Made by a program: the position numbers and the translations under genes | Source: Pistricoccus aurantiacus | Lineage (GTDB): Bacteria > Pseudomonadota > Gammaproteobacteria > Pseudomonadales > Halomonadaceae | Assembly (NCBI RefSeq): GCF_007954585.1 | Contig: NZ_CP042382.1 | Coordinates: forward strand, 1,116,001-1,180,000 | Length of the DNA stretch: 64,000 nt | Reading direction: 5' to 3' | Notes under the pieces: generated by a model | Databases searched by the model: none | What the model saw: the letters and a program-made list of their open reading frames with translations, nothing else | What the model was told of the DNA's origin: nothing | In this document: positions 1 to 64,000 of the stretch, one piece after another | Numbering within the stretch: the first letter of the stretch is position 1 | How the letters are laid out: each line of letters begins with the position of its first letter

Positions 1-1584
1 GGCAAGGGCGGCCCAATGAGCTTCGGCAAGTCCAAGGCCAAGCTGCTGTCCCAAGACCAGATCAAGACCACCTTTGCCGATGTGGCCGGCTGTGACGAAG
101 CCAAGGAAGAGGTGGAGGAGCTGGTAGATTTTCTTCGCGATCCTACCAAATTCCAGCGTCTTGGCGGCACCATTCCCCGCGGCGTGTTGATGGTTGGTCC
201 TCCGGGCACCGGTAAGACTCTTCTGGCCAGATCCATTGCCGGCGAAGCCAAGGTACCGTTCTTTTCGATTTCCGGTTCCGACTTCGTCGAGATGTTCGTC
301 GGTGTGGGCGCGTCTCGAGTGCGTGACATGTTCGAGCAGGCAAAGAAGCAGGCGCCTTGTATCATCTTCATCGATGAAATCGACGCGGTGGGTCGTTCGC
401 GCGGCACCGGCATGGGTGGCGGCAATGACGAGCGGGAGCAGACCCTCAACCAGCTGCTGGTGGAAATGGATGGTTTCGAAGCCAACGAAGGCATCATCGT
501 CATCGCCGCTACCAACCGACCGGACGTGCTCGACCCTGCCCTGCTGCGCCCGGGCCGCTTCGACCGTCAGGTCACCGTGGGACTGCCGGATATTCGCGGT
601 CGCGAACATATCCTCGGCGTGCATCTGCGCAAGGTACCGCTGGGGGATGACGTCAAGCCATCGCTGATCGCTCGGGGAACTCCGGGTTTCTCCGGGGCGG
701 ATCTGGCCAACCTGGTCAATGAGGCAGCGCTGTTCGCCGCCCGGCGCAACAAGCGCCTGGTCAGCATGGAAGAGTTGGAACTGGCCAAGGACAAGATCCT
801 GATGGGCGCCGAGCGCAAGTCCATGGTCATGACGGACAAGGAAAAGCTCAATACCGCCTATCATGAGTCCGGTCACGCGATCATCGGCTTAGTGATGCCG
901 GAACACGACCCGGTTTACAAGGTGACGATCATTCCTCGCGGTCGCGCCTTGGGGGTCACCATGTTCCTGCCGGAACAGGATCGCTACAGCCTGTCTCGAC
1001 AACAGATCATCAGCCAGATCTGCTCGCTGTTCGGCGGCCGTATCGCCGAGGAAATGACCTTGGGGCCCAACGGGGTGACCACCGGCGCTTCCAACGATAT
1101 CAAGCGTGCCACGGAACTCGCTCACAATATGGTGGCCAAGTGGGGCCTGTCCGATGAGATGGGGCCGCTCATGTACGATGAGGATGAGTCGCACCAGTTC
1201 ATGGGCATGGGTAGTCAGGGTGGCATGCTCAAATCCGGCGAAACCACCACCAGGCTTGACAAGGAGGTGCGTCGTATCATCGACGAGTGCTACGCGGAGG
1301 CCAAGCGTATCCTCGAGGAGAATCGTGACAAGCTCGATATCATGGCGGAGGCCTTGATGCAGTACGAGACTATCGATGCGACACAGCTCAAGGATATCAT
1401 GGAAGGCCGCAAGCCTCGCCCGCCGGCGGACTGGGACGGTGGCGACGCCAGCGGCGGCTCGACGATCTCTCAGGCACCGGATCAAGAGCCCCAAGCCAGC
1501 CAGTCGGACGAGGGCGATGAAGCGGACGATGACAAACCTCGTCGACGTCCCTCGGATCCTTTGGGCGGTCCCGCCGGTCATTGA
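1..1584 (+). CDS. ftsH: ATP-dependent zinc metalloprotease FtsH (5' end outside window)
   Basis: Membrane-anchored AAA+ protease that degrades membrane and short-lived cytosolic proteins. The reading frame is open from base 1, so the N-terminal transmembrane/periplasmic part lies upstream of the window. Visible are Walker A (GPPGTGKT), Walker B (IIFIDEID), the second region of homology ending in RPGRFDRQ, and the zinc protease motif HESGH. The C-terminus is a Ser/Asp/Glu-rich tail, common in FtsH. A terminator follows, then folP, the usual gammaproteobacterial order. Identity is certain; only the start is missing. Confidence 0.97.
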
Positions 1585-1627
1585 ATCGCAGGGACTTGAA
1601 TCCATGCTAAAGTCATCCCCGCACGGT

Positions 1628-1659
1628 GAGGCGCTCTCTTGGGCGCCTCGCGGTTTTTT
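1628..1659 (+). terminator. rho-independent terminator after ftsH
   Basis: A 7-bp GC stem (GAGGCGC/GCGCCTC) with an 8-base loop is followed by GCGG and six T. It lies between ftsH and folP. It also argues against starting folP upstream at 1626, because the start would fall inside the hairpin. Confidence 0.8.
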
Positions 1660-1694
1660 GTCCCGTATCGCGCTTTTTCAGTACGAGATCCCCG

Positions 1695-2552
1695 ATGAGT
1701 GAACATCAGCCCGTGCTGCCCTGTGGCCGGCATCGCCTGGATCTATCCTTTCCCCGAGTCATGGGGATCCTCAACGTCACCCCGGACTCTTTCTCCGATG
1801 GCGGGCGATATGGCGCCCTCGACGACGCCCTTTATCATGCGGAGCGGATGCTGGCGCAGGGCGCCGCCATCATCGACGTGGGAGGCGAATCGACTCGCCC
1901 CGGCGCCGCGTCGATTACGGTTCAGCAGGAACTCGACCGAGTGGTGCCGGTGGTCGAAGCCTTGGTGGGTGAGTTCGACGCTCTAGTATCGGTGGATACC
2001 AGTACGCCGCAGGTAATGACACAAAGTGCTGCCTTGGGCGCGGGCATGATCAACGACGTGCGCGCCCTGCGCCGGGAAGGCGCGCTGCGCGCGGCCGTCG
2101 ATAGCGGCCTGCCGGTCTGCCTCATGCACATGCAGGGCGAGCCTGGCAACATGCAGGAGAATCCGCGCTACGACCAGCCGATCGAAGACGCGGTGACGAC
2201 GTTTCTGAAAAAGCGTATCGACGCCTGCCTGGCTGCCGGCCTGGAGCGCAAACGCCTGCTGCTCGATCCCGGGTTCGGTTTCGGCAAGACCGTGGAGCAC
2301 AATCTACGCCTGCTCAATCGGCTGACGGCACTCGAAGCGCTGGAGCTGCCCTTGTTGGTGGGCATGTCGCGCAAGAGCATGATAGGCAAGGTGCTGGGGC
2401 GCCCGTTGAACGAGCGCCTGTCCGGCGGCTTGGCACTGACGGCGCTGGCGGTAGAGCGTGGCGCTCGCATCCTGCGCGTTCACGATGTAGGGCCCAGCGT
2501 GGATGTCGTCGATATGACCTGGGCCATAATGCAAGAGAGAGTTTTGCCATGA
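1695..2552 (+). CDS. folP: dihydropteroate synthase
   Basis: Condenses 6-hydroxymethyl-dihydropterin pyrophosphate with p-aminobenzoate in folate synthesis. Family motifs are [23 protein letters not shown] near residue 60, the SVDT strand, and GMSRKSMIG before the C-terminal RVHDVG. The protein is 285 aa with the ATG at 1695, normal for the family. The longer frame from 1626 runs through the ftsH terminator, so it was rejected. No good Shine-Dalgarno is visible before 1695. The stop overlaps the glmM start by 4 bases (ATGA), implying coupled translation. Confidence 0.96.
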
Positions 2553-3898
2553 CACGACGTTATTTCGGCACCGATGGTATTCGCGGCACCGTAGGGGAGT
2601 ATCCCATTACGCCGGATTTCATGCTCAAGCTGGGCTGGGCGATGGGCCGTGTGCTGAGTCAGCGCAACGAGCGCGCCAAGGTGCTGATCGGCAAGGATAC
2701 GCGGATTTCCGGTTACATGTTCGAATCCGCGCTGGAGGCCGGTTTGTCCGCGGCCGGTGTCGATGTCGCGCTGCTTGGACCGATGCCGACTCCTGGCATT
2801 GCTTATCTAACGCGTACGCTGCGCGCAGACGCAGGGATCGTGATCTCCGCCTCCCATAACCCCTTCGGTGACAACGGCATCAAGTTCTTCTCCGCGGAAG
2901 GTACCAAACTGCCGGACGCGACGGAGATACAGATCGAGGCGGAGCTGGAGAAAGATCTGGAAACCGTGGCCGGCAATCGTCTGGGCAAGGCAACGCGCAT
3001 CGAAGATGCGGAAGGTCGCTACATCGAATTCTGCAAGTCGACCATTCCTCATCGCCTTAGCCTGCATGGGCTTCGCATCGTACTCGACTGCGCCCACGGT
3101 GCCACTTACCATATTGCGCCTAATGTGTTCCGTGAACTGGGGGCGCAGGTGAGCGTGCTGGGTGCCGAGCCCAACGGGCTGAACATCAATCAGCAGGTGG
3201 GCTCGACTTACCCGCAGGCGCTGCGTCAAGCCGTGCTCGAGCAGCAGGCGGATCTGGGCGTCGCCTTTGACGGCGACGGTGATCGCGTGGTGATGATCGA
3301 TGCCAATGGCCGAGAAATCGACGGCGACGATATCCTTTACATCATTGCCAGAGATCATCACGAGCGAGGCGCTTTGCAGGGGGGAGTCGTCGGTACCGTG
3401 ATGAGCAACTTCGGTCTGGCGGCGGCGTTCGAGACGCTGGATATTCCCTTTGAGCGGGCCAAGGTGGGCGATCGCTACGTGATCGAGCGGCTCAACGCCA
3501 ACGGCTGGCAGCTGGGCGGCGAGTCCTCCGGTCATATCGTCTGCGGCAACGTGCAGACCACCGGCGACGGCATCGTTTCGGCATTGCAGGTGCTGGCGAT
3601 CATGGTCAGCGGAAAACGCTCGCTCGCAGAACTGCTCGAAGGCTTGGAGAAAGCGCCTCAGGCATTGATCAACGTGCGGCTGACCGCGGGAACCGACAAG
3701 AAAGCGCTGCTGGAAAGCCAGGCGCTACGCGATTCCGTCGCCGCAGTCGAGGCGGAGCTTGGGGATTCAGGCCGGGTTTTGCTGCGGGCCTCCGGCACCG
3801 AGCCATTGATTCGGGTCATGGTCGAGGGGCGGCCACGCTTCGATGTCGAGGGCCTGGCGCGACGTATCGCCGCGGACGTCGAGGGGCTGATGGTCTAA
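2549..3898 (+). CDS. glmM: phosphoglucosamine mutase
   Basis: Interconverts glucosamine-6-P and glucosamine-1-P on the way to UDP-GlcNAc for peptidoglycan and LPS. At 449 aa it is close to the E. coli length. The phosphoserine loop is ISASHNP with Ser102, as in E. coli. The metal-binding loop is DGDGDR, the sugar-binding loop GGESSGH, and the phosphate-binding loop [10 protein letters not shown] near the C-terminus. It overlaps folP by 4 bases; the folP-glmM pair is a classical gammaproteobacterial operon. Confidence 0.97.
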
Positions 3899-3968
3899 AG
3901 TGGCGGTTCGGTTGTCTCGAGCAGGCTACTCCTATACCATTTCGCACCACTTTGAAAGAGGAATTGCC

Positions 3969-4718
3969 ATGCGCAGGCCGCTGATTGCCGGCAACTGGAA
4001 AATGAATGGTTCGCTGGCGCTGGTAGAGCGCTTCGCTCAGGCATTTACCACGGCGGAGTTGCCTGCCGAAGTGGATATCGCTTTCATGCTGCCGGCGCCT
4101 TATTTGCCGGCGGCACAACGCAGCTTCGCAGGGTTGCCTGTGTCATTGGGGGCTCAGACGCTGCACCCGGAACCGAAAGGCGCCTATACCGGTGAAATCA
4201 GCGGCGCCATGCTCAAGGAGTTCGGTGTCCATTACGTGCTGGTCGGCCATTCCGAACGGCGCAGCCTGTTTCATGAAGACGATACAGCAGTACTGGCGCG
4301 GGTGCGGGCCGCCTTGCAGGCAGGCCTTGAGCCGGTGCTGTGCTTAGGGGAAACCCTGGAAGAACGTGAGGCGGGATCCACCGAAGCGGTGGTGTCGAAA
4401 CAGCTGGCGGCAGTCTTCGATGGGCTGGATGAAAGCGAGCGCCGGCGGCTGACCGTCGCCTACGAGCCGGTATGGGCCATTGGCACCGGCAAGACCGCGG
4501 CCCCGGATCAGGCGCAAGAGGTGCACCTGGCGTTGCGACAACGGCTTGCCCAATATGATACGACGCTCGGCGAGACAGCGCGGCTGCTCTACGGCGGCAG
4601 CATGAACAAGGATAACGCGGCGGCGCTACTTGCCCAGCCGGATATCGACGGCGGCCTGATCGGCGGTGCTTCGCTTCAGGTCGGTGATTTTTTAGCTATT
4701 TGCCAGTCAGCAGGTTAA
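3969..4718 (+). CDS. tpiA: triosephosphate isomerase
   Basis: Interconverts glyceraldehyde-3-P and dihydroxyacetone-P in glycolysis and gluconeogenesis. The ATG at 3969 follows AAAGAGGA and gives the canonical start [13 protein letters not shown] with the catalytic Lys. The catalytic His is in VLVGHSERR and the catalytic Glu in [12 protein letters not shown]. The phosphate-binding YGGS and the C-terminal GGLIGGASL loops are intact. The protein is 249 aa. An upstream in-frame extension to 3900 lacks homology and was not used. It sits between glmM and secG as in pseudomonads. Confidence 0.97.
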
Positions 4719-4722
4719 TTTC

Positions 4723-5082
4723 ATGCAAGTTGCCATTCTCATGATCCATGTGGTGATCTCCATTGCCTTGGTCGCCCTGGTATTGCTTCAACAGGGCAAG
4801 GGCGCCGAAGCCGGCGCCTCTTTCGGCGGCGGTGCCTCCCAGACCGTATTCGGTTCTCGCGGCAGCGGCGGCTTTCTATCCAAGCTGACCGCTGTCGTGG
4901 CGGCGGGCTTTTTTGTGACGTCGCTGACCCTGGCATACTTTGCCAGCGAAGCAAGCGATGCGCCGGAAGCGGGTATCCCGGATTCGCGTCTGATCGAGCA
5001 GCAGAATAACGTGCCTACGCTTGACGATGGGTCAGAAAGTCCCGATAATGCCGCGCCAGTGTTGGAAGAAAGCAACGAATAA
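4723..5082 (+). CDS. secG: protein-export membrane protein SecG
   Basis: Small auxiliary subunit of the SecYEG translocon. At 119 aa it has an N-terminal hydrophobic helix ([20 protein letters not shown]), the conserved [20 protein letters not shown] loop, a second transmembrane segment and an acidic C-terminal tail. It begins 4 bases after the tpiA stop and is followed 18 bases later by tRNA-Leu, the standard tpiA-secG-tRNA-Leu arrangement. Confidence 0.96.
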
Positions 5083-5100
5083 TTCTTTCACATTCCTGAT

Positions 5101-5187
5101 GCCGAAGTGGTGGAATTGGTAGACACGCTATCTTGAGGGGGTAGTGACCCTACGGTCGTGCGGGTTCAAGTCCCGCCTTCGGCACCA
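5101..5187 (+). tRNA. tRNA-Leu (GAG)
   Basis: An 87-base class II tRNA with encoded CCA. The acceptor arms GCCGAAG/CTTCGGC pair. The anticodon loop TTGAGGG reads GAG. A long variable arm and a GGTTCAAGTC T-loop are present. It lies just after secG, the usual site for this leucine tRNA, and is probably transcribed with it. Confidence 0.96.
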
Positions 5188-5243
5188 TTATGTTTCATAC
5201 GCTTTCGAGTGATGAAACCCGCGTAACGATAGTGCGCTGTATC

Positions 5244-5272
5244 TTGACCAATATGTTGATGGCGCTTATAAT
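5244..5272 (+). promoter_or_regulatory. sigma-70-type promoter of tRNA-fMet
   Basis: The -35 box TTGACC and a perfect -10 box TATAAT are separated by 17 bases. The predicted start near 5279 lies about 8 bases before the mature tRNA. It is one of the best consensus promoters in the window. Confidence 0.85.
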
Positions 5273-5286
5273 CATGCACCTGTTGT

Positions 5287-5363
<77 letters not shown>

Positions 5364-5429
5364 TCTTGGTCTTTGGGCTTGAATAGCCAGCAAAAGCGCC
5401 AATCTGGTATCCAAGGTTTCTTGCAAAAG

Positions 5430-5453
5430 GCCCCTTCCATGAAGGGGCTTTTT
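5430..5453 (+). terminator. rho-independent terminator after tRNA-fMet
   Basis: An 8-bp stem GCCCCTTC/GAAGGGGC with a CAT loop is followed by five T. It separates the tRNA unit from the rimP-nusA-infB operon. Confidence 0.88.
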
Positions 5454-5596
5454 GTTAGTCGCTTATCCATTGGCTATATCGACATTGGATAGTCAGTGCG
5501 GATAACACGCCAACAGCCACCTAGCTTTCTTAAATCTCTCAGCCAGGTGCCTGAAACAATGGCGATACCTGACAAAGGGCTGTAGGAGTTTCGTCC

Positions 5597-6058
5597 TTGG
5601 CAAACAAGCACGCTACGCTAAATACGCTCATCGAGCCGGTGGTTAGCGCCATGGGATTCGAGCTTTGGGGCATCGATCTTCTCGCACAGGGCAAACATTC
5701 CCGCCTGGTGATTTACATTGACTCCGACAACGGTGTCACCGTCGACGACTGCGCGGATATCAGCCGCCAGATCGGCGCGGTGCTGGATGTCGAAGACCCT
5801 ATTAGCGGCGAGTATCGCCTCGAGGTGTCGTCACCAGGTATGGATCGCCCCTTGTTCGATATCGAGCATTTTGCGCGATTCAAAGGGCATCGGGCGATGA
5901 TCCGGCTGCGTACGCCTTTCGACGGTCGGCGCAAGTTTCAAGGTCTCCTGGCGGGTGTCGAGGGCGATGATGTATTGCTGCAGCTCGACGGCGAGGAGTA
6001 TTGCTTTCCCATAGACGCCATCGATCAGGCACGTATCGTGCCGACTTTCGAAAAGTAA
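5597..6058 (+). CDS. rimP: ribosome maturation factor RimP
   Basis: Needed for late 30S subunit maturation. At 153 aa it has the N-terminal alpha/beta domain (VISAMGFELWGIDLLAQGK, VIYIDSDNGVTVDDC) and the EVSSPGMDRPL signature before the SH3-like C-terminal domain. The start is TTG at 5597, preceded by TAGGAG at a good distance; no ATG fits the family N-terminus. It heads the rimP-nusA-infB operon. About 230 bases without a gene precede it, holding the tRNA terminator and probably the operon promoter, which I could not place with confidence. Confidence 0.95.
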   Translation: MANKHATLNTLIEPVVSAMGFELWGIDLLAQGKHSRLVIYIDSDNGVTVDDCADISRQIGAVLDVEDPISGEYRLEVSSPGMDRPLFDIEHFARFKGHRAMIRLRTPFDGRRKFQGLLAGVEGDDVLLQLDGEEYCFPIDAIDQARIVPTFEK

Positions 6059-6125
6059 GCTTTGAAAAAGGGCTTCGAAGCATGAGATCGAGGCATAAGG
6101 AACGGTTTTCCGGCGAGGCAGAGGC

Positions 6126-7619
6126 ATGAGCAAAGAGATTCTGATGGTGGTCGACGCCATCTCGAATGAAAAGGGTGTGCCCCGTGAAGTGATCTTCGAG
6201 GCAGTAGAATCCGCCTTGGCCAGTGCATCCCGCAAGCGCTTCGACGATCGGGAGGTCAGCGTGCGGGTCGGGATCAATCGCGCTACCGGTGATTACGAAA
6301 CATTTCGCCGCTGGGTGGTGGTCGAGGACGACGAATTCGAAGGCCCGGACGCAGAAATCAAGCTGTCTTATGCCGAGCGACGCGATCCACCGCTGGGTCT
6401 GGGAGATGTGGTCGAGGAAAAGATAGAGAACGCCGTCTTCGGACGTATCGCCGCCCAGACCGCCAAACAGGTCATCGTGCAGAAAGTGCGCGAAGCGGAA
6501 CGTGCCGAAGTGGTGCGCCAGTATTCGGAACGGGAAGGCGAACTGGTGGCAGGTATCGTCAAGAAGACCACTCGCGACGGGTTGATCATCGACCTGGGTG
6601 ACAACGCCGAGGCTTTCCTGCCACGCAACGAGATGATCCCCGGCGAGCGCTACCGCATGAACGAGCGGGTCCGGGCGCTGCTGGTCAAGGTCGACCCGGA
6701 AGCACGAGGCTCTCAGCTGATTCTGTCGCGCACCGCGCCGGAGTTGATCATCGAACTGTTCAAGATCGAGGTGCCGGAGATCGCCGAGCAGGTCATCGAG
6801 ATCAAGGGCGCCGCTCGGGATCCCGGGTCCCGCGCCAAGATCGCGGTCAAGACCAATGATCGTCGCATCGATCCGGTCGGCGCCTGTGTCGGCATGCGCG
6901 GCTCAAGGGTTCAGGCGGTCACCGGCGAGCTGCAGAACGAGCGTGTGGATATCATCCTTTGGGACGATAATCCAGCCCAGCTGGTGATCAATGCCATGGC
7001 GCCGGCGGACGTCGGTTCGATCCTGGTGGACGAGGATACCCACTCGATGGACGTGGCGGTGGCGGAGGATAACCTCGCTCAGGCCATCGGGCGCAGCGGC
7101 CAGAACGTGCGTCTTGCCTCGGAGCTGACCGGCTGGCGTATCAACGTGATGACCGAAGAAGAGGCTGAAGGCAAGCGGGAGCAGGAGGTCGACAGTCTGA
7201 TCGAACACTTCATCCAGCATCTGGATATCGAAGAGGATCTGGCGCATATCCTGGTGGAAGAAGGGTTCACTTCTCTGGAGGAAATCGCTTACGTGCCCCT
7301 CGAGGAAATGTTGGAGATCGAAGAGTTCGATGAGTCTCTCGTCGAGGAGCTGCGTGCCCGAGCGAAGGATGAACTATTGAACCTGGCGATTGCTTCCGAA
7401 GAGCAGCTCGACGGCGCACAGCCCGCCGAGGATCTGCTTGAAATGGAGGGGATGGAGCGTCATCTGGCCTTTACACTGGCCAGTCGCGGCATCGTCACGA
7501 TGGAGGACCTTGCCGAGCAGTCCGTCGATGATCTCGGAGATATCGAAGGCGTAGATGAAGCGCGCGCTGCGGAGCTGATCATGACTGCCCGTGCGCCTTG
7601 GTTCGAAAGCGAACAGTAA
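6126..7619 (+). CDS. nusA: transcription termination/antitermination factor NusA
   Basis: Binds RNA polymerase and nascent RNA, controlling pausing, termination and antitermination. At 497 aa its domains in order are: N-terminal RNAP-binding domain (about 1-125), S1 (about 135-200, [17 protein letters not shown]), two KH domains (about 230-345, [14 protein letters not shown] and [18 protein letters not shown]) and two acidic C-terminal repeats (about 365-495). The repeats are the gammaproteobacterial form that binds the polymerase alpha subunit. It stands 67 bases after rimP and 27 before infB. Confidence 0.97.
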
Positions 7620-7646
7620 ACAGGTCACGGGCTCAGGAGGGTCGTA

Positions 7647-10166
7647 ATGTCAGAAATGACCGTTAAAGATTTTGCAGTGAAGGTGAAGCGTGATGTGCCT
7701 CGCCTGCTGGAACAGATGAAAGATGCCGGCCTGCCTCACAAGAAGGAGGACGACGCGGTATCCGAGGATGACAAGCAGCAGTTGCTTGAACATCTGACCA
7801 AAAGCCACGGCGGTGGCCCCGGCGCCAAGAACCGTATCACCCTGACTCGCAAGACCAAGAGTCGGATCAGAACCGGTGAGCGGGGCAAGACCATCGAGGT
7901 TCAGGTGCGCAAGAAGCGGACCTACGTCAAGCGTGCCGAGGAAGAGCAGCCGAAACAGCCGGAACCCAAGGCAGCTACCGGTCCGCGTCAGCTGGTCGGC
8001 GACATGGCGAACTCGCGTGCCGAGGCCGAAGCCAAGGCGGCGGAAGAAACCCGTCAGGCGGAAGCTCAGGCCAAGGCCGCGGAAGAGGCTCGCCAGGCGG
8101 AAGCCAGAGCCGCGGAAGAGGCAGCCAAGGCCGCTGCGGAGCCTCAGATTCCGGTGCCGGAGCTGGAGCCGCAGCCGGTTGAGCAGGGCGATGCGCCTCC
8201 AAAGGAAAACCGCGGTGACGGACGGCGTGCTGCCAAGAAAGGCACGGGTCGCAAGGAGCGCGGCGAGCGTGACGACGATGATCGTCGCGAACGCGACGAG
8301 CGCCGACGCGGCAGCGGGAAGAAGGTCAAGCGTGCGGAACGGCGCGGTAGTCGTCGCGGGGGGCGGGATAGCGGCGGTGGCAAGCACGGCTTCCAGAAGC
8401 CGACCCAGCCGATCGTGCGCGAGGTTTCGATCCCCGAGTCGATCAGCGTCGCGGACCTGGCGGACCGTATGTCCATCAAGGCCAACGAAGTCATCAAGGC
8501 CATGTTCACCATGGGCGCAGCGGTGACCATCAACCAGACCATCGATCAGGACACCGCGGCGATCGTGGTCGAGGAAATGGGCCACACGCCTAAGCTGGTC
8601 AAGGACGATGCCCTGGAAACCGAGGTGCTGGCAGGCATTTCCTACGAAGGTGAGGAAATTTCCCGGGCTCCGGTGGTCACCGTGATGGGCCACGTCGATC
8701 ATGGCAAGACCTCGCTGCTCGACTATATTCGTCGCGCCAAGGTCGCCCCCGGTGAGGCCGGCGGTATCACCCAGCATATCGGCGCCTATCACGTCGAGAT
8801 GGACGGTGGCGATATCACCTTCCTGGATACCCCTGGACACGCGGCCTTTACCGCCATGCGTGCCCGCGGTGCCCAGGCCACGGACGTGGTCATCCTGGTG
8901 GTGGCGGCGGACGACGGCGTGATGCCTCAGACCATCGAGGCCATCGAGCACGCCAAGGCGGCGGGCGTACCTCTGGTAGTGGCGGTCAACAAGATCGACA
9001 AGCCGGGAGCGGATCCGGACCGGGTCAAGAACGAGCTGTCCCAGCGCGGAGTAATCTCCGAGGAGTGGGGCGGTGACACCCAGTTTGTGCATGTTTCCGC
9101 CAAGACCGGGGAAAACATCGACGCGCTGCTGGAGTCGGTACTGCTGGCCTCAGAGGTGCTCGAGCTCAAGGCAGTGCCGGAGGCGCCGGGCAAGGGCGTG
9201 GTGGTGGAATCTCGTCTCGATAGAGGCCGTGGGCCGGTCGCTACCGTGCTGGTGCAGAACGGCACCTTGAAGCGAGGGGATATCGTCCTGGCTGGATTGC
9301 ACTACGGCCGCGTGCGCGCCCTGACCAACGAGCTCGGCAAGCAGGTCGAGTCGGTCGGCCCCGCCATGCCGGTGGAGATTCAGGGGCTCGACGGCACGCC
9401 GGAAGCCGGCGAGGAATTCATGGTAGTGGCGGACGAGAAGAAGGCGCGGGAAGTGGCCAACTTTCGTCAGGGCAAGTACCGGGAAATTCGCCTGGCGCGC
9501 CAGCAGAAAGCCAAGCTGGAAAACATGTTCAGCCAGATGGGTCAGGACGAGGCCGCCAAGGTCAACATCGTGCTCAAGGCGGACGTGCAAGGGTCTCTGG
9601 AAGCCATCAAGGGTGCCCTGGAGGAGCTCTCTACCGACGAAGTGCAGGTCGCCGTGGTGTCTTCCGGCGTCGGCGGTATCACCGGTACCGATGCCAACCT
9701 GGCCCTGGCCAGCGATGCCATCGTGGTCGGCTTCAACGTGCGTGCGGATGCCTCGGCCCGGGAAATCATCGAGCGTGAAGGTCTGGACCTGCGCTACTAC
9801 AGCGTCATCTATCACCTGATCGACGAGGTCAAGCAGGCCATGAGCGGCATGCTGGCGCCGGAGTGGAAGGAAGAGATCGTTGGCGTGGCGGAAGTGCGCG
9901 ATGTGTTCCGCGCGCCGAAGATCGGTGCCGTGGCCGGCTGCATGGTCGTGGAAGGTACCGTGCATCGCCACAAGAAGATCCGTGTCCTGCGAGAGAACGT
10001 GGTCATCTACGAAGGCGAGCTCGAGTCTCTGCGCCGCTTCAAGGACGATGTCAACGAAGTACGCAGCGGCATGGAGTGCGGTATCGGCGTCAAGAACTAC
10101 AACGACGTTCAGGTTGGCGACAAGATCGAAGTTTTCGATCAGACCAAGATCGAGCGCAGCCTGTAA
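7647..10166 (+). CDS. infB: translation initiation factor IF-2
   Basis: GTPase that places initiator tRNA on the 30S subunit. At 839 aa it has a short IF2_N domain, a long linker rich in Ala, Glu and Arg (about 100-255), a second IF2_N domain (about 265-315), then the G domain starting near residue 348. G-domain motifs are [26 protein letters not shown] and SAKTGENID, followed by domains II-IV. AGGAGG lies just before the ATG. In-frame internal starts could yield shorter isoforms, as in E. coli, but I cannot identify them. It shares an operon with nusA upstream and rbfA downstream. Confidence 0.97.
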
Positions 10167-10206
10167 GGGCAGCGTTTGTAGAGGCTAGCTGACAGGAGCG
10201 ATGGCC

Positions 10207-10632
10207 ATGCGTGAGTTCAAGCGTACCGATCGGGTGGCGGATCAGCTGCAGCAGGAGCTGGCGGTGCTGATCCAGCGCGAGGTCAAGGACCCGCGCCTGG
10301 GGATGATCACCGTCAGCGGCGTCACCGTGAGCCGCGACCTGGGCTATGCAGATGTCTTCATCACCCTGCTCGGCGAGAATGACGACGAGCGGGTTGCTGA
10401 AAATCTCAAGGTGCTCAAGCATGCGGCGGGTTTTCTGCGCAGCCAGATCGCAAGGCGCGTCAAGCTGCGTCACATGCCGGAGCTGCGCTTTCATTACGAT
10501 GAGAGCGTGGTGCGCGGTCAGCAGTTGTCTGCCCTGATTGACGAGGCGGTAGCCACGGATCGGGCCAAGCATACTGATGAAAATGGTAATGAAGGCAGCG
10601 ATGAAAACGCTAACGATGTGGAGCCGCGCTGA
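10207..10632 (+). CDS. rbfA: 30S ribosome-binding factor RbfA
   Basis: Cold-shock-related factor for 16S rRNA 5'-end and 30S maturation. The ATG at 10207 is preferred over that at 10201: AGGAG ends 8 bases before it and the protein then begins MREFKRTDRVADQLQ as in the family. Visible motifs are LIQREVKDPRLGMITVSGV and the KH-like LPELRFHYDES-type strand (MPELRFHYDESV). The acidic C-terminal tail is typical. The stop overlaps the truB start by one base. Confidence 0.95.
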   Translation: MREFKRTDRVADQLQQELAVLIQREVKDPRLGMITVSGVTVSRDLGYADVFITLLGENDDERVAENLKVLKHAAGFLRSQIARRVKLRHMPELRFHYDESVVRGQQLSALIDEAVATDRAKHTDENGNEGSDENANDVEPR

Positions 10633-11576
10633 TGGCGCGACGCCGCAAGGGATTGTTGGTCGATGGCGTACTGCTGCTGGATAAGCCGTTCGGGCTTTCC
10701 AGCAACCATGCCCTGCAGCAGATCCGGCGTCTCTATCAGGCGCAGAAGGCCGGCCATACCGGCACCCTCGATCCTATGGCAACCGGGCTCCTGCCGATAT
10801 GTTTCGGCGAGGCGACCAAGTTCTCAAGCTATCTGCTGGAAGCGGACAAGACCTATCGCGCTCAGCTGAAACTGGGCGAGACCACTACCACCGGGGACGC
10901 GGAAGGCGAAATGATCGAACGGCGTGCGGTTCCGGTGCTTTCCGACGCAGTGATCGAGGAGGCTTTGGCGGGTTTTCGCGGCGAGATCACACAGCTGCCG
11001 CCGATGTATTCCGCTCTCAAGCATCAAGGGCGGCCGCTTTACGAACTGGCGCGGCAAGGCAAGACAGTCGAGCGTGCGCCACGGCGCGTAAGCGTTTATG
11101 ATATTCGCCTTCTCGAGCGCCAGTCCGAAGAGTTTACGCTTGAAGTCAACTGCAGCAAGGGCACCTATATTCGTACCCTGGCGGAGGATATCGGTCGCGC
11201 CTTGGGCTGCGGGGCGCATCTCACCGCCCTGCGGCGTATCAAGACGGGACCTTTCACGGCGAAGGGAATGAAGAGCATTGAGGCGCTGGAAGCCTTGGCG
11301 GATCAGCAGGCCCGCGAAGCGCGGCTATTGCCGGTGGACGTGCTGGTGGCAAATTTGCCTGCCCTTGATGCAGATGCGGAAAATACGGCAGGGTTGTTAC
11401 AAGGTCGACCGGCGAGAATCGATACCGCCGGTTGTTCCGCTGGCAGTCTGGCAAGAATCTACCATGACGGCGCCTTTCTCGGGCTTGTCGAAATCAAGGC
11501 GCCTGGAGAAGTACTTCCCAAACGCCTGATCAATACCGCCGCTGCCGATCGAGATTCGAGCGGTGGCGGCGTCTAG
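10632..11576 (+). CDS. truB: tRNA pseudouridine-55 synthase TruB
   Basis: Makes pseudouridine 55 in the T-loop of elongator tRNAs. At 314 aa it carries the catalytic Asp in GHTGTLDPMATG near residue 45, KTYRAQLKLGETTTTGD, and the thumb/PUA-like C-terminal region. The start ATG overlaps the rbfA stop (TGATG). A 100-base gap to rpsO holds an imperfect hairpin (arms at 11607 and 11628) that may be a weak terminator or processing site. Confidence 0.96.
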   Translation: MARRRKGLLVDGVLLLDKPFGLSSNHALQQIRRLYQAQKAGHTGTLDPMATGLLPICFGEATKFSSYLLEADKTYRAQLKLGETTTTGDAEGEMIERRAVPVLSDAVIEEALAGFRGEITQLPPMYSALKHQGRPLYELARQGKTVERAPRRVSVYDIRLLERQSEEFTLEVNCSKGTYIRTLAEDIGRALGCGAHLTALRRIKTGPFTAKGMKSIEALEALADQQAREARLLPVDVLVANLPALDADAENTAGLLQGRPARIDTAGCSAGSLARIYHDGAFLGLVEIKAPGEVLPKRLINTAAADRDSSGGGV

Positions 11577-11676
11577 CGAACTTGCGGCAGGAATGAGTCG
11601 CAGGTGAAGAGACTGCAAATATGCGTGGTCTCTTTCATTCATCATCATTCAGGCATATTAATCATTGGAGAGACAG

Positions 11677-11946
11677 ATGGCACTGACCGCTGAAAAGAAG
11701 GCCGAAATCGTCAAGGAATACGGCCGTGGTGACAACGACACCGGCTCCCCGGAAGTCCAGGTGGCGCTGCTGAGCGCCAATATCAACGGACTGCAGGATC
11801 ACTTCAAGACCAACAAGCAGGATCACCATTCCCGCCGTGGTCTGATCCGCATGGTCAACCAGCGCCGCAAGCTGCTTGACTACCTCAAGCGCAAGGATTT
11901 CGAGCGCTATCAGTCGTTGATTCAGCGGCTTGGCCTGCGCCGCTAA
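11677..11946 (+). CDS. rpsO: 30S ribosomal protein S15
   Basis: Primary 16S rRNA-binding protein of the platform. At 89 aa the sequence starts [16 protein letters not shown] and contains [13 protein letters not shown] and the [18 protein letters not shown] helix. The start at 11677 follows GGAGAG; an in-frame ATG at 11665 is too close to that motif. The rpsO-pnp order is conserved in enterobacteria and pseudomonads. Confidence 0.97.
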
Positions 11947-11988
11947 GACTCTGTTTATGGTCTGCTGCGCAAGCAAGCGACAGCGAAG

Positions 11989-12016
11989 AACGGGTAGCCC
12001 CTCAGGGCTGCCCGTT
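11989..12016 (+). terminator. terminator-like hairpin between rpsO and pnp
   Basis: A 12-bp stem (AACGGGTAGCCC with GGGCTGCCCGTT, one G-T pair) has loop CTCA. The run after it is T-rich but broken (TCGCGTTTC), so termination may be partial. It could also act as an RNase III-type processing hairpin, as known for rpsO-pnp in E. coli. Confidence 0.65.
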
Positions 12017-12123
12017 TCGCGTTTCAAGGGGCGGATACGCTAACCGGAGACCCCGCCGGGCTGGTAGAATGGTCGCCGAGTCAAAACGACCCAAATGTAA
12101 TCGACAAGGTAAAGGAAGTCACC

Positions 12124-14253
12124 GTGAATCCGGTCAAGAAAACATTTCAATACGGTCGCAGCACCGTCACCCTGGAAACCGGGCGTATCGCTCGGCAAGC
12201 CACCGGCGCCGTACAGGTCACCATGGACGATACCGTGGTGCTGTGCACCGTGGTAGGCAAGAAAGAGCTCAAGCCGGGCCAGGATTTCTTTCCTCTCTCC
12301 GTTCACTATCAGGAAAAGACCTATTCCGTCGGCAAGATCCCCGGCGGTTTCTTCAAGCGTGAAGGGCGCCCCACGGAGAAGGAAACCCTGACCTCGCGGC
12401 TGATCGACCGCCCGATTCGTCCGCTGTTTCCCAAGGGCTTCATGAACGAGGTTCAGGTCATCTGTACGGTGCTGTCCGCGGATCGCAACCAGGATCCGGA
12501 TATCGCCGCCATGCTCGGCACCTCCGCGGCGCTGGCCATTTCCGGCCTGCCCTTCAACGGTCCCATCGGCGCCGCCCGGGTGGGATTCGACAATGACAAG
12601 GGCTATTTCCTCAATCCCAGCGTGGAAGAGCTGGCCGGTGCCGAACTGAACATGGTGGTAGCGGGAACGCAAAACGCCGTGCTGATGGTGGAATCCGAAG
12701 CCCAGGAACTCACCGAAGACGAAATGCTCGGTGCGGTGCTTTACGCCCACCAGGAAATGCAGGTGGCGATTCAGGCCGTCAATGAGCTGGTCAAGGAGGC
12801 TGGCAAGCCCAAGTGGGACTGGCAGCCGGCACCGGAAAATACCGCGCTGAAAGAGGCACTGGCCAGCGGTTTCGAATCCAAGGTGGGAGATGCCTACCGC
12901 ATCACCGACAAGATGGATCGTCAGGACGCCATTGCCGCGGCACGTCAGGAGGCCATTGTCCAGCTGGCGGGGGAAGAGGATGGCAGGTTCGACGCGGACG
13001 AGGTCGGCAACGCATTTGCAAGTCTCGAAAAGCGTGTGGTGCGCTCCCGGGTACTTGCCGGGGAGCCACGTATCGACGGTCGCGATCACAAGACCGTACG
13101 GCCTCTGGACATCAGCGTCGGGGTGCTACCCAAGGCCCACGGCTCGGCGTTGTTCACTCGGGGCGAAACCCAGGCCATCGTGATCGCCACCCTGGGTACC
13201 CTGAGGGATTCACAGCTGATTGAATCCCTAGAAGGGGAGCGCAAGGATCGCTTCCTGTTGCACTACAACTTCCCGCCCTACTGCGTGGGCGAGGCGGGTT
13301 TCATGGGTGGCCCCAAGCGTCGCGAGATCGGCCACGGTCGTCTGGCGCGGCGCGGCGTGCAGGCCATGCTGCCTTCCGAAGAAGATTTTCCCTATACGGT
13401 GCGGGTAGTTTCCGAGATCACTGAATCCAACGGCTCGAGTTCCATGGCCTCGGTGTGCGGCACTTCTCTGGCGCTGATGGACGCCGGCGTGCCGCTCAAG
13501 GCGCCGGTAGCGGGCATCGCCATGGGGCTGGTCAAGGACGCAGACAATTTCGCGGTACTGACAGATATTCTCGGTGATGAGGATCATCTGGGGGACATGG
13601 ATTTCAAGGTGGCCGGTACCCAAGACGGTGTAACCGCGCTGCAGATGGATATCAAGATCGAAGGCATCAACGAAGAGATCATGGAAGTTGCTCTTCAGCA
13701 GGCCTTGGAGGCCCGTCTGAGCATTCTCGAGCAGATGAACCAGGTGATCGGCCAGAGTCGTAGCGAAGTCTCCGAGAACGCGCCCTCCATGGCTACCATC
13801 AAGATCGATCCGGAGAAGATTCGCGATGTGATCGGCAAGGGTGGCGCGACCATCCGCAAGATTTGCGAAGACACCGGCGCTTCCATCGACCTGGATGACG
13901 ATGGCACCGTGCGCATCTACGCGGACGACAAGAGTGCCGCCAAGAAAGCCATCGATACGGTGCTGGCGATCACCGCGGAAGCGGAAATCGGCAAGCTGTA
14001 CAAGGGCAAGGTAGTGCGGATCGCCGACTTTGGCGCCTTTGTCAATATCATGCCGGGCACCGACGGCCTGGTGCATATCTCGCAGATTGTGCCGGAGCGG
14101 GTCAATAACGTGCGGGATTTCCTCAACGAAGGCGACGAGGTAGTCGTCAAGGTACTGGATATCGACAATCGTAACCGGGTCAAGCTTTCCATCAAGGAAA
14201 TCTCCCCGGAAGAAAAGGCTACTTTCGAGGCTGAAGAAGTCGAAATTTCATAA
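12124..14253 (+). CDS. pnp: polyribonucleotide nucleotidyltransferase (PNPase)
   Basis: Phosphorolytic 3'-5' exoribonuclease of the degradosome. At 709 aa it has two RNase PH domains ([12 protein letters not shown] in the first; [20 protein letters not shown] and [13 protein letters not shown] in the second), then a KH domain ([12 protein letters not shown] near 561) and an S1 domain ([18 protein letters not shown]). The start is GTG at 12124, with AAGGAAG about 7 bases upstream. A strong terminator follows. Confidence 0.97.
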
Positions 14254-14273
14254 ATTACCTAACGACGAAAGAA

Positions 14274-14301
14274 AACGCCCCCGCAATTTTGCGGGGGCGT
14301 T
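14274..14301. terminator. bidirectional terminator between pnp and the thiolase gene
   Basis: An 11-bp stem (AACGCCCCCGC/GCGGGGGCGTT) with a six-base A/T loop. T-rich tracts follow on both strands (TCTTCTT on plus, TTCTTTC on minus). It lies between convergent genes and can serve both. Confidence 0.9.
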
Positions 14302-14340
14302 CTTCTTATGACGAGCGGCTAGGTTAGCCCAATCGCTTGC

Positions 14341-15525
14341 CTAGTCGCGCTCGATGGCCAGTGCCACACCTTGACCACCACCGATACACAAGGTGGCGAG
14401 ACCCTTCTTGGCGTCGCGCTTGATCATCTCGTGAAGCAGAGTGACCAGCACGCGACAGCCGGAAGCACCGATGGGGTGACCCAGAGCGATGGCACCGCCG
14501 TTGACGTTGATCTTGCTGGTATCCCAACCTAGTTCCTTGTTGACGGAAAGCGCCTGGGCGGCAAAGGCTTCGTTGGCTTCGATCAGATCCAGGTCGTCGA
14601 TGCTCCAGCCGGCTTTTTCCAGGCAGTTGCGTGTGGCCGGCGCGGGACCGATACCCATGATCGCCGGGTCCACCGCCGCGTTGGCGTAGGCCTTGATATG
14701 CGCCAGCGGCTTGAGTCCCAGTTCCTTGGCCTTTTCCGCGGAGCAGATCATGACCACCGCAGCACCGTCGTTGATGGAGGAGGCGTTACCGGCGGTGACG
14801 GTGCCGTCCTTCTTGAAGGCGGGGCGCATGCCGCCGAGTTTTTCCGCGGTAATGCCGGCGCGAGGGCCTTCATCCTTGCTGAAGACGATAGGATCGCCCT
14901 TGCGCTGGGGAATCTCCACCGGCACGATCTCGTCGTCGAAACGACCGGATTCGACGGCCTCGGAGGCCTTCTGCTGAGAGGCGGCAGCGAACTCGTCCAT
15001 TTCCTCGCGGGTGATACCGTATTTTTCCGCCAGGTTTTCCGCGGTGATACCCATGTGATAGTTGTTGAAGCTATCCCACAGACCGTCGTGCACCATGGTA
15101 TCGATGGCTTTCCAGTCACCCATGCGCTGTCCGGTGCGGGAATTGGGCAGAACGTGGGGCGAGGCGGACATGTTTTCCTGACCGCCGGCCAGAATCAGAT
15201 CCGCATCGCCGCAGCGAATCGCCTGAGTGGCCAGGTGAAGTGCCTTGAGCCCGGAGCCGCAGACCTTGTTGATGGTCATGGCGGGTACGCTTTCCGGGAG
15301 CCCTGCCTTGATGACCGATTGACGCGCCGGGTTCTGGCCGACGCCCGCGGTCAAGACCTGCCCCAGTAACACTTCGTCGACCTGATCGCCGGAAACGCCG
15401 GTCGAGGAAAGAATGTCCTTGATGACCAGCGCACCCAGGTCGCTAGCGGGAATACCGGATAGTGCACCGCCAAAGGTGCCGATCGGCGTGCGGCGAGCGG
15501 CGACAATTACTACATCTTGTTGCAT
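14341..15525 (-). CDS. acetyl-CoA C-acetyltransferase (biosynthetic-type thiolase)
   Basis: Condenses two acetyl-CoA to acetoacetyl-CoA or performs the reverse. At 394 aa it has the acylated Cys in [14 protein letters not shown] near residue 90, the His in [14 protein letters not shown], and the second catalytic Cys in [10 protein letters not shown]. The family includes PhaA/AtoB. In a halophile this could feed polyhydroxybutyrate synthesis, but no phaB or phaC lies nearby, so the route is inference and I give no symbol. It follows panD by about 100 bases on the same strand. Confidence 0.93.
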
Positions 15526-15628
15526 GTTTCATTCCTCGAGCGTGAACTGGAATAAACAGCATAGGAGATGTTTGTGCGTTGCGGCAACGGTTCGTCGATA
15601 AACTTTCGAAAAAACCGCCCCGAATCTA

Positions 15629-16009
15629 TCAGGCCAGCTGTACCGGAATGGCGTTGCTGGTATGACTGATGACGTTGCCTTCCTTGAGATAAATCAGAGC
15701 AGGCTGGTGATCCTCGAGTTCGGCTTCACTGTAGTTGGCGTAGCTACAGATGATCACACGATCCTTTTCACTCGCCAGATGAGCGGCGGCGCCATTGACG
15801 GAAATGATCCGCGAGCCTTCTTCCGCGCGAATGGCATAGGTGGTAAAACGCTGTCCGCCTTCCACATTGTAGATCTGGATCTGCTCGTTTTCGCGGATAC
15901 CCGCCAAGTCGAGCAGTTCACCGTCGATGGCGCAGGAGCCTTCGTAGTTGAGAACGGCATGGGTGACGCGGGCCATGTGAAGCTTGGCCTTGAGCATGAT
16001 GGTTTGCAT
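15629..16009 (-). CDS. panD: aspartate 1-decarboxylase precursor
   Basis: Makes beta-alanine for pantothenate. At 126 aa it starts [18 protein letters not shown] and contains YEGSCAID, where cleavage between Gly24 and Ser25 generates the pyruvoyl cofactor. Tyr and Thr residues of the active site (RVIICSY, TYAI) are present. The open frame continues far upstream but overlaps panC; the ATG at 16009 gives the family N-terminus. It ends the panB-panC-panD run, 20 bases after panC. A candidate PanZ-type activator is at 47.4 kb. Confidence 0.96.
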
Positions 16010-16029
16010 GAAACTCTTCCTTTCCTGCA

Positions 16030-16881
16030 CTAGCGCGGCAAGCGTGCGGTCAAATTGTCGATCAGGCGAGTTGGGCCCAGTTTTGCTGCGGCGAGTATCA
16101 CTACCTCGCGACTGCTGTCGAGCAGCGGGCCCAAGTCCCCGGCGCGGCGAACCTCCAGGTAGTCGGGGATGAAACCCCGCTCGCGCAACTGTTCGAGAGC
16201 GGCGCCAATGGACTGCGCCACGGGAGCACCTTGTTCCAGCGCTACCTTGAGCGCTTGCAGAGTGCGATAGAGCGCCGGCGCCCTGGCGCGCTGCTCGGCG
16301 TCGAGATAGCCGTTGCGGGAGGATAGCGCCAGGCCATCCTCGGCGCGCACGATGGGAACGCCGACGATTCGGACCGGGAAGTGCAGATCCGCCACCAGTT
16401 GGCGAATCACCGCTAGCTGCTGATAGTCCTTCTCGCCGAAGCAGGCGATATCCGGCTGCACCAGATTGAATAGCAGCGTGACCACCGTGGCGACGCCGTC
16501 GAAGTGCCCTGGCCGGCTGGCGCCGCACAGCCCTTCGCTGATGCCGGGTACGCTGACGCGGGTCAGGCTGTCGAGGCCGCGAGGATAGAGCGTAGCGGTG
16601 CTCGGTGCGAAAAGCAGATCGCAGCCGGCGTTTTCTAGACCCGCTTGATCCTCCGCCAAGGTGCGCGGATAGGCATCCAGATCCTCTCCGAGACCGAACT
16701 GTAGCGGATTGACGAACACCGTCACGACCACCAGATCGGCCTGAGCACGAGCGGCCGTTACCAAGGCCAGGTGTCCCGCGTGAAGGTTGCCCATGGTGGG
16801 CACCAGAGCGATACGCTTCCCTCGATGTCGCGCTTCATTCAAGGCTTGGCGAAGCGCGTCGATCTCATGCAGGGTGCGCAT
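16030..16881 (-). CDS. panC: pantothenate synthetase (pantoate-beta-alanine ligase)
   Basis: ATP-dependent ligation of pantoate to beta-alanine. At 283 aa it shows the nucleotidyl-transferase signature [15 protein letters not shown], the pantoate-binding region [34 protein letters not shown] and the SSRNGYL loop. The start overlaps the panB stop by one base. Confidence 0.96.
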
Positions 16882-17672
16882 CAGAAGCAGTGCTCCTCGG
16901 CGGGAAAGCGCCTTGCCTTGACGTCTTCATGATAGCGCCGGAAGGCGTCCTGAACGTCCGCGGCGTCTTTCAGGAAATTCTTGACAAAGCGCGGTGAGCG
17001 ACCGGCGCTGACCCCCAGCACGTCGTGCATGACCAGAATCTGTCCGTCCACATCCGGGCCGGCGCCGATGCCGATGACCGGCACCTCCACGGCATTCCTT
17101 ACTGCCTTGCCAAGGCTTGCTGGAACGCATTCGAGCAGGATGACCGAGGCTCCCGCCGCGACCAGGGTGCGAGCGTCCTCGATGATCTGTTCGGCGCGCT
17201 CCAACTCCCGACCCTGCACCTTGTAGCCGCCGAGCTGATACACGGTCTGCGGCGTCAAGCCGAGATGCGCGCAGACCGGTACGCCGCGCCGCGTCAGTTC
17301 GCGGATACCTTCCGCCATCCAGGCTTCGCCTTCCACCTTGATCAACTCGGCGCCCATGCGCATCAGCTCGCCCGCATCCTGCAGCAGTCGCTCAATGCTC
17401 GAGTTGCTCATGAAAGGCAGATCCACCATCAGCAGACTCTGTCCCTTGGCTCTGGCGACACAGCGAGTGTGATAGCGGATATCCGCCAAGGTGACCGGCA
17501 GGGTGCTGGCATGGCCCTGCAGCACCATGCCCAAGGAATCGCCTACCAGCAGAACGTCGATACCGGCTTGACTGGCCGCGTGCGCAAAAGACGCATCATA
17601 GGCGGTGAGACAGCTGAACGTCTCTCCAGCGCGCTTGCATTCCCTGAGCGTGCCCAAGGTAACAGTTTTCAT
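16881..17672 (-). CDS. panB: 3-methyl-2-oxobutanoate hydroxymethyltransferase
   Basis: First step of pantothenate synthesis: transfers a hydroxymethyl group from 5,10-methylene-THF to ketoisovalerate. The ATG at 17672 gives [13 protein letters not shown], the family start, and 263 aa. Motifs are [21 protein letters not shown], the metal-binding Asp/Glu region (IKVEGEAW) and [15 protein letters not shown]. About 160 bases separate it from folK upstream, so it may have its own promoter; I see no clear one. Confidence 0.96.
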
Positions 17673-17832
17673 GATGTACGGCCCCCGAACGGTCGTCAGA
17701 CTAGCGTCATTGAAAAGCAGGCCTGGCATAAGCGCAAGGCAGGCCTGCAGGAGACGCCGATTGACGATGGGTTGTTACTTGATGATATGCGAGCGGGTAA
17801 AAAGGTAACGAAAAATTCGCCTAACTTTAGCG

Positions 17833-18324
17833 TCAGGGTAACAGCGGCTGCAAGTCCGACGCACTGAATTGAGCCGCAAGAGAGGAGATTCTTCGTCCAT
17901 CCGGCAGATAAACCTCCCTCGTCAGTTCCGCCAGCGGCAACATGACGAAACTGCGCTGCTGCATATACGGGTGAGGCAAGGTGAGTCGCGGTGTGTTCAT
18001 CACGATATTGTCATACAGCAGCAGATCCAGATCCAGGCTTCGCGGCCCCCAGTGGCGCTTTCGCACGCGCCGGTGACGTTGCTCTAGCGCCTGCAGCTGA
18101 TCGAGCAACGCGAGTGGCGATAAGCGAGTCTCCAGCGCCACTACCGCGTTGACGAAATCGGGCTGATCCTGAGGCCCGACCGGGCGGCTGATATAGCAGC
18201 GAGAAGCACCGGCAAGCCGAGTCAAGGCAATATTATCCAGTTCCTCGATGGCCCGAGTCACCTGAGCTCGCGGATCGTCGAGATTGCTGCCCAGGCCGAC
18301 ATAGGCGCAGGAGGGTAAGCGCAT
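17833..18324 (-). CDS. folK: 2-amino-4-hydroxy-6-hydroxymethyldihydropteridine pyrophosphokinase
   Basis: Pyrophosphorylates the pterin substrate used by FolP. From the ATG at 18324 it is 163 aa, with AYVGLGSNLDDP at the N-terminus and the signature RHWGPRSLDLDLLLYD. LPHPYMQQRSFVMLPLAEL follows. It begins 4 bases after the pcnB stop; the pcnB-folK pair is conserved in gammaproteobacteria. The open frame extends further upstream only in the shadow of pcnB. Confidence 0.95.
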   Translation of the reverse strand: MRLPSCAYVGLGSNLDDPRAQVTRAIEELDNIALTRLAGASRCYISRPVGPQDQPDFVNAVVALETRLSPLALLDQLQALEQRHRRVRKRHWGPRSLDLDLLLYDNIVMNTPRLTLPHPYMQQRSFVMLPLAELTREVYLPDGRRISSLAAQFSASDLQPLLP

Positions 18325-18328
18325 CGTC

Positions 18329-19750
18329 TTAATCCCGAGATTCGTTCTGAGCGCTGGAAGGGGTTTGCGTGCCCCGAGGCTTGCGCTTGCGCTTGCGACG
18401 TTTCTTGGATCGCGCTGTGGCTGTTGGATCTGCATCGACCTTGTCCAGCAGCCGACGCTGCTGGTGCTCGTCAGCCTCCTGGAAGGCGGTCCACCAGTGG
18501 CCCAGTCCCGGGGCCAGTTCGCCGGCCTCCTCGCGCAGCAGCAGAAAATCGTAGGCGGCGCGAAAACGAGGGTGCTCGAGAGTCTGCAGGGCGCGCTTGC
18601 CGCGTCGCGAGGGAAGGCGCTGCTGCAACTCCCAGATCTCGCGCATGGGCATGCTGAAGCGCTTGGGTATCGAGACGTGCTGCAGCTGGCGGGTGATGGC
18701 CTGCTGTGCGGCACTATGCAGGGCGGGAATGACGGGCAAACCCTCCGCTTCCATGCGTGCCCGACGCCGAGTCACCCCCGGCCACAGGAGGGCGCCGATG
18801 AGAAAGGCCGGGGTGACCGGGCGCTCTTCGCGAATTCGCTGGTCCGTATTGTCGAGTGCGCGTTCGAATAACGCCAGCGCCCAAGGCAGCTCGCTGATCG
18901 ACTCTTCCGCTTCGGGAAACAGCATGGCGAACAGGCCGTATTCTCGCAGCAGCCGGAAGGTGGCAAGCGCATGACCAGAGAGAAACAGCTTGAGCACTTC
19001 ATCGAAGAGACGCGCCGGGGGGATCTGCAGAAGCAGCGGGGCAAGGTCGTAGATCGGCTGCCGAGTAGCGGGCTCGATGGTGAAACCTAGCTTGGCGGCG
19101 AAACGCACGGCGCGCAACATGCGCACTGGATCCTCGCGGTAACGAGTCTGGGGGTCGCCGATCAGGCGCAAGGTAGAATTTTCGATATCTCGCGCGCCGC
19201 CGGCCCAGTCGTGGATCGAGAAATCCGCGATGCTGTAGTAGAGCGCGTTGGCGGTGAAGTCCCGGCGCAGCGCGTCTTCCTCGATATTGCCCCAGACGTT
19301 GTCCCGCAGCAGCATGCCGTTTTCGGACCGCTCGGCGATATGCTTGCCATGCTCATCGCTGGGTCGGCCGCGAAAGGTAGTGACCTCGATCACCTCGCGA
19401 CCGAAACGCACATGGACGATGCGAAAGCGGCGCCCGATGATACGCGAATTGCGAAACAGCTCGCGTACCTGATCCGGTGTGGCGTCGGTAGCGACATCGA
19501 AATCCTTGGGAGTCTTGCCCAGCAAGGCATCGCGAATACAGCCGCCCACCAGGTAGGCTTCGAATCCGCCATCCTTCAGGCGATAGAGCACCTTGAGGGC
19601 TGCATCGGAGAAGCACCGCCGAGAGACCTTGTGTTCATCACGGGGAATGATATGCGGCCCCGCCGCGTGGCTGGCACCGCCCTGGCTGTCAAAAAGAGAC
19701 TTCAAGCGTTCACCGGGGGTTTGTAGAAAGCGGATAAATCCTTTGAACAT
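18329..19750 (-). CDS. pcnB: poly(A) polymerase I
   Basis: Adds 3' poly(A) tails that promote RNA decay. At 473 aa the class II nucleotidyltransferase core is visible: YLVGGCIRDALLGKTPKDFD with the catalytic Asp pair, RIVHVRFG, RRDFTANALYY and REDPVRMLRAVRFAAKLGF. The C-terminal tail is Lys/Arg-rich (KKRRKRKRKPRG), as in E. coli PcnB. It lies directly downstream of the sRNA candidate between cbrB and pcnB, as in Pseudomonas. Confidence 0.95.
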   Translation of the reverse strand: MFKGFIRFLQTPGERLKSLFDSQGGASHAAGPHIIPRDEHKVSRRCFSDAALKVLYRLKDGGFEAYLVGGCIRDALLGKTPKDFDVATDATPDQVRELFRNSRIIGRRFRIVHVRFGREVIEVTTFRGRPSDEHGKHIAERSENGMLLRDNVWGNIEEDALRRDFTANALYYSIADFSIHDWAGGARDIENSTLRLIGDPQTRYREDPVRMLRAVRFAAKLGFTIEPATRQPIYDLAPLLLQIPPARLFDEVLKLFLSGHALATFRLLREYGLFAMLFPEAEESISELPWALALFERALDNTDQRIREERPVTPAFLIGALLWPGVTRRRARMEAEGLPVIPALHSAAQQAITRQLQHVSIPKRFSMPMREIWELQQRLPSRRGKRALQTLEHPRFRAAYDFLLLREEAGELAPGLGHWWTAFQEADEHQQRRLLDKVDADPTATARSKKRRKRKRKPRGTQTPSSAQNESRD

Positions 19751-19907
19751 GCAGCGATTAACTCGCTAAGTGAGAAAGCTTCAAGTGTAGTCGAGAGGCG
19801 ACACCTTGGAAACCATTTGTGGCGCTCGGTAACCGGCAACTGCAAGACAGTTGCGGGTCATAAGCATCTTTATAGCCTTGAAGGAGAAAAAGGAGAGGAA
19901 ACGACAA

Positions 19908-20410
19908 AGAGAAAAGGGAGACCGCATGGCCTCCCCCGTTAGGTGACGATACTGCATCCGTGCCGTTGATTTTTCTTCGTGATGGCGCATCGTCTTGAAT
20001 ACGTAACACAGTCATATGACGTATCTTGTCGGTAATGGCTCTTGTCATTGTTCTTGCTTACCAACGTTGGCCGTCTCGTATTCAAGACAATAATCCAACC
20101 ACGACGGTAGCGTTCTACCTCCCTTCGGTGAGTTGTTGTTGTTGCCGAAGGTCTACTTCTCGAAAGTCTACTTGTTCTTGTCGCTTTCCTCGAGTACGTC
20201 GCGTGCAGTCTTCCAGACCTGGAATGTTGTTGTTGTATGGTGTCAAGCGAACGTCGTCCTGAATTATTGTTATAGCCAGACAACTCGCCGGGTTCGATAG
20301 GATTGTTGTTGTTTTATCGATTTCAGACTCGGATGCAGATTGTTGCTGTTATTGATTGCGCTTGTTACTCGCGATATCCAAGTGATAGGTCTGGGTGTTG
20401 TTTTTCTTGA
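19908..20410 (-). ncRNA. crcZ: CrcZ-type Hfq/Crc-sequestering small RNA candidate
   Basis: This fills most of the 925-base gene-free stretch between cbrB and pcnB. Read on the minus strand it starts about 12 bases after a sigma-54-type promoter, ends at a strong terminator, and is roughly 500 bases long. It contains eight AANAANAA clusters. Their plus-strand TTNTTNTT positions are 20398-20405, 20303-20315, 20264-20271, 20227-20234, 20172-20179, 20133-20143, 20048-20055 and 19970-19977. Such CA motifs are the Hfq/Crc-binding sites of Pseudomonas CrcZ, which occupies the same cbrB-pcnB gap and is about 400 bases. No convincing ORF is present. Function is inferred from position, promoter and motifs. 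Confidence 0.8.
19916..19935 (-). terminator. rho-independent terminator of the CrcZ-type RNA
   Basis: On the minus strand an 8-bp stem GGGAGGCC/GGTCTCCC (one G-T pair) with loop ATGC is followed by TTTTCTCTTT. It defines the 3' end of the RNA and isolates it from pcnB, which starts about 165 bases further on. Confidence 0.85.
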
Positions 20411-20419
20411 TGTATATGT

Positions 20420-20435
20420 TGCACCAGCCATGCCA
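20420..20435 (-). promoter_or_regulatory. sigma-54-type promoter of the CrcZ-type RNA
   Basis: The minus strand reads TGGCAT-N5-GTGCA against the consensus TGGCAC-N5-TTGCA. The invariant GG at -24 and GC at -12 are correctly spaced. The predicted start is near 20409. The neighbouring CbrB is a sigma-54 activator, as its GAFTGA motif shows. Confidence 0.75.
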
Positions 20436-20490
20436 ATTCATAAAAAAATCATATACAACATGGGTTTATAAACTTTCGAGAAAGGTTTTT

Positions 20491-20585
20491 CTAATGCGAC
20501 GCAGATAAGTGTTACCCGTGGATCGCTTATTTGCGCGGATAAATGTGTGGGACGGTAACACTTGGCGCATTAGCACAAGTGTCAT
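20491..20585 (-). promoter_or_regulatory. candidate CbrB upstream activating sequence
   Basis: A nested inverted repeat has outer arms CTAATGCG (20491-20498) and CGCATTAG (20566-20573) and inner arms AAGTGTTACC (20507-20516) and GGTAACACTT (20554-20563). A third half-site AAGTGTCA is at 20577-20584. The centre is about 120 bases upstream of the predicted start, typical for an enhancer-binding protein. TGTTAC/GTAACA arms are, as I recall, the reported CbrB core in Pseudomonas, but there with a shorter spacer than the 39 bases here. Confidence 0.6.
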
Positions 20586-20676
20586 GCAGGATCTGAGGAC
20601 TCAGCCAGCGTTTCACCAGAGTCTAGACCATGGTCGCATTCAGTGGGCAATAAATGAAAAAAATAAAGGAGCAGCG

Positions 20677-22074
20677 TCAACTCGCCCGGCTGCGAGCACT
20701 TTTCTTGCGCGGAATTCCCAGCCGTTGACGACGCTCCCATAAGCACTTGCGGCTGATGCCCAGCTTTTGTGCCAACTCGGTTTCACTCATCTGCTCTTGG
20801 TGCTCGAGTACGAAATGCTGGAAATAATCCTCCAGAGATAGATCCTCTTCGTCTTCGGCGAGAGAGTTCTCCGCTGCGTTCGGGGGTCGGTCGGCGGTGT
20901 CGAAATTCAGGGCACCGGTATCGCGTCGGCGGGGTGGTACGGCGATACCCAGATCATCCGCGTGAATCAAGTGGCCTTCCGCAAGGATGACGCCACGCTC
21001 AAGGGCGTTCTCCAGCTCGCGCACGTTGCCGGGCCACAGTGAATCGCGGATTTCCCGGCGTGCCGCTCGAGAGAGCTTCAGGCCTTCCCGGTCGTGGCGA
21101 CGGCAGGCGTTTTCCAGCAGCTTGTCGGCGATCAGCAGGATGTCGTCTTCTCGCTCGCGAAGCGGCGGCAGGTCAATCTGCATCACGTTGAGGCGGTAAT
21201 AGAGGTCGAGGCGAAACTCGCCGTTTCTGGAAAGGCTGTGCAGATCGCGGTGGGTAGCGGCGATCAGGCGTACGTTGACGTGTCGAGTCTCCACCGAGCC
21301 GATCTTGCGAATTTCCCCCTCCTGCAGCACCCGCAGTAAACGGGCCTGAGCATCCAAGGGCAACTCGCCAATCTCGTCGAGAAACAAGGTGCCGCCGTCC
21401 GCAGCCTCCACCAGGCCGGTGCGCGCCGCGCTGGCGCCGGTAAAGGCGCCTTTTTCATGACCGAACAGTTCGGATTCGATCAGGGTCTCCGGAATGGCGG
21501 CGCAGTTGACACAGATCAGCGGCGCTCGGGCACGCTTGCTTTGACGATGGAGCGAGCGCGCCACCAGTTCCTTGCCAGTACCGGACTCCCCGTGGATTAA
21601 CACCGTCACATCCTTTGGAGCGCTCTTGCGAATGCGCTCGTAGACCACCTGCATGGCGGCGCACTCGCCGATCATCTCCGAAGGCGCCGATGTCTCGTGC
21701 TCGGCCATAGAGGGCGGCATGCTGGCCGCATGTTGTTCGAGCACTCGGGACACGGTGGCCAGCAGTTCTTCATGATCGAAGGGCTTGGCGATATAGTCCA
21801 CCGCGCCGAGTTTCAAGGCCTCCACCGCGGAGCGCATGCTGGCGTAGCTGGTCATGATCAATACTGGCACGGGGGCGGCGCGAGCGATCATGGCGGTACC
21901 TTCCTCACCGGGCAGGCGCAGGTCGCTGATGACCAGATCGAAGCGCTGAGGATCCAGCGCCTGGGCTGCGGCCACGCTATCCGCCTCGCCGATCTGATGA
22001 TCATGACGCTCCAGCAGACGGCGCAAGGCGCCGCGAATCACGGCTTCGTCTTCAACGATCAGAATCCGGCTCAT
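20677..22074 (-). CDS. cbrB: sigma-54-dependent response regulator CbrB
   Basis: NtrC-family activator. From the ATG at 22074 ([10 protein letters not shown]) it is 465 aa: receiver domain with phospho-acceptor Asp51 (VISDLRLPG), AAA+ domain with Walker A GESGTGKE, the sigma-54-contacting loop [26 protein letters not shown], and a C-terminal Fis-type helix-turn-helix ([20 protein letters not shown]). It overlaps the end of cbrA by 23 bases. A GTG at 22086 is an alternative start. In Pseudomonas CbrB turns on crcZ and amino-acid catabolic genes; the same target lies directly downstream here. Confidence 0.92.
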
Positions 22075-25009
22075 GATGGGAATCACTGTCCTCTATATGG
22101 ATGGGCAGCCATACGCTGATACGGGTGCCACGTTCAAGGCCCGGGAGCGGGGAATCGATATGGATCTGGCCGTGGTGCTCGACGATGATGCTATACACCA
22201 GCGGCAGACCGAGTCCCGTACCTTCTCCGAGGGGCTTGGTAGTGATAAAGGGTTCGAACAACTGGTCGCGAATCTCCGCATCGATTCCTCGGCCCTGATC
22301 GGTCACGCTGAGGGTCACGCCATGCGGATCGGCCTGGGTCGCGATAACGATCTCGCTACCCGGGGGGCTAGCATCCCGGGCATTACTCAACAGGTTGACC
22401 AGCACCTGAGACAAGCGCTGCGCGTCGCCGCTGACAAAAGGCTCCGAAAAGCAGTCATTGCGATAGACGATATCCTGGCCCGAGCGTGCCAGATGAATCA
22501 AGTGCAGCGCTTCATCGGTGATCCGCTTGAGATCGACCGGGGCAAAAGGCTCGCCCGGCACATGACGACCACCGTGAGCAAACCCGACCAGCGACGAAAC
22601 GATTCGCGAGACCCGCTCGGTCAGCGTCTGGATCTGCTCGGCGCTCTCGAGAATCACGGGGTCGTCGGTATCGTAACGCAGATTCTGCGCCAGGGACGAA
22701 ATGCCGGTGATCGGATTGCCGATCTCGTGGGCGACCCCCGCCGCCAACTGGCCTATGGAAGCCAGGCGCGCCGCATGCACCAGTTCGTCTTCCAGCCACT
22801 TCATTTCGCTGTGATCCTCGACCAGGATGACGCTGCCGCCACGCTCCTCTTCATCTCCTTTAAGCTCCGCCTTGTGCAGCGTCAGGTAACGCAGGCCCTG
22901 ATCCAGTTCGACGGGCTGCTTGTAAAGGTGGCTGTTCTGGTTATCCAGGATGCGCCCCAGCAGCTCGTTCCATGGTGAGGGCAGGCAGTCTCGGCGGGCG
23001 CCGACCACGCTTTCGCCGTCGATGCCGGAAAGAATCGCCAGGGCCTGATTCCACATCAGCAGTTCGTCGTCGCTGCCGAAAGCGCACAAACCAATCGGCA
23101 GCTGGGTCAGGGTGCGCCGATGATGGCGGCGCAGCCCGTCGAGTTCTCGCGCCATGCCGGTCAGCCGCGAGCGATAGGCTTCCAGGCGGCTCTCGACGAA
23201 ATGAATGTCGTCCGTGACGACCCGGCCATCGCGGCGATAGGGCAGAAAACGGTCGACGATATCCTCTGCCACCGCCGGGCCCATCAAGCCGGACAGGTTG
23301 GCCTGGATACGATCCCGTAAGCGGCGTAGCGCATAGGGGCGACTATCCCGGGACGATTGCTTGAGAGACACCAGGGCGCGGGAAACCTCTCGCTCGGCGA
23401 CGTCTTCTCCCAAGGCCACCGCGAGATGGCGCTTGAATTCCTCGCCGTCCGCAGCGGCCAGAGGCAGGCGCTTGGGACGGATGACCGCATCGACGGAACA
23501 GGCTTCCGCGGCGGCACGTTCACCCTCGGAGGTCTTGCTGATCAGCGCCACCAGGATAAAGACCAGGATATTGGCGGATAGCGACACGAGAGTGACCGCG
23601 TACCAGGCCGGCTCATCCGCAAGCGCTTCCAGACCCGGTGGGATCAGCACCTGGGCTGGCTGGCCGGTCAGCAAGGGAAACCACAGCCCCAGCAGCCAGA
23701 TAATGATGCCCACGACCAGACCGCTCACCATGCCCTTGCGATTGGCGCCGGGCCAGTAAAGAATCGCCAGCAGTCCTGGCAGGCATTGAGCCATGCCCAC
23801 GAAGGCGGTCAGCCCCAGGGCGGTCAGGTCGTGATGAAAGCCGATCAGGCGATAGAAGAGCCAGCCCCCGAGGATGACCGCGGCGACCAGGGCGCGGCGC
23901 AGCCAGCGCAGCCAGCGGTAGAGATCCGGCCGCTGGGTCGGAGGGCGAGCCAGCAGCACGAGATGATTGAGAATCATCCCGGACAGGGCCAGGGAGATGA
24001 TGATCAGAGTGCCGCTGGCGGCGGCCAGACCGGCGATGAATGCCAGGCCATCGATCCAGGAAGAGTTCGACAGGCTGAAGGCCAGGTAGGCAGGATTCAG
24101 CCCCGCCAGATTACCCTGGTACTGAGCGCCCCACAGGATCAGCGGAATAGGAATCGCCAGCAGAAGCATGTAAAGCGCCAGGCTCCAGCCGGCTTGCAGC
24201 AGCGAGCGGGACGACAGGGTTTCGGTGAATACCATATGAAACATATGCGGGGTCAAGAACGCTGCGGCGAAGAACAGCAGCAGCAAGGTGCGCCATTGTC
24301 CCGCATCCAGAGGCGTAACGGCGATCTGGTGTGAGAGTCCCGGGCCGTCGAGCCAGGTCTGAAGATCCGCGGAGCCGTCGAAGATACCGAAAAGTGCGAA
24401 GCCTCCTAGCATCAGCATGGCCGCGAGCTTGACCAGGGATTCCAGGGCGATCACGCCCAGCAGGGTGTCGTGGCGCGCCTGCAGGCGAGTATGGCGGGCG
24501 CCGAACAGAATCGCGATCAAGGCGATCAGCGCGCAGAAGGCCAGGGCGAGCAGCGCCGGTGATCCTGCCCCGGTCAGCAGATAGATGCTGTCGCCCATGG
24601 ATTGCACCTGCAAGGCGAGCAGAGGCAGTATTGCGGCGATGCTGACCAGGGTAACGAGGGTGCCGACCCAGCGTGAGCGAAAGCGGAAGGCGAACAGATC
24701 CGCCAAGGAATACAGCTGATAGGTACGTGCCATGCGCTGGATCGGCAGCAGCAGCACCGGCGCCAGCAGAAAGGCGCCGGCCACGCCCAGGTAGTAGGTG
24801 AGATAGCCATAGCCGACCTGGCTGACCAGTTCCATGCTGCCGTAGGTGGCCCAGGCGCTGGCGTAGACGCCCAGTGCCAGGGTGTAAACCAGGGGATGGC
24901 GCAGCAGGCGCGCGGGTATCCAGCCTCGCTCCACCGCCATCGCACAGCAGAAGAGCAGCCCCAGATAGCCACCCCCCAGCAGGAAAAGACCGCCCAGGCT
25001 AGTGGTCAT
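22052..25009 (-). CDS. cbrA: sensor histidine kinase CbrA with transporter-like N-terminus
   Basis: About 985 aa. The first ~500 residues are a run of transmembrane helices of the sodium:solute symporter type, then a linker and PAS-like region. The kinase has H-box [13 protein letters not shown] near residue 755, N-box [18 protein letters not shown] and [11 protein letters not shown]. This fusion is diagnostic of CbrA. The ATG at 25009 is preferred to a TTG at 25030; it overlaps the stop of the small upstream ORF by 11 bases, suggesting translational coupling. It pairs with CbrB. Confidence 0.92.
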
Positions 25010-25175
25010 CCTGTTGCCTGCGCTGCTCAAGCCACAAAGTCAGGCCGATCAAGATTCCCCAGATGACGAAGGGACGATACCAGGCGCTGCCGGGAATCTC
25101 CCAGCCGCTCATCAGTAGCGGCGAAAGCAGGTAGCCGCTCAGTACCAGAAACAGCATGATCCGGTAGACGTACAT
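24999..25175 (-). CDS. small membrane protein upstream of cbrA (CbrX-like)
   Basis: From the ATG at 25175 it encodes 58 aa with two hydrophobic segments (IMLFLVLSGYLLSPLLM and FVIWGILIGLTLWL), ending just inside cbrA. GAAG lies 8 bases before this ATG. An earlier start at 25217 would overlap gluQ. In P. putida a short ORF named cbrX sits in the same place and is coupled to cbrA; I assign likeness by position and overlap, not by sequence alignment. Confidence 0.65.
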   Translation of the reverse strand: MYVYRIMLFLVLSGYLLSPLLMSGWEIPGSAWYRPFVIWGILIGLTLWLEQRRQQDDH

Positions 25176-25203
25176 ATTGACTACTTCATCCTGAGAGATG
25201 GCG

Positions 25204-26076
25204 TCAGGTAGCGACATAACCCGGCAGGCGACGGATATCCCAGTGAAATCGAGCTTCGGTCAGTTGCTCTTCCACCGGGGCCTGTTCGAGCTCCGCCGAC
25301 GGCGCCTGAGAAAGCGCATGCAGGGCAGCATGCAGCAACGGCCGTACCTGCTTGTCTTGTGTAGGCAGCGGCGGCGCCAGGTTCTGCTTGGAAAGCTTGT
25401 GGCCATCCGCGCCCAGGATCAAGGGAAGATGTAGATAGCGCGGCACCGGCAGTGCCAGAGCGTGTTGTAACTGTATCTGCCAAGAGGTGTTATCCAGCAG
25501 ATCCGCACCGCGCACCACTTCGGTGATGCCTTGATGAGCGTCATCGACCACCACCGCCAGCTGATAGGCCCAGAGATTGTCCTTGCGCTTGAGTATCACG
25601 TCCCCCAGGTCAGCGGGATCGAAACATTGCTCGCCGAGGCGTCGATCCCGCCAGATGACCAGTCGCAGCCCGAGATCGCTGCGCAGGCGCCAGGCGCAAG
25701 GTCTCGTCGGTTCGCATATACCTTGGCGACACCAGCCTGGGTAAACAGGATAGTCCTGCCACTGCTTGCGCGAGCAGCTGCAAGGATAGGCCATGCCCTG
25801 TTCGCGCAGGCGTTCCAGCGCCTGGTGATAACGCTCCCGATGCGCGGACTGATAGCTCACCGCTCCGTCCCAGTTCAGGCCGAAGGCCTCGAGCTGGTGC
25901 AGGATGGTATCGGCTGCCCCCGCCGGACAGCGCGGCGGATCGATATCTTCAATACGTACCAGCCATTCCCCGCAGGCGCTCCTGGCATCCAGGTAGCTGC
26001 CCAGAGCCGCCACCAGAGAGCCGAAATGTAAAGGGCCGGAAGGCGTCGGCGCGAAACGGCCGCGGTAGCCGGGCAT
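25204..26076 (-). CDS. gluQ: glutamyl-Q tRNA(Asp) synthetase
   Basis: Paralogue of the GluRS catalytic domain that attaches glutamate to queuosine 34 of tRNA-Asp. At 290 aa it has no anticodon-binding domain. It starts YRGRFAPTPSGPLHFGSL, has Cys residues for zinc (CSCS and the later C-x4-C in GWCRQGICE), and a KLSKQN version of the KMSKS loop. It follows dksA, as in most gammaproteobacteria. Confidence 0.95.
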   Translation of the reverse strand: MPGYRGRFAPTPSGPLHFGSLVAALGSYLDARSACGEWLVRIEDIDPPRCPAGAADTILHQLEAFGLNWDGAVSYQSAHRERYHQALERLREQGMAYPCSCSRKQWQDYPVYPGWCRQGICEPTRPCAWRLRSDLGLRLVIWRDRRLGEQCFDPADLGDVILKRKDNLWAYQLAVVVDDAHQGITEVVRGADLLDNTSWQIQLQHALALPVPRYLHLPLILGADGHKLSKQNLAPPLPTQDKQVRPLLHAALHALSQAPSAELEQAPVEEQLTEARFHWDIRRLPGYVAT

Positions 26077-26100
26077 GAAAGAAATCCTTGAAACGCAAAC

Positions 26101-26117
26101 GGGCGCCGACGGCGCCC
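26101..26117 (-). terminator. hairpin between dksA and gluQ
   Basis: A 7-bp GC stem GGGCGCC/GGCGCCC with a three-base loop, followed on the minus strand by GTTTGCGTTTC. The T-tract is broken, so it may be only a partial terminator between dksA and gluQ. Confidence 0.5.
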
Positions 26118-26146
26118 ATCATGGTGTAGCAAATCACAAAAGGAGC

Positions 26147-26584
26147 TTATCCGCCGAGCTGCTTCTCCTTGAGCTCAGCCAGCGTCTTGCAATCGACACA
26201 TAGCGTAGCGGTAGGCCTCGCCTCGAGGCGGCGAATGCCGATCTCGACGCCGCAGGCTTCGCAGAAACCGTAGTCGTCCTCATCGATGTTATCAATGGTC
26301 TCGTTGATCTTCTTGAGCAGCTTGCGCTCCCGGTCGCGAGTGCGCAGCTCGAGACTGAATCCTTCTTCCTGGGTCGCGCGATCCGCCGGGTCCGCGTAGT
26401 TGTTGGCCTCTTCCTGAAGATGGCGAACGGTACGATCCACCTCTTCCATCAGATCCTGTTTCCAGTCGAGCAGAATCTGGCGGAAATGCTCCAACTGCCG
26501 CTCGTTCATGTATTCTTCGCCCGGCGCCGGCTCGTAGGGAACGAATTTCTTCGCCGCATCCGTTTTCTGTGCTGCTGCTGGCAT
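26147..26584 (-). CDS. dksA: RNA polymerase-binding transcription factor DksA
   Basis: Works with ppGpp at the polymerase secondary channel. At 145 aa the coiled-coil carries the family acidic tip and RATQEEGFSLELRTRDRERKLL. The C4 zinc finger is CEACGVEIG ... TLCVDCK. The 196-base gap to the divergent sfsA must contain both promoters; none is clear enough to place. Confidence 0.96.
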   Translation of the reverse strand: MPAAAQKTDAAKKFVPYEPAPGEEYMNERQLEHFRQILLDWKQDLMEEVDRTVRHLQEEANNYADPADRATQEEGFSLELRTRDRERKLLKKINETIDNIDEDDYGFCEACGVEIGIRRLEARPTATLCVDCKTLAELKEKQLGG

Positions 26585-26780
26585 GGGACTGCCTCATTGC
26601 TCAAGTGACTGGGGCCGTTGCCCAAACGGGATACTCTATCACGGGCCCAAAGCCTTGCTTATTTAGCGAAAAAACGACGTGTTTGCAACCGCTGTTTATC
26701 AAGTCACGCCTTTGGTCCAATAAATTCGCTATGGTAGGCATGAGTTTTTTACGCATACACGCCCTCGACGGAACGAACCC

Positions 26781-27539
26781 ATGGATTATCCTGACCTGAC
26801 CCCAGGCATTCTGATCAAACGCTATAAGCGCTTTCTGGCGGATGTCGCCGTGGACAGCGGCGACGTGGTGACAGTGCACTGCGCCAACACCGGATCGATG
26901 CGCTCCATCAACGTGCCGGGCTGTCGGGTGTGGCTTTCCCATAGCTCTGATCCCAAGCGCAAGCTGGCCTGGACCTGGGAACTGATCGAACTGCCGCAGC
27001 CGGACGGTACGCGCATCGTCTCTTCGGTGCACACCGGGCGGGCCAATGGCCTGGTGGCGGAGGCTCTCGGGGCGGGGCGTATCCCTGAGCTTAGCGGCTA
27101 CGCGAGCCTCAAACGTGAGATCAGAGTCGAGGAGGGGCGGCTCGACTTTTATTTGAACGATGACCGCCTGGGCGATGCCTATATCGAAGTCAAGCAGGTC
27201 ACCTTGCGGGAAACCGACGGCCATGGCTACTTTCCCGCCTCGGTGACGGTGAGAGGAGCGCGGCACGTTCAGACCCTGGCAAGGCTCGCTGAAGCCGGGC
27301 ATCGGGCGGTGCTGATGTTCTGTGTGGTCAACGACGGCATTGAGGCAGTAGCACCGGCGCGGCATATCGACCCTCATTACGCGGATGTGTTGATCGATGC
27401 GGTCCGCCGTGGCGTCGAAGTGCTGGCTTATGGCTGTCGTCTGACTTGGCAAGATGGCGCACCCCAAGCGATACGTCTGGACCGGGCGCTGCCGGTGGTG
27501 TTAGACCGAGAATGGCAGGCACCGGTCAGTCATCAATGA
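26781..27539 (+). CDS. sfsA: sugar fermentation stimulation protein homolog SfsA
   Basis: 252 aa. The N-terminal part has an OB-like fold (ILIKRYKRFLADV) and CANTGSM. The C-terminal nuclease-like domain contains YIEVKQVTL and FPASVTVRGARH. SfsA was first linked to maltose metabolism in E. coli; its biochemical role is unsettled. It lies next to dksA, as in E. coli, but divergent. Confidence 0.93.
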   Translation: MDYPDLTPGILIKRYKRFLADVAVDSGDVVTVHCANTGSMRSINVPGCRVWLSHSSDPKRKLAWTWELIELPQPDGTRIVSSVHTGRANGLVAEALGAGRIPELSGYASLKREIRVEEGRLDFYLNDDRLGDAYIEVKQVTLRETDGHGYFPASVTVRGARHVQTLARLAEAGHRAVLMFCVVNDGIEAVAPARHIDPHYADVLIDAVRRGVEVLAYGCRLTWQDGAPQAIRLDRALPVVLDREWQAPVSHQ

Positions 27540-27561
27540 AGATTTCGAGAGGTCGATCATC

Positions 27562-28479
27562 ATGCTAAGGCGTGACTGCTTGAAAACGCTGCTGGCGCTG
27601 GGTGCCTGGGGGCTGTTGCCCCAGGCGGTTTTGGGCGACACTGGTCCGCTGGGGCGAGTCTGGGATACCCGACAAGAAAAGTGGCTTGATACCCAGGTGC
27701 TGCGGGAGCGGCTGCTGGAAGCCTCGACGATCATCGTCGGCGAGCGTCATGACAATCCCGAGCATCACCGCCTGGAGCGCTGGCTGGTGAACATCCTGGC
27801 GGATGCGGGCCGGCTGGGCGGGGTCGCCATGGAAATGCTTGATGCCCATCAGCAGACGCTGCTGGAGGCGCACTCTCTCGATTACTGGTGCAGTCTTGAT
27901 GACGACCAGTTGCAGAAAGCCTTGGAGTGGCAAGAAGGTTGGGACTGGCAGGCCTACGGACCGACGGTAAGGCGGGTTCTCGAACTCGATGTACCCCTGC
28001 TGGGGGCTAACCTGGTCGGCGATGAAGTGCGCGGTATCGCTCGAGCCGGCAAGGCGCCAGCGCTTTCCGCGTCGGTCGCCGAATGGCAGCGCCAAGCGCT
28101 CATCGAGGGCCATTGCGGCATGCTGCCGGAAGACAGGCTGGACGGCATGCTCGGCGTGCAGGTGGCGCGGGATAGAGCCATGGCGAAGGCGTTGGCAGCA
28201 CTGCCGGAGATAGGGGTGTTGATCTGCGGCGCCGGCCATGCCCGCCGAGATGTGGGGGTGGCACGCTATATGACGCCGAAACCGCTTACCCTGGGGCTGG
28301 TGGAGCTGCCGGCGGGAATGGCGGATTGGCGCCAGGCGTTGCCGCGGAGCGCCGACAGCGATCCCGCCTTCGACCTGGTCTGGTTCACGCCGTCCATGCA
28401 GCGAGATGACCCCTGCAAGATGCTGCGCCGGCGCTTTGGCGGGTCGTCGTCGGAGATCGACGATCAGGGATCGATGTAG
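27562..28479 (+). CDS. ChaN-family (haem-binding lipoprotein-like) protein
   Basis: 305 aa. The N-terminus MLRRDCLKTLLALGAWGLL has an Arg pair and a hydrophobic stretch, so it is exported, possibly by Tat; no lipobox is evident. The fold signature TIIVGERHDNPEHH and the later LICGAGHARRDVG match the ChaN/DUF399 family, whose Campylobacter member binds haem. It starts 22 bases after sfsA. Its 3' end overlaps the opposite DUF4426 gene by 16 bases. Confidence 0.8.
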   Translation: MLRRDCLKTLLALGAWGLLPQAVLGDTGPLGRVWDTRQEKWLDTQVLRERLLEASTIIVGERHDNPEHHRLERWLVNILADAGRLGGVAMEMLDAHQQTLLEAHSLDYWCSLDDDQLQKALEWQEGWDWQAYGPTVRRVLELDVPLLGANLVGDEVRGIARAGKAPALSASVAEWQRQALIEGHCGMLPEDRLDGMLGVQVARDRAMAKALAALPEIGVLICGAGHARRDVGVARYMTPKPLTLGLVELPAGMADWRQALPRSADSDPAFDLVWFTPSMQRDDPCKMLRRRFGGSSSEIDDQGSM

Positions 28480-28943
28480 AAGCGCTGAATGAAATTGACC
28501 TCCGCCGGCGGCTGGTTGGCGTCATAGGTGACGTCGAGTTCGAACTTCATCGGCTCGTCCGGCTGGATGCGAAAGGTACTCAGATAGTAGATGGCTTCGC
28601 CGTCCTGCACCCGGCGAAACGACAAGGACTGTGCCTGGCCCGCCTGATTGCTGACCTGTCCGTTGACCGTGGCGTTGACCGCGCGATCCTCGCCGTTCTC
28701 GAGTTGTTCGCGGACGCTGACGTTGAGCAGCGCCAGCACCTTGCTGCGCTGAATATTGTTGGCGGACGCGACTTCCGGCGTCAGAAAGCTGGTGTTGACC
28801 GCGCTGTAATAAATCTTGTAATCCCCGACCCGCTCGAACTGTTCCGCCTGTGCCCATCCCGCTGATAGCAGCAGTAGCAGCGCTACAAGACAGGCGCTGG
28901 CGAATCGATTGGACACGCTACCGCTTCGAATCCTGGATTTCAT
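28464..28943 (-). CDS. DUF4426 family exported protein
   Basis: 159 aa with a clear signal peptide (hydrophobic LVALLLLLSAGWAQA after basic residues) and a mature part beginning EQFERVGDYKIYYSAVNTSF. The family has no known function. In Pseudomonas a homolog also stands next to metW-metX, so it likely belongs to the same operon (22 bases after metW). Confidence 0.8.
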   Translation of the reverse strand: MKSRIRSGSVSNRFASACLVALLLLLSAGWAQAEQFERVGDYKIYYSAVNTSFLTPEVASANNIQRSKVLALLNVSVREQLENGEDRAVNATVNGQVSNQAGQAQSLSFRRVQDGEAIYYLSTFRIQPDEPMKFELDVTYDANQPPAEVNFIQRFYIDP

Positions 28944-28964
28944 CTCGATTTTCTCCCCTTTACA

Positions 28965-29561
28965 CTAGCCGCGGCTGACGCGAAAGATCGCCGTTTCACC
29001 AAACAGATTAGGCCACCAGCGGGAACTCCAGTGCGCCTCGTGATCGCCATTGCCCACGGCGCGATCGCTGATGATCAGACCCTTGTCCCGACACAGGCGT
29101 TCAAAATCGTTGAAGGTCGACAAATGGATGTTGGGGGTATCGTACCAGGCGTGAGGCAGCGATTTGGATACCGGCATGTAGCCCTTGAGACCAAGATAGA
29201 TCCGATGGCGCCAGTAGGCGAAATTGGGAAAGGCGATGATGCATTCCGCGGCGACCCGCAGCATTTCGTCCAGGGCGAGATCCGGGCGCTGCAACGCCTG
29301 AAGCGCCTGGGTCATGATCACCAGGTCGCAGGCATCGTCGTCAAAATTGGCCAACCCTTCGTTCAGATCCTGCTCGATTACGTTGACCCCGCGGACGATA
29401 CAGGCGGTGATGCCGTCGGGGTCGATTTCCAGGCCGTAGCCGGTGACGTTCTTGTGCCGGGCCAGTGACGCCAGCAGGGTGCCGTCGCCGCAGCCCAGAT
29501 CGAGTATCCGGGCGCCCTGGGGCACCCAGTCGTGAATCAGCTTGAGGTCCGCGCGCATCAA
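28965..29561 (-). CDS. metW: methionine biosynthesis protein MetW
   Basis: 198-aa SAM-dependent methyltransferase fold, with motif [14 protein letters not shown] at the N-terminus. MetW works with MetX in proteobacteria; its exact role is not settled. The start overlaps metX by 4 bases (ATGA), the usual metX-metW coupling. Confidence 0.95.
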
Positions 29562-30706
29562 TAACCCTCCAGTTCGGCGGCGATGCGTTGCATGAACCCT
29601 GCGAAAACCGCGCGATAGCGGGGCTCCGGCAGCAGGAAGGCATCATGGCCGTGGGGCGAATCGATATTGACATAGCTGACCGCCTTGTTGGCGCGAATCA
29701 AGGCGTCAACCAGTTCCTTGGAACGCGCCGGCGGAAAACGCCAGTCCGTGGTGAAACTGACCACTAGAAACGGGCAACTGGCCGGGGCCAGGGCCGCCGC
29801 CAGATCGCCGCCGCAGGACGCCGCGGGATCGAAATAGTCCAGCGCCTTGGTCATCAGCAGGTAGGTGTTGGCGTCGAAGGAGGTCGAGAAGGCGTCGCCC
29901 TGGTAGCGCAGATAAGACTCCACCTGAAACTCCACCCCATAGTCGAAATTGAAGTCGTCGCTGCGCAAGTCGCGACCGAACTTCGAACCCATGGCCACTT
30001 CTGACAGATAGGTAATATGGCCGACCATGCGCGCCAGCTTGAGCCCGCGCCTGGGCACGGTTCGATGGGCAGTGTACCAGCCGTCGTGAAAGTCCGGATC
30101 CGATCGAATCGCCTGGCGCGCCACCTCGTTGAAGGCGATATTCTGCGCCGTCAGCTTGGGGGTGGCGGCGATCACCAGGGCGTTGGCGATGCGCGCCGGA
30201 TAGGCCAGGGACCAGCGCAACGCCTGCATGCCGCCGAGGCTTCCGCCCACTACCGCGGCGAAGCGCTGGATGCCTAGGCGATCCGCCAGACGCGCCTGGC
30301 TTTCCACCCAGTCGTCCACGGTCATCATCGGGAAATCCGGTCCCCAGGGCTTGCCTGTGGCTGGATTGATCGAGCAGGGACCGGTGCTGCCGTGGCAGCC
30401 CCCGAGATTATTGAGAGAGACGACGAAGAAGCGCTCGGTGTCGATGCTCTTGCCCGGGCCGATATGCGCGTCCCACCAGCCGGGCTTGCGATCGCCTTCG
30501 TCGTGGTAGCCCGCCGCGTGGTGGTGGCCGGACAGGGCGTGGCAGATCAGCACCGCGTTGCTGGCCTCGGCGTTGAGCGTGCCGTAGGTTTCGAACACCA
30601 GGTCGTAGCCGGGCAGGGTGCGCCCGCAGGAAAGCGCCAGAGGCTCGTCGAAGTGCAGCGTCTGCGGGGTGACGAGCCCGACGGAGGCATTGGGCGGTGC
30701 GTTCAT
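29558..30706 (-). CDS. metX: homoserine O-acyltransferase MetX
   Basis: Activates homoserine for methionine synthesis. From the ATG at 30706 it is 382 aa, with the alpha/beta-hydrolase fold: [14 protein letters not shown], the nucleophile elbow [14 protein letters not shown], and catalytic His in [10 protein letters not shown]. Many gammaproteobacterial MetX proteins use succinyl-CoA rather than acetyl-CoA; I cannot decide from sequence alone. The open frame reaches 31378, but that extension is the shadow of yggT. It overlaps the yggT stop by one base. Confidence 0.95.
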
Positions 30707-31296
30707 TACAGCCCGACCAGCGCGCCGGATACGCCGGCGGCCCGGGTCAGCGAGCCGACCACCAAGCTGTCGAGCAGGCTGATGACGATGAATACCACGA
30801 TGGGCGACAGATCGATCATGCCCAGCGGCGGTATCACCCGACGCACCGGCGCCATGATCGGCTCCACCAGCTGCATGACTAGGATCGCGCCGGGATGGCT
30901 GGCCTGAGGCGCCACCCAGCTGAGAATGATCATCACGATCAGGGCGAAGAAATAGATCTTGAGAATGGCGTTGGCGACAGCGGCGACCGCCGCGATGGCC
31001 AGGCCCGGAATCGGCGGCATGCCGTAACCGGCGATCTGCAGCACGACGATGATGGCGACGATCTTCAGTATCAGCGCCGCTGCCAGGGTGGCCAGATCGA
31101 AGCGGCCCATCGGCTTGAGGAAGCCTTGGAATAGTCCGACCAGCGGCTGGGTAACCTTCACCACCGACTGGCTGATCGGGTTGTAATAATCGGCTCGAGA
31201 TGCCTGCAGTAGGAAGCGCAGCATCAGCAGCAGGAGATAGATGTTGATAAGGGTATTGACCAGCAAGAGGCCGGCGCTTCCCAGTTGGCTGCCCAT
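30706..31296 (-). CDS. yggT: YggT family integral membrane protein
   Basis: 196 aa made of two similar halves, each with hydrophobic helices and the [16 protein letters not shown] / [16 protein letters not shown] type signature. It is chosen to start at the ATG at 31296 (MGSQLGSAG), preceded by GGAGG-like bases. Family members affect osmotic tolerance in some bacteria, which would suit a halophile, but this is inference. The proC-yggT neighbourhood is conserved. Confidence 0.92.
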
Positions 31297-31388
31297 TGGG
31301 CTCCTCCAGGTTGTCGTGACGTCGAATTGTCGTGAAATCAAGGTTGTCGTAAGGCGATTGCCGGGTTTTGCAGCCCAATGCTTGTGAA

Positions 31389-32216
31389 CTAGTCCTTCTG
31401 ACTAAGCTCCTTTGCCATTTCTCGAGCGCGCCGCGCGCAGGCTGTCATTGCTTCACTGAAAGCCTGGCGCAGGCCCGCCTGCTCGAGACTTTCGATGGCT
31501 TGCTCCGTGGTGCCACCGGGAGACATCACGTTGCGCTTGAGTTCAGCCGGTGTCAGGTCGCTTTTCCGGGCCATGCAGGCGGCGCCGTAGCCGGTCTGTA
31601 GCGCCAGGCGCCGGGCGCTTTCCTCGCTCAGCCCAAGCTGCTGGCCTGCCTCGATCATGGCCTCGAACACCAGAAAGAAATAGGCGGGCCCGCTGCCGGA
31701 GATGGCGGTCACCGCTTCCAGCAGCGCTTCATCCTCGACCCATTCTACCAGCCCCACCGCCTCGAGCAGCCGGGTAGCAAGCTCGCGCTGGGTCTCGTCC
31801 ACCCGGTCGTTGGCGAACAGGCCTGAGGCGCCGGCCCCCACCAGGGACGGCGTATTGGGCATGCAGCGAATCAGCGCCAGATCGCCCCCCAGCCAGTCTT
31901 CCAGGGTAGCGGCGTCGAGCCCCGCGGCGACGGACAAAATCAGCGGCTTGCGGGCCTGAACCGCGTCTCTTAGCTCGGCACAGACCTCCCGCATCACCTG
32001 AGGCTTGACCGCCAGCAGCACCACGTCCGCCTGGGCTATCGCGGCCTGGTTGTCCGTGGTGGTATTCAGGCCGTATTGCTGCTCGAGGGTTTCGAGACGT
32101 TCACCGCTGCGGGCGGTAGCGGTAATCGCCTCGCGGGGATAGCCGCTTTCGATCATGCCGCCGAAGATGGCGCTGGCCATATTGCCGGCGCCGATGAAGG
32201 TGACGTGAGAGGTCAT
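31389..32216 (-). CDS. proC: pyrroline-5-carboxylate reductase
   Basis: Last step of proline synthesis. At 275 aa it has the Rossmann start [16 protein letters not shown], the VKPQVM motif, [17 protein letters not shown] and the signature [14 protein letters not shown] variant [13 protein letters not shown], then [10 protein letters not shown]. It lies 49 bases after yggS. Confidence 0.96.
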
Positions 32217-32265
32217 GGCGATGGCCCTCCGATTAATGGTTGAGATGGCTCGGTCGATAAACGCA

Positions 32266-32970
32266 TCAAGGCGCGTCGCGCCGGCCGAACAAGGCGGTGC
32301 CTACCCGGACCAGAGTGGCGCCCTCGGCAACGGCGGCTTCCAGGTCTGCGCTCATGCCCATGGACAGCGTATCCAGGGGCGCCTGAGGAAAGCGCCCCCG
32401 CAGCGCTTCCAGGGCGGCTCGCAGCCGGGCGTAGGGCTTGCGCTGTTCGAGCGTGTTCTCGCTCGGGGCGGGAATCGCCATTAGACCGCGCAGGGCCAGG
32501 CCGGGGAGTTCGACCACGCTGGCCGCCAGCGACTCCAGTTCGTCGAGGGTCACGCCGGACTTGCTGGGTTCATTGCTGATATTGACCTGCAGGCACACCT
32601 GCAGCGGCGGCAGGTAGTCGGGGCGCTGATCGGATAGCCGCCGGGCGATCTTTTCACGCTCGATGCTGTGCACCCAGTGAAAGTGTTCCGCCACCGGGCG
32701 GGTCTTGTTGGACTGCAGAGGGCCGATGAAATGCCACACGAGATCGTCGAGATCCGCCAAGGCGCTTTGCTTGTCCAGAGCTTCCTGCAGATAGTTCTCG
32801 CCGAAGTGGTGCTGGCCGAGCGCATAGGCCTCACGAAGCATACTGGCGGGCTTGGTCTTGCTGACCGCCAGCAGCAGGGCGGCGTCCGGCGCGCGCCGGG
32901 CTTCATCCAGCGCCTGGCGCAGCCGCGCCTGAACCGCGAGGAAGGATTGGCAAAGTTCAGATTGTGACAT
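32266..32970 (-). CDS. yggS: PLP-binding protein YggS/PROSC family
   Basis: 234-aa TIM-barrel protein that carries pyridoxal phosphate and maintains vitamin B6 and amino-acid balance. Motifs are LLAVSKTKP with the PLP Lys, HFGENYLQEA, WHFIGPLQSNK, LQVNISNEPSKSG and LSMGMSADLEAAV. The start is placed at 32970 (MSQSE); an ATG at 32982 adds four residues. It is divergent from pilT with only 73 bases between them. Confidence 0.93.
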   Translation of the reverse strand: MSQSELCQSFLAVQARLRQALDEARRAPDAALLLAVSKTKPASMLREAYALGQHHFGENYLQEALDKQSALADLDDLVWHFIGPLQSNKTRPVAEHFHWVHSIEREKIARRLSDQRPDYLPPLQVCLQVNISNEPSKSGVTLDELESLAASVVELPGLALRGLMAIPAPSENTLEQRKPYARLRAALEALRGRFPQAPLDTLSMGMSADLEAAVAEGATLVRVGTALFGRRDAP

Positions 32971-33043
32971 ATTGTTACACATCTCACGTTTAAAGTTACT
33001 GAGCTTGCCTGACACGATCGGGCTGGCCGAGCAGGGAAACCGC

Positions 33044-34078
33044 ATGGATATTACCGAACTGCTGGTGTTTTCGGCAAAAGAGAATGCCTCCGACCTGCAC
33101 CTGTCCGCCGGGATGCCGCCGATGATCCGCGTCGATGGCGATATTCGGCGCCTCAGCGCGCCGGCAATGGACGACAGCGAAGTCCGCAAGCTTATCTACG
33201 ACATCATGGGGGATCGGCAGCGCAAGGACTATGAAGAATTCTTCGAAACCGATTTTTCTTTCGAGGTCCCCGGGATTTCGCGCTTTCGTGTCAACGCCTT
33301 CAATCACGGGCGCGGCGCCGGCGCGGTTTTTCGTACCATCCCCTCGGAAGTACTCAGCATGGAGCGGCTGGGGCTCGGCTCCGCGTTCCGACGCCTGGCG
33401 TCATTGCCTCGCGGGCTGGTGCTAGTCACCGGCCCTACCGGCTCCGGCAAGAGCACTACCCTGGCGGCAATGATCGACTATATCAACGATCACCGCCACG
33501 ACCACATACTGACCATCGAAGATCCGGTGGAATTCGTTCACGCCAGCAAGCGTTGCCTGATCAATCAGCGGGAAGTGCACCGGGATACCCTGGGCTTTGC
33601 CCCCGCCCTGCGCAGCGCCCTGCGGGAAGACCCGGACGTGATCCTCGTCGGCGAACTGCGTGACCTGGAAACCATTCGTCTGGCGTTGACCGCCGCGGAA
33701 ACCGGCCACCTGGTATTCGGCACCCTGCATACCACTTCTGCCGCCAAGACCATCGACCGTATCATCGACGTCTTCCCGGGAGATGAAAAGGCCATGGTGC
33801 GCTCCATGCTCTCGGAGTCCCTGCAAGGCGTCGTCGCCCAGACCCTGCTCAAGAAGATCGGCGGCGGGCGAGTGGCGGCCCACGAGATTCTGATAGCAAC
33901 CCCGGCGATTCGTAACCTGATCCGCGAAGACAAGGTGGCGCAGATCTATTCCGCCATTCAGACTGGCGGCGGCCAGGGCATGCAGACCCTGGACTCCGCC
34001 TTGATGCGCCTCATCAACGAGGGCTTGGTGGATCGAGACGAGGCGCAGGCCAAGGCAAAAGGAGCGCTCGCGGCGTGA
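33044..34078 (+). CDS. pilT: type IV pilus retraction ATPase PilT
   Basis: Hexameric ATPase that powers pilus retraction and twitching. From the ATG at 33044 (after AGGGAAA) it is 344 aa: MDITELLVFSAKENASDLHL, Walker A TGPTGSGKSTT, Asp box TIEDPVEFVH, Walker B DVILVGELRD and His box TGHLVFGTLHT. The AIRNLIREDK motif needed for retraction is present. The yggS/pilT divergent pair and following pilU match Pseudomonas. Confidence 0.97.
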   Translation: MDITELLVFSAKENASDLHLSAGMPPMIRVDGDIRRLSAPAMDDSEVRKLIYDIMGDRQRKDYEEFFETDFSFEVPGISRFRVNAFNHGRGAGAVFRTIPSEVLSMERLGLGSAFRRLASLPRGLVLVTGPTGSGKSTTLAAMIDYINDHRHDHILTIEDPVEFVHASKRCLINQREVHRDTLGFAPALRSALREDPDVILVGELRDLETIRLALTAAETGHLVFGTLHTTSAAKTIDRIIDVFPGDEKAMVRSMLSESLQGVVAQTLLKKIGGGRVAAHEILIATPAIRNLIREDKVAQIYSAIQTGGGQGMQTLDSALMRLINEGLVDRDEAQAKAKGALAA

Positions 34079-35292
34079 ACGATCATTCATTAGCTTTTCA
34101 GTCTTTCTGGGAGCCGCAGCCGGAGATCACCGATCATGCCGACGCGGAAAGTGCCCGGAAATGGCTTCATCAACTGCTGAGCACCGTCATCAAGCGCGAG
34201 GCCTCGGATCTCTTGATATCGATCAATGCGCCGCCGACGTTGAAAATGGCAGGACGCATGACGCCTTTGGGCGAGGCACCCTTGAGCCAGGCGCAGGTCA
34301 AGGCGTTGGTCAATGTTGCGCTTCCGGACAGCCAGCGGGAGCGCCTGCAGCGAGAGCAGGAAGCCAACTTCACGCTGAGCGTGCCGCGGCTGGGTCGTTT
34401 TCGCGTCAGCGCCTTTCAGCAGCGCGGCCAGCCGGCGATGGTGCTGCGACGGATTTCCTTCGATATACCCACTTTGGAATCCCTGTCGCTGCCCGCCTCC
34501 CTGGGAGATCTGGTGACCATCAAGCGCGGGCTGGTGTTCGTGGTGGGCGGCACCGGCAGCGGCAAGTCCTCGACGCTGGCGGCGCTGATCCAGCGACGCA
34601 ATACCACCATCGGCGGTCATATTTTGTGTATCGAAGATCCCATCGAATATATACACGCCCATCAGAACGCGATCATCAATCAGCGCGAGGTGGGGGTGGA
34701 TACGGAATCCTTCGAGATCGCCCTCAAGAACACCCTGCGCCAGGCGCCGGATGTCATCATGATCGGCGAGGTGCGCTCCCAGGAAACCATGCAGCATGCG
34801 CTTTCCTTCGCGGAAACCGGCCATCTGTGCCTGGCCACGCTACATGCCAACAACGCCAACCAGGCGCTGGATCGCATCATCAACTTCTTCCCCGTGGAGC
34901 GTCATCCCCAGGTCTGGCTCGATCTTTCCCTGAACCTGCGAGCCATTGTCGCCCAGCAGCTGCTGCCGGCGACTAACGGCGGGCGTCAGGTGGCGGTGGA
35001 GGTCCTGCGTCACTCGCCCTTGATCGGCGACCTGATCCGCAAGGGCAAGGTGCCGGAGATCAAGGAGTTGATCGGGCGCTCCAACGATCTGGGCATGCAA
35101 ACCTTCGATCAATCGCTGTATCGGCTTTTCAGGGAAGGCCTCATCAGCGAGGACGTGGCCCTGGTGCATGCGGATTCCGCCAACGAGCTGCGCCTGATGA
35201 TTCAATTCGGTCACGAAACCGGCGAGGCGGCGAACCAGGTCAAGGAAAACCTGCGCCATTTGAGGCTGCAGGAAGACGGCGAGGGCTTTTAA
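34075..35292 (+). CDS. pilU: PilT-dependent retraction ATPase PilU
   Basis: Paralogue of PilT that assists retraction. At 405 aa it has Walker A VGGTGSGKSST, Asp box CIEDPIEYIH, Walker B DVIMIGEVRS and TGHLCLATLHANNANQ. The start is GTG at 34075, overlapping the pilT stop (GTGA). The 3' end overlaps the convergent anmK by 4 bases. Confidence 0.95.
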   Translation: MNDHSLAFQSFWEPQPEITDHADAESARKWLHQLLSTVIKREASDLLISINAPPTLKMAGRMTPLGEAPLSQAQVKALVNVALPDSQRERLQREQEANFTLSVPRLGRFRVSAFQQRGQPAMVLRRISFDIPTLESLSLPASLGDLVTIKRGLVFVVGGTGSGKSSTLAALIQRRNTTIGGHILCIEDPIEYIHAHQNAIINQREVGVDTESFEIALKNTLRQAPDVIMIGEVRSQETMQHALSFAETGHLCLATLHANNANQALDRIINFFPVERHPQVWLDLSLNLRAIVAQQLLPATNGGRQVAVEVLRHSPLIGDLIRKGKVPEIKELIGRSNDLGMQTFDQSLYRLFREGLISEDVALVHADSANELRLMIQFGHETGEAANQVKENLRHLRLQEDGEGF

Positions 35293-36422
35293 GGTGCATA
35301 GACGCCGCCTAAGACTCGCGGGCCTTTTGCGCCGGTCACCTCGGGAAGATTGCCGGGCAGATGGTCGAGTCGGCGTGCCGCCAGCCAGGCGAAGGCGCCG
35401 GCTTCCAGCCAGTCCGCAGGCCAGCCCAGGGTATCCGGCGAGATGATCTCCGTATCCGGCAGGTACCGCTTCAGACGGGTGACAAGGTCACGGTTGTGGG
35501 CGCCGCCGCCGCAGGGGTAGAGACGGCTGACTCCTGGCGCCTGAGCCGTTTCCTGGGCAAGTTCGATGCCGCCGGCGATGCTCGCGGCGCTCAGCTCCGC
35601 CAGGGTGGCCTGCACGTCTCGAGGCCGCTCCTGGCCCTCGAGCCGCGCATCCAGCCAGTTCAGGTGAAAGACCTCGCGACCGGTGCTCTTGGGCGGAGGG
35701 CGATGAAAGAACGCTTCATCGAGCAGACGTTCGAGCAGCGCCGGAAGCACCTTGCCGGAAGCCGCCCACTGGCCGTCCCGATCAAAACGTCCTTCTTGAT
35801 GACGCTGATACCAGGCGTCCAGCAGGACATTGGCCGGGCCGGTATCGAAGCCGATTACCCTGGCATCGCTCGCGCGTGGCGGCAGCAGAGTCAGGTTGGC
35901 GAAGCCGCCGAGGTTGAGCACCAGCTGCCAATCGTCGTCGCTGCGAAAAAGGGCGTCGTGAAAGGCGGGAGCCAGGGGCGCGGCCTGCCCGCCGGCGGCC
36001 AGATCCCGGCGGCGAAAATCCGCCACCACCCGGATGCGGGTCAATTCCGCCAGCAGGCTGGGATTGTCCAACTGCCAGGTATAGGGCGACGAGCCTGGCG
36101 TGTGGCCGAAGGGCGCGTGCTCGATGGTCTGGCCGTGACTGCCGAGGGCGCTTATGTGTTCCGCGGTCAGCTGCTGGGATTCGAGAAGGTCGTTTACCGC
36201 TTGCGCCTGCAAACGGCAGAAGGCCTCTTCCGCCGCGGCGAGTTCCGCCAGGTCCACCTGGCGTGCGTGACATAGGTACAAGAGCTGCCGGCGCAACGCC
36301 TCCGGCATCGCCACCGCTCGGGTGGCCAGCAGGCGCGCGGGACGGGAATCAACGATGTCCACCAGGGCGGCGTCGATGCCGTCCAGGCTGGTGCCGGACA
36401 TCAGTCCAATAAAGAGTGGCAT
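35289..36422 (-). CDS. anmK: anhydro-N-acetylmuramic acid kinase
   Basis: Phosphorylates anhydroMurNAc from recycled cell wall. At 377 aa it begins LFIGLMSGTSLDGIDAALVD, and has GSHGQTIEH, VADFRRRDLAAGGQ, VIGFDTGPANVLLD and YPCGGGAHN. The anmK/tyrS divergent arrangement with a 121-base gap is conserved in pseudomonads. Confidence 0.95.
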   Translation of the reverse strand: MPLFIGLMSGTSLDGIDAALVDIVDSRPARLLATRAVAMPEALRRQLLYLCHARQVDLAELAAAEEAFCRLQAQAVNDLLESQQLTAEHISALGSHGQTIEHAPFGHTPGSSPYTWQLDNPSLLAELTRIRVVADFRRRDLAAGGQAAPLAPAFHDALFRSDDDWQLVLNLGGFANLTLLPPRASDARVIGFDTGPANVLLDAWYQRHQEGRFDRDGQWAASGKVLPALLERLLDEAFFHRPPPKSTGREVFHLNWLDARLEGQERPRDVQATLAELSAASIAGGIELAQETAQAPGVSRLYPCGGGAHNRDLVTRLKRYLPDTEIISPDTLGWPADWLEAGAFAWLAARRLDHLPGNLPEVTGAKGPRVLGGVYAP

Positions 36423-36543
36423 GGGTGTTTCCTTGGATTCTGTCGGCCTGGATTCCGCTGCGTATCGCCGAACATGCTACCATCTTGGCCTGTTTTTCGA
36501 TTCGTCCGGTTGAAATAGCGGCAGTGAAAGGAGAAAGATCAAG

Positions 36544-37740
36544 ATGACCGATGTTTCCAGTGCGCTGGCCCTGCTCGAGCGCGGAACCCACGAGATTCTG
36601 CTGAAGGAGGAACTGGAGAAAAAGCTCGCTTCCGGGCGCAAGCTGCGTATCAAGGCGGGCTTCGACCCCACCGCGCCGGACCTGCATCTGGGCCATAGCG
36701 TGCTGCTGACCAAGATGCGTCAGTTTCAGGATATGGGCCACGAGATCATCTTCCTGATAGGCGATTTTACCGGACGCATCGGCGACCCCAGCGGCAAGAA
36801 CGTCACCCGCAAGCCGCTCAGCGAGGAAGAGGTCAAGGCCAACGCCCAGACCTATCGGGAGCAGGTGTTCAAGGTGCTGGACCCGGACAAGACCATCGTC
36901 GCTTTCAATGCGGACTGGATGAACAAGTTGAGTGCCGCGGACCTGATCGAGCTGGCGGCGCAAAGCACCGTGGCGCGCATGCTCGAGCGGGACGACTTCG
37001 AGAAGCGCTATCGTGCCAATCAGGCGATTTCCATTCATGAATTCCTGTATCCGTTGGTCCAGGGCTACGACTCCGTGGCTCTGGAGGCGGACGTGGAGCT
37101 CGGCGGTACGGACCAGAAATTCAACCTGCTGATGGGCCGGGAAATCCAGAAGCATTTCGGCCAGGAGTCTCAGGTCGTCATCACCATGCCGCTGCTGGAA
37201 GGCCTCGACGGCGTGCAGAAAATGTCCAAGTCCCTCGGCAACTACGTGGGTCTCGACGAACCGCCGGGAACGATGTTCCAGAAACTGGTGTCCATGCCGG
37301 ATAGTTTGATCTGGCGCTACTTCGAGTTGCTCTCTCTCAAGTCGAACGAGGAAATCGCAGCACTCAGGCAGCGGGTGGAAGAGGGCGCCAATCCTCGGGA
37401 CATCAAGATGGAACTGGCCCGAGAACTGATCACCCGCTATCACGGTGCCGAGGCCGCCGCCAATGCCCACAGGTCCAGCGGCAATCGGCTGGCGGAAGGT
37501 GAACTGCCGGAGGATCTGCCGGAAATCGAGGTGGATTTCGACGGTGCCCAGGCGCCGATTGGCGCGGTGCTCAACCGCTCCGGGCTCGCCAACAACAGCG
37601 CCCAGGCCAAGGACATGCTGAGCAATGGCCGGGTCAAGGTGGATGGCGAGGTGATTGCCCGGGATCATATGCTTGCAAGCGGTGAAAGCTACGTGATTCA
37701 GGCGGGCAAGAAACGCTATGCCCGAGTGCTCGTGCGCTAG
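36544..37740 (+). CDS. tyrS: tyrosyl-tRNA synthetase
   Basis: Class I synthetase of 398 aa. ATP-binding HLGHS (HIGH motif) lies in [16 protein letters not shown]. The KMSKS motif is intact in [14 protein letters not shown]-terminal S4 RNA-binding domain ([20 protein letters not shown]) ends the protein. This is the shorter-spacing TyrRS form common in pseudomonads. A GGAG motif precedes the ATG. Confidence 0.96.
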
Positions 37741-37851
37741 GCGTGATCGGGGCGTTGGCTAAGGGCTATGCCTGTGCCCGGCATGTGGTTATTCTGTATG
37801 AGGTTGTTGCCGCTGGTGCGGCGAAAAAGTTCATTGGTTAGGAGGACTCTT

Positions 37852-38307
37852 ATGCGATTCAGGACGTTACTGGCCGGTTCCGCCATGCTTGCCGCCTTGG
37901 CGGGATGCGCGACCGGCCAGATGGATGGACAGCCAGGCGAGGGCATGACGGCGGACGATGAGGTGACGACTTATCAGGGCACTCTGCCTTGCCGTAACTG
38001 TGCCGGTATCGACCTCAACGTGCAGCTGAAAGGTACCGAGCAGAGCCCGGCCGAGGAGCGAACCTTCGACCTGACCGCGAAATACCGGGAGCATCCGCAG
38101 AATCCGCCGGCGGAAAACTACGCGGGCCAGTGGGAAGTGCTTAACGGCACCGCCACGGATCCCCAGGCCACCGTGTATGAACTGACTCCGGACAACGAAG
38201 GTCAGATCTACTACTTCATGAAGCTCAACCAGAACACCCTCGAGCTGATCGACCCGCAGCGTCGACGCTTCCAGAACGGCGAAATGCTGCAACTCAAGCG
38301 CCAGTAA
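37852..38307 (+). CDS. NlpE-N-domain lipoprotein
   Basis: 151 aa from the ATG at 37852, which has TAGGAGG upstream. A lipoprotein signal (LLAGSAMLAALAGC) gives a lipid-modified Cys near residue 19. The mature part holds TYQGTLPCRNCAGIDLNVQL, the CxxC start of the NlpE N-terminal domain linked to copper and envelope stress in E. coli. The C-terminal OB domain of E. coli NlpE is absent. Function here is unproven. The frame upstream of 37852 lacks homology. Confidence 0.8.
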   Translation: MRFRTLLAGSAMLAALAGCATGQMDGQPGEGMTADDEVTTYQGTLPCRNCAGIDLNVQLKGTEQSPAEERTFDLTAKYREHPQNPPAENYAGQWEVLNGTATDPQATVYELTPDNEGQIYYFMKLNQNTLELIDPQRRRFQNGEMLQLKRQ

Positions 38308-38326
38308 GCGTACAGGAAATCGATAG

Positions 38327-38345
38327 AGGCGGCCGCGAGCCGCCT
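38327..38345 (+). terminator. terminator-like hairpin after the NlpE-like gene
   Basis: A 7-bp stem AGGCGGC/GCCGCCT with loop CGCGA, followed by TTGCGCTTTCTG. The stem is strong but the T-tract is interrupted. Confidence 0.6.
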
Positions 38346-38409
38346 TTGCGCTTTCTGAGCGGTAGGAAAAGTCGTTAATATTTGAATCACTCAGTCGGGA
38401 ATCCAATTC

Positions 38410-39783
38410 ATGGCCAAGGCGAAAAGCGCCTTCGTATGCACCGAATGTGGGGCGGAATATCGCAAATGGCAGGGCCAGTGCACGAGCTGCGGGGAATGGA
38501 ATACCCTGAGCGAGGTACGCCTGACGCCGGCGCGACCGGGAGCGTCATCCGGTGCCGGACGCAGCGGCTATGCCGGCGGCGTCTCTTCTCGGGAGGTGGT
38601 CGACCTGTCGGCGGTGGATCTCACCGAAGTGCCGCGTTTTTCTTCCACCTTCGGCGAGTTCGATCGGGTGCTGGGGGGCGGCCTGGTGCCGGGCTCCGCG
38701 GTACTGTTGGGGGGCAATCCCGGGGCGGGCAAGTCTACCCTGCTGCTGCAGACCGCCTGCAAGCTGGCGCAGAGCAAGCAGGCGCTCTATGTCACCGGGG
38801 AGGAATCCCTTTCCCAGGTGGCCATGCGCGCTTACCGGCTGCAGCTGCCCACCCAAGGGTTAAAGATGCTCGCGGAGACCAGCGTCGAGACCATTCTCGG
38901 GGTGGCGGAGCGGGAGCGCCCGGCAGTGCTGATCATCGATTCCATCCAGACCATGCACTTGGAGGATATCGCCTCGGCCCCCGGCGGCGTCGCCCAGGTA
39001 CGGGAATCCGCCGCGGCGTTGACCCGCTTTGCCAAGCAGACCAACACGGTGCTGCTGCTGGTGGGTCACGTCACCAAGGACGGCACCCTGGCCGGACCCA
39101 AGGTACTCGAACACATGATCGATGCCTCGCTCTTGCTAGAAGGTGGAGCGGACTCCCGCTTTCGCACCCTGCGCGGTCAGAAGAACCGCTTCGGCGCAGT
39201 CAACGAGCTGGGCGTCTTTGCCATGCTCGAGCACGGACTGAAGGAAGTGAAGAATCCTAGCGCCATCTTTCTGTCTCGCTCCGAGGAACAAAGCCCGGGC
39301 AGCCTGGTAATGGTGGTCTGGGAGGGCACCCGGCCGATTCTCGTCGAGGTGCAGGCGCTGCTTGACGAGTCCGCCTTGGGCAACCCCCGGCGGGTGGCGG
39401 TAGGGCTTGACCATAATCGTCTGGCCATGCTCCTGGCGGTGTTGCATCGTCACGGTGGACTCTTTACCGGCGACCAGGACGTGTTTCTCAACGTGGTGGG
39501 GGGCGTCAAGGTACTGGAGACCAGTGCCGACCTGGCGGTGCTGCTGGCGGTGGTTTCCAGCCTGCAGGCACGGCCCTTGCCCCGGGAGTTGGTGGTATTC
39601 GGCGAGGTGGGGCTCGCCGGGGAGATTCGCCCGGTCCCCAGCGGTCAGGAGCGTATCGTCGAGGCCGCCAAGCACGGTTTCACCCGCGCCATCGTGCCTA
39701 AAAGCAACGCGCCCAAGCAGGCGCCGAAGGGCATGGAAGTGATTGCGGTGACCAAGCTTTCCGAGGCCTTGGAAGCGCTCTGA
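38410..39783 (+). CDS. radA: DNA repair protein RadA
   Basis: RecA-like branch-migration helicase. At 457 aa it has an N-terminal C4 zinc finger (CTEC and CTSC), Walker A GGNPGAGKST, the RadA-specific KNRFG motif and a C-terminal Lon-like domain with AVLLAVVSS and the GEVGLAGEIRPV signature. An unassigned 60-base gap precedes it. Confidence 0.96.
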   Translation: MAKAKSAFVCTECGAEYRKWQGQCTSCGEWNTLSEVRLTPARPGASSGAGRSGYAGGVSSREVVDLSAVDLTEVPRFSSTFGEFDRVLGGGLVPGSAVLLGGNPGAGKSTLLLQTACKLAQSKQALYVTGEESLSQVAMRAYRLQLPTQGLKMLAETSVETILGVAERERPAVLIIDSIQTMHLEDIASAPGGVAQVRESAAALTRFAKQTNTVLLLVGHVTKDGTLAGPKVLEHMIDASLLLEGGADSRFRTLRGQKNRFGAVNELGVFAMLEHGLKEVKNPSAIFLSRSEEQSPGSLVMVVWEGTRPILVEVQALLDESALGNPRRVAVGLDHNRLAMLLAVLHRHGGLFTGDQDVFLNVVGGVKVLETSADLAVLLAVVSSLQARPLPRELVVFGEVGLAGEIRPVPSGQERIVEAAKHGFTRAIVPKSNAPKQAPKGMEVIAVTKLSEALEAL

Positions 39784-39826
39784 GCCCTGTATAATCAACT
39801 TTCCGACAATTCCCGAGGAGAACGCG

Positions 39827-40864
39827 ATGGGCGCCATTCGCCTGACTCAATACAGTCACGGAGCCGGCTGCGGCTGCAAGATCGCCCCGGATGTGCTCGA
39901 TGGCATCCTGGCCAAGGCCGGTCCGGGAGCAGCCAATCGCCGGCTGATCGTCGGCAACCAGGGTCGCGAAGACGCGGCGGTCTTTGATCTGGAAGACGGC
40001 CGGGGCATGATCGCCACCACGGATTTCTTCATGCCCATCGTCGACGATCCCTTCGATTTCGGGCGCATCGCTGCCACCAACGCCATCAGCGATGTCTATG
40101 CCATGGGCGGCACCCCGGTCATGGCTCTGGGCATTCTCGGCTGGCCCCTGGACAAGCTTTCCGCGGAGATCGCTGGCGACGTGGTGGCCGGCGCCCAGGC
40201 GGTGTGCCGAGAGTTGGGTCTGGCCCTGGCGGGGGGACATTCCATCGACGCCCCGGAGCCGATCTTCGGTCTGGCGGTCAACGGTCTCGTCGCACTCGAG
40301 CATCTCAAGCTCAACAAGGGCGCCCAGGCGGGGGATCTGCTCTATCTGACCAAGCCGCTTGGGGTAGGCATGCTGACTACCGCGGAGAAGAAGGGCCTGA
40401 TCGAGCCGGGTCATCAGAACCTGGCTCGGGAAACCATGCTGGTCGCCAACAAGATCGGCGTCGAGTTGGCCAGAATCAAGGGGGTGCATGCCATGACGGA
40501 TGTGACCGGTTTCGGCCTAGCGGGGCACCTGAGCGAAGTCTGTAGCGCCAGCGGCGTGGCGGCGAAACTCGACTTCAAGCGCCTGCCGCGACTGGCGGAA
40601 GCGGAAGCTTACCGGCGCAGGGGCGCGGTGCCCGGGGGTACCGAGCGCAATCGCCAGGCCCTGGGCAAGTCGCTGCCGGCCATGGACGAGGCTCACTGGC
40701 AGTGGCTCTGCGATCCCCAGACCTCCGGTGGCCTGCTGTGCAGCGTGCATCCTTCCTGGGCGGACGACGTGGAGCGCGTCGGTCGAGAATTCGGTATCGA
40801 TCTCCTGCCCTTCGGCGAGATCGTCGCCGCCAAGGGCACCGCCTTGATCGAGGTGCGGGGGTGA
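39827..40864 (+). CDS. selD: selenide, water dikinase SelD
   Basis: Makes selenophosphate from selenide and ATP. At 345 aa, Cys17 in HGAGCGCKIAP stands where some organisms have selenocysteine, and Lys18 follows. DFFMPIVDDPFDFGRIAA and GGHSIDAPEP are family motifs. The gene overlaps mnmH by 4 bases. With no sign of selA/selB in the window, the visible use of selenophosphate is tRNA modification. Confidence 0.96.
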   Translation: MGAIRLTQYSHGAGCGCKIAPDVLDGILAKAGPGAANRRLIVGNQGREDAAVFDLEDGRGMIATTDFFMPIVDDPFDFGRIAATNAISDVYAMGGTPVMALGILGWPLDKLSAEIAGDVVAGAQAVCRELGLALAGGHSIDAPEPIFGLAVNGLVALEHLKLNKGAQAGDLLYLTKPLGVGMLTTAEKKGLIEPGHQNLARETMLVANKIGVELARIKGVHAMTDVTGFGLAGHLSEVCSASGVAAKLDFKRLPRLAEAEAYRRRGAVPGGTERNRQALGKSLPAMDEAHWQWLCDPQTSGGLLCSVHPSWADDVERVGREFGIDLLPFGEIVAAKGTALIEVRG

Positions 40865-41967
40865 GCATCGAAGCGGATCCTCTGCTGGTCGAGCCGACGC
40901 TTGACTTACTAACCGCCAGACGGCGCTTGATCGATGTGCGGGCGCCGCGGGAATTTGCTCAGGGCGCGCTGCCTGGGGCGGTCAATCTGCCGCTGATGGA
41001 CGACGAGGAGCGCCATCAGGTAGGCATCGCCTACACCCAGCAGGGCCAGGACGCCGCCGTTGCCCTGGGAGAGCGCCTCGTCAGCGGAGGTATCAAGAAA
41101 TCGCGGATCGAAGCTTGGCGTCGGGAGCTCGAGTGTCATCCGGATGCGCTGATCTACTGTTTCCGTGGCGGACTGCGTTCGCAGATCGCCCAGCAGTGGC
41201 TGGCGGAAGCCGGTATCCGGCGACCGCGTATTCGTGGCGGTTGGAAAGCTCTACGTGGCGCCTTGCTGGCGCGTATCGACGCAGCTGCCAAACGTCCGCT
41301 GCTGCTGGTGGTCGGCGGCTTGACCGGCTGTGCCAAGACCGGGCTGATTGAAGCGCTCGACAACGGCCTCGATCTGGAAGGCTGCGCGAGGCACAAGGGC
41401 TCCGCCTTTGGACGCCACCCACTGCTGGGGCCTTCCCAGATCGACTTCGAGCACGCCATGGGGCTAGGTCTGCTGGAAATCGACGGCCCCTGTGTGGTGG
41501 AAGACGAATCCCGGCATATCGGCGCGGTCAATATTCCGCTGAACTTCTGGCAGAGCATGGTGGACGCCCCGCGCCTGCGGGTGGAAATGCCACTGGACTG
41601 GCGTCTGGAGCAGATTCGTCGAGATTATATCGACGATCTCTGGGCGATCTACTCCGGTCAGTTCGGTCCCTGGCTCGGCTGGGCCTTGATGCGCAAGCAG
41701 CTTTCCAGCGCCTTGGGAAGGCTTCGCAAACGCCTGGGCTCGGCGCGGCTAGCCCGGCTCCGACGGCTGCAGGAGTTGGCTTTCCGCGAGCATGAGCGCG
41801 GCAATTTCCTGGCGCATGAAGGCTGGCTGGCACCACTTCTGACGGAATATTATGATCCGCTGTATCGCCATCAGCAGGAAAGGCATCAGCGCACCTATCT
41901 GCATGTGGGCGACTGGCAAAGCTGCCTGGAGGCCGCCCGAGACTGGTCAAGTCGTCACGCTGGCTAG
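40861..41967 (+). CDS. mnmH: tRNA 2-selenouridine synthase
   Basis: Also called SelU or YbbB; replaces sulfur with selenium at wobble uridine of certain tRNAs. From the GTG at 40861, in the stop of selD (GTGA), it is 368 aa. The N-terminal rhodanese domain has the catalytic Cys in YCFRGGLRSQ. The P-loop GGLTGCAKTGLIEAL follows near residue 145. The C-terminal half carries EDESRHIG. A longer frame upstream lies inside selD and was rejected. The 3' end overlaps the opposite gene by 21 bases. Confidence 0.94.
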   Translation: MSIEADPLLVEPTLDLLTARRRLIDVRAPREFAQGALPGAVNLPLMDDEERHQVGIAYTQQGQDAAVALGERLVSGGIKKSRIEAWRRELECHPDALIYCFRGGLRSQIAQQWLAEAGIRRPRIRGGWKALRGALLARIDAAAKRPLLLVVGGLTGCAKTGLIEALDNGLDLEGCARHKGSAFGRHPLLGPSQIDFEHAMGLGLLEIDGPCVVEDESRHIGAVNIPLNFWQSMVDAPRLRVEMPLDWRLEQIRRDYIDDLWAIYSGQFGPWLGWALMRKQLSSALGRLRKRLGSARLARLRRLQELAFREHERGNFLAHEGWLAPLLTEYYDPLYRHQQERHQRTYLHVGDWQSCLEAARDWSSRHAG

Positions 41968-42636
41968 CCACTGCATCAGCAGTCGGTCGAGCAGCGGCGC
42001 CTGACGATCGAAGCGCTTGGGATCCTCGAGAATGATGGCATCGGATTGTACGTGGGGTGAGGCTGCTTTTTCGCTGGACGTCAGTGCGAGCATGGCGCCA
42101 GCACTTTGCGCGGTAGCTTCCAGGTGACACTGCAGGGCGATCACGCGCCCCGTGTCCCAGCTGAAGCCGAGCAGCGGGCTTGCGTCGCTGCCGCCCAAGG
42201 GCGAGGCATCTTCCGGCAGGCCGAAAATGTCCCGATGCCATAGCAGGGCTTCGAAGCATTCCGGCAGATCGAAGGGGCTATCTTCCGCCAGTTGAACGGT
42301 TTGCCAGCCGATTTCCGCATGGGTGCCCCTTGATACGATGGCGCCAAGCGCTTCGGCAATCAAGCGAGCGCCAAAGCCCAGGCCAAGCACCGGCTTGCCG
42401 CTTTTTAGCGCGCGATTCAGCAGTTTCTTCTCGCGCCTGAGCCAGTCCGGAGCGTCTTCGGTATCCAGATCCATGGAACCGTCGAGCAGCACCAGGCCGT
42501 CGCAGTCCTCGAGGCGAGGCGGCGATTCGTTCGCATAAAGAAGACAGCGGTTGTGACTGTGGCCCATGGACTCAAGCCAGTCTTCGAGTCGGGCGGCGTC
42601 CAGGGAGGGGGTGTGCTGTAGAAAGTAGATATGCAT
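41947..42636 (-). CDS. glutamine amidotransferase-like protein lacking the catalytic Cys
   Basis: 229 aa, class I GATase fold: LVLLDGSMDLDTEDAPDW, then KPVLGLGFGARLIAEALG, WHRDIFGLPEDA and ALQCHLEAT. In active members the nucleophile elbow is G-x-C-x-G; here it reads G-L-G-F-G, so Gly replaces Cys. The codon is GGC on the minus strand. The His of the triad (QCHLE) remains. It is probably not an amidotransferase. Substrate and partner are unknown. Confidence 0.8.
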   Translation of the reverse strand: MHIYFLQHTPSLDAARLEDWLESMGHSHNRCLLYANESPPRLEDCDGLVLLDGSMDLDTEDAPDWLRREKKLLNRALKSGKPVLGLGFGARLIAEALGAIVSRGTHAEIGWQTVQLAEDSPFDLPECFEALLWHRDIFGLPEDASPLGGSDASPLLGFSWDTGRVIALQCHLEATAQSAGAMLALTSSEKAASPHVQSDAIILEDPKRFDRQAPLLDRLLMQWLASVTT

Positions 42637-42704
42637 GATGCGCTTATCATGAATAAGCTAACCGGGAGTGTCCAGCCCGGTCGGGTTCACCCGCAGGAAT
42701 TGTC

Positions 42705-43001
42705 ATGGCAAAACACGAGCTTCTCGAGCAGATCTATACCATTGTCGCTCAGATCCCCGAGGGGCGGGTCACCACCTATGGGCGCATCGCCAGGATGACC
42801 GAGGGGGCCACGCCGCGCCAGGTGGGAAGCGCCATGCGTCATCTTCCCGCCGGCCACGAGCTGCCCTGGCATCGGGTGATCAATGCCGGCCGCCGCATCA
42901 CCGAGCACGGCGGTGCTGCCCGACAGCGAGAAAAGCTGCGGGCGGAAGGCATCGTCTTCGGTGCCAATGGGCGGGTAGACGCACAGCTGCTTTGGCCTTG
43001 A
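42705..43001 (+). CDS. alkyltransferase-like protein (ATL)
   Basis: 98-aa MGMT-fold protein. EGRVTTYGRIARMTEG is the HTH region. The active-site PCHR of true methyltransferases is PWHR here (LPWHRVIN), so it cannot accept an alkyl group. ATL proteins of this kind (E. coli YbaZ, yeast Atl1) bind O6-alkylguanine and pass it to nucleotide excision repair. It starts 68 bases from the divergent amidotransferase-like gene. Confidence 0.88.
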   Translation: MAKHELLEQIYTIVAQIPEGRVTTYGRIARMTEGATPRQVGSAMRHLPAGHELPWHRVINAGRRITEHGGAARQREKLRAEGIVFGANGRVDAQLLWP

Positions 43002-43028
43002 GCGTTTTTTTACCAAGGAAACATCGTC

Positions 43029-43622
43029 ATGTTCCAATTCGACAGGGCGTTCGACGCTCGCCTCGACCGGCTCAACCCACGCCAGCGCCTGGCCTTCATG
43101 GCGGCGCTCTGTGAGCGGCTGTGGCCCAACTACGCGCTGTATGTCCAGACCACCGGTCACGGCGACGCGAGTGCCTTGCGCAGCATCCTGGCGCTTTTGT
43201 GGGAAAGTCTCGCAGTCAAGCAGGCGAGAATCGACTTCGAGCGGCAGGCGGAAAAGCTTGCCCAGCTCGAACCGCCGGCGAAGGACGACAGTTTCGGTGC
43301 GCGACGTGCGCTGGAGGCGGTCACGGCGCTTGCCGCGGCTTTGGATACCCTGCGCGGCGAGGCGCCGGAGGCGATTCATGAAGTGAGCCTGGCATCCCGA
43401 GGCGGGGTGCGTGCCTTTATCGAGCTTACAGAAGGCGAGGAAGACGAGACTCGCCTGACGGCGCTGGTACAGGAGCATCCGCTGATGGCGGATGAACGAA
43501 ACTTCCAATGGGCAGTGCTGGAAACCCTCGAAGAGAATTCGCTGGATGGCGATACGCGCAAGGCGCTGCGCCAGTTGGGACGTAACGAAGGCGTCAGTAA
43601 TCTGGGGCTGAGTCTGGACTGA
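43029..43622 (+). CDS. YjaG/DUF416 family protein
   Basis: 197 aa, mostly helical. It begins MFQFDRAFDARLDRLNPRQRLAFMAALCERLWPNY (first residues of the DUF416 signature) and ends with TRKALRQLGRNEGVSNLG. The family is widespread in gammaproteobacteria and has no established function. It starts 28 bases after the ATL gene and ends 8 bases before the convergent outer-membrane gene. Confidence 0.8.
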   Translation: MFQFDRAFDARLDRLNPRQRLAFMAALCERLWPNYALYVQTTGHGDASALRSILALLWESLAVKQARIDFERQAEKLAQLEPPAKDDSFGARRALEAVTALAAALDTLRGEAPEAIHEVSLASRGGVRAFIELTEGEEDETRLTALVQEHPLMADERNFQWAVLETLEENSLDGDTRKALRQLGRNEGVSNLGLSLD

Positions 43623-43630
43623 AGATTAGC

Positions 43631-44173
43631 TTAAAAACGCAGCCCGGCAATCAGCATGAATCCCGCATTACCGAACAGTATCACGTCCGATTCGAGGCGA
43701 CCCCAGCGAACGCCGATGCTGGGCAGGGCAGCGGGAGCGATGCCGAAGCGGTTGAAAGGAATCTTGTCGCGATATTCGCCCCGATAGCCATGCAGTAGCC
43801 CCGCGGTCAGCTTGCCGCGAATGGTGACTCCGTTACCGTTCGTCCAGAAGGGAAATTCCCTGCCGGCATAGAGATAGACGGTTGCCTGATTGAAGGAGTT
43901 CTTGAGGCGGGCTCCACCGGCAAGCCAGCGATCGGTGCTGTGCAGTTCCAGGCCAATCAACTGCTGGTTGTTGGTGTGCTCCGGCTTGCGGCTGAAGTGG
44001 CGAGTATAGAGGCTGGTCTGTATCAAGGCATGGCTGAATTCCAGCGGTGAGCGCGAAGTTCTCGCGTTGGATGAGTCCGCCAGACTCAGGGGCGCGGAGC
44101 CGAGCAACAGACTCGTCGAGAGGACAAGTGCACCGAATTTTCGTTGCCGAGATCTCAAGAAACCTCCTGACAT
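43631..44173 (-). CDS. predicted outer-membrane beta-barrel protein of unknown function
   Basis: 180 aa from the ATG that directly follows the hisF stop (TAAATG). A signal peptide (RSRQRKFGALVLSTSLLLGS) is followed by alternating strands and a terminal Phe, as in outer-membrane barrels. The mature part, with QTSLYTRHFS, LIGLELHSTDRWLAGGA and GLLHGYRGEYRDKIPFN, resembles a Pseudomonas family loosely labelled sn-glycerol-3-phosphate transporter, a name I do not trust. A TTG at 44158 with AGGAGG four bases upstream is a rival start and gives a cleaner signal peptide. Confidence 0.65.
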   Translation of the reverse strand: MSGGFLRSRQRKFGALVLSTSLLLGSAPLSLADSSNARTSRSPLEFSHALIQTSLYTRHFSRKPEHTNNQQLIGLELHSTDRWLAGGARLKNSFNQATVYLYAGREFPFWTNGNGVTIRGKLTAGLLHGYRGEYRDKIPFNRFGIAPAALPSIGVRWGRLESDVILFGNAGFMLIAGLRF

Positions 44174-44947
44174 TTACAGGCGCATCTCGATACCGCGCTC
44201 CGCCATATAACGCTTGGCCTCGGGAATGCTGTATTCACCGAAATGAAAGATGCTGGCGGCCAGTACCGCGTCCGCGCCGCCCTGGGTCACGCCTTCCACC
44301 AGGTGATTCAGATTGCCGACGCCGCCGGAGGCGATGATCGGCACGCTTACCGCGTCGCTGATGGTGCGGGTCAGCGCCAAATCGAAGCCGGACCGGGTGC
44401 CGTCGCGGTCCATGCTGGTCAGCAACAGTTCTCCGGCGCCCAGTTCGACCATTTTGCGCGCCCATTCCACCGCGTCCAGGCCGGTAGTCTTGCGCCCGCC
44501 GTGGGTGAAGATTTCCCAGCGCAGCGCTTCGTCAGGCTGGGAAACCTGCTTGGCGTCGATGGCCACCACGATGCACTGGCTGCCGAAGCGCTGGGCGGCT
44601 TCCTCGACGAGTGCCGGACGGTGCACCGCGGCAGTATTGATCGAGACCTTGTCCGCGCCGGCGTTGAGCATGGTGCGGATATCGTTGCAGCTGCGAATAC
44701 CACCCCCCACGGTCAAGGGGATGAACACTTCCCCGGCGATCTGGCTGACCATTTCGACGGTGGTGTTCCGGGCCTCGTGGCTGGCGGTGATGTCCAGAAA
44801 GGTGATTTCATCCGCGCCCTGGGCGTTATAGCGCTTGGCGATTTCCACCGGATCGCCCGCGTCGCGGATGCCGACGAAATTGACGCCCTTGACCACGCGA
44901 CCGGCGTCCACGTCGAGGCAGGGAATGATGCGTTTGGCCAGTGCCAT
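44174..44947 (-). CDS. hisF: imidazole glycerol phosphate synthase subunit HisF
   Basis: Cyclase subunit, 257-aa TIM barrel. [20 protein letters not shown] with the first catalytic Asp, TVGGGIRS, and the second Asp in LTSMDRDGT. It starts 2 bases after hisA in the order hisB-hisH-hisA-hisF seen in Pseudomonas. The stop abuts the ATG of the next gene. Confidence 0.97.
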
Positions 44948-44949
44948 GC

Positions 44950-45723
44950 CTAGCTCCTTGTGCTCTTATCGCGGTTTTGGTCGTCGTTGACGCTCAGGTT
45001 GTCGCAGAGCCGCTGTGCCGTCGCCAGGTCCAGGGTGCCTTCGTAGATGGCTCGTCCGGTAATGGCGCCGAGGATGCCGTCATCGGCTACCGCCGCCAGG
45101 GCTCGCAGGTCGTCCAGGTTGGTGACGCCGCCGGAGGCGATGACCGGCAGGCCACCGTCTCGTGCCAGGGCCGCGGTGGCCTCGACATTGACGCCGGACA
45201 TCATGCCGTCTCGGGCGATATCTGTATAGACGATGGCAGAGACGCCGTTGTCCGCGAAGCGCCGGGCCAGGTCGGTGGCCTTGAGGGTCGAGACTTCTGC
45301 CCAGCCGTCCGTGGCGACGAAGCCGTCCCGGGCATCCAGTCCGACGATCACGTGTCCGGGAAACTTGCGGCAGGCCTCGCCGACGAAAGCGGGTTCCTTG
45401 ACCGCCTGGGTGCCGAGGATCACATAGGACACCCCGGCGCTCAGATAGTGCTCGATGGTATTCAGGCTGCGGATACCGCCGCCGATCTGGATGGGCAGGT
45501 CCGGGTAGGCGCGAGCGATGGCGGTCACCGCGTCGCCGTTGACCGGTTTGCCTTCGAAGGCGCCGTTGAGATCCACCAGATGCAGGCGACGCGCGCCAGC
45601 CTCGACCCAGCGCGCCGCCATGGCTACCGGGTCGTCGCCGTAGGTGGTGGAATCCTCCATGCGGCCCTGCTTGAGGCGGACGCACTGGCCGTCCTTGAGA
45701 TCGATGGCGGGAATCACCAGCAT
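44950..45723 (-). CDS. hisA: phosphoribosylformimino-5-aminoimidazole carboxamide ribotide isomerase
   Basis: 257-aa TIM-barrel enzyme of histidine synthesis. [18 protein letters not shown] with the catalytic Asp8, LQIGGGIR-type QIGGGIRSL and [12 protein letters not shown] with the second catalytic Asp. It lies 133 bases after hisH; the gap carries a short tandem repeat but no gene. Confidence 0.97.
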
Positions 45724-45815
45724 ATTTGTATCCTTGTAAGCGCGGTCTCGAGCGCGTTGAGCAGTTGGCGCACCGTCGGGCGCTTTGAGTAGTTAGCGTG
45801 ACCAGCGCGGCTTCG

Positions 45816-45844
45816 GGCGCTATAAAAAGTGGCGCTATAAAAAG
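45816..45844 (-). repeat. tandem 15-base repeat between hisH and hisA
   Basis: Two identical 14-mers GGCGCTATAAAAAG (plus strand, 45816 and 45831) are separated by one base. They sit just downstream of the hisH stop. This looks like a local duplication; no regulatory role is evident. Confidence 0.85.
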
Positions 45845-45856
45845 CGGACGCTGTAA

Positions 45857-46498
45857 TCAGGGCGCCCAGTTGACAAAGTTTTCCAGCAGGCGCAACCCGG
45901 CGTTCGCGCTTTTTTCCGGATGAAACTGGGTGGCGAATACCGTATCCCGACCAATGGCCGCATGCGCCTCGATCTCGCCGTAACGGGTGGTGCCGAACAC
46001 CGTGGCATCCCGGGCGGCCTGCACATAATAGCTGTGCACGAAATAGAAGCGGGTGTCGTCCTCGATGCCTTGCCATAGCGGATGATCATGACGCTGGCGC
46101 ACCTGGTTCCAGCCCATATGCGGGACCTTCAGGCGCTTGCCCGAAACATCAGTAGCCCCATCGGGAAAGCGTTTGACCCGCCCCGGCAGATAGCACAGAC
46201 ATTCGACGCCTTCATTCTCCTCGCTGTACTCGAGCAGCATCTGCTGGCCGACGCAAATCCCCAGCAAGGGCTTGGCGGCATTCCTCAGCAGCTCCTGCAC
46301 CAGGCCCTTGAGATCGCTACGTTCGAGCTCGCTCATGCAGTCGCGGATGGCTCCCTGGCCGGGCAGTATCAGCCGGGTCGCCCCACGAATGCGGCGCGGA
46401 TCCCGGGTGATGACCACCCGTTCATAGGTAACGTGCTCCAATGCCTTGGCCACGGAGTGCAGGTTGCCCATGCCATAGTCGATGACGGCAATGGTCAT
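45857..46498 (-). CDS. hisH: imidazole glycerol phosphate synthase subunit HisH
   Basis: Glutaminase partner of HisF, 213 aa. IDYGMGNLHSVAKALEH, the nucleophile Cys in LLGICVGQQMLLE, and catalytic His/Glu in ATQFHPEKS are intact, in contrast to the degenerate amidotransferase at 42 kb. It lies 76 bases after hisB. Confidence 0.96.
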   Translation of the reverse strand: MTIAVIDYGMGNLHSVAKALEHVTYERVVITRDPRRIRGATRLILPGQGAIRDCMSELERSDLKGLVQELLRNAAKPLLGICVGQQMLLEYSEENEGVECLCYLPGRVKRFPDGATDVSGKRLKVPHMGWNQVRQRHDHPLWQGIEDDTRFYFVHSYYVQAARDATVFGTTRYGEIEAHAAIGRDTVFATQFHPEKSANAGLRLLENFVNWAP

Positions 46499-46574
46499 GC
46501 CAGGCTCCTTCTCATATAGAAATTGCCAGTTATGTAAAGAACGCTCGCGAAGGCAGGATGCTGGAGGATCGAGT

Positions 46575-47168
46575 TCATAGGCTGCCCTTGGTGGAAGGCA
46601 TCTGGCCCGCCATGCGCGGATCTTCCGCCACCGCCATGCGCAGGGCGCGCCCGAAGGCCTTGAAGATGGTTTCTGCCTGATGATGGGCGTTGAAACCCTT
46701 CAGATTATCGATATGCAGCGTCACCTTGGCATGATTGGCAAAGCCTTGGAAGAACTCCCAGAACAGTTGAGTGTCGAGATTGCCAAGGCTTGCACGAGTG
46801 AATTCGACGTTCATGAAGAGCCCGGGACGGCCAGAAAAGTCGATCACCACGCGAGACAGTGCCTCATCCAGCGGCACATAGGCATGGCCGTAGCGCTGAA
46901 TGCCGCGCTTGTCGCCGATGGCTTCAGCGAAGGCCTGGCCCAGGGTAATGCCGAGATCCTCGACGGTGTGATGAGCGTCGATATGCAGATCGCCCACCGC
47001 TTTGATGTCCAGGTCGATCAGGCCGTGTCGAGCCACCTGATCGAGCATGTGATCGAGAAAGGCCACCCCGGAGTCGCAGCGAAACTCGCCCTGACCATCG
47101 AGATTAACGCTCGCGGTGATCCGGGTTTCCTGGGTATCGCGAGAAATCGTGGCGCTACGCTTGACCAT
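46575..47168 (-). CDS. hisB: imidazoleglycerol-phosphate dehydratase
   Basis: 197 aa, monofunctional (no phosphatase domain, unlike E. coli). Metal-binding signatures [20 protein letters not shown] and [20 protein letters not shown] are both present, as is [13 protein letters not shown]. It heads the his operon, divergent from the GNAT gene across about 220 bases. That gap carries a tandem TATGTCAYTACA motif at 47202-47228. Confidence 0.96.
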
Positions 47169-47390
47169 GCTGGCTAAACTCCTGGCAGAAGGCGCGGAAA
47201 GTATGTCACTACACGTATGTCATTACATCGTTCGACGTACAGGTTTATCGAAAACACCTGGGCTAGTGAAAGCGCTCGAGCTATCGAACCCGCTATTATA
47301 GTGAATCGCCAAGGCTATCCGCTACAATGCCGGATCATCATATCAATCATCGGCAAGCGGCCTGCTTTCCGGCCAGGGATGGAGACCCAC

Positions 47391-47846
47391 ATGCCAGTAA
47401 CCTTGCGAAAGGTCGATCACGCTTCCTGGAAAGCGGATGCCCAGACGGCCCGGGATCTGATTCGGATCTACGCTGACGTGCCGCCCCGGTGCTTGCCCTT
47501 GGCAACGGAGGCTTATATTCGTCGCCATCTGGAAACCGGCGGCATCTTCTGCTGCGCCCACTTCAACGATCGGCTGCTGGGGGCGGTGGCGGTGAACAGG
47601 ACATCGGATGCCTGGTGGATGGCGAACTTCTGCGTGCGCAAGTCCACCCGGCGACGCGGGGTGGGTTCGCGCCTGCTGGCCCTGGTGGGAGAAGCTGCCG
47701 CCAATGACGACTGCGTGCTGCGGGTGAGCCTGGCGGGGCTCGAGATGAGCGATCAGCTGCTGCTGGCTCGCTTGGGCTATCGGCTGGTGGAAGCCGGCGA
47801 CTATTACGAATTCGATCCCAAGGCGTCCCGGGGAGACAGACAATGA
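47391..47846 (+). CDS. GNAT-fold protein, PanZ/PanM-like
   Basis: 151 aa from the ATG at 47391 (GGAG six bases upstream). The acetyl-CoA-binding motif is VRKSTRRRGVGSRLLALV and the N-terminal half has HFNDRLLGAVAV. These resemble E. coli PanZ (PanM), which binds PanD and triggers its self-cleavage. PanD is encoded 31 kb away in this window. The assignment is from remembered motif likeness, so it may be another GNAT. It overlaps asmA by 4 bases. Confidence 0.6.
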   Translation: MPVTLRKVDHASWKADAQTARDLIRIYADVPPRCLPLATEAYIRRHLETGGIFCCAHFNDRLLGAVAVNRTSDAWWMANFCVRKSTRRRGVGSRLLALVGEAAANDDCVLRVSLAGLEMSDQLLLARLGYRLVEAGDYYEFDPKASRGDRQ

Positions 47847-50209
47847 AGGTAGTGCTGCGAACGCTATTGGCGATACTGGGTATTCTCGGACTGGTCGTGG
47901 TAGGGGTAGTGGTCTACGTCACGACCTTTCTCGACCCCAACGACCTGAAGCCGCGTCTGGTTCAGGTAGTGCGAGAGGAAAGCGGGCTGGAACTGAGTCT
48001 CGACGGGCCGCTTTCCTGGTCCTTCTATCCGCGCCTGGGAGTTAGCGTGACGGACGCCCGGGCGTATCTCCCCAAGCAGCCGGAAGACGATTTGCCCTTT
48101 GCCGCTTTCGACAAGGCGGAAATCAGTCTTGCCTTCGCGTCACTGCTCTCCGGTGATCTCGCCATCCAAGGGCTGACCCTCGACGGCATGCGTCTCAATC
48201 TACTGCGCGGGCCGCGGGGCAAAGGGAATTGGGAGGTTCTGCTGGAGCGCCTGGATGATCCGGAAGACGCCATGCAGCCGGAGCCAGGGGATGCGACCGG
48301 CGGGGAAGGCAATGGCGAGGAGCCCGGTAGCTCGGTGGCGGTGGATCTCGACATCGCTAGCGTTCAGGTCACCAACGGGACTGTACGCTATCGAGACTTC
48401 CAGCAGGGGCATGAACTGCGTATCGATAAGTTCAATGCGACCGGCACCAACGTCAATCCAACTAAATCCTTTCCGGTAAAATCGACCTTTCAACTGCTGG
48501 ACTATGACGGTACCGGCAAGGCAGCCGCAGGGGAACCCCCCAGCCTGACCAGCGATGTCAGTCTGAACGGTCGAGTGAAGCTGGGACTGGACGATGGGCG
48601 CTATCTCGTCAACGACCTGGCGCTTGACGCCGAAACGCAGCTGGCGACGCTTGCCAAGCAGCCCCAGCAGTTGAAGCTGCGTATCAAGGAACTGGAAGCG
48701 GATCCTGGAATTCAGCAATACCGCCTCAAAGGTGGCGATCTCGATGTGGGGATCACGCATCCGGCCCTGGGCGAAAAGCCCATGCCGCTGTCCTTGAGCT
48801 TTGACGCGGAGGCGGATCTCGCCGAACAGGAAGCGCAGCTGCAGGAATGGCGTTTGACCGGTGAAAACAGCCTGCAGCTCAGCGGCTCGCTCAGCGCGCA
48901 GGGTCCCTGGGATTCTCCCAATTACGAAGGCCAGGTCGAACTTGCGTCGCTTTCCTTGCGCAAATGGCTGGAACGTTTCACCAAGCTTCCGCCCATGGCG
49001 GACGATGACGCGCTCAAGGAGGTTGCCTTTACCAGTCCATTCGAAGGCAATCTCGATCAGGTGATGCTCAACAACCTGACTCTGCTGATAGACGATACGA
49101 CGCTGACCGGACAGATGACCGCCGGCTTGAGCGGAAACCTGCTGCACTTCGACCTGCAGGGCGATGACCTCGACGTGGATCGCTATCTGCCGCCGGCCAT
49201 CGCGGAATCCTCGGATCCCAAGACCGCGCTTCTGAAGCTTTTCGGCTTGGCTCCCGCCTGGGCGATAGGCGCGGAAGAAGCGTCTTTGCTGCCGGTGGAT
49301 TGGCTGGCTGTTCTGAACCTGGATGGTAAGCTGAGCCTGGGGCAGTTTACGCTGGCAGGGCTTGCGCTGGAGGATGTCGACATGGCGCTGAAGGGAAGCG
49401 ATGGCCGTTTGGCGCTTGAGCGTCTTGCCAGTCGCTTCTACGACGGTGAGCTTTCCGCCAGCGGCGGGCTGGATCTACGTCAGGAACCGGTACGCTGGCG
49501 GCTGGCGCCGGTGCTTAAGCAGGTGGATATCGAGGCGCTGATCGAAAGCCAGCAGGAGCAGCCTTCGCCCCTGCGCGGGCGCCTGGCCCTCGATGGCGAA
49601 GTCACCACCCAAGGCAATGCGCTTTCGCGCATGAAGCGCAATCTCAATGGGCGCCTGAAGATGAATATTCAGGATGGCGCCATGCTGGATACCAATATTT
49701 CTCAGGAGTTATGTACCGCCGTTGCCATGCTCGACGGTGAGAAGACTCAGCGTGAATGGAGTAACGATACCCAGTTCGATCGCGCTCAGGCCACGCTGGA
49801 CATTCGTGATGGCGTGATCTTCAACGACGATCTGGCAATCAGTATTCCCGGCATCGCTCTCGGCGGTAAAGGCCAGCTCGACCTGACCTCCAGTCGCTTC
49901 AGCTATCAGGCGGCGGCGCGATTCGTCGATACCGCGGACGTGGTCTGCAAGGTCAATCCAAGGCTGACCAAGGTACCCTTGCCGGTGGCCTGCGAAGGCG
50001 AACTGGGTGGCGACACCAGCGAGTGGTGTCACTTCGATCAGAAAGCCTTTGCAAAAGCGGTAGGCGAGCTGGCCAAGGACGAAGTCACGAAAAAGGCCAA
50101 GGAAAAGGTCGAGGGGCGTCTCGGCGAAGCCTTGGAAGGCCTGGACGAGCGGCTGGGAAAAGAAACCCCCGGGGAACTTCGCGACAAGATTCGCGGTCTC
50201 TTTCAGTGA
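47843..50209 (+). CDS. asmA: AsmA family protein
   Basis: 788 aa. A single N-terminal membrane helix (LLAILGILGLVVVGVVVYV) is followed by the AsmA domain (DPNDLKPRLVQVVREESGL, LSLDGPLSWSFYPRLGV) and a long beta-rich periplasmic part with a C-terminal AsmA_2-like domain. These proteins belong to the bridge-like lipid transfer group at the envelope. It lies between the GNAT gene and mutY, as in Pseudomonas. Confidence 0.93.
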   Translation: MKVVLRTLLAILGILGLVVVGVVVYVTTFLDPNDLKPRLVQVVREESGLELSLDGPLSWSFYPRLGVSVTDARAYLPKQPEDDLPFAAFDKAEISLAFASLLSGDLAIQGLTLDGMRLNLLRGPRGKGNWEVLLERLDDPEDAMQPEPGDATGGEGNGEEPGSSVAVDLDIASVQVTNGTVRYRDFQQGHELRIDKFNATGTNVNPTKSFPVKSTFQLLDYDGTGKAAAGEPPSLTSDVSLNGRVKLGLDDGRYLVNDLALDAETQLATLAKQPQQLKLRIKELEADPGIQQYRLKGGDLDVGITHPALGEKPMPLSLSFDAEADLAEQEAQLQEWRLTGENSLQLSGSLSAQGPWDSPNYEGQVELASLSLRKWLERFTKLPPMADDDALKEVAFTSPFEGNLDQVMLNNLTLLIDDTTLTGQMTAGLSGNLLHFDLQGDDLDVDRYLPPAIAESSDPKTALLKLFGLAPAWAIGAEEASLLPVDWLAVLNLDGKLSLGQFTLAGLALEDVDMALKGSDGRLALERLASRFYDGELSASGGLDLRQEPVRWRLAPVLKQVDIEALIESQQEQPSPLRGRLALDGEVTTQGNALSRMKRNLNGRLKMNIQDGAMLDTNISQELCTAVAMLDGEKTQREWSNDTQFDRAQATLDIRDGVIFNDDLAISIPGIALGGKGQLDLTSSRFSYQAAARFVDTADVVCKVNPRLTKVPLPVACEGELGGDTSEWCHFDQKAFAKAVGELAKDEVTKKAKEKVEGRLGEALEGLDERLGKETPGELRDKIRGLFQ

Positions 50210-50226
50210 TACACAATCCAGTCCCT

Positions 50227-50252
50227 GCGCCGGCCCACGTCGGCGCTTTTTT
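50227..50252 (+). terminator. rho-independent terminator after asmA
   Basis: A 6-bp stem GCGCCG/CGGCGC with an 8-base loop is followed by six T. It lies in the 78-base gap before mutY. Confidence 0.8.
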
Positions 50253-50287
50253 ATGCTCATCAGAAAACCTCGCGCAACGGTTTCTTT

Positions 50288-51388
50288 ATGCCTGAACTCC
50301 TGACGACCTCCGGCAACATCGCGCTAACTCCGGCAACTTTCCAGCATCGACTGCTGGAATGGTACGACCGCCACGGTCGCAAGACCCTGCCTTGGCAGCA
50401 GGACAAGGCGCCTTACCGAGTGTGGGTGTCGGAAATCATGCTGCAGCAGACCCAGGTAGCGACGGTGATCGACTACTACCGGCGCTTCATGGCGCGATTT
50501 CCCGATGTTCATGCTCTGGCGGCGGCCAGCCAGGACGAGGTACTGCATCTGTGGACCGGCCTAGGCTATTACGCCCGAGGCCGCAACCTGCACAAGGCCG
50601 CGCAAATCCTGGTAGAACGCTATGGGGGGGAATTTCCGGTGCATAGCCTCGAAGCCATGACCGCGCTACCGGGAATCGGGCGTTCCACCGCCGGCGCCAT
50701 CATCGCCATCAGTACCGGACAGCGCGGAGTGATCCTCGATGGCAATGTGAAGCGCGTGCTGGCCCGGCTGCACGCGGTCGCTGGCTGGCCGGGAAAACCC
50801 GCGGTGGAGCGCGAGCTCTGGCGGCTGGCGGAGCGCTACACCCCGGATGAACGTCTGGATGATTATTCCCAGGCGATCATGGATCTGGGCGCGACCCTAT
50901 GCAAGCGAGGCACGCCCAGTTGCCTGTTTTGCCCCTTCGAGGACGTCTGCCTGGCTCATGCACAAGGCGAAGAGCGGCGTTTTCCCGAGTCGAAACCCAG
51001 AAAAGTCTTGCCGGAACGCCAGACCATCATGCTGCTGCTGCGCAACGAGGAGGGCAGGCTGCTGCTCGAGCAGCGTCCCGGCGCGGGGATTTGGGGCGGC
51101 CTATGGTGCTTTCCCCAGTTCGACGATCGTGAAGCGCTCTCGCGCTGGATTGACGCGAAGGCGCCAGGGGCAATACTGGAGCCGGCCTGGAACTCGTTCG
51201 CGCATACCTTCAGCCACTTCCGCCTGCATATTGTTCCCCAGCCGGCACGCTGCAAGCGGACAGGGCATGTCTCGGAAGTGGATACGCTCTGGTATGATTC
51301 CGCCCGGCCTGCCAACATCGGTCTGGCGGCCCCGGTCAAGCAGTTGCTGAACGCCTCGAGACCATTTGCCGCTCAACCCTCTTTTTGA
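50288..51388 (+). CDS. mutY: adenine DNA glycosylase MutY
   Basis: Removes adenine opposite 8-oxoguanine. At 366 aa it has the catalytic Glu in VSEIMLQQTQVATVI, the HhH motif ALPGIGRSTAGAI and catalytic Asp (ILDGNVKRV), then the 4Fe-4S ligands C-x6-C-x2-C-x5-C (CKRGTPSCLFCPFEDVC). The C-terminal NUDIX-like domain recognises oxoG. Followed by yggX, as in E. coli and Pseudomonas. Confidence 0.96.
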   Translation: MPELLTTSGNIALTPATFQHRLLEWYDRHGRKTLPWQQDKAPYRVWVSEIMLQQTQVATVIDYYRRFMARFPDVHALAAASQDEVLHLWTGLGYYARGRNLHKAAQILVERYGGEFPVHSLEAMTALPGIGRSTAGAIIAISTGQRGVILDGNVKRVLARLHAVAGWPGKPAVERELWRLAERYTPDERLDDYSQAIMDLGATLCKRGTPSCLFCPFEDVCLAHAQGEERRFPESKPRKVLPERQTIMLLLRNEEGRLLLEQRPGAGIWGGLWCFPQFDDREALSRWIDAKAPGAILEPAWNSFAHTFSHFRLHIVPQPARCKRTGHVSEVDTLWYDSARPANIGLAAPVKQLLNASRPFAAQPSF

Positions 51389-51405
51389 TTTCAGGAGCCC
51401 TTGTC

Positions 51406-51678
51406 ATGAGTCAGACTGTTTTCTGTCGCAAGTACCAGCAGGAACTCGAGGCCTTGCCGTTTCCTCCCCTGCCGGGCCAGAAAGGACAGGAAATCCAGGC
51501 CAGCGTATCGAAAAAGGCCTGGGAAGAGTGGCAGACGCTGCAGACCCGCCTGATCAACGAAAAGCACTTGAGCCTGCTGGACCCAGATACGCGAATCTAC
51601 CTGATGGAGCAGATGGAGCGTTTCCTGGACAATCGAGAAACCGACCAGGCGGAAGGCTACGTTCCACAAAACTCCTGA
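51406..51678 (+). CDS. yggX: probable Fe(2+)-trafficking protein YggX
   Basis: 90 aa, begins MSQTVFCRKYQQELEALPFP with the conserved Cys7, and has ASVSKKAWEEWQTLQT and LMEQMERFL. It protects iron-sulfur proteins against oxidants and is the constant partner gene of mutY, itself an Fe-S enzyme. AGGAG precedes the ATG at 51406. Confidence 0.96.
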   Translation: MSQTVFCRKYQQELEALPFPPLPGQKGQEIQASVSKKAWEEWQTLQTRLINEKHLSLLDPDTRIYLMEQMERFLDNRETDQAEGYVPQNS

Positions 51679-51695
51679 AGTTAAGCGTCTTACAA

Positions 51696-51724
51696 AGTGG
51701 TCGCCAATCTGCGGCCAACTTTTT
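51696..51724 (+). terminator. rho-independent terminator after yggX
   Basis: A 9-bp stem with one bulge (AGTGGTCGC with GCGGCCAACT) and loop CAATCT is followed by TTTTT. It separates mutY-yggX from the tRNA cluster. Confidence 0.75.
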
Positions 51725-51737
51725 GAATTGAAAAGCC

Positions 51738-51766
51738 TTGACGCTGTGAGGTCTTTTTAGTTAAAT
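51738..51766 (+). promoter_or_regulatory. sigma-70-type promoter of the tRNA cluster
   Basis: TTGACG and TTAAAT are spaced by 17 bases. The predicted start near 51773 lies about 10 bases before tRNA-Phe. A GC-rich stretch (CTCGCG) follows the -10 box, as in stringently controlled stable-RNA promoters. Confidence 0.75.
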
Positions 51767-51783
51767 ACCTCGCGTTGGCAGGG

Positions 51784-51859
51784 GGCCAGATAGCTCAGTC
51801 GGTAGAGCAGAGGATTGAAAATCCTCGTGTCGGCGGTTCGATTCCGTCTCTGGCCACCA
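51784..51859 (+). tRNA. tRNA-Phe (GAA)
   Basis: 76 bases with encoded CCA. Acceptor arms GGCCAGA/TCTGGCC pair. The anticodon arm GAGGATTGAAAATCCTC reads GAA, and the T-loop is TTCGATT. First gene of a three-tRNA transcript. Confidence 0.96.
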
Positions 51860-51866
51860 CAATTGC

Positions 51867-51941
51867 TGGGGTATAGCCAAGTGGTAAGGCACCGGTTTTT
51901 GGTATCGGCATTCCCAGGTTCGAATCCTGGTACCCCAGCCA
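51867..51941 (+). tRNA. tRNA-Gln (TTG)
   Basis: 75 bases with encoded CCA. Acceptor TGGGGTA/TACCCCA, with the weak U1-A72 pair usual for tRNA-Gln. The anticodon loop TTTTGGT reads TTG, and the T-loop is TTCGAAT. It lies 7 bases after tRNA-Phe. Confidence 0.96.
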
Positions 51942-51995
51942 CGCCAACTCTCTCCTCGCGGTATTCACCGCCTTCGGCAGCTTACCGATCCCACT

Positions 51996-52071
<76 letters not shown>

Positions 52072-52261
52072 GTTTTCAGTTGAAAGAGCATAGACAGTTA
52101 GCGTATAGACGAAAAGCGGTAGAGCGTTACCAGTCAACTTCAGGCCACATCGCTGGTTTCGGTACCAAGGCTCCACCTTTTTTTCTAGCCCTTTCCCGGT
52201 TGTATGTAGCCAAGAAGCCTCTGCACTCGTTCCATTTCCTAATTGGGCGAGGTGCAGTGAT

Positions 52262-53152
52262 ATGCGTGTTTCCGCAACGGTTTGCTCCAAGGGTGGCGTC
52301 GGCAAGACCACCGTCACCGCCAATCTGGGCGGGCTACTGGCCGATGCCGGCCTCCGGGTGCTGCTCATCGACCTGGACTCCCAGCCGACCCTTTCCTCCT
52401 ATTATGAGCTGTCACAGCCGGCCCCCGGCGGAGTGTACGAGCTGCTCGCCACCGAGCTGGTCGACCTCGACCAGATCATCTCCCGGACCTCCCTCCCCCA
52501 GCTCGACATCATCGTCTCGAACGACCATCGGAATCAGTTGCAGCAGTTGCTGCTCAACGCCCCCAACGGTCGCTTCCGCCTGATCGGGCTGCTCGATCGC
52601 TTCGCCGATCGCTACGACGCCATCCTCATCGATACCCAGGGCGCGCGCTCGATCCTCCTCGAGATGGCCGTGCTCGCCGCCGATCACCTCGTCTCGCCGA
52701 TCGTCCCGGAACTGCTCACCGCCCGCGAATTCGTGCGCGGCACCCAAGGGATGCTGGAAGAGCTGCGTGAGCTCGCCAAGTACACACGCTTTGGCGTCCC
52801 GCCGGTGTCGATCCTGCTCAACAAGATGACGGATCGGTTGAAGGATGCCCGCGAGATCGCCGACAGCATCCGCCGTATGTATGCCGACGTCGAGGATCAC
52901 GGCATCCGCGTCCTCGATTCCCCGCTGGTCAATCTGTCGGCGTATCGTGCGGCGGCGTTACAGGGTCTGCCGGTACACCGCGTCGAGCCGCGCAAGCCGT
53001 CGGGGCGCAAGGCGCCGGCCTGCGCCGACCAGGTGAAAGCCGTAGCGGCCGAGATCTATCCCGAATGGGCCGAGGCGATTCATGCCGTGGACGCGACCCG
53101 CCCCAACGCCAAGCCAGGCGCCGGCACGTCGGAGGTGGGTCATGTCCACTGA
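52262..53152 (+). CDS. parA: ICE ParA/Soj-family partition ATPase
   Basis: 296 aa. Deviant Walker A CSKGGVGKTT at the N-terminus, LIDLDSQPTLS (Walker A' region) and LIDTQGA (Walker B). There is no N-terminal DNA-binding domain, as in Soj-type proteins. GAGGTG precedes the ATG. In related ICEs such as PAPI-1 the soj gene is at this end and is needed to keep the excised circle. It overlaps dnaB by 11 bases. Confidence 0.9.
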   Translation: MRVSATVCSKGGVGKTTVTANLGGLLADAGLRVLLIDLDSQPTLSSYYELSQPAPGGVYELLATELVDLDQIISRTSLPQLDIIVSNDHRNQLQQLLLNAPNGRFRLIGLLDRFADRYDAILIDTQGARSILLEMAVLAADHLVSPIVPELLTAREFVRGTQGMLEELRELAKYTRFGVPPVSILLNKMTDRLKDAREIADSIRRMYADVEDHGIRVLDSPLVNLSAYRAAALQGLPVHRVEPRKPSGRKAPACADQVKAVAAEIYPEWAEAIHAVDATRPNAKPGAGTSEVGHVH

Positions 53153-54551
53153 GACCTACACAGCGGTGCCTGCCGAGGCCGAAGCGTTAGGACTGCTGCC
53201 CCCGCACAGTATCGAGGCGGAACAGTCCACGCTGGGTGCCTTGATGTTGGCCAACGACAAATGGGACGACATCGGCGAAATCGTCACCGCCGAGGCGTTC
53301 TATCGTGTCGAGCATCGCCGCATCTTCGCGGCCATGGCCGAACTCGCCCACGACGACAAGCCCCTGGACGTGGTGACGCTCTCCGAGCTGCTGGATCGGC
53401 AGGGGCATCTTGAATCCGTCGGCGGACTGGCCTATCTGGCCGAGCTGGCCCGCAACACGCCCGCGGCGACGAACATCGTGGCCTATGCCGACATCGTGCG
53501 CGAACAGCAGCGTCGCCGACAGTTGGCCCACATGGGCCGCGAGCTCAGCCAGCAGGCGCTGGATGGCCATCAGCCCAGCCCCGCCCTGATCGAGGCGACC
53601 GAGCGGCAGCTGTTCGCGCTGGCTGAGAATCGACAATCTCAGGCTTCCGACCTTCGTGCGGCGCTGACCGGGACCATCGATACGATCGATCGCGCCTTCC
53701 ATGCCAAGGGCGGCATTACCGGCACCCCCACCGGCTACAAGGACCTGGATGAACTCACCTGCGGCTGGCAGGCATCCGACCTGATCGTCATCGCCGGACG
53801 GCCCGCCCAGGGCAAGACGACGCTGGGCATGAACCTGGTCGAGAATGCCTTGCTCAACATGACAGGCGACACCGAGCAGGCCACTGCTCCCGTCTTCGTT
53901 TTCTCGCTCGAGATGCCCGAAGAGCAGCTGATGCTGCGCCTGATGGCCAGCATGGGGCGTCTCGACCTGAGCCAGCTACGCTCCGGGCAGCTCGACGATC
54001 CGGAATGGGCCAAATTGACGCTCGCCACCAACCGGATACTGGGTTTTGAGGATCGTCTGTTCATCGATGATTCCAGCGGACTCTCGGCAACGTCGCTGAA
54101 ATCCCGCGCCCGACGCTTGATGCGCCGTCACGGCCAGCCGGCGCTCATCCTCATCGACTACCTCCAGCTGCTCATCGAGCCAGGCTGCGAGAACCGCAAC
54201 AACGAGATTGCGGCGATCTCGCGCATCCTCAAGGCCATGGCCAAGGATCTCGGTTGCCCGGTCATTGCGTTGTCGCAGCTGAATCGGGGTCTGGAGACCC
54301 GCCCCAACAAGCGCCCCTGCATGGCCGATCTACGCGACAGCGGCGCCGTGGAACAGGATGCCGACGTGATCGGCTTCGTCTACCGCGATGAAATGTATCA
54401 CCCGGACAACCCCGACAACCAGGGACTCGCCGAGCTCATCATCGCCAAGCAACGCAATGGGCCGACCGGCACGGTGCATCTGGCGTTTCTGGGGAAACAC
54501 ACGCGCTTCGAGTCGCTGGCGTGGACGCACGATGCCACCCGTGGGAGGTGA
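53142..54551 (+). CDS. dnaB: ICE replicative DNA helicase (DnaB family)
   Basis: 469 aa from the ATG at 53142 (after GGAGG). The N-terminal domain begins PPHSIEAEQSTLGALML. The RecA-like domain has Walker A GRPAQGKTT, VFSLEMPEEQL, and ALSQLNRGLETRPNKRP. SPI-7-type islands carry such a second DnaB for replication of the circular form. The symbol reflects family; the chromosomal dnaB is a separate gene. Confidence 0.9.
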   Translation: MSTETYTAVPAEAEALGLLPPHSIEAEQSTLGALMLANDKWDDIGEIVTAEAFYRVEHRRIFAAMAELAHDDKPLDVVTLSELLDRQGHLESVGGLAYLAELARNTPAATNIVAYADIVREQQRRRQLAHMGRELSQQALDGHQPSPALIEATERQLFALAENRQSQASDLRAALTGTIDTIDRAFHAKGGITGTPTGYKDLDELTCGWQASDLIVIAGRPAQGKTTLGMNLVENALLNMTGDTEQATAPVFVFSLEMPEEQLMLRLMASMGRLDLSQLRSGQLDDPEWAKLTLATNRILGFEDRLFIDDSSGLSATSLKSRARRLMRRHGQPALILIDYLQLLIEPGCENRNNEIAAISRILKAMAKDLGCPVIALSQLNRGLETRPNKRPCMADLRDSGAVEQDADVIGFVYRDEMYHPDNPDNQGLAELIIAKQRNGPTGTVHLAFLGKHTRFESLAWTHDATRGR

Positions 54552-54556
54552 TCGCC

Positions 54557-54775
54557 ATGTATTACTTCGGTATCGACAACCATGACCGATGTTACATCAT
54601 TCACGCCGATCGGCTGGATACGTTTCAGCGCGGCAGGATCGAGCAGCTGAGTCGTCGCGAGCGGCGCTTCGCCATGCTCGAAGGCCATCTGCTGAAAAGG
54701 TGCTTCGCCGTGTACCAGACGTCCTGGCCGAAACGTCGCTCGGGATCCCTCACGTCGACGGGAGGTGTGTCATGA
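54557..54775 (+). CDS. hypothetical ICE protein, 72 aa
   Basis: I do not recognise this protein. It starts MYYFGIDNHDRCYIIHADRL, is basic in its second half (SRRERRF, SWPKRRSG), and has no membrane segment. The ATG at 54557 is preceded by GGGAGG. The stop overlaps the start of the HD gene by 4 bases, which supports real translation in the operon. Confidence 0.6.
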   Translation: MYYFGIDNHDRCYIIHADRLDTFQRGRIEQLSRRERRFAMLEGHLLKRCFAVYQTSWPKRRSGSLTSTGGVS

Positions 54776-55332
54776 AACAGGTCGGCTACATCGTCACCGT
54801 GACCGGACGCCACTTCCATCTGGAGGCGCCGACCTTCGACATGGTCGCGCCCTACGACATCGCCCATGCTCTGGCGCAGCTGTGTCGCTTCGGAGGACAT
54901 ACCCGCGTCCACTACAGCGTGGCGCAGCACAGTGTGCTCGCCAGCCACCACGTACCCCGGGAACATGCCTTGGCGGCATTGCTTCATGACGCCACCGAAG
55001 CCTACCTCGGCGATGTCGTGACGCCCTTGAAGACGCTGTTGCCGCTCTATCGACATATCGAGGCGCAGGCTTGGGCCGCCATCTGCGAGCGCTTCGGGCT
55101 GAGCGAAATCCTGCCCGCCAGCGTCAAGCGTATCGATCTGGCGCTGCTGGCGACGGAGCGCCGCGATCTGCTCGTGGATCACGGCGCGCCCTGGCCCTGC
55201 CTGACCGGCGTGATGCCGCTATCCGAGACGATCGTTCCCTGGTCCGCCGAGGAGGCAAGGCAGCTTTTTCTCGCCCGACTGGATGAACTGCTGATGCGGC
55301 GCCGACAGGCCCGCAAGGCGTGTGCGGCATGA
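54772..55332 (+). CDS. HD-domain phosphohydrolase (YfbR-like)
   Basis: 186 aa from the ATG at 54772, with GGAGG upstream. Metal ligands of an HD domain are visible: HYSVAQHSVLAS and LLHDATEAYLGDVVTPLK, with a later Asp (RIDLALLATE). The pattern matches YfbR-type 5'-nucleotidases acting on deoxynucleoside monophosphates. On an ICE it may adjust nucleotide pools during replication, or act in defence; that part is speculation. The frame upstream of 54772 is not homologous. Confidence 0.8.
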   Translation: MKQVGYIVTVTGRHFHLEAPTFDMVAPYDIAHALAQLCRFGGHTRVHYSVAQHSVLASHHVPREHALAALLHDATEAYLGDVVTPLKTLLPLYRHIEAQAWAAICERFGLSEILPASVKRIDLALLATERRDLLVDHGAPWPCLTGVMPLSETIVPWSAEEARQLFLARLDELLMRRRQARKACAA

Positions 55333-55378
55333 ACGGTCTCATCCTACTCTTTCTTCTCGTCATGCGAGGAGGTGCGTC

Positions 55379-55600
55379 ATGACCAAGCTACTTCGCGGCA
55401 ACAAGGGTATCGAACGCGTCATCCGCTACGCCAGGGCTCATGATTGGCACGTCGAGCGCACTCGCGGCGGTCATATTCGCTTCGTCAAGGCCGGTTGTCC
55501 GCCGGTATTCACCGGCTATTCCCCCAGCGACGCACGCGCCGAGAAGAACGCGCTGGCACGCCTGCGTCGGGTACAACGACATGAGGAGGGCGAGACATGA
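55379..55600 (+). CDS. HicA-like toxin-fold protein without a visible HicB
   Basis: 73 aa from the ATG at 55379 (AGGAGG upstream). The dsRNA-binding-like fold of HicA is suggested by NKGIERVIRYARAHDW, the HicA-type RGGHIRFVK with the catalytic-type His, and a C-terminal ALARLRRV. HicA mRNA interferases are normally paired with HicB; the next gene (105 aa) does not resemble HicB. It may have been recruited as a non-toxic RNA binder. Confidence 0.65.
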   Translation: MTKLLRGNKGIERVIRYARAHDWHVERTRGGHIRFVKAGCPPVFTGYSPSDARAEKNALARLRRVQRHEEGET

Positions 55601-55914
55601 CTGACTACCGCGATAACACACTTGGCACTCTTAGTCCGAGGGCGCGAGGGTTGCTGGCCGATCTGATGCAGCCCATGGCCACTTACAGGCCGATCTACGA
55701 TCTGTCCAACTGCACGCGGCATTGGTACCTCGCCCACCAAGCGTTTCCTGGCTTGCGAGGTCCGTGCGAATTGACGGTCGATCAGATGATCGTTCTCAAC
55801 GGTGACGTGCGAGATGTCCTTGAGTACCTCGGTATCACCCCGGACTGGATTCGTCAGCGATTAGAAGGACTGTCACCCAGTGATGTTGCAAATCCCCGGT
55901 CGGGCCAGGAGTGA
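55597..55914 (+). CDS. hypothetical ICE protein, 105 aa
   Basis: Not recognised. It starts in an ATGA overlap with the HicA-like gene and has GAGG upstream. The sequence is soluble-looking (LSNCTRHWYLAHQAFPGL, VLEYLGITPDWIRQRL). Its 3' 80 bases overlap the convergent minus-strand gene. Confidence 0.6.
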   Translation: MTDYRDNTLGTLSPRARGLLADLMQPMATYRPIYDLSNCTRHWYLAHQAFPGLRGPCELTVDQMIVLNGDVRDVLEYLGITPDWIRQRLEGLSPSDVANPRSGQE

Positions 55915-56134
55915 TGCCATGAAACACATTCTTGACTTTCAACCACTCAACGTCCGTGGATATCAAGTCACTTTTGAAACCCACGTACTCGCCTTGTCTG
56001 GGAATCACGGGGGGCTCACTCAACGTGAACAGAAGATGTCGCGCGCGCTTGAGAATATCGATGCCTTCTCTCCTGCCATCGCTGGTTTCCAGTTCGTAAT
56101 TGACACGATAGACAAATTCCGGCGTTTCCGTCAT
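55835..56134 (-). CDS. hypothetical ICE protein on the opposite strand, 99 aa
   Basis: Not recognised, but well supported as a gene: AGGAGG lies exactly 6 bases before its ATG, and the protein (FVYRVNYELETSDGRREG, PRQGEYVGFKSDL, WVTVLLIAD) has balanced composition and predicted beta strands. It runs against the operon. The competing plus-strand frame (55880-56362) has no good start signal. About 225 bases on its upstream side (56135-56358) hold no convincing gene and presumably its promoter. Confidence 0.65.
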   Translation of the reverse strand: MTETPEFVYRVNYELETSDGRREGIDILKRARHLLFTLSEPPVIPRQGEYVGFKSDLISTDVEWLKVKNVFHGITPGPTGDLQHHWVTVLLIADESSPG

Positions 56135-56358
56135 GTCGGGCCTCCTGTGGCCAATAGCTTGAAGTTCGCTTTGTCAGAGCCTCTTCAACCTACCACGGGA
56201 TACGCCCGGCACCCTTTCGCTGCAATGATGCCCAATCGGATCTTTCGTAAGAACGATCGCCGCGATGATTGGAAGACTACGGTGAACGGCGTTGAGGCCG
56301 GGCGGCATGCATGTCTGCCTACCGGGATCGAGCTGGCACGTCAGGAGGCACTGATTCC

Positions 56359-56865
56359 ATGACTAGGATTCTGAACTTTCCCGTGCGTGAGGCGCATGGC
56401 ATTGACATGGAGCGGTATCTGACGGCCCAGGAATGTCTGGCCTTTGGCCAGAGCGATCCCTTTGCCCACTGGACCAAGGCGCTGGACAAGTGGTTTGCCA
56501 AGCATCCTCGGGCACGCAACAGGCGCAACGACGTGCTTCGCCTGCTCTTGGCCGATACCTGGCTGGTCTTCCACATGGCCTGTGACCGGTCCAACCGTCT
56601 GGAGATGCAGCTCCATCACAATCTGCGCTGGACACAGCTCCAATACCATAATTTGAGCGACTTCGAGCTGCTGGTAATCGTCAATGACAACCTGGTCGAT
56701 CTGCGCCGGGACCTGGTTGAACTATCTCGGCAGCATTCCTCGCAAGGACGCACCGATCCTGACCTGCTTGGAATCGTTCAAGGCATCGATCGCCTGAACC
56801 AGCGGCTGGACCGTCTCTTCGATCCCGAATCTCACGCTTCGCGGCAGCCGGAGTGGACATCATGA
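56359..56865 (+). CDS. hypothetical ICE protein, 168 aa, preceding parB
   Basis: Not recognised. From the ATG at 56359 (CAGGAGG upstream) it is largely helical, with a C-terminal amphipathic segment (GIVQGIDRLNQRLDRLF) that may form a coiled coil. The stop overlaps the parB start by 4 bases. A gene of similar size stands before parB in many elements of this class, as I recall. Confidence 0.65.
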   Translation: MTRILNFPVREAHGIDMERYLTAQECLAFGQSDPFAHWTKALDKWFAKHPRARNRRNDVLRLLLADTWLVFHMACDRSNRLEMQLHHNLRWTQLQYHNLSDFELLVIVNDNLVDLRRDLVELSRQHSSQGRTDPDLLGIVQGIDRLNQRLDRLFDPESHASRQPEWTS

Positions 56866-58913
56866 GCAAGTATTCCATTACCCCCGATGCAATCGCGGCC
56901 AAGCTGAACCAGCCCGGGCCGAAGTTGATGACCCAGCCCATCGATCGGCTGCCGGCTCCCACGACCGAGCAGTCGATATCGCTGACGCTGGAACAGTTAC
57001 GACCCTACGATCGCAATCCGCGGACACATCACAACCCCAAGTATGACGAGATTCGCGAGTCGATCCGTGCCGTTGGCCTCAAGCAGAAATTGAGCGTCAC
57101 CCAGCGCCCGGGCGACGATCGCTACATGATCTCCGACGGGGGCAACACTCGACTGGCCATCCTGAACGAGCTGTACGAGGAGACCGGTGACGAGCGTTTC
57201 TTTCATCAGGATTGCCACTTCATGCCGTGGCAGGGCGAGATCAACGTGCTTGCCGGCCACCTGGCCGAGAACGACAACCGGGGCCAGCTCAGCTGGATCG
57301 AGCGCGCTCGCGGGATCTTTGAGGCCAAGCGGATGATCGAGGACGAGGCGGGTGAGCGAATCTCTCAACGTGAGTTGACTCGTAGACTCAAGTCTCTCGG
57401 CTTTTCCATCAGTCTCAGTAATATTTCCAAAATGCTTTATACGATCGAGCATTTCCTGCCCACGCTCCCCTTGACACTGGATAGCGGGATGGGGCGGCCG
57501 CAGATCGAGAAGTTGATCGCCTATCGCCAGTTCTGCGAGGAGTGCTGGGAGCGCTGCCGCGACCACTGGAAAGCTCACGCCGATGATCTCGGCGAAGGCG
57601 AGCGCTGGGCGATCTGCGTGGTCGACGGCGACTTCGCCCAAGCCTGGCATGACGAGATGATCCAGCTCGACCATGACGGTCAGACCGAGTTTCGCTGGAA
57701 CATCGTCGAGGACCGGCTCAAGGGCATGCTCCACGACCATACCGGGCTGCACTTCAACCCGATCGACATGGCCTGGAAGAACTGGTTCACCGTGCGCAAG
57801 TACGGGCGTTCGGCGAGCGAGGAAGAACGTGCCGATGTCTGGACCACGGTCGATGCCGAGCTTGAGCGGTTGCGCCATCCCCAGGAACGCCACCTTTACC
57901 CGCCCAAGGAGGATGGTTCACTCAAGACCAGTAAGACGGCAGGAACGCACTCGCTGCCATCTTCTGGCAATACCGATATCGAGGGTGACGCGGGCAAGAA
58001 GGGTGGCAACAAGGGAGAGGGGGATAGCAGTGATCGGACGGGGCCGGCCTTCGAGAACGGTAGCACCGATCAGCCCCCGCAGACGCCTCGGAAGCCCGAT
58101 GAGTCGGGCGTACCTACCGCTGGGGGCGTCGACGAATCGATCGAGATGAAGACCATGCGCGCCCAGCTCGAGGAGCTTGAGCAGCGCAACGCCGAACTGG
58201 AAGCGCAGTCCCCGCAGGCGCCGGTGGCGTCGAGTGTCGATGGCCACGATGGCGGTGCCGAGGACTTCGGGGGGCTGCTGGATGCCGACGGGGTCATGCG
58301 GGAGCACAGTCCACAACCGGCCCGCTCGCTCAAGGAGCAGGACACCCTGATCGATGACCTGACGCTGTCGCCCTACGAGGAGACGGAGGGCCATCGGCAG
58401 CTGCGCCATATGATGGCCCGCGAACACGGCGAGGAAGCGATCGACTTCGAGGCGGCGGCGCTCAAGAGCGTGCCGTTGATGTCCGGCGGCCCCGTCGCCC
58501 CGATCACCGATCTCTGGCATGTGCCGACCTGGCGTCGTAACGCCCGCGACCTGCGCATGCAGATCGGCGAGGTCGTTCAGGCGCTGGCGGGATGGGCCGA
58601 GATCGAGGCCAGCGGCTTGAGCGACGTGATTCGCCTAAATGCCCGTGAGGGGCTGGGGTTTGAACTCGGTCCGCTGGGCGATAACCCGAGTCGCCGCGCC
58701 CAGCTCGTTTGGCAGCTGCTCGCTGGTTTCCTGGGCGACATCGATCCGAGGTTGCCGGCCGATATCTCGCTACTCGGAGAACTGATCGGCAGTTGCGGTA
58801 CGGATAGCGATGTTCGCCTGCCCGATGGACTGTTCATTCGCGTGTTCTGGCTGACCCGCCTGATTCGGGTATTGCGCGACACACTCGACAATGCTGAGAG
58901 GGAATCGCAATGA
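56862..58913 (+). CDS. parB: ICE ParB-family protein, PFGI-1 class
   Basis: 683 aa from the ATG at 56862 (GGAG 8 bases upstream; a GTG at 56853 is possible). The ParB/Srx core is near the N-terminus: LRPYDRNPRTHHNPKYDEI, GDDRYMISDGGNTRLAILNE, followed by a HTH-like region (RELTRRLKSLGFSISLSNIS). After about residue 340 comes a low-complexity Gly/Ser/Asp/Glu segment and a coiled-coil (EELEQRNAELEAQ), then an unknown C-terminal domain. Its size is typical of ICE ParB proteins, much larger than chromosomal ParB. Confidence 0.88.
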   Translation: MSKYSITPDAIAAKLNQPGPKLMTQPIDRLPAPTTEQSISLTLEQLRPYDRNPRTHHNPKYDEIRESIRAVGLKQKLSVTQRPGDDRYMISDGGNTRLAILNELYEETGDERFFHQDCHFMPWQGEINVLAGHLAENDNRGQLSWIERARGIFEAKRMIEDEAGERISQRELTRRLKSLGFSISLSNISKMLYTIEHFLPTLPLTLDSGMGRPQIEKLIAYRQFCEECWERCRDHWKAHADDLGEGERWAICVVDGDFAQAWHDEMIQLDHDGQTEFRWNIVEDRLKGMLHDHTGLHFNPIDMAWKNWFTVRKYGRSASEEERADVWTTVDAELERLRHPQERHLYPPKEDGSLKTSKTAGTHSLPSSGNTDIEGDAGKKGGNKGEGDSSDRTGPAFENGSTDQPPQTPRKPDESGVPTAGGVDESIEMKTMRAQLEELEQRNAELEAQSPQAPVASSVDGHDGGAEDFGGLLDADGVMREHSPQPARSLKEQDTLIDDLTLSPYEETEGHRQLRHMMAREHGEEAIDFEAAALKSVPLMSGGPVAPITDLWHVPTWRRNARDLRMQIGEVVQALAGWAEIEASGLSDVIRLNAREGLGFELGPLGDNPSRRAQLVWQLLAGFLGDIDPRLPADISLLGELIGSCGTDSDVRLPDGLFIRVFWLTRLIRVLRDTLDNAERESQ

Positions 58914-59521
58914 CCACGCCACAGCTCAATCATGCCTTGTTCAATCAGGCCCTCGTGCTGATTCGCGAGGGCGACATGCGCCGGGCACGGGCGCTGGGAT
59001 TCAGCAACGAGGAGCTTCAGCGCCTGAGCCGTCTGCGCGCCTGCGAGATTGAAGCGATGATTCACGAGTTTCCCGCCGTGGCGCGATTCGAGCTCGACCA
59101 CGGGATTTTCAAGGCGGCGCTGCGGCGCATTGAGCGCGATCAGGATCGCGACGGCCTCGTCGATCACTGCATCCGCCATGGGGCCAGTGTCCAGATGCTC
59201 GGCGCCTTCTTCGGGCTGACGCCTAACGACTGTTCCGCGCGGCGCACCCTGTTGGGGGTGCCGAGCCGGCAGGGCCGTCTGCCGATGCCGGAAGAGTCGG
59301 TCGAGGTCGCGGCCTGGCATCGCTGGCAAACGATCAGCGACGACCCGGCGAGCCCCGCCGCGAGCGAGGATATTCGCGGCATGCTGGTACTCGCCGAAGA
59401 ACTGTCGTTGCCGCTGGCCGTGGTCTGGACGCTGATCAAGCAGTGGACCACGCCGGAGCAGGCTCGTCGGGAGATTCTGCCGAGTGAAGACGAGGGCGCA
59501 CTGCGTGAAGGAGTGGTGTGA
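58910..59521 (+). CDS. DUF2857 family ICE protein
   Basis: 203 aa, starts in an ATGA overlap with parB. The sequence HALFNQALVLIREGDMRRAR and LGAFFGLTPNDCSARR resembles the DUF2857 proteins that follow parB in PFGI-1-type elements. The second region looks like a helix-turn-helix. No function is established. Confidence 0.75.
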   Translation: MTTPQLNHALFNQALVLIREGDMRRARALGFSNEELQRLSRLRACEIEAMIHEFPAVARFELDHGIFKAALRRIERDQDRDGLVDHCIRHGASVQMLGAFFGLTPNDCSARRTLLGVPSRQGRLPMPEESVEVAAWHRWQTISDDPASPAASEDIRGMLVLAEELSLPLAVVWTLIKQWTTPEQARREILPSEDEGALREGVV

Positions 59522-60804
59522 TGAAAAACTTTGACGTGCTCATTGGGCGCGCGGCGTCTTCCCTGACCCAGCGTCGAGGTGATACCTCAGGCTCGAACGT
59601 CGCGGAAGACGCGCTCGATGGCCTACTGTTCATGGGCAATCCCCACGAAACCGTGCCACGGGCGCTGTTGCTCGACCAGCGCCTGGGCGCGGTCGATGTG
59701 CTGGGTTGGCAGGTGATCCGGCTACTGTCGAATGCCGACCGCACGACGGCGTTTCCCACCTATGACGAACTGGAGCCGCTGCTCCGCTCGGGCGCGGGAC
59801 AGAAGGCGTCACGTAAAACCGTCGCGCGCGTGATCGCGATCTTGCGCCTCACGCGCTGGATGTCGCTGGGCATGAAGGCCCGCAATACCACCAATGGGCG
59901 CATGATCGGCAACATCTATGTGCTGCACGATGAACCTCTGGCCCCCGCCGAAGCACTCTCTCTGGATCACGAGTACATCGAGTACGTCATCCACTGTATC
60001 CGGCACGGCAACAAGACGGTGGCCAGGGTCGCCAGCCTGGTCAAGGAAGAGCTGGCCAATGGTGGAGTTCTTGAGATACCCACGCGTCTGGAGGTGATTG
60101 ATCAGCGGGCCGACAGGCAGCGGCGTGGCGAGTTTCCAGAGGAAACTCAGGTCGAAGCGCCCCAGTTCCCTATGGAAACTCAGGCAAGTTTTCCTAGTTC
60201 CCCATGGGAACTCAGGCAGTTTCCGGACGAGATCAAGCCCAGTTTCCAGCGGAAACTCATGCCAGAATCAACCACTTACGGCCCAGTTTCCAGCGGAAAC
60301 TCAGATACTACAGTACGTAGTTATACAAACAGTGTATGTAAAACCACCGCGCGCGAGGAAACCGACAGGCCATTGATCTGGTCCTGGCCGCTCGAGCTGA
60401 CCAGTGACGAACGCGAGTCGGTTTCGTTCATGCTCACCGGGCTGTCGAACGAGGTCCAGCAGGCGGTGCTCGACGAAACTGCCGGTCGTCTCGAGGCAGG
60501 CAAGGTGAAAAGCACCATGGCCTTCCTGCACACGCTGGCCAAGCGGGCTGCATCGAACACGTTCCAGGCGACGCATTTTGGGCATGGCGTTGCAGACAAG
60601 CGCCACGGTGTGCCGGTAGGCACCAAGGCGTCTAGCGATGATGTCAAGGTCGTGCCGACCGCCCATGCGACCGAGGGCAGTGAGGATGGCGCCCCTGGCA
60701 TCGCCTCGACACATGCCTCGAGGAACGCCGACCCTCAGCCGCTTTCGGCGGAAACCGAGGAAGCGCGAAGGCGACTGTTCAAGCGCCTGGGGTTGCGCCG
60801 TTAA
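59521..60804 (+). CDS. STY4528-family ICE protein
   Basis: 427 aa from the ATG at 59521, with AAGGAG 7 bases upstream and a one-base overlap with the previous stop. Family members are annotated as pathogenicity-island relaxase or replication-like proteins, but I see no relaxase HUH or Tyr motif. The N-terminal ~170 residues look like a winged-helix replication-initiator region (TFPTYDELEPL-like AFPTYDELEPLLRSG, RKTVARVIAILRLTRW). Residues about 203-262 are encoded by the palindromic repeat array and read as FPEET, FPMET, FPSSPWE, FQRKL and SSGN. The C-terminal part is ordinary. Confidence 0.75.
   Translation: MKNFDVLIGRAASSLTQRRGDTSGSNVAEDALDGLLFMGNPHETVPRALLLDQRLGAVDVLGWQVIRLLSNADRTTAFPTYDELEPLLRSGAGQKASRKTVARVIAILRLTRWMSLGMKARNTTNGRMIGNIYVLHDEPLAPAEALSLDHEYIEYVIHCIRHGNKTVARVASLVKEELANGGVLEIPTRLEVIDQRADRQRRGEFPEETQVEAPQFPMETQASFPSSPWELRQFPDEIKPSFQRKLMPESTTYGPVSSGNSDTTVRSYTNSVCKTTAREETDRPLIWSWPLELTSDERESVSFMLTGLSNEVQQAVLDETAGRLEAGKVKSTMAFLHTLAKRAASNTFQATHFGHGVADKRHGVPVGTKASSDDVKVVPTAHATEGSEDGAPGIASTHASRNADPQPLSAETEEARRRLFKRLGLRR
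60131..60301. repeat. array of 17-bp palindromes AGTTYCC-N3-GGRAACT inside the STY4528-family gene
   Basis: Full palindromes lie at 60131-60147, 60164-60180, 60196-60212, 60241-60257 and 60285-60301, most followed by CAG or CA. A half-site AGTTTCC is at 60218-60224, with a degenerate one at 60187. Counting the half-site's virtual centre, centres fall at 60139, 60172, 60204, 60226, 60249 and 60293, so steps are 33, 32, 22, 23 and 44: all close to multiples of 11. Palindromes occur in more than one reading context, so they look selected as DNA. Confidence 0.85.
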
Positions 60805-60819
60805 ATGTTTGAAATCGTA

Positions 60820-60831
60820 TTTAACATTTCC
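60820..60831 (+). promoter_or_regulatory. element TTTAACATTTCC upstream of the PFL_4669-family gene
   Basis: The same 12-mer with one change (TTTAACGTTTCC) occurs at 63230-63241 before ssb. Both lie 65-90 bases upstream of a start codon. Here it is the right part of an inverted repeat AAATGTT (60803-60809)/AACATTT (60823-60829). A shared operator or promoter element is possible. Confidence 0.4.
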
Positions 60832-60906
60832 GGTGGTGCAGAAGGCAGCGGTTCGTGATGCTTCCGTCCTATCCGGTGCATTGATTCAACTGAACCAGGA
60901 GTGACT

Positions 60907-61680
60907 ATGGCCAGCGCTGAGCCCCGCGTAGGGCAGCTACGCAGTCGAATCGAGATGACCCTGCACACCTACCCAGCCGTACTGGTCTGGCATGGCCGCG
61001 GGGTCGAGAGCGGGAAACCGCAGGTCGTGGGGCTGAAGCAGTTTCTGTTCCTGGCCGGGCGCATTCATCAGGCGGCAGCCAAGGACGATCCCTATGCGGA
61101 TGAATGGCTGCTGAGGCTGGAAAACAAGCTTGATGAGACCCGACAGGCGCTGCATCAGCTCAAACAGCGCGTGAGCACCGTGCTCAAGACCATTCCCGAA
61201 GGATTGGATGTCAGTCGCAACGTCAGCCAGCAGCCGTTCGTGACGCCCGTCTTCACCGGTGGCCAGATGGGATGGCAGGCCGTGATGCTGCTGATGGAGT
61301 ACGACGGCATCGTGCGCGACGTGCTGTTGGCCCATCACATCGGACTGTTGGGCAACAAGCAGCGGGGTTCCATGATCCGCGATCAGGGCGGGCATGCCAT
61401 GCGCTCGCTCTGCTATGCCCCGGTCAAGTTTCCTGGGTTCAGCGGTGCCTCGCGCGATGACTTCGCGGCCAACAATGCCAAGGCACGAGCGGCCAGGGAG
61501 AAGTTCGGAGAGCTGCCGCAGGATATTCTGGAAGGGACGCGCCGCAGTGAGTTCGCCCCCTCGATACGACGCGAAGGCACCGAGGCAACCTCAGTGCCGG
61601 AGGAGCAGAAACTCGAAGGCGCGGACCTGGACGACGATCAGCTGATGCCCCAGCCGGGTGAAACCAAGGAGAATGAGTGA
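60907..61680 (+). CDS. integrating conjugative element protein, PFL_4669 family
   Basis: 257 aa from the ATG at 60907 (AGGAG 5 bases upstream). GRVESGKPQVVGLKQF-like text (GVESGKPQVVGLKQFLFLAGR), DPYADEWLLRLE and AHHIGLLGNKQRG match the TIGR03761-type family found only in ICEs of this class. Function unknown. The 102-base gap before it holds an inverted repeat; the 186 bases after it hold the 38-bp tandem repeats. Confidence 0.85.
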   Translation: MASAEPRVGQLRSRIEMTLHTYPAVLVWHGRGVESGKPQVVGLKQFLFLAGRIHQAAAKDDPYADEWLLRLENKLDETRQALHQLKQRVSTVLKTIPEGLDVSRNVSQQPFVTPVFTGGQMGWQAVMLLMEYDGIVRDVLLAHHIGLLGNKQRGSMIRDQGGHAMRSLCYAPVKFPGFSGASRDDFAANNAKARAAREKFGELPQDILEGTRRSEFAPSIRREGTEATSVPEEQKLEGADLDDDQLMPQPGETKENE

Positions 61681-61710
61681 TGCCGGGGGCATCACTTTGA
61701 GGGGATGGGC

Positions 61711-61823
61711 GTTGGCAGTGCCAACACTTCGAGCAGGGTGGATGGGGTGTTTCCACTGTAAACACTTCGAGCAGGGTGGATGGGGTGTTTACACTGTAAA
61801 CACTTCGAGCAGGGTGGATGGGG
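61711..61823. repeat. 38-bp tandem repeats with palindromic cores
   Basis: Units start at 61723, 61761 and 61799 (about 2.7 copies). Each contains ACACTTCGAGCAGGGTGGAT and then GGGGTGTTT. Unit junctions form N3-spaced palindromes: GTTGGC-AGT-GCCAAC (61711-61725), GTGTTTCC-ACT-GTAAACAC (61747-61765) and the perfect GTGTTTAC-ACT-GTAAACAC (61785-61803), with centres exactly 38 bases apart. The array is non-coding, between the PFL_4669-family and DUF3158 genes. Confidence 0.9.
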
Positions 61824-61866
61824 CAGCCAACTCAGGACATCAATACAGGACGGGGCCGTAAGCGCG

Positions 61867-62313
61867 ATGAATGCACTGGAACAGCGTCAGGACTTTGCAC
61901 TGAATCAGTACGCAAAGGGCCTTTTAAAACCCTTTAAGGGTAAGGGGGAGATCCTTCGTTTCCGGGATGAACTGGACGATGAGTGTCGACGGATGTGGCA
62001 AGAGGCGGCGGACTTTGCCAACCGGTACAACCGAACCGTGGTTCAGGTGGGGCTATGGCTCAAGGCTCACAACAACAGTGGAGGGCGCGTGCGTGCCGTG
62101 CAGTGGCGAGACAAGGCCCAGACCCAGATGGGACGGCGTCTACTCGAAGCCGTCTTGCGGTACGGCGATGTTTCCCAGGGCATGAAGCGTCAGTTGGTCG
62201 AGATCGAAACCGAGCGGGTCATCTTCAATGCCAAGATTGCTGCCGCCACGCGTCAAGTGGATCGACTGAACCGCGTGCTCAGGGACCTGGATGAGATCGA
62301 GGCAATGCTGTGA
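61867..62313 (+). CDS. DUF3158 family ICE protein
   Basis: 148 aa from the ATG at 61867 (MNALEQRQDFALNQ). Conserved block GLLKPFKGKGE near residue 17, then a helical region with VQWRDKAQTQMGRRL and the C-terminal helix VDRLNRVLRDLDEIEAM. DUF3158 proteins sit beside PFL_4669-family genes in this ICE class and have no known role. The frame upstream of 61867 runs into the tandem repeats and was rejected. Confidence 0.78.
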   Translation: MNALEQRQDFALNQYAKGLLKPFKGKGEILRFRDELDDECRRMWQEAADFANRYNRTVVQVGLWLKAHNNSGGRVRAVQWRDKAQTQMGRRLLEAVLRYGDVSQGMKRQLVEIETERVIFNAKIAAATRQVDRLNRVLRDLDEIEAML

Positions 62314-62361
62314 TGTAAATCAGCTGAGAAGAGTATAGCGAATTCAAGACCGGAGGTTGTC

Positions 62362-62865
62362 GTGAAAATTCAGCAGTGGTGGAAGGGCTGTTTAATGAGT
62401 ATGGGGTTGGTTGGTCTGACACTGAACCTACTCGCTCAGTCCTTGTGGTTCACACCCACCGTGTTGCTCCTCTACGGGGACATAGCCGCCCTGATGATCC
62501 TTACGGGAGGCCTGTGCATTTGGATGGGTGAGAGAATCCGCACAGAACTACGCCATAGAGCATCGTCACCGTTTGGTTGGAAGGTATGGCAACTGGTGGC
62601 ATTGATCGGCCACATGGTGATCTGGCCATCCATGTTGGCGGGCTACTGGGTGTTCCTGTCGCAAGTGCGCCTCTTGATGCCAGATACAGGTCTATTGGGT
62701 CTTCTGGCTCAGGGTTCCTTCTGGATCATCACAGCTGGAGTGGTGTTGCTAACCATTTATGCATTTTGGTTGTTGGTTCTCGGGTGTCATTTATTGCTTG
62801 AGCTGCTCCAGCATCCCGGGGATCACCATCATGCCCACCAGAAACGCAATAATTCCCAAGGCTAG
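62362..62865 (+). CDS. hypothetical ICE membrane protein, 167 aa
   Basis: Not recognised. About four transmembrane helices can be seen (GLVGLTLNLLAQSLWF, LLYGDIAALMILTGGLCIWM, a third around VALIGHMVIWPSMLAGYWVF, and WIITAGVVLLTIYAFWLLVL), with a His-rich tail (DHHHAHQKR). The start is GTG at 62362 with CGGAGG upstream. Its last 75 bases overlap a minus-strand small gene. Confidence 0.6.
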   Translation: MKIQQWWKGCLMSMGLVGLTLNLLAQSLWFTPTVLLLYGDIAALMILTGGLCIWMGERIRTELRHRASSPFGWKVWQLVALIGHMVIWPSMLAGYWVFLSQVRLLMPDTGLLGLLAQGSFWIITAGVVLLTIYAFWLLVLGCHLLLELLQHPGDHHHAHQKRNNSQG

Positions 62866-62889
62866 CCATATGATTCCCGAACTTTTCAT
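62791..62889 (-). CDS. small single-helix membrane protein, 32 aa
   Basis: Minus-strand frame MKSSGIIWLALGIIAFLVGM followed by MVIPGMLEQLKQ. One hydrophobic helix covers most of it. GGGAG lies 4 bases before the ATG and the frame ends in TAA. The codons are normal for the region. It is too short for most gene finders and is antisense to the end of the 167-aa membrane gene, with which it could act. Confidence 0.5.
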   Translation of the reverse strand: MKSSGIIWLALGIIAFLVGMMVIPGMLEQLKQ

Positions 62890-62919
62890 GCCACTCCCTC
62901 TCCGGTCATTCATTTGTGT

Positions 62920-62936
62920 TGAGTAAATAATACTCA
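62920..62936. promoter_or_regulatory. 17-bp palindrome TGAGTA-N5-TACTCA in a divergent gap
   Basis: A perfect 6-bp inverted repeat around AATAA in an AT-rich stretch between the minus-strand small gene (start 62889) and the RHH gene (start 62970). Ribbon-helix-helix proteins usually bind such palindromes and regulate their own gene, so it may be the operator. Confidence 0.5.
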
Positions 62937-62969
62937 CGAGATTCTCACCTGCTATCTGGAGTGTCAACG

Positions 62970-63215
62970 ATGGACGGCTACGCTCGCTTCAATGCTCAAG
63001 TTCCTCGATCTCTACTTCAGCGGTTCCATGCGGCTTGCGAATCGCGTGAGGATGCCGCTTCACACGTCGTGCGGGAATTCATGCGTCGTTACGTGGCTGA
63101 GTGGGAGGAGGAAGTCAGGCGAGACCAGACTGACCCTGAACTACTGCAACGAATCGCCCAGCTGGAATCCCTCATGCAGCGTGCCGGTATCGAAATCGAT
63201 AGTTCCAACCAGTAA
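62970..63215 (+). CDS. ribbon-helix-helix DNA-binding protein (CopG/Arc-like)
   Basis: 81 aa from the ATG at 62970 (GGAG 8 bases upstream). An N-terminal strand (YARFNAQVPRSLLQRF) is followed by helices (EDAASHVVREFMRRYV) with the RHH pattern, then a predicted coiled coil (ELLQRIAQLESLMQRAG). On an ICE it could be a regulator or a relaxosome accessory; its neighbour palindrome favours autoregulation. Confidence 0.65.
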   Translation: MDGYARFNAQVPRSLLQRFHAACESREDAASHVVREFMRRYVAEWEEEVRRDQTDPELLQRIAQLESLMQRAGIEIDSSNQ

Positions 63216-63229
63216 CCCTGAACATCGAG

Positions 63230-63241
63230 TTTAACGTTTCC
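63230..63241 (+). promoter_or_regulatory. element TTTAACGTTTCC upstream of ssb
   Basis: Second copy (11 of 12 identical) of the element at 60820-60831. It lies 64 bases upstream of the ssb start. The pair suggests shared control of two ICE transcription units. Confidence 0.4.
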
Positions 63242-63305
63242 CGCTGACTCCCCTTCCCTCGAATAGCGACAGTGTCAGGGCATCCATTCGATTCAGGAGA
63301 TTCAC

Positions 63306-63794
63306 ATGAGCACGCATTTCATGGGCGAGGGGAACATCGGTACCGATCCCGAGTGCAAGTTGCTGCCGGCCAACGGCAATCAACCACCCCGAGGGGTCAT
63401 GCGATTGAACGTTCGTTTCGACAACCCGGTGCCCACCGACAAGGGCACCGTCGATCGTGGCGGATTCTGGGCCAACGTCGAGATCTGGCACCGCGATGTC
63501 GAGCTCTGGTCACGGCTCTATCAGAAAGGCATGCGGGTCATGGTGTCGGGGCGAATGGTGCTCGACGAGTGGAAGGATCGCGAAACCGGCGAGGACCGAT
63601 CGCAGTTCAAGGTCCAGGCGGTGCGAATCGGCATGTTGCCTTACCGCGTTTCCCAGGTCGTGCTCGATGCCGGGCAGAGTGGTCAGCCGGCATCTGCCCA
63701 GCCGACACCCGAGTCGGCTCAACGAGGTGCTTACTCCAAGGCCGCCGGACCGGAGGGTGAGTGGGACAACCCGGTAGGCGCGAATCAGGGGTGA
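63306..63794 (+). CDS. ssb: ICE single-stranded DNA-binding protein
   Basis: 162 aa. OB-fold features: GEGNIGTDPECKLLP, MRLNVRFDN, FWANVEIWHRDVELWSRLYQKGMRVMVSGRMVLDEW (key parts FWANVEIW and GMRVMVSGRM). The C-terminus lacks the acidic DDDIPF tip of chromosomal SSB, as is usual for this ICE-encoded family. Acts on transferred or replicating ssDNA. AGGAG precedes the ATG. Confidence 0.88.
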   Translation: MSTHFMGEGNIGTDPECKLLPANGNQPPRGVMRLNVRFDNPVPTDKGTVDRGGFWANVEIWHRDVELWSRLYQKGMRVMVSGRMVLDEWKDRETGEDRSQFKVQAVRIGMLPYRVSQVVLDAGQSGQPASAQPTPESAQRGAYSKAAGPEGEWDNPVGANQG

Positions 63795-63810
63795 GGCTCA
63801 GGAGGGGATA

Positions 63811-64000
63811 ATGGATCCCAATTTGATAGACCAGGATGCCGGGCGACCGATAGCAGAAGAGACGTCGCTGGCCACGCTCAGGCCATCCGCCAGGGTGGTC
63901 ATTCCATCCGTCGCGTGGTGGCTGTCGATTGCGCTGGGGGTAACCGGGTTGGCTCTGACCGTCGTATTCAATCGCCCGGGGCTGGTTCAACGGGTCGAGG
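63811..64000 (+). CDS. hypothetical membrane protein (3' end outside window)
   Basis: Starts at the ATG at 63811 with AGGAGGGG upstream, 16 bases after ssb. The visible 63 residues have a soluble N-terminus (MDPNLIDQDAGRPIAEE) and one helix (WWLSIALGVTGLALTVVF). Not recognised; the frame is still open at the window edge. Confidence 0.55.
   Translation, partial: MDPNLIDQDAGRPIAEETSLATLRPSARVVIPSVAWWLSIALGVTGLALTVVFNRPGLVQRVE

Follow-up and report, generated by a model that had tools for sequence, protein, structure and literature searches.

The CrcZ-type RNAs of Pseudomonas are the closest described systems to the RNA gene analyzed here, and the available part of the review PMC8871633 presents them as A-rich decoys acting against Crc/Hfq. 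In Pseudomonas putida, CbrB activates crcZ via the subsites F1 (TGTTAC), R1, and R2, which stand in a fixed order with 20–25 bp between their centres; replacement of any single subsite in PcrcZ abolished binding in vitro and left partial activity in vivo (PMC6296734, in the portion available). According to the available portions of both sources, one a review (PMC8871633) and the other a research article (PMC6296734), CbrAB is confined to Pseudomonadaceae or pseudomonads. No description of a Halomonadaceae CrcZ-type RNA was found in the literature searched, which was mostly non-subscription, and prior work is possible. CrcZ was not linked to Halomonas there, and nothing was found for CrcZ with Oceanospirillales or with Marinobacter. 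In the literature on CbrA/CbrB/Crc, Halomonas was named, among the matches listed, only in the available part of PMC9049629, and among those listed for CrcZ, Crc, and Hfq the name Halomonadaceae did not occur.

The window analyzed is a 64,000-nucleotide stretch of the Pistricoccus aurantiacus genome, in which a 926 bp gap separates cbrB from pcnB, both on the minus strand (Table 1). The CbrB protein carries the receiver, sigma-54 activation, and AAA lid domains of Pfam. It scored 412.6 bits against the NCBIfam NtrC model, under the cut-off of 558.6, and a separate true NtrC elsewhere in the genome scored 728.3 bits. For CbrA, Pfam detected HisKA and HATPase_c only. At 11605-11733 the window also contains an ordinary known element, the ribosomal S15 leader (Rfam RF00114, 52.8 bits).

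Table 1. Positions of the features at the cbrB–pcnB locus, numbered within the window.
Feature	Position	Strand	Basis or remark
gluQ	25204..26076	-	gene before cbrA in window
cbrA	22052..25030	-	sensor histidine kinase, 992 aa; named by adjacency to cbrB and size
cbrB	20677..22086	-	sigma-54-dependent response regulator, NtrC subfamily; protein families and gene position
CbrB subsite F1, TGTTAC	20555..20560	-	125 bp upstream of -24 box; subsite sequence from PMC6296734
CbrB subsite R2, GTAACA	20510..20515	-	80 bp upstream of -24 box
-24/-12 sigma-54 promoter TGGCATGGCTGGTGCA	20420..20435	-	consensus match; predicted start near 20409
Predicted CrcZ-type RNA	19908..20409	-	502 nt, predicted sigma-54 start to end of terminator tail
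A-rich cluster 1 AAGAAAAACAA	20398..20408	-	motif scan
A-rich cluster 2 AACAACAACAA	20303..20313	-	motif scan
A-rich cluster 3 AACAATAA	20264..20271	-	motif scan
A-rich cluster 4 AACAACAA	20227..20234	-	motif scan
A-rich cluster 5 AAGAACAA	20172..20179	-	motif scan
A-rich cluster 6 AACAACAACAA	20133..20143	-	predicted hairpin loop
A-rich cluster 7 AAGAACAA	20048..20055	-	within loop enclosed by long paired element
A-rich cluster 8 AAGAAAAA	19970..19977	-	motif scan
Paired element, 15-bp and 8-bp helices around variable loop	19969..20103	-	model R1, 108.9 bits here
Intrinsic terminator hairpin, T-rich tail	19914..19937	-	10 pairs; hairpin scan
pcnB	18329..19750	-	poly(A) polymerase; protein families

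The original prediction had placed a -24/-12 promoter, eight A-rich clusters, and a terminator on the minus strand of this gap, and all three were recovered. The predicted RNA showed 11 overlapping matches to AANAANAA in 503 nt, which group into eight clusters between 20408 and 19970, compared with a mean of 0.71 and a highest value of 5 in 1000 dinucleotide shuffles and with 0 on the antisense strand. The minus strand of the whole window contained 15 such matches, 11 of them inside the cbrB–pcnB gap. In the predicted fold the motifs were mostly unpaired (mean 0.88, compared with 0.39 for the remaining RNA). The terminator-like hairpin taken alone is weak evidence, because about 1.5 such sites were expected when shuffled DNA of the same region was scanned. 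The RNA had been described as somewhat longer than its Pseudomonas counterpart, which agrees with the predicted 502 nt against 398 positions in the Rfam CrcZ model. The claim that it has more motif clusters did not hold: the same count in cbrB–pcnB gaps gave 11 matches here, 14 in Pseudomonas fildesensis, and 12 in Serpens.

The CbrB subsites, which were absent from the original prediction, are the best evidence for a CrcZ-type RNA. The window retains F1 and R2 at Pseudomonas distances without R1; between the two sites no GTAACA or one-mismatch form of it was present. The same scan of Pseudomonas fildesensis gave F, R1, and an R2-like GTAACG at 124, 104, and 82 bp upstream of the -24 box, respectively.

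A CbrB orthologue (about 60–100% identity) was present in 114 of the 151 sampled family genomes, and the remaining 37 had only CbrB hits of about 1e-89 to 1e-94. The CbrB-bearing sample comprised 71 loci, from 70 of these 114 genomes and from Halomonas maura (L073), and yielded 70 parsed cbrB–pcnB gaps (69 family genomes and L073). Loci L062 (no pcnB found), L072 (no pcnB), and L071 (an apparent duplicate of L005) were left out. A contig scan with CbrB returned mostly other NtrC-family proteins, and L071-L078 were used among its 80 loci. All 70 parsed gaps had F at 112–137 bp together with R at 77–83 bp upstream of the -24 box, a placing found in 0 of 7000 shuffled regions, and in all 70 the best sigma-54 match scored at least 9; the halomonad loci are related by descent, and these counts are not independent trials. 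Matches to AANAANAA numbered 8–26 per gap on the sense strand (mean 15.5) and 0–4 on the antisense strand (mean 1.1). Subsite pair, promoter, and A-rich RNA occurred together in 70 of the 71 CbrB-bearing Halomonadaceae loci read. In the other, L062 (genome G023), no A-rich RNA or promoter followed the CbrB-like gene. This 2.7-Mb genome has a YajQ-like frame (by reading) after the CbrB-like gene and also lacks the paired element described below. Loss of the motifs among relatives had been named beforehand as what would speak against the prediction; the A-rich motifs were kept across Halomonadaceae.

The Rfam CrcZ model RF01675, with which the original prediction had proposed to scan, gave no match in the window or the whole genome at its gathering cut-off of 95 bits, so the RNA does not qualify as a member of RF01675. 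The positive controls scored 349.6 bits (Pseudomonas, L074) and 272.1 bits (Serpens, L077), and the scores of Gilvimarinus (L076, 36.3 bits) and Litchfieldella (L071, 22.5 bits) stayed below the cut-off. Weak Rfam matches to MicX, Six3os1, and DnaX lay on the opposite strand, far below their cut-offs, and were rejected. Given the missing RF01675 match, we regard the RNA as the counterpart of CrcZ in position and anatomy and not as a member of the sequence family. The anatomy expected of a CrcZ-type RNA was present in the cbrB–pcnB position, the sigma-54 promoter, F1 and R2, the predicted-unpaired A-rich motifs, and the encoded Hfq and Crc; subsite R1 between F1 and R2 was missing.

The genome of the window encodes Hfq (85 aa) and, as a check for crc revealed, a Crc orthologue. 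The latter gave an E-value of 9.9e-76 to PDB 4jg3 and is 46.6% identical to P. aeruginosa Crc; in the same PDB search an Exodeoxyribonuclease III chain (PDB 2myi) scored equal to Crc. Only D220 was kept of the four AP endonuclease catalytic positions (position 148 was inferred from the available text of PMC3662782), compared with D220 and H246 in P. aeruginosa Crc according to the same text. The gene lies between pyrE-like and rph-like frames (names by reading). Among the residues that contact RNA or Crc, as given in the available part of PMC6422490, K135, R138, K139, R140, R141, E142, W161, E193, R196, R229, and R233 were kept, and R137A, K155T, M156L, R162A, N184P, R230Q, F231H, and W255L were changed. 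Three of these changes (R230 to Q, F231 to H, W255 to L) affect the dimer interface of the protein (L155:1459-2259). Owing to the interface differences, the Hfq-Crc-RNA assembly may differ here. A Crc-like protein (E 1.1e-114 or better) was found in 151 of 151 family genomes.

Sites for the putative repressor were sought with AAYAAYAAYAA, which occurred 14 times in the 3.78 Mb genome, twice within the predicted RNA. Ten of the 12 sites outside the RNA were read. One site lay 24 nt before the start of ureidoglycolate lyase (allA) and another 26 nt before that of a TRAP permease (DctM). These two are tentative candidates for Hfq-Crc sites, few in number but located where such sites would be expected. 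None of the remaining sites among the 10 read had such a clear placing: one was followed after 62 nt by a 287-aa frame with no Pfam match, and another, after at least 87 nt, by a class-III aminotransferase frame of uncertain start.

We therefore favor, with a probability of roughly 85%, the reading that CrcZ has its Halomonadaceae counterpart here, in a predicted Hfq-Crc decoy RNA driven by CbrB and sigma-54. The claim that a CrcZ-type RNA controlled by CbrB and RpoN exists outside Pseudomonas is supported by the Pseudomonas-spaced CbrB subsites, the family-conserved motifs, and the encoded Hfq and Crc. By analogy with Pseudomonas, the RNA would be activated by CbrB, would bind Hfq and Crc, and would relieve catabolite repression. 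When good carbon sources are exhausted, CbrB would switch on the sigma-54-dependent RNA. Hfq, partnered by Crc, would be bound at its distal face by the eight A-rich clusters of the RNA, most of which fall in predicted loops, and the Hfq-Crc repressor would be titrated away from A-rich sites at the translation starts of mRNAs for catabolism and uptake.

The RNA also contains a paired element specific to the family. GAATACG ... CGTATTC was found about 290–385 nt after the promoter in 96 of 104 parsed loci and in 95 of 98 distinct halomonad loci, and the helices of 15 and 8 bp were obtained by RNAalifold from 48 selected sequences. In the 48-sequence alignment, 98.0% of the cells were paired, compared with 95.3% in shuffled and 28.9–43.4% in slid alignments. 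The covariation score was 0.179 (shuffled 0.128), and 25 cells were changed on both sides (shuffled 7.4); these statistics are biased towards the structure, because it was derived from the same alignment. The pairs with double change (4, shuffled 3.1, reached by 143 of 500 shuffles) and the further pair types (20, shuffled 17.8, reached by 40 of 500 shuffles) did not stand out. Double changes were confined to the 8-bp helix, and the 15-bp helix was nearly invariant, with 10 of its 15 pairs constant across the 48 sequences. With model R1, built for this element, 148 of the 151 family genomes each showed a single copy, among them 35 of the 37 CbrB-less genomes; G016, G017, and G023 gave no match. 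Across 28 sources it was strong in the window and L061; the other strand of the window gave 22.5 bits and Pseudomonas L074 13.9 bits (E 0.96). No other match was obtained among these sources, 23 of which were loci from outside the family and three the halomonad loci L062, L184, and L185.

Several features of the gap could be read differently. It immediately precedes pcnB on the same strand, and crcZ read-through from the cbrB promoter is known in P. putida (PMC8871633, in the part available), so that the gap might be a long pcnB leader, or a cbrB trailer, whose A-rich patches act on pcnB translation in cis and not through titration of Hfq in trans. However, the terminator-like hairpin ends 164 bp short of pcnB and is preceded by the paired element and all eight clusters, which lie away from the pcnB start. 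So many motifs would also be superfluous for a single cis site, and we consider this reading improbable. The conserved element itself invites the view that the RNA works mainly by base pairing, as an sRNA in which the 3' element TTGAATACG...CGTATTCAA is active and the A-rich patches only load Hfq. The invariance of the long-helix pairs goes beyond the needs of pairing, and the single copy per genome would suit this view as well; yet the arms pair mutually (99.6% of cells) and are probably not free for mRNAs, and the A-rich motifs beside CbrB extend far beyond the range of the element, which leaves a base-pairing role of this kind with a slim chance.

A small protein would be hinted at by the open frames at 19939-20283 and 19758-20048 (114 and 96 aa, respectively), but the 114-aa frame had no Pfam match. 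Moreover, the helix arms stand apart by distances that differ by non-multiples of three (for example 71, 72, 73, 74, and 75 nt), and thus no reading frame is kept across the family; the likelihood of a coding function is practically negligible.

The putative decoy RNA was then followed into relatives without CbrB, in 28 of the 37 genomes, which were examined through pcnB, with cbrA sought in the 1.5 kb upstream of it. An A-rich stretch upstream of pcnB was present in 28 of 28 loci (10–18 motifs sense, 0–3 antisense). None of the 28 had F or R where these would be expected, and one-mismatch R forms at 78–80 bp were seen in L159, L173, and L175. The best sigma-54 score was 10–11 in 21 of 28 loci and 9 in L159, L170, L172, L176, L179, L183, and L184; a score of 9 taken alone does not exceed chance, since the opposite flanks of 18 CbrB-less loci, taken as control, reached best scores of 7–9. 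Among 15 loci whose neighbors were read from translations, a gluQ-like frame stood upstream of the RNA region in 12, dksA was upstream in L184, and L166 and L186 were uninformative. In L186 (G136) the pcnB match is split and has in-frame stops, which suggests a broken gene or a misassembly.

A rough tree of PcnB pieces (101 sequences, excluding L069 with a short PcnB piece and L186 with the broken pcnB frame) gave 5 changes, with uneven support. CbrB was likely lost at least three times in the family, because G104 and genus g4 were placed apart from the other losses in this tree. Even in genomes that have lost the regulator gene, the RNA region appears to be retained. Judged from the genomes compared, this is a conserved CrcZ-type RNA gene, whose predicted distribution exceeds the one given in the cited papers and whose apparent persistence without CbrB was unexpected. 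The role of the RNA in the absence of its usual activator can be studied in the CbrB-less lineages, which amount to a natural experiment.

A possible substitute activator was searched for with TGCACCANNNTGGTGCA, which we take to be the NtrC consensus, and dyads were scored as matches of 14. A dyad of at least 9/14 at 95–150 bp occurred in 28 of 28 CbrB-less promoters (shuffle mean 2.9 of 28), and a dyad pair spaced 31–32 bp in 20 of 28 (shuffle mean 0.005). The same tests on CbrB-bearing halomonads gave 44 of 70 single and 22 of 70 paired (shuffle means 6.9 and 0, respectively). The mean best dyad scores at these places were near background in 28 loci from other families (6.7 and 7.2, compared with 6.6). 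The window's own positions scored 7/14, which equals background; the NtrC idea therefore rests on the relatives, and the element is weak or lost in Pistricoccus aurantiacus. NtrC was above the curated cut-off in the genome of the window and in the CbrB-less genomes G089, G111, and G017. Upstream of P-II genes, a sigma-54 match of at least 10 within 300 bp was found in only 3 of 20 loci, each with a dyad of 11/14 at 103–104 bp, a result that lends little support. CbrB and NtrC sites overlap at the Pseudomonas hutU promoter (PMC8871633, in the part available), which provides a precedent for dual control.

From these dyads we tentatively propose, at somewhat less than even odds, that the Halomonadaceae CrcZ-type RNA gene is also an NtrC target. 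Its ancestral promoter would have carried tandem NtrC-like dyads interleaved with CbrB subsites, and CbrB would then have disappeared from several lineages, probably on three or more occasions, with the RNA and Crc retained there under NtrC-type control alone. If true, carbon and nitrogen shortage would converge on one decoy RNA, and an effector RNA would have outlived its own regulator via handover to a paralogue.

Beyond the family, a CbrB hit at E <=1e-150 was obtained in at least one genome of 41 of 47 families (390 genomes of the order), and only weaker hits were seen in f13, f15, f19, f25, f27, and f46. The region downstream of cbrB was read in 36 loci of 25 other families; where no downstream pcnB was present, a fixed 900-bp stretch, or the available DNA, was taken, which may include coding DNA. 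Sense matches to AANAANAA exceeded antisense matches in 22 of these 25 families, weakly in f3, f9, and f30, and no sense excess was found in f6, f8, and f36. A sigma-54 match of at least 10 was present in 20 of 25. F and R stood at strict distances in at least one locus of nine families (f9, f14, f20, f30, f32, f37, f38, f44, and f47), one of the two did so in eight (f3, f16, f21, f22, f24, f26, f29, and f40), and only shifted subsites occurred in three (f2, f31, and f35). The other five of the 25 families (f6, f7, f8, f12, and f36) had no CbrB subsites. The CrcZ-type feature, as predicted from these loci, is not peculiar to Halomonadaceae, and the order-wide occurrence of CbrB with a putative A-rich RNA contradicts the exclusivity of CbrAB to Pseudomonadaceae. 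Such a distribution would make CbrB-type carbon control an old, order-wide circuit, and Halomonas, a genus used in bioplastic production, would be a place to test it.

Compared with CrcZ of Pseudomonas and Azotobacter (RF01675), the RNA described here is alike in its cbrB–pcnB position, sigma-54 promoter, F1/R2 distances, A-rich motifs, terminator, and encoded Crc and Hfq. It differs in having no Rfam match, in the absence of subsite R1, in a length about 100 nt greater than the model, and in the paired element, which model R1 did not match in the loci of other families tested; in many halomonad relatives the promoter also carries NtrC-like dyads. CrcY and CrcX of Pseudomonas are likewise A-rich decoy RNAs acting against Crc/Hfq (PMC8871633, in the part available). 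They are, by the same account, extra copies beside CrcZ, whereas here 148 of 151 family genomes have a single copy of the paired element, a count that covers element-bearing copies. The sRNA99 of Acinetobacter baumannii was reported to be reminiscent of CrcZ in RIL-seq and to have three A-rich motifs; the available text of PMC12802169 describes no CbrB control. At the Pseudomonas hutU promoter, CbrB and NtrC sites likewise meet at one sigma-54 promoter, but the target in the available account (PMC8871633) is a catabolic operon and not a CrcZ-type RNA gene.
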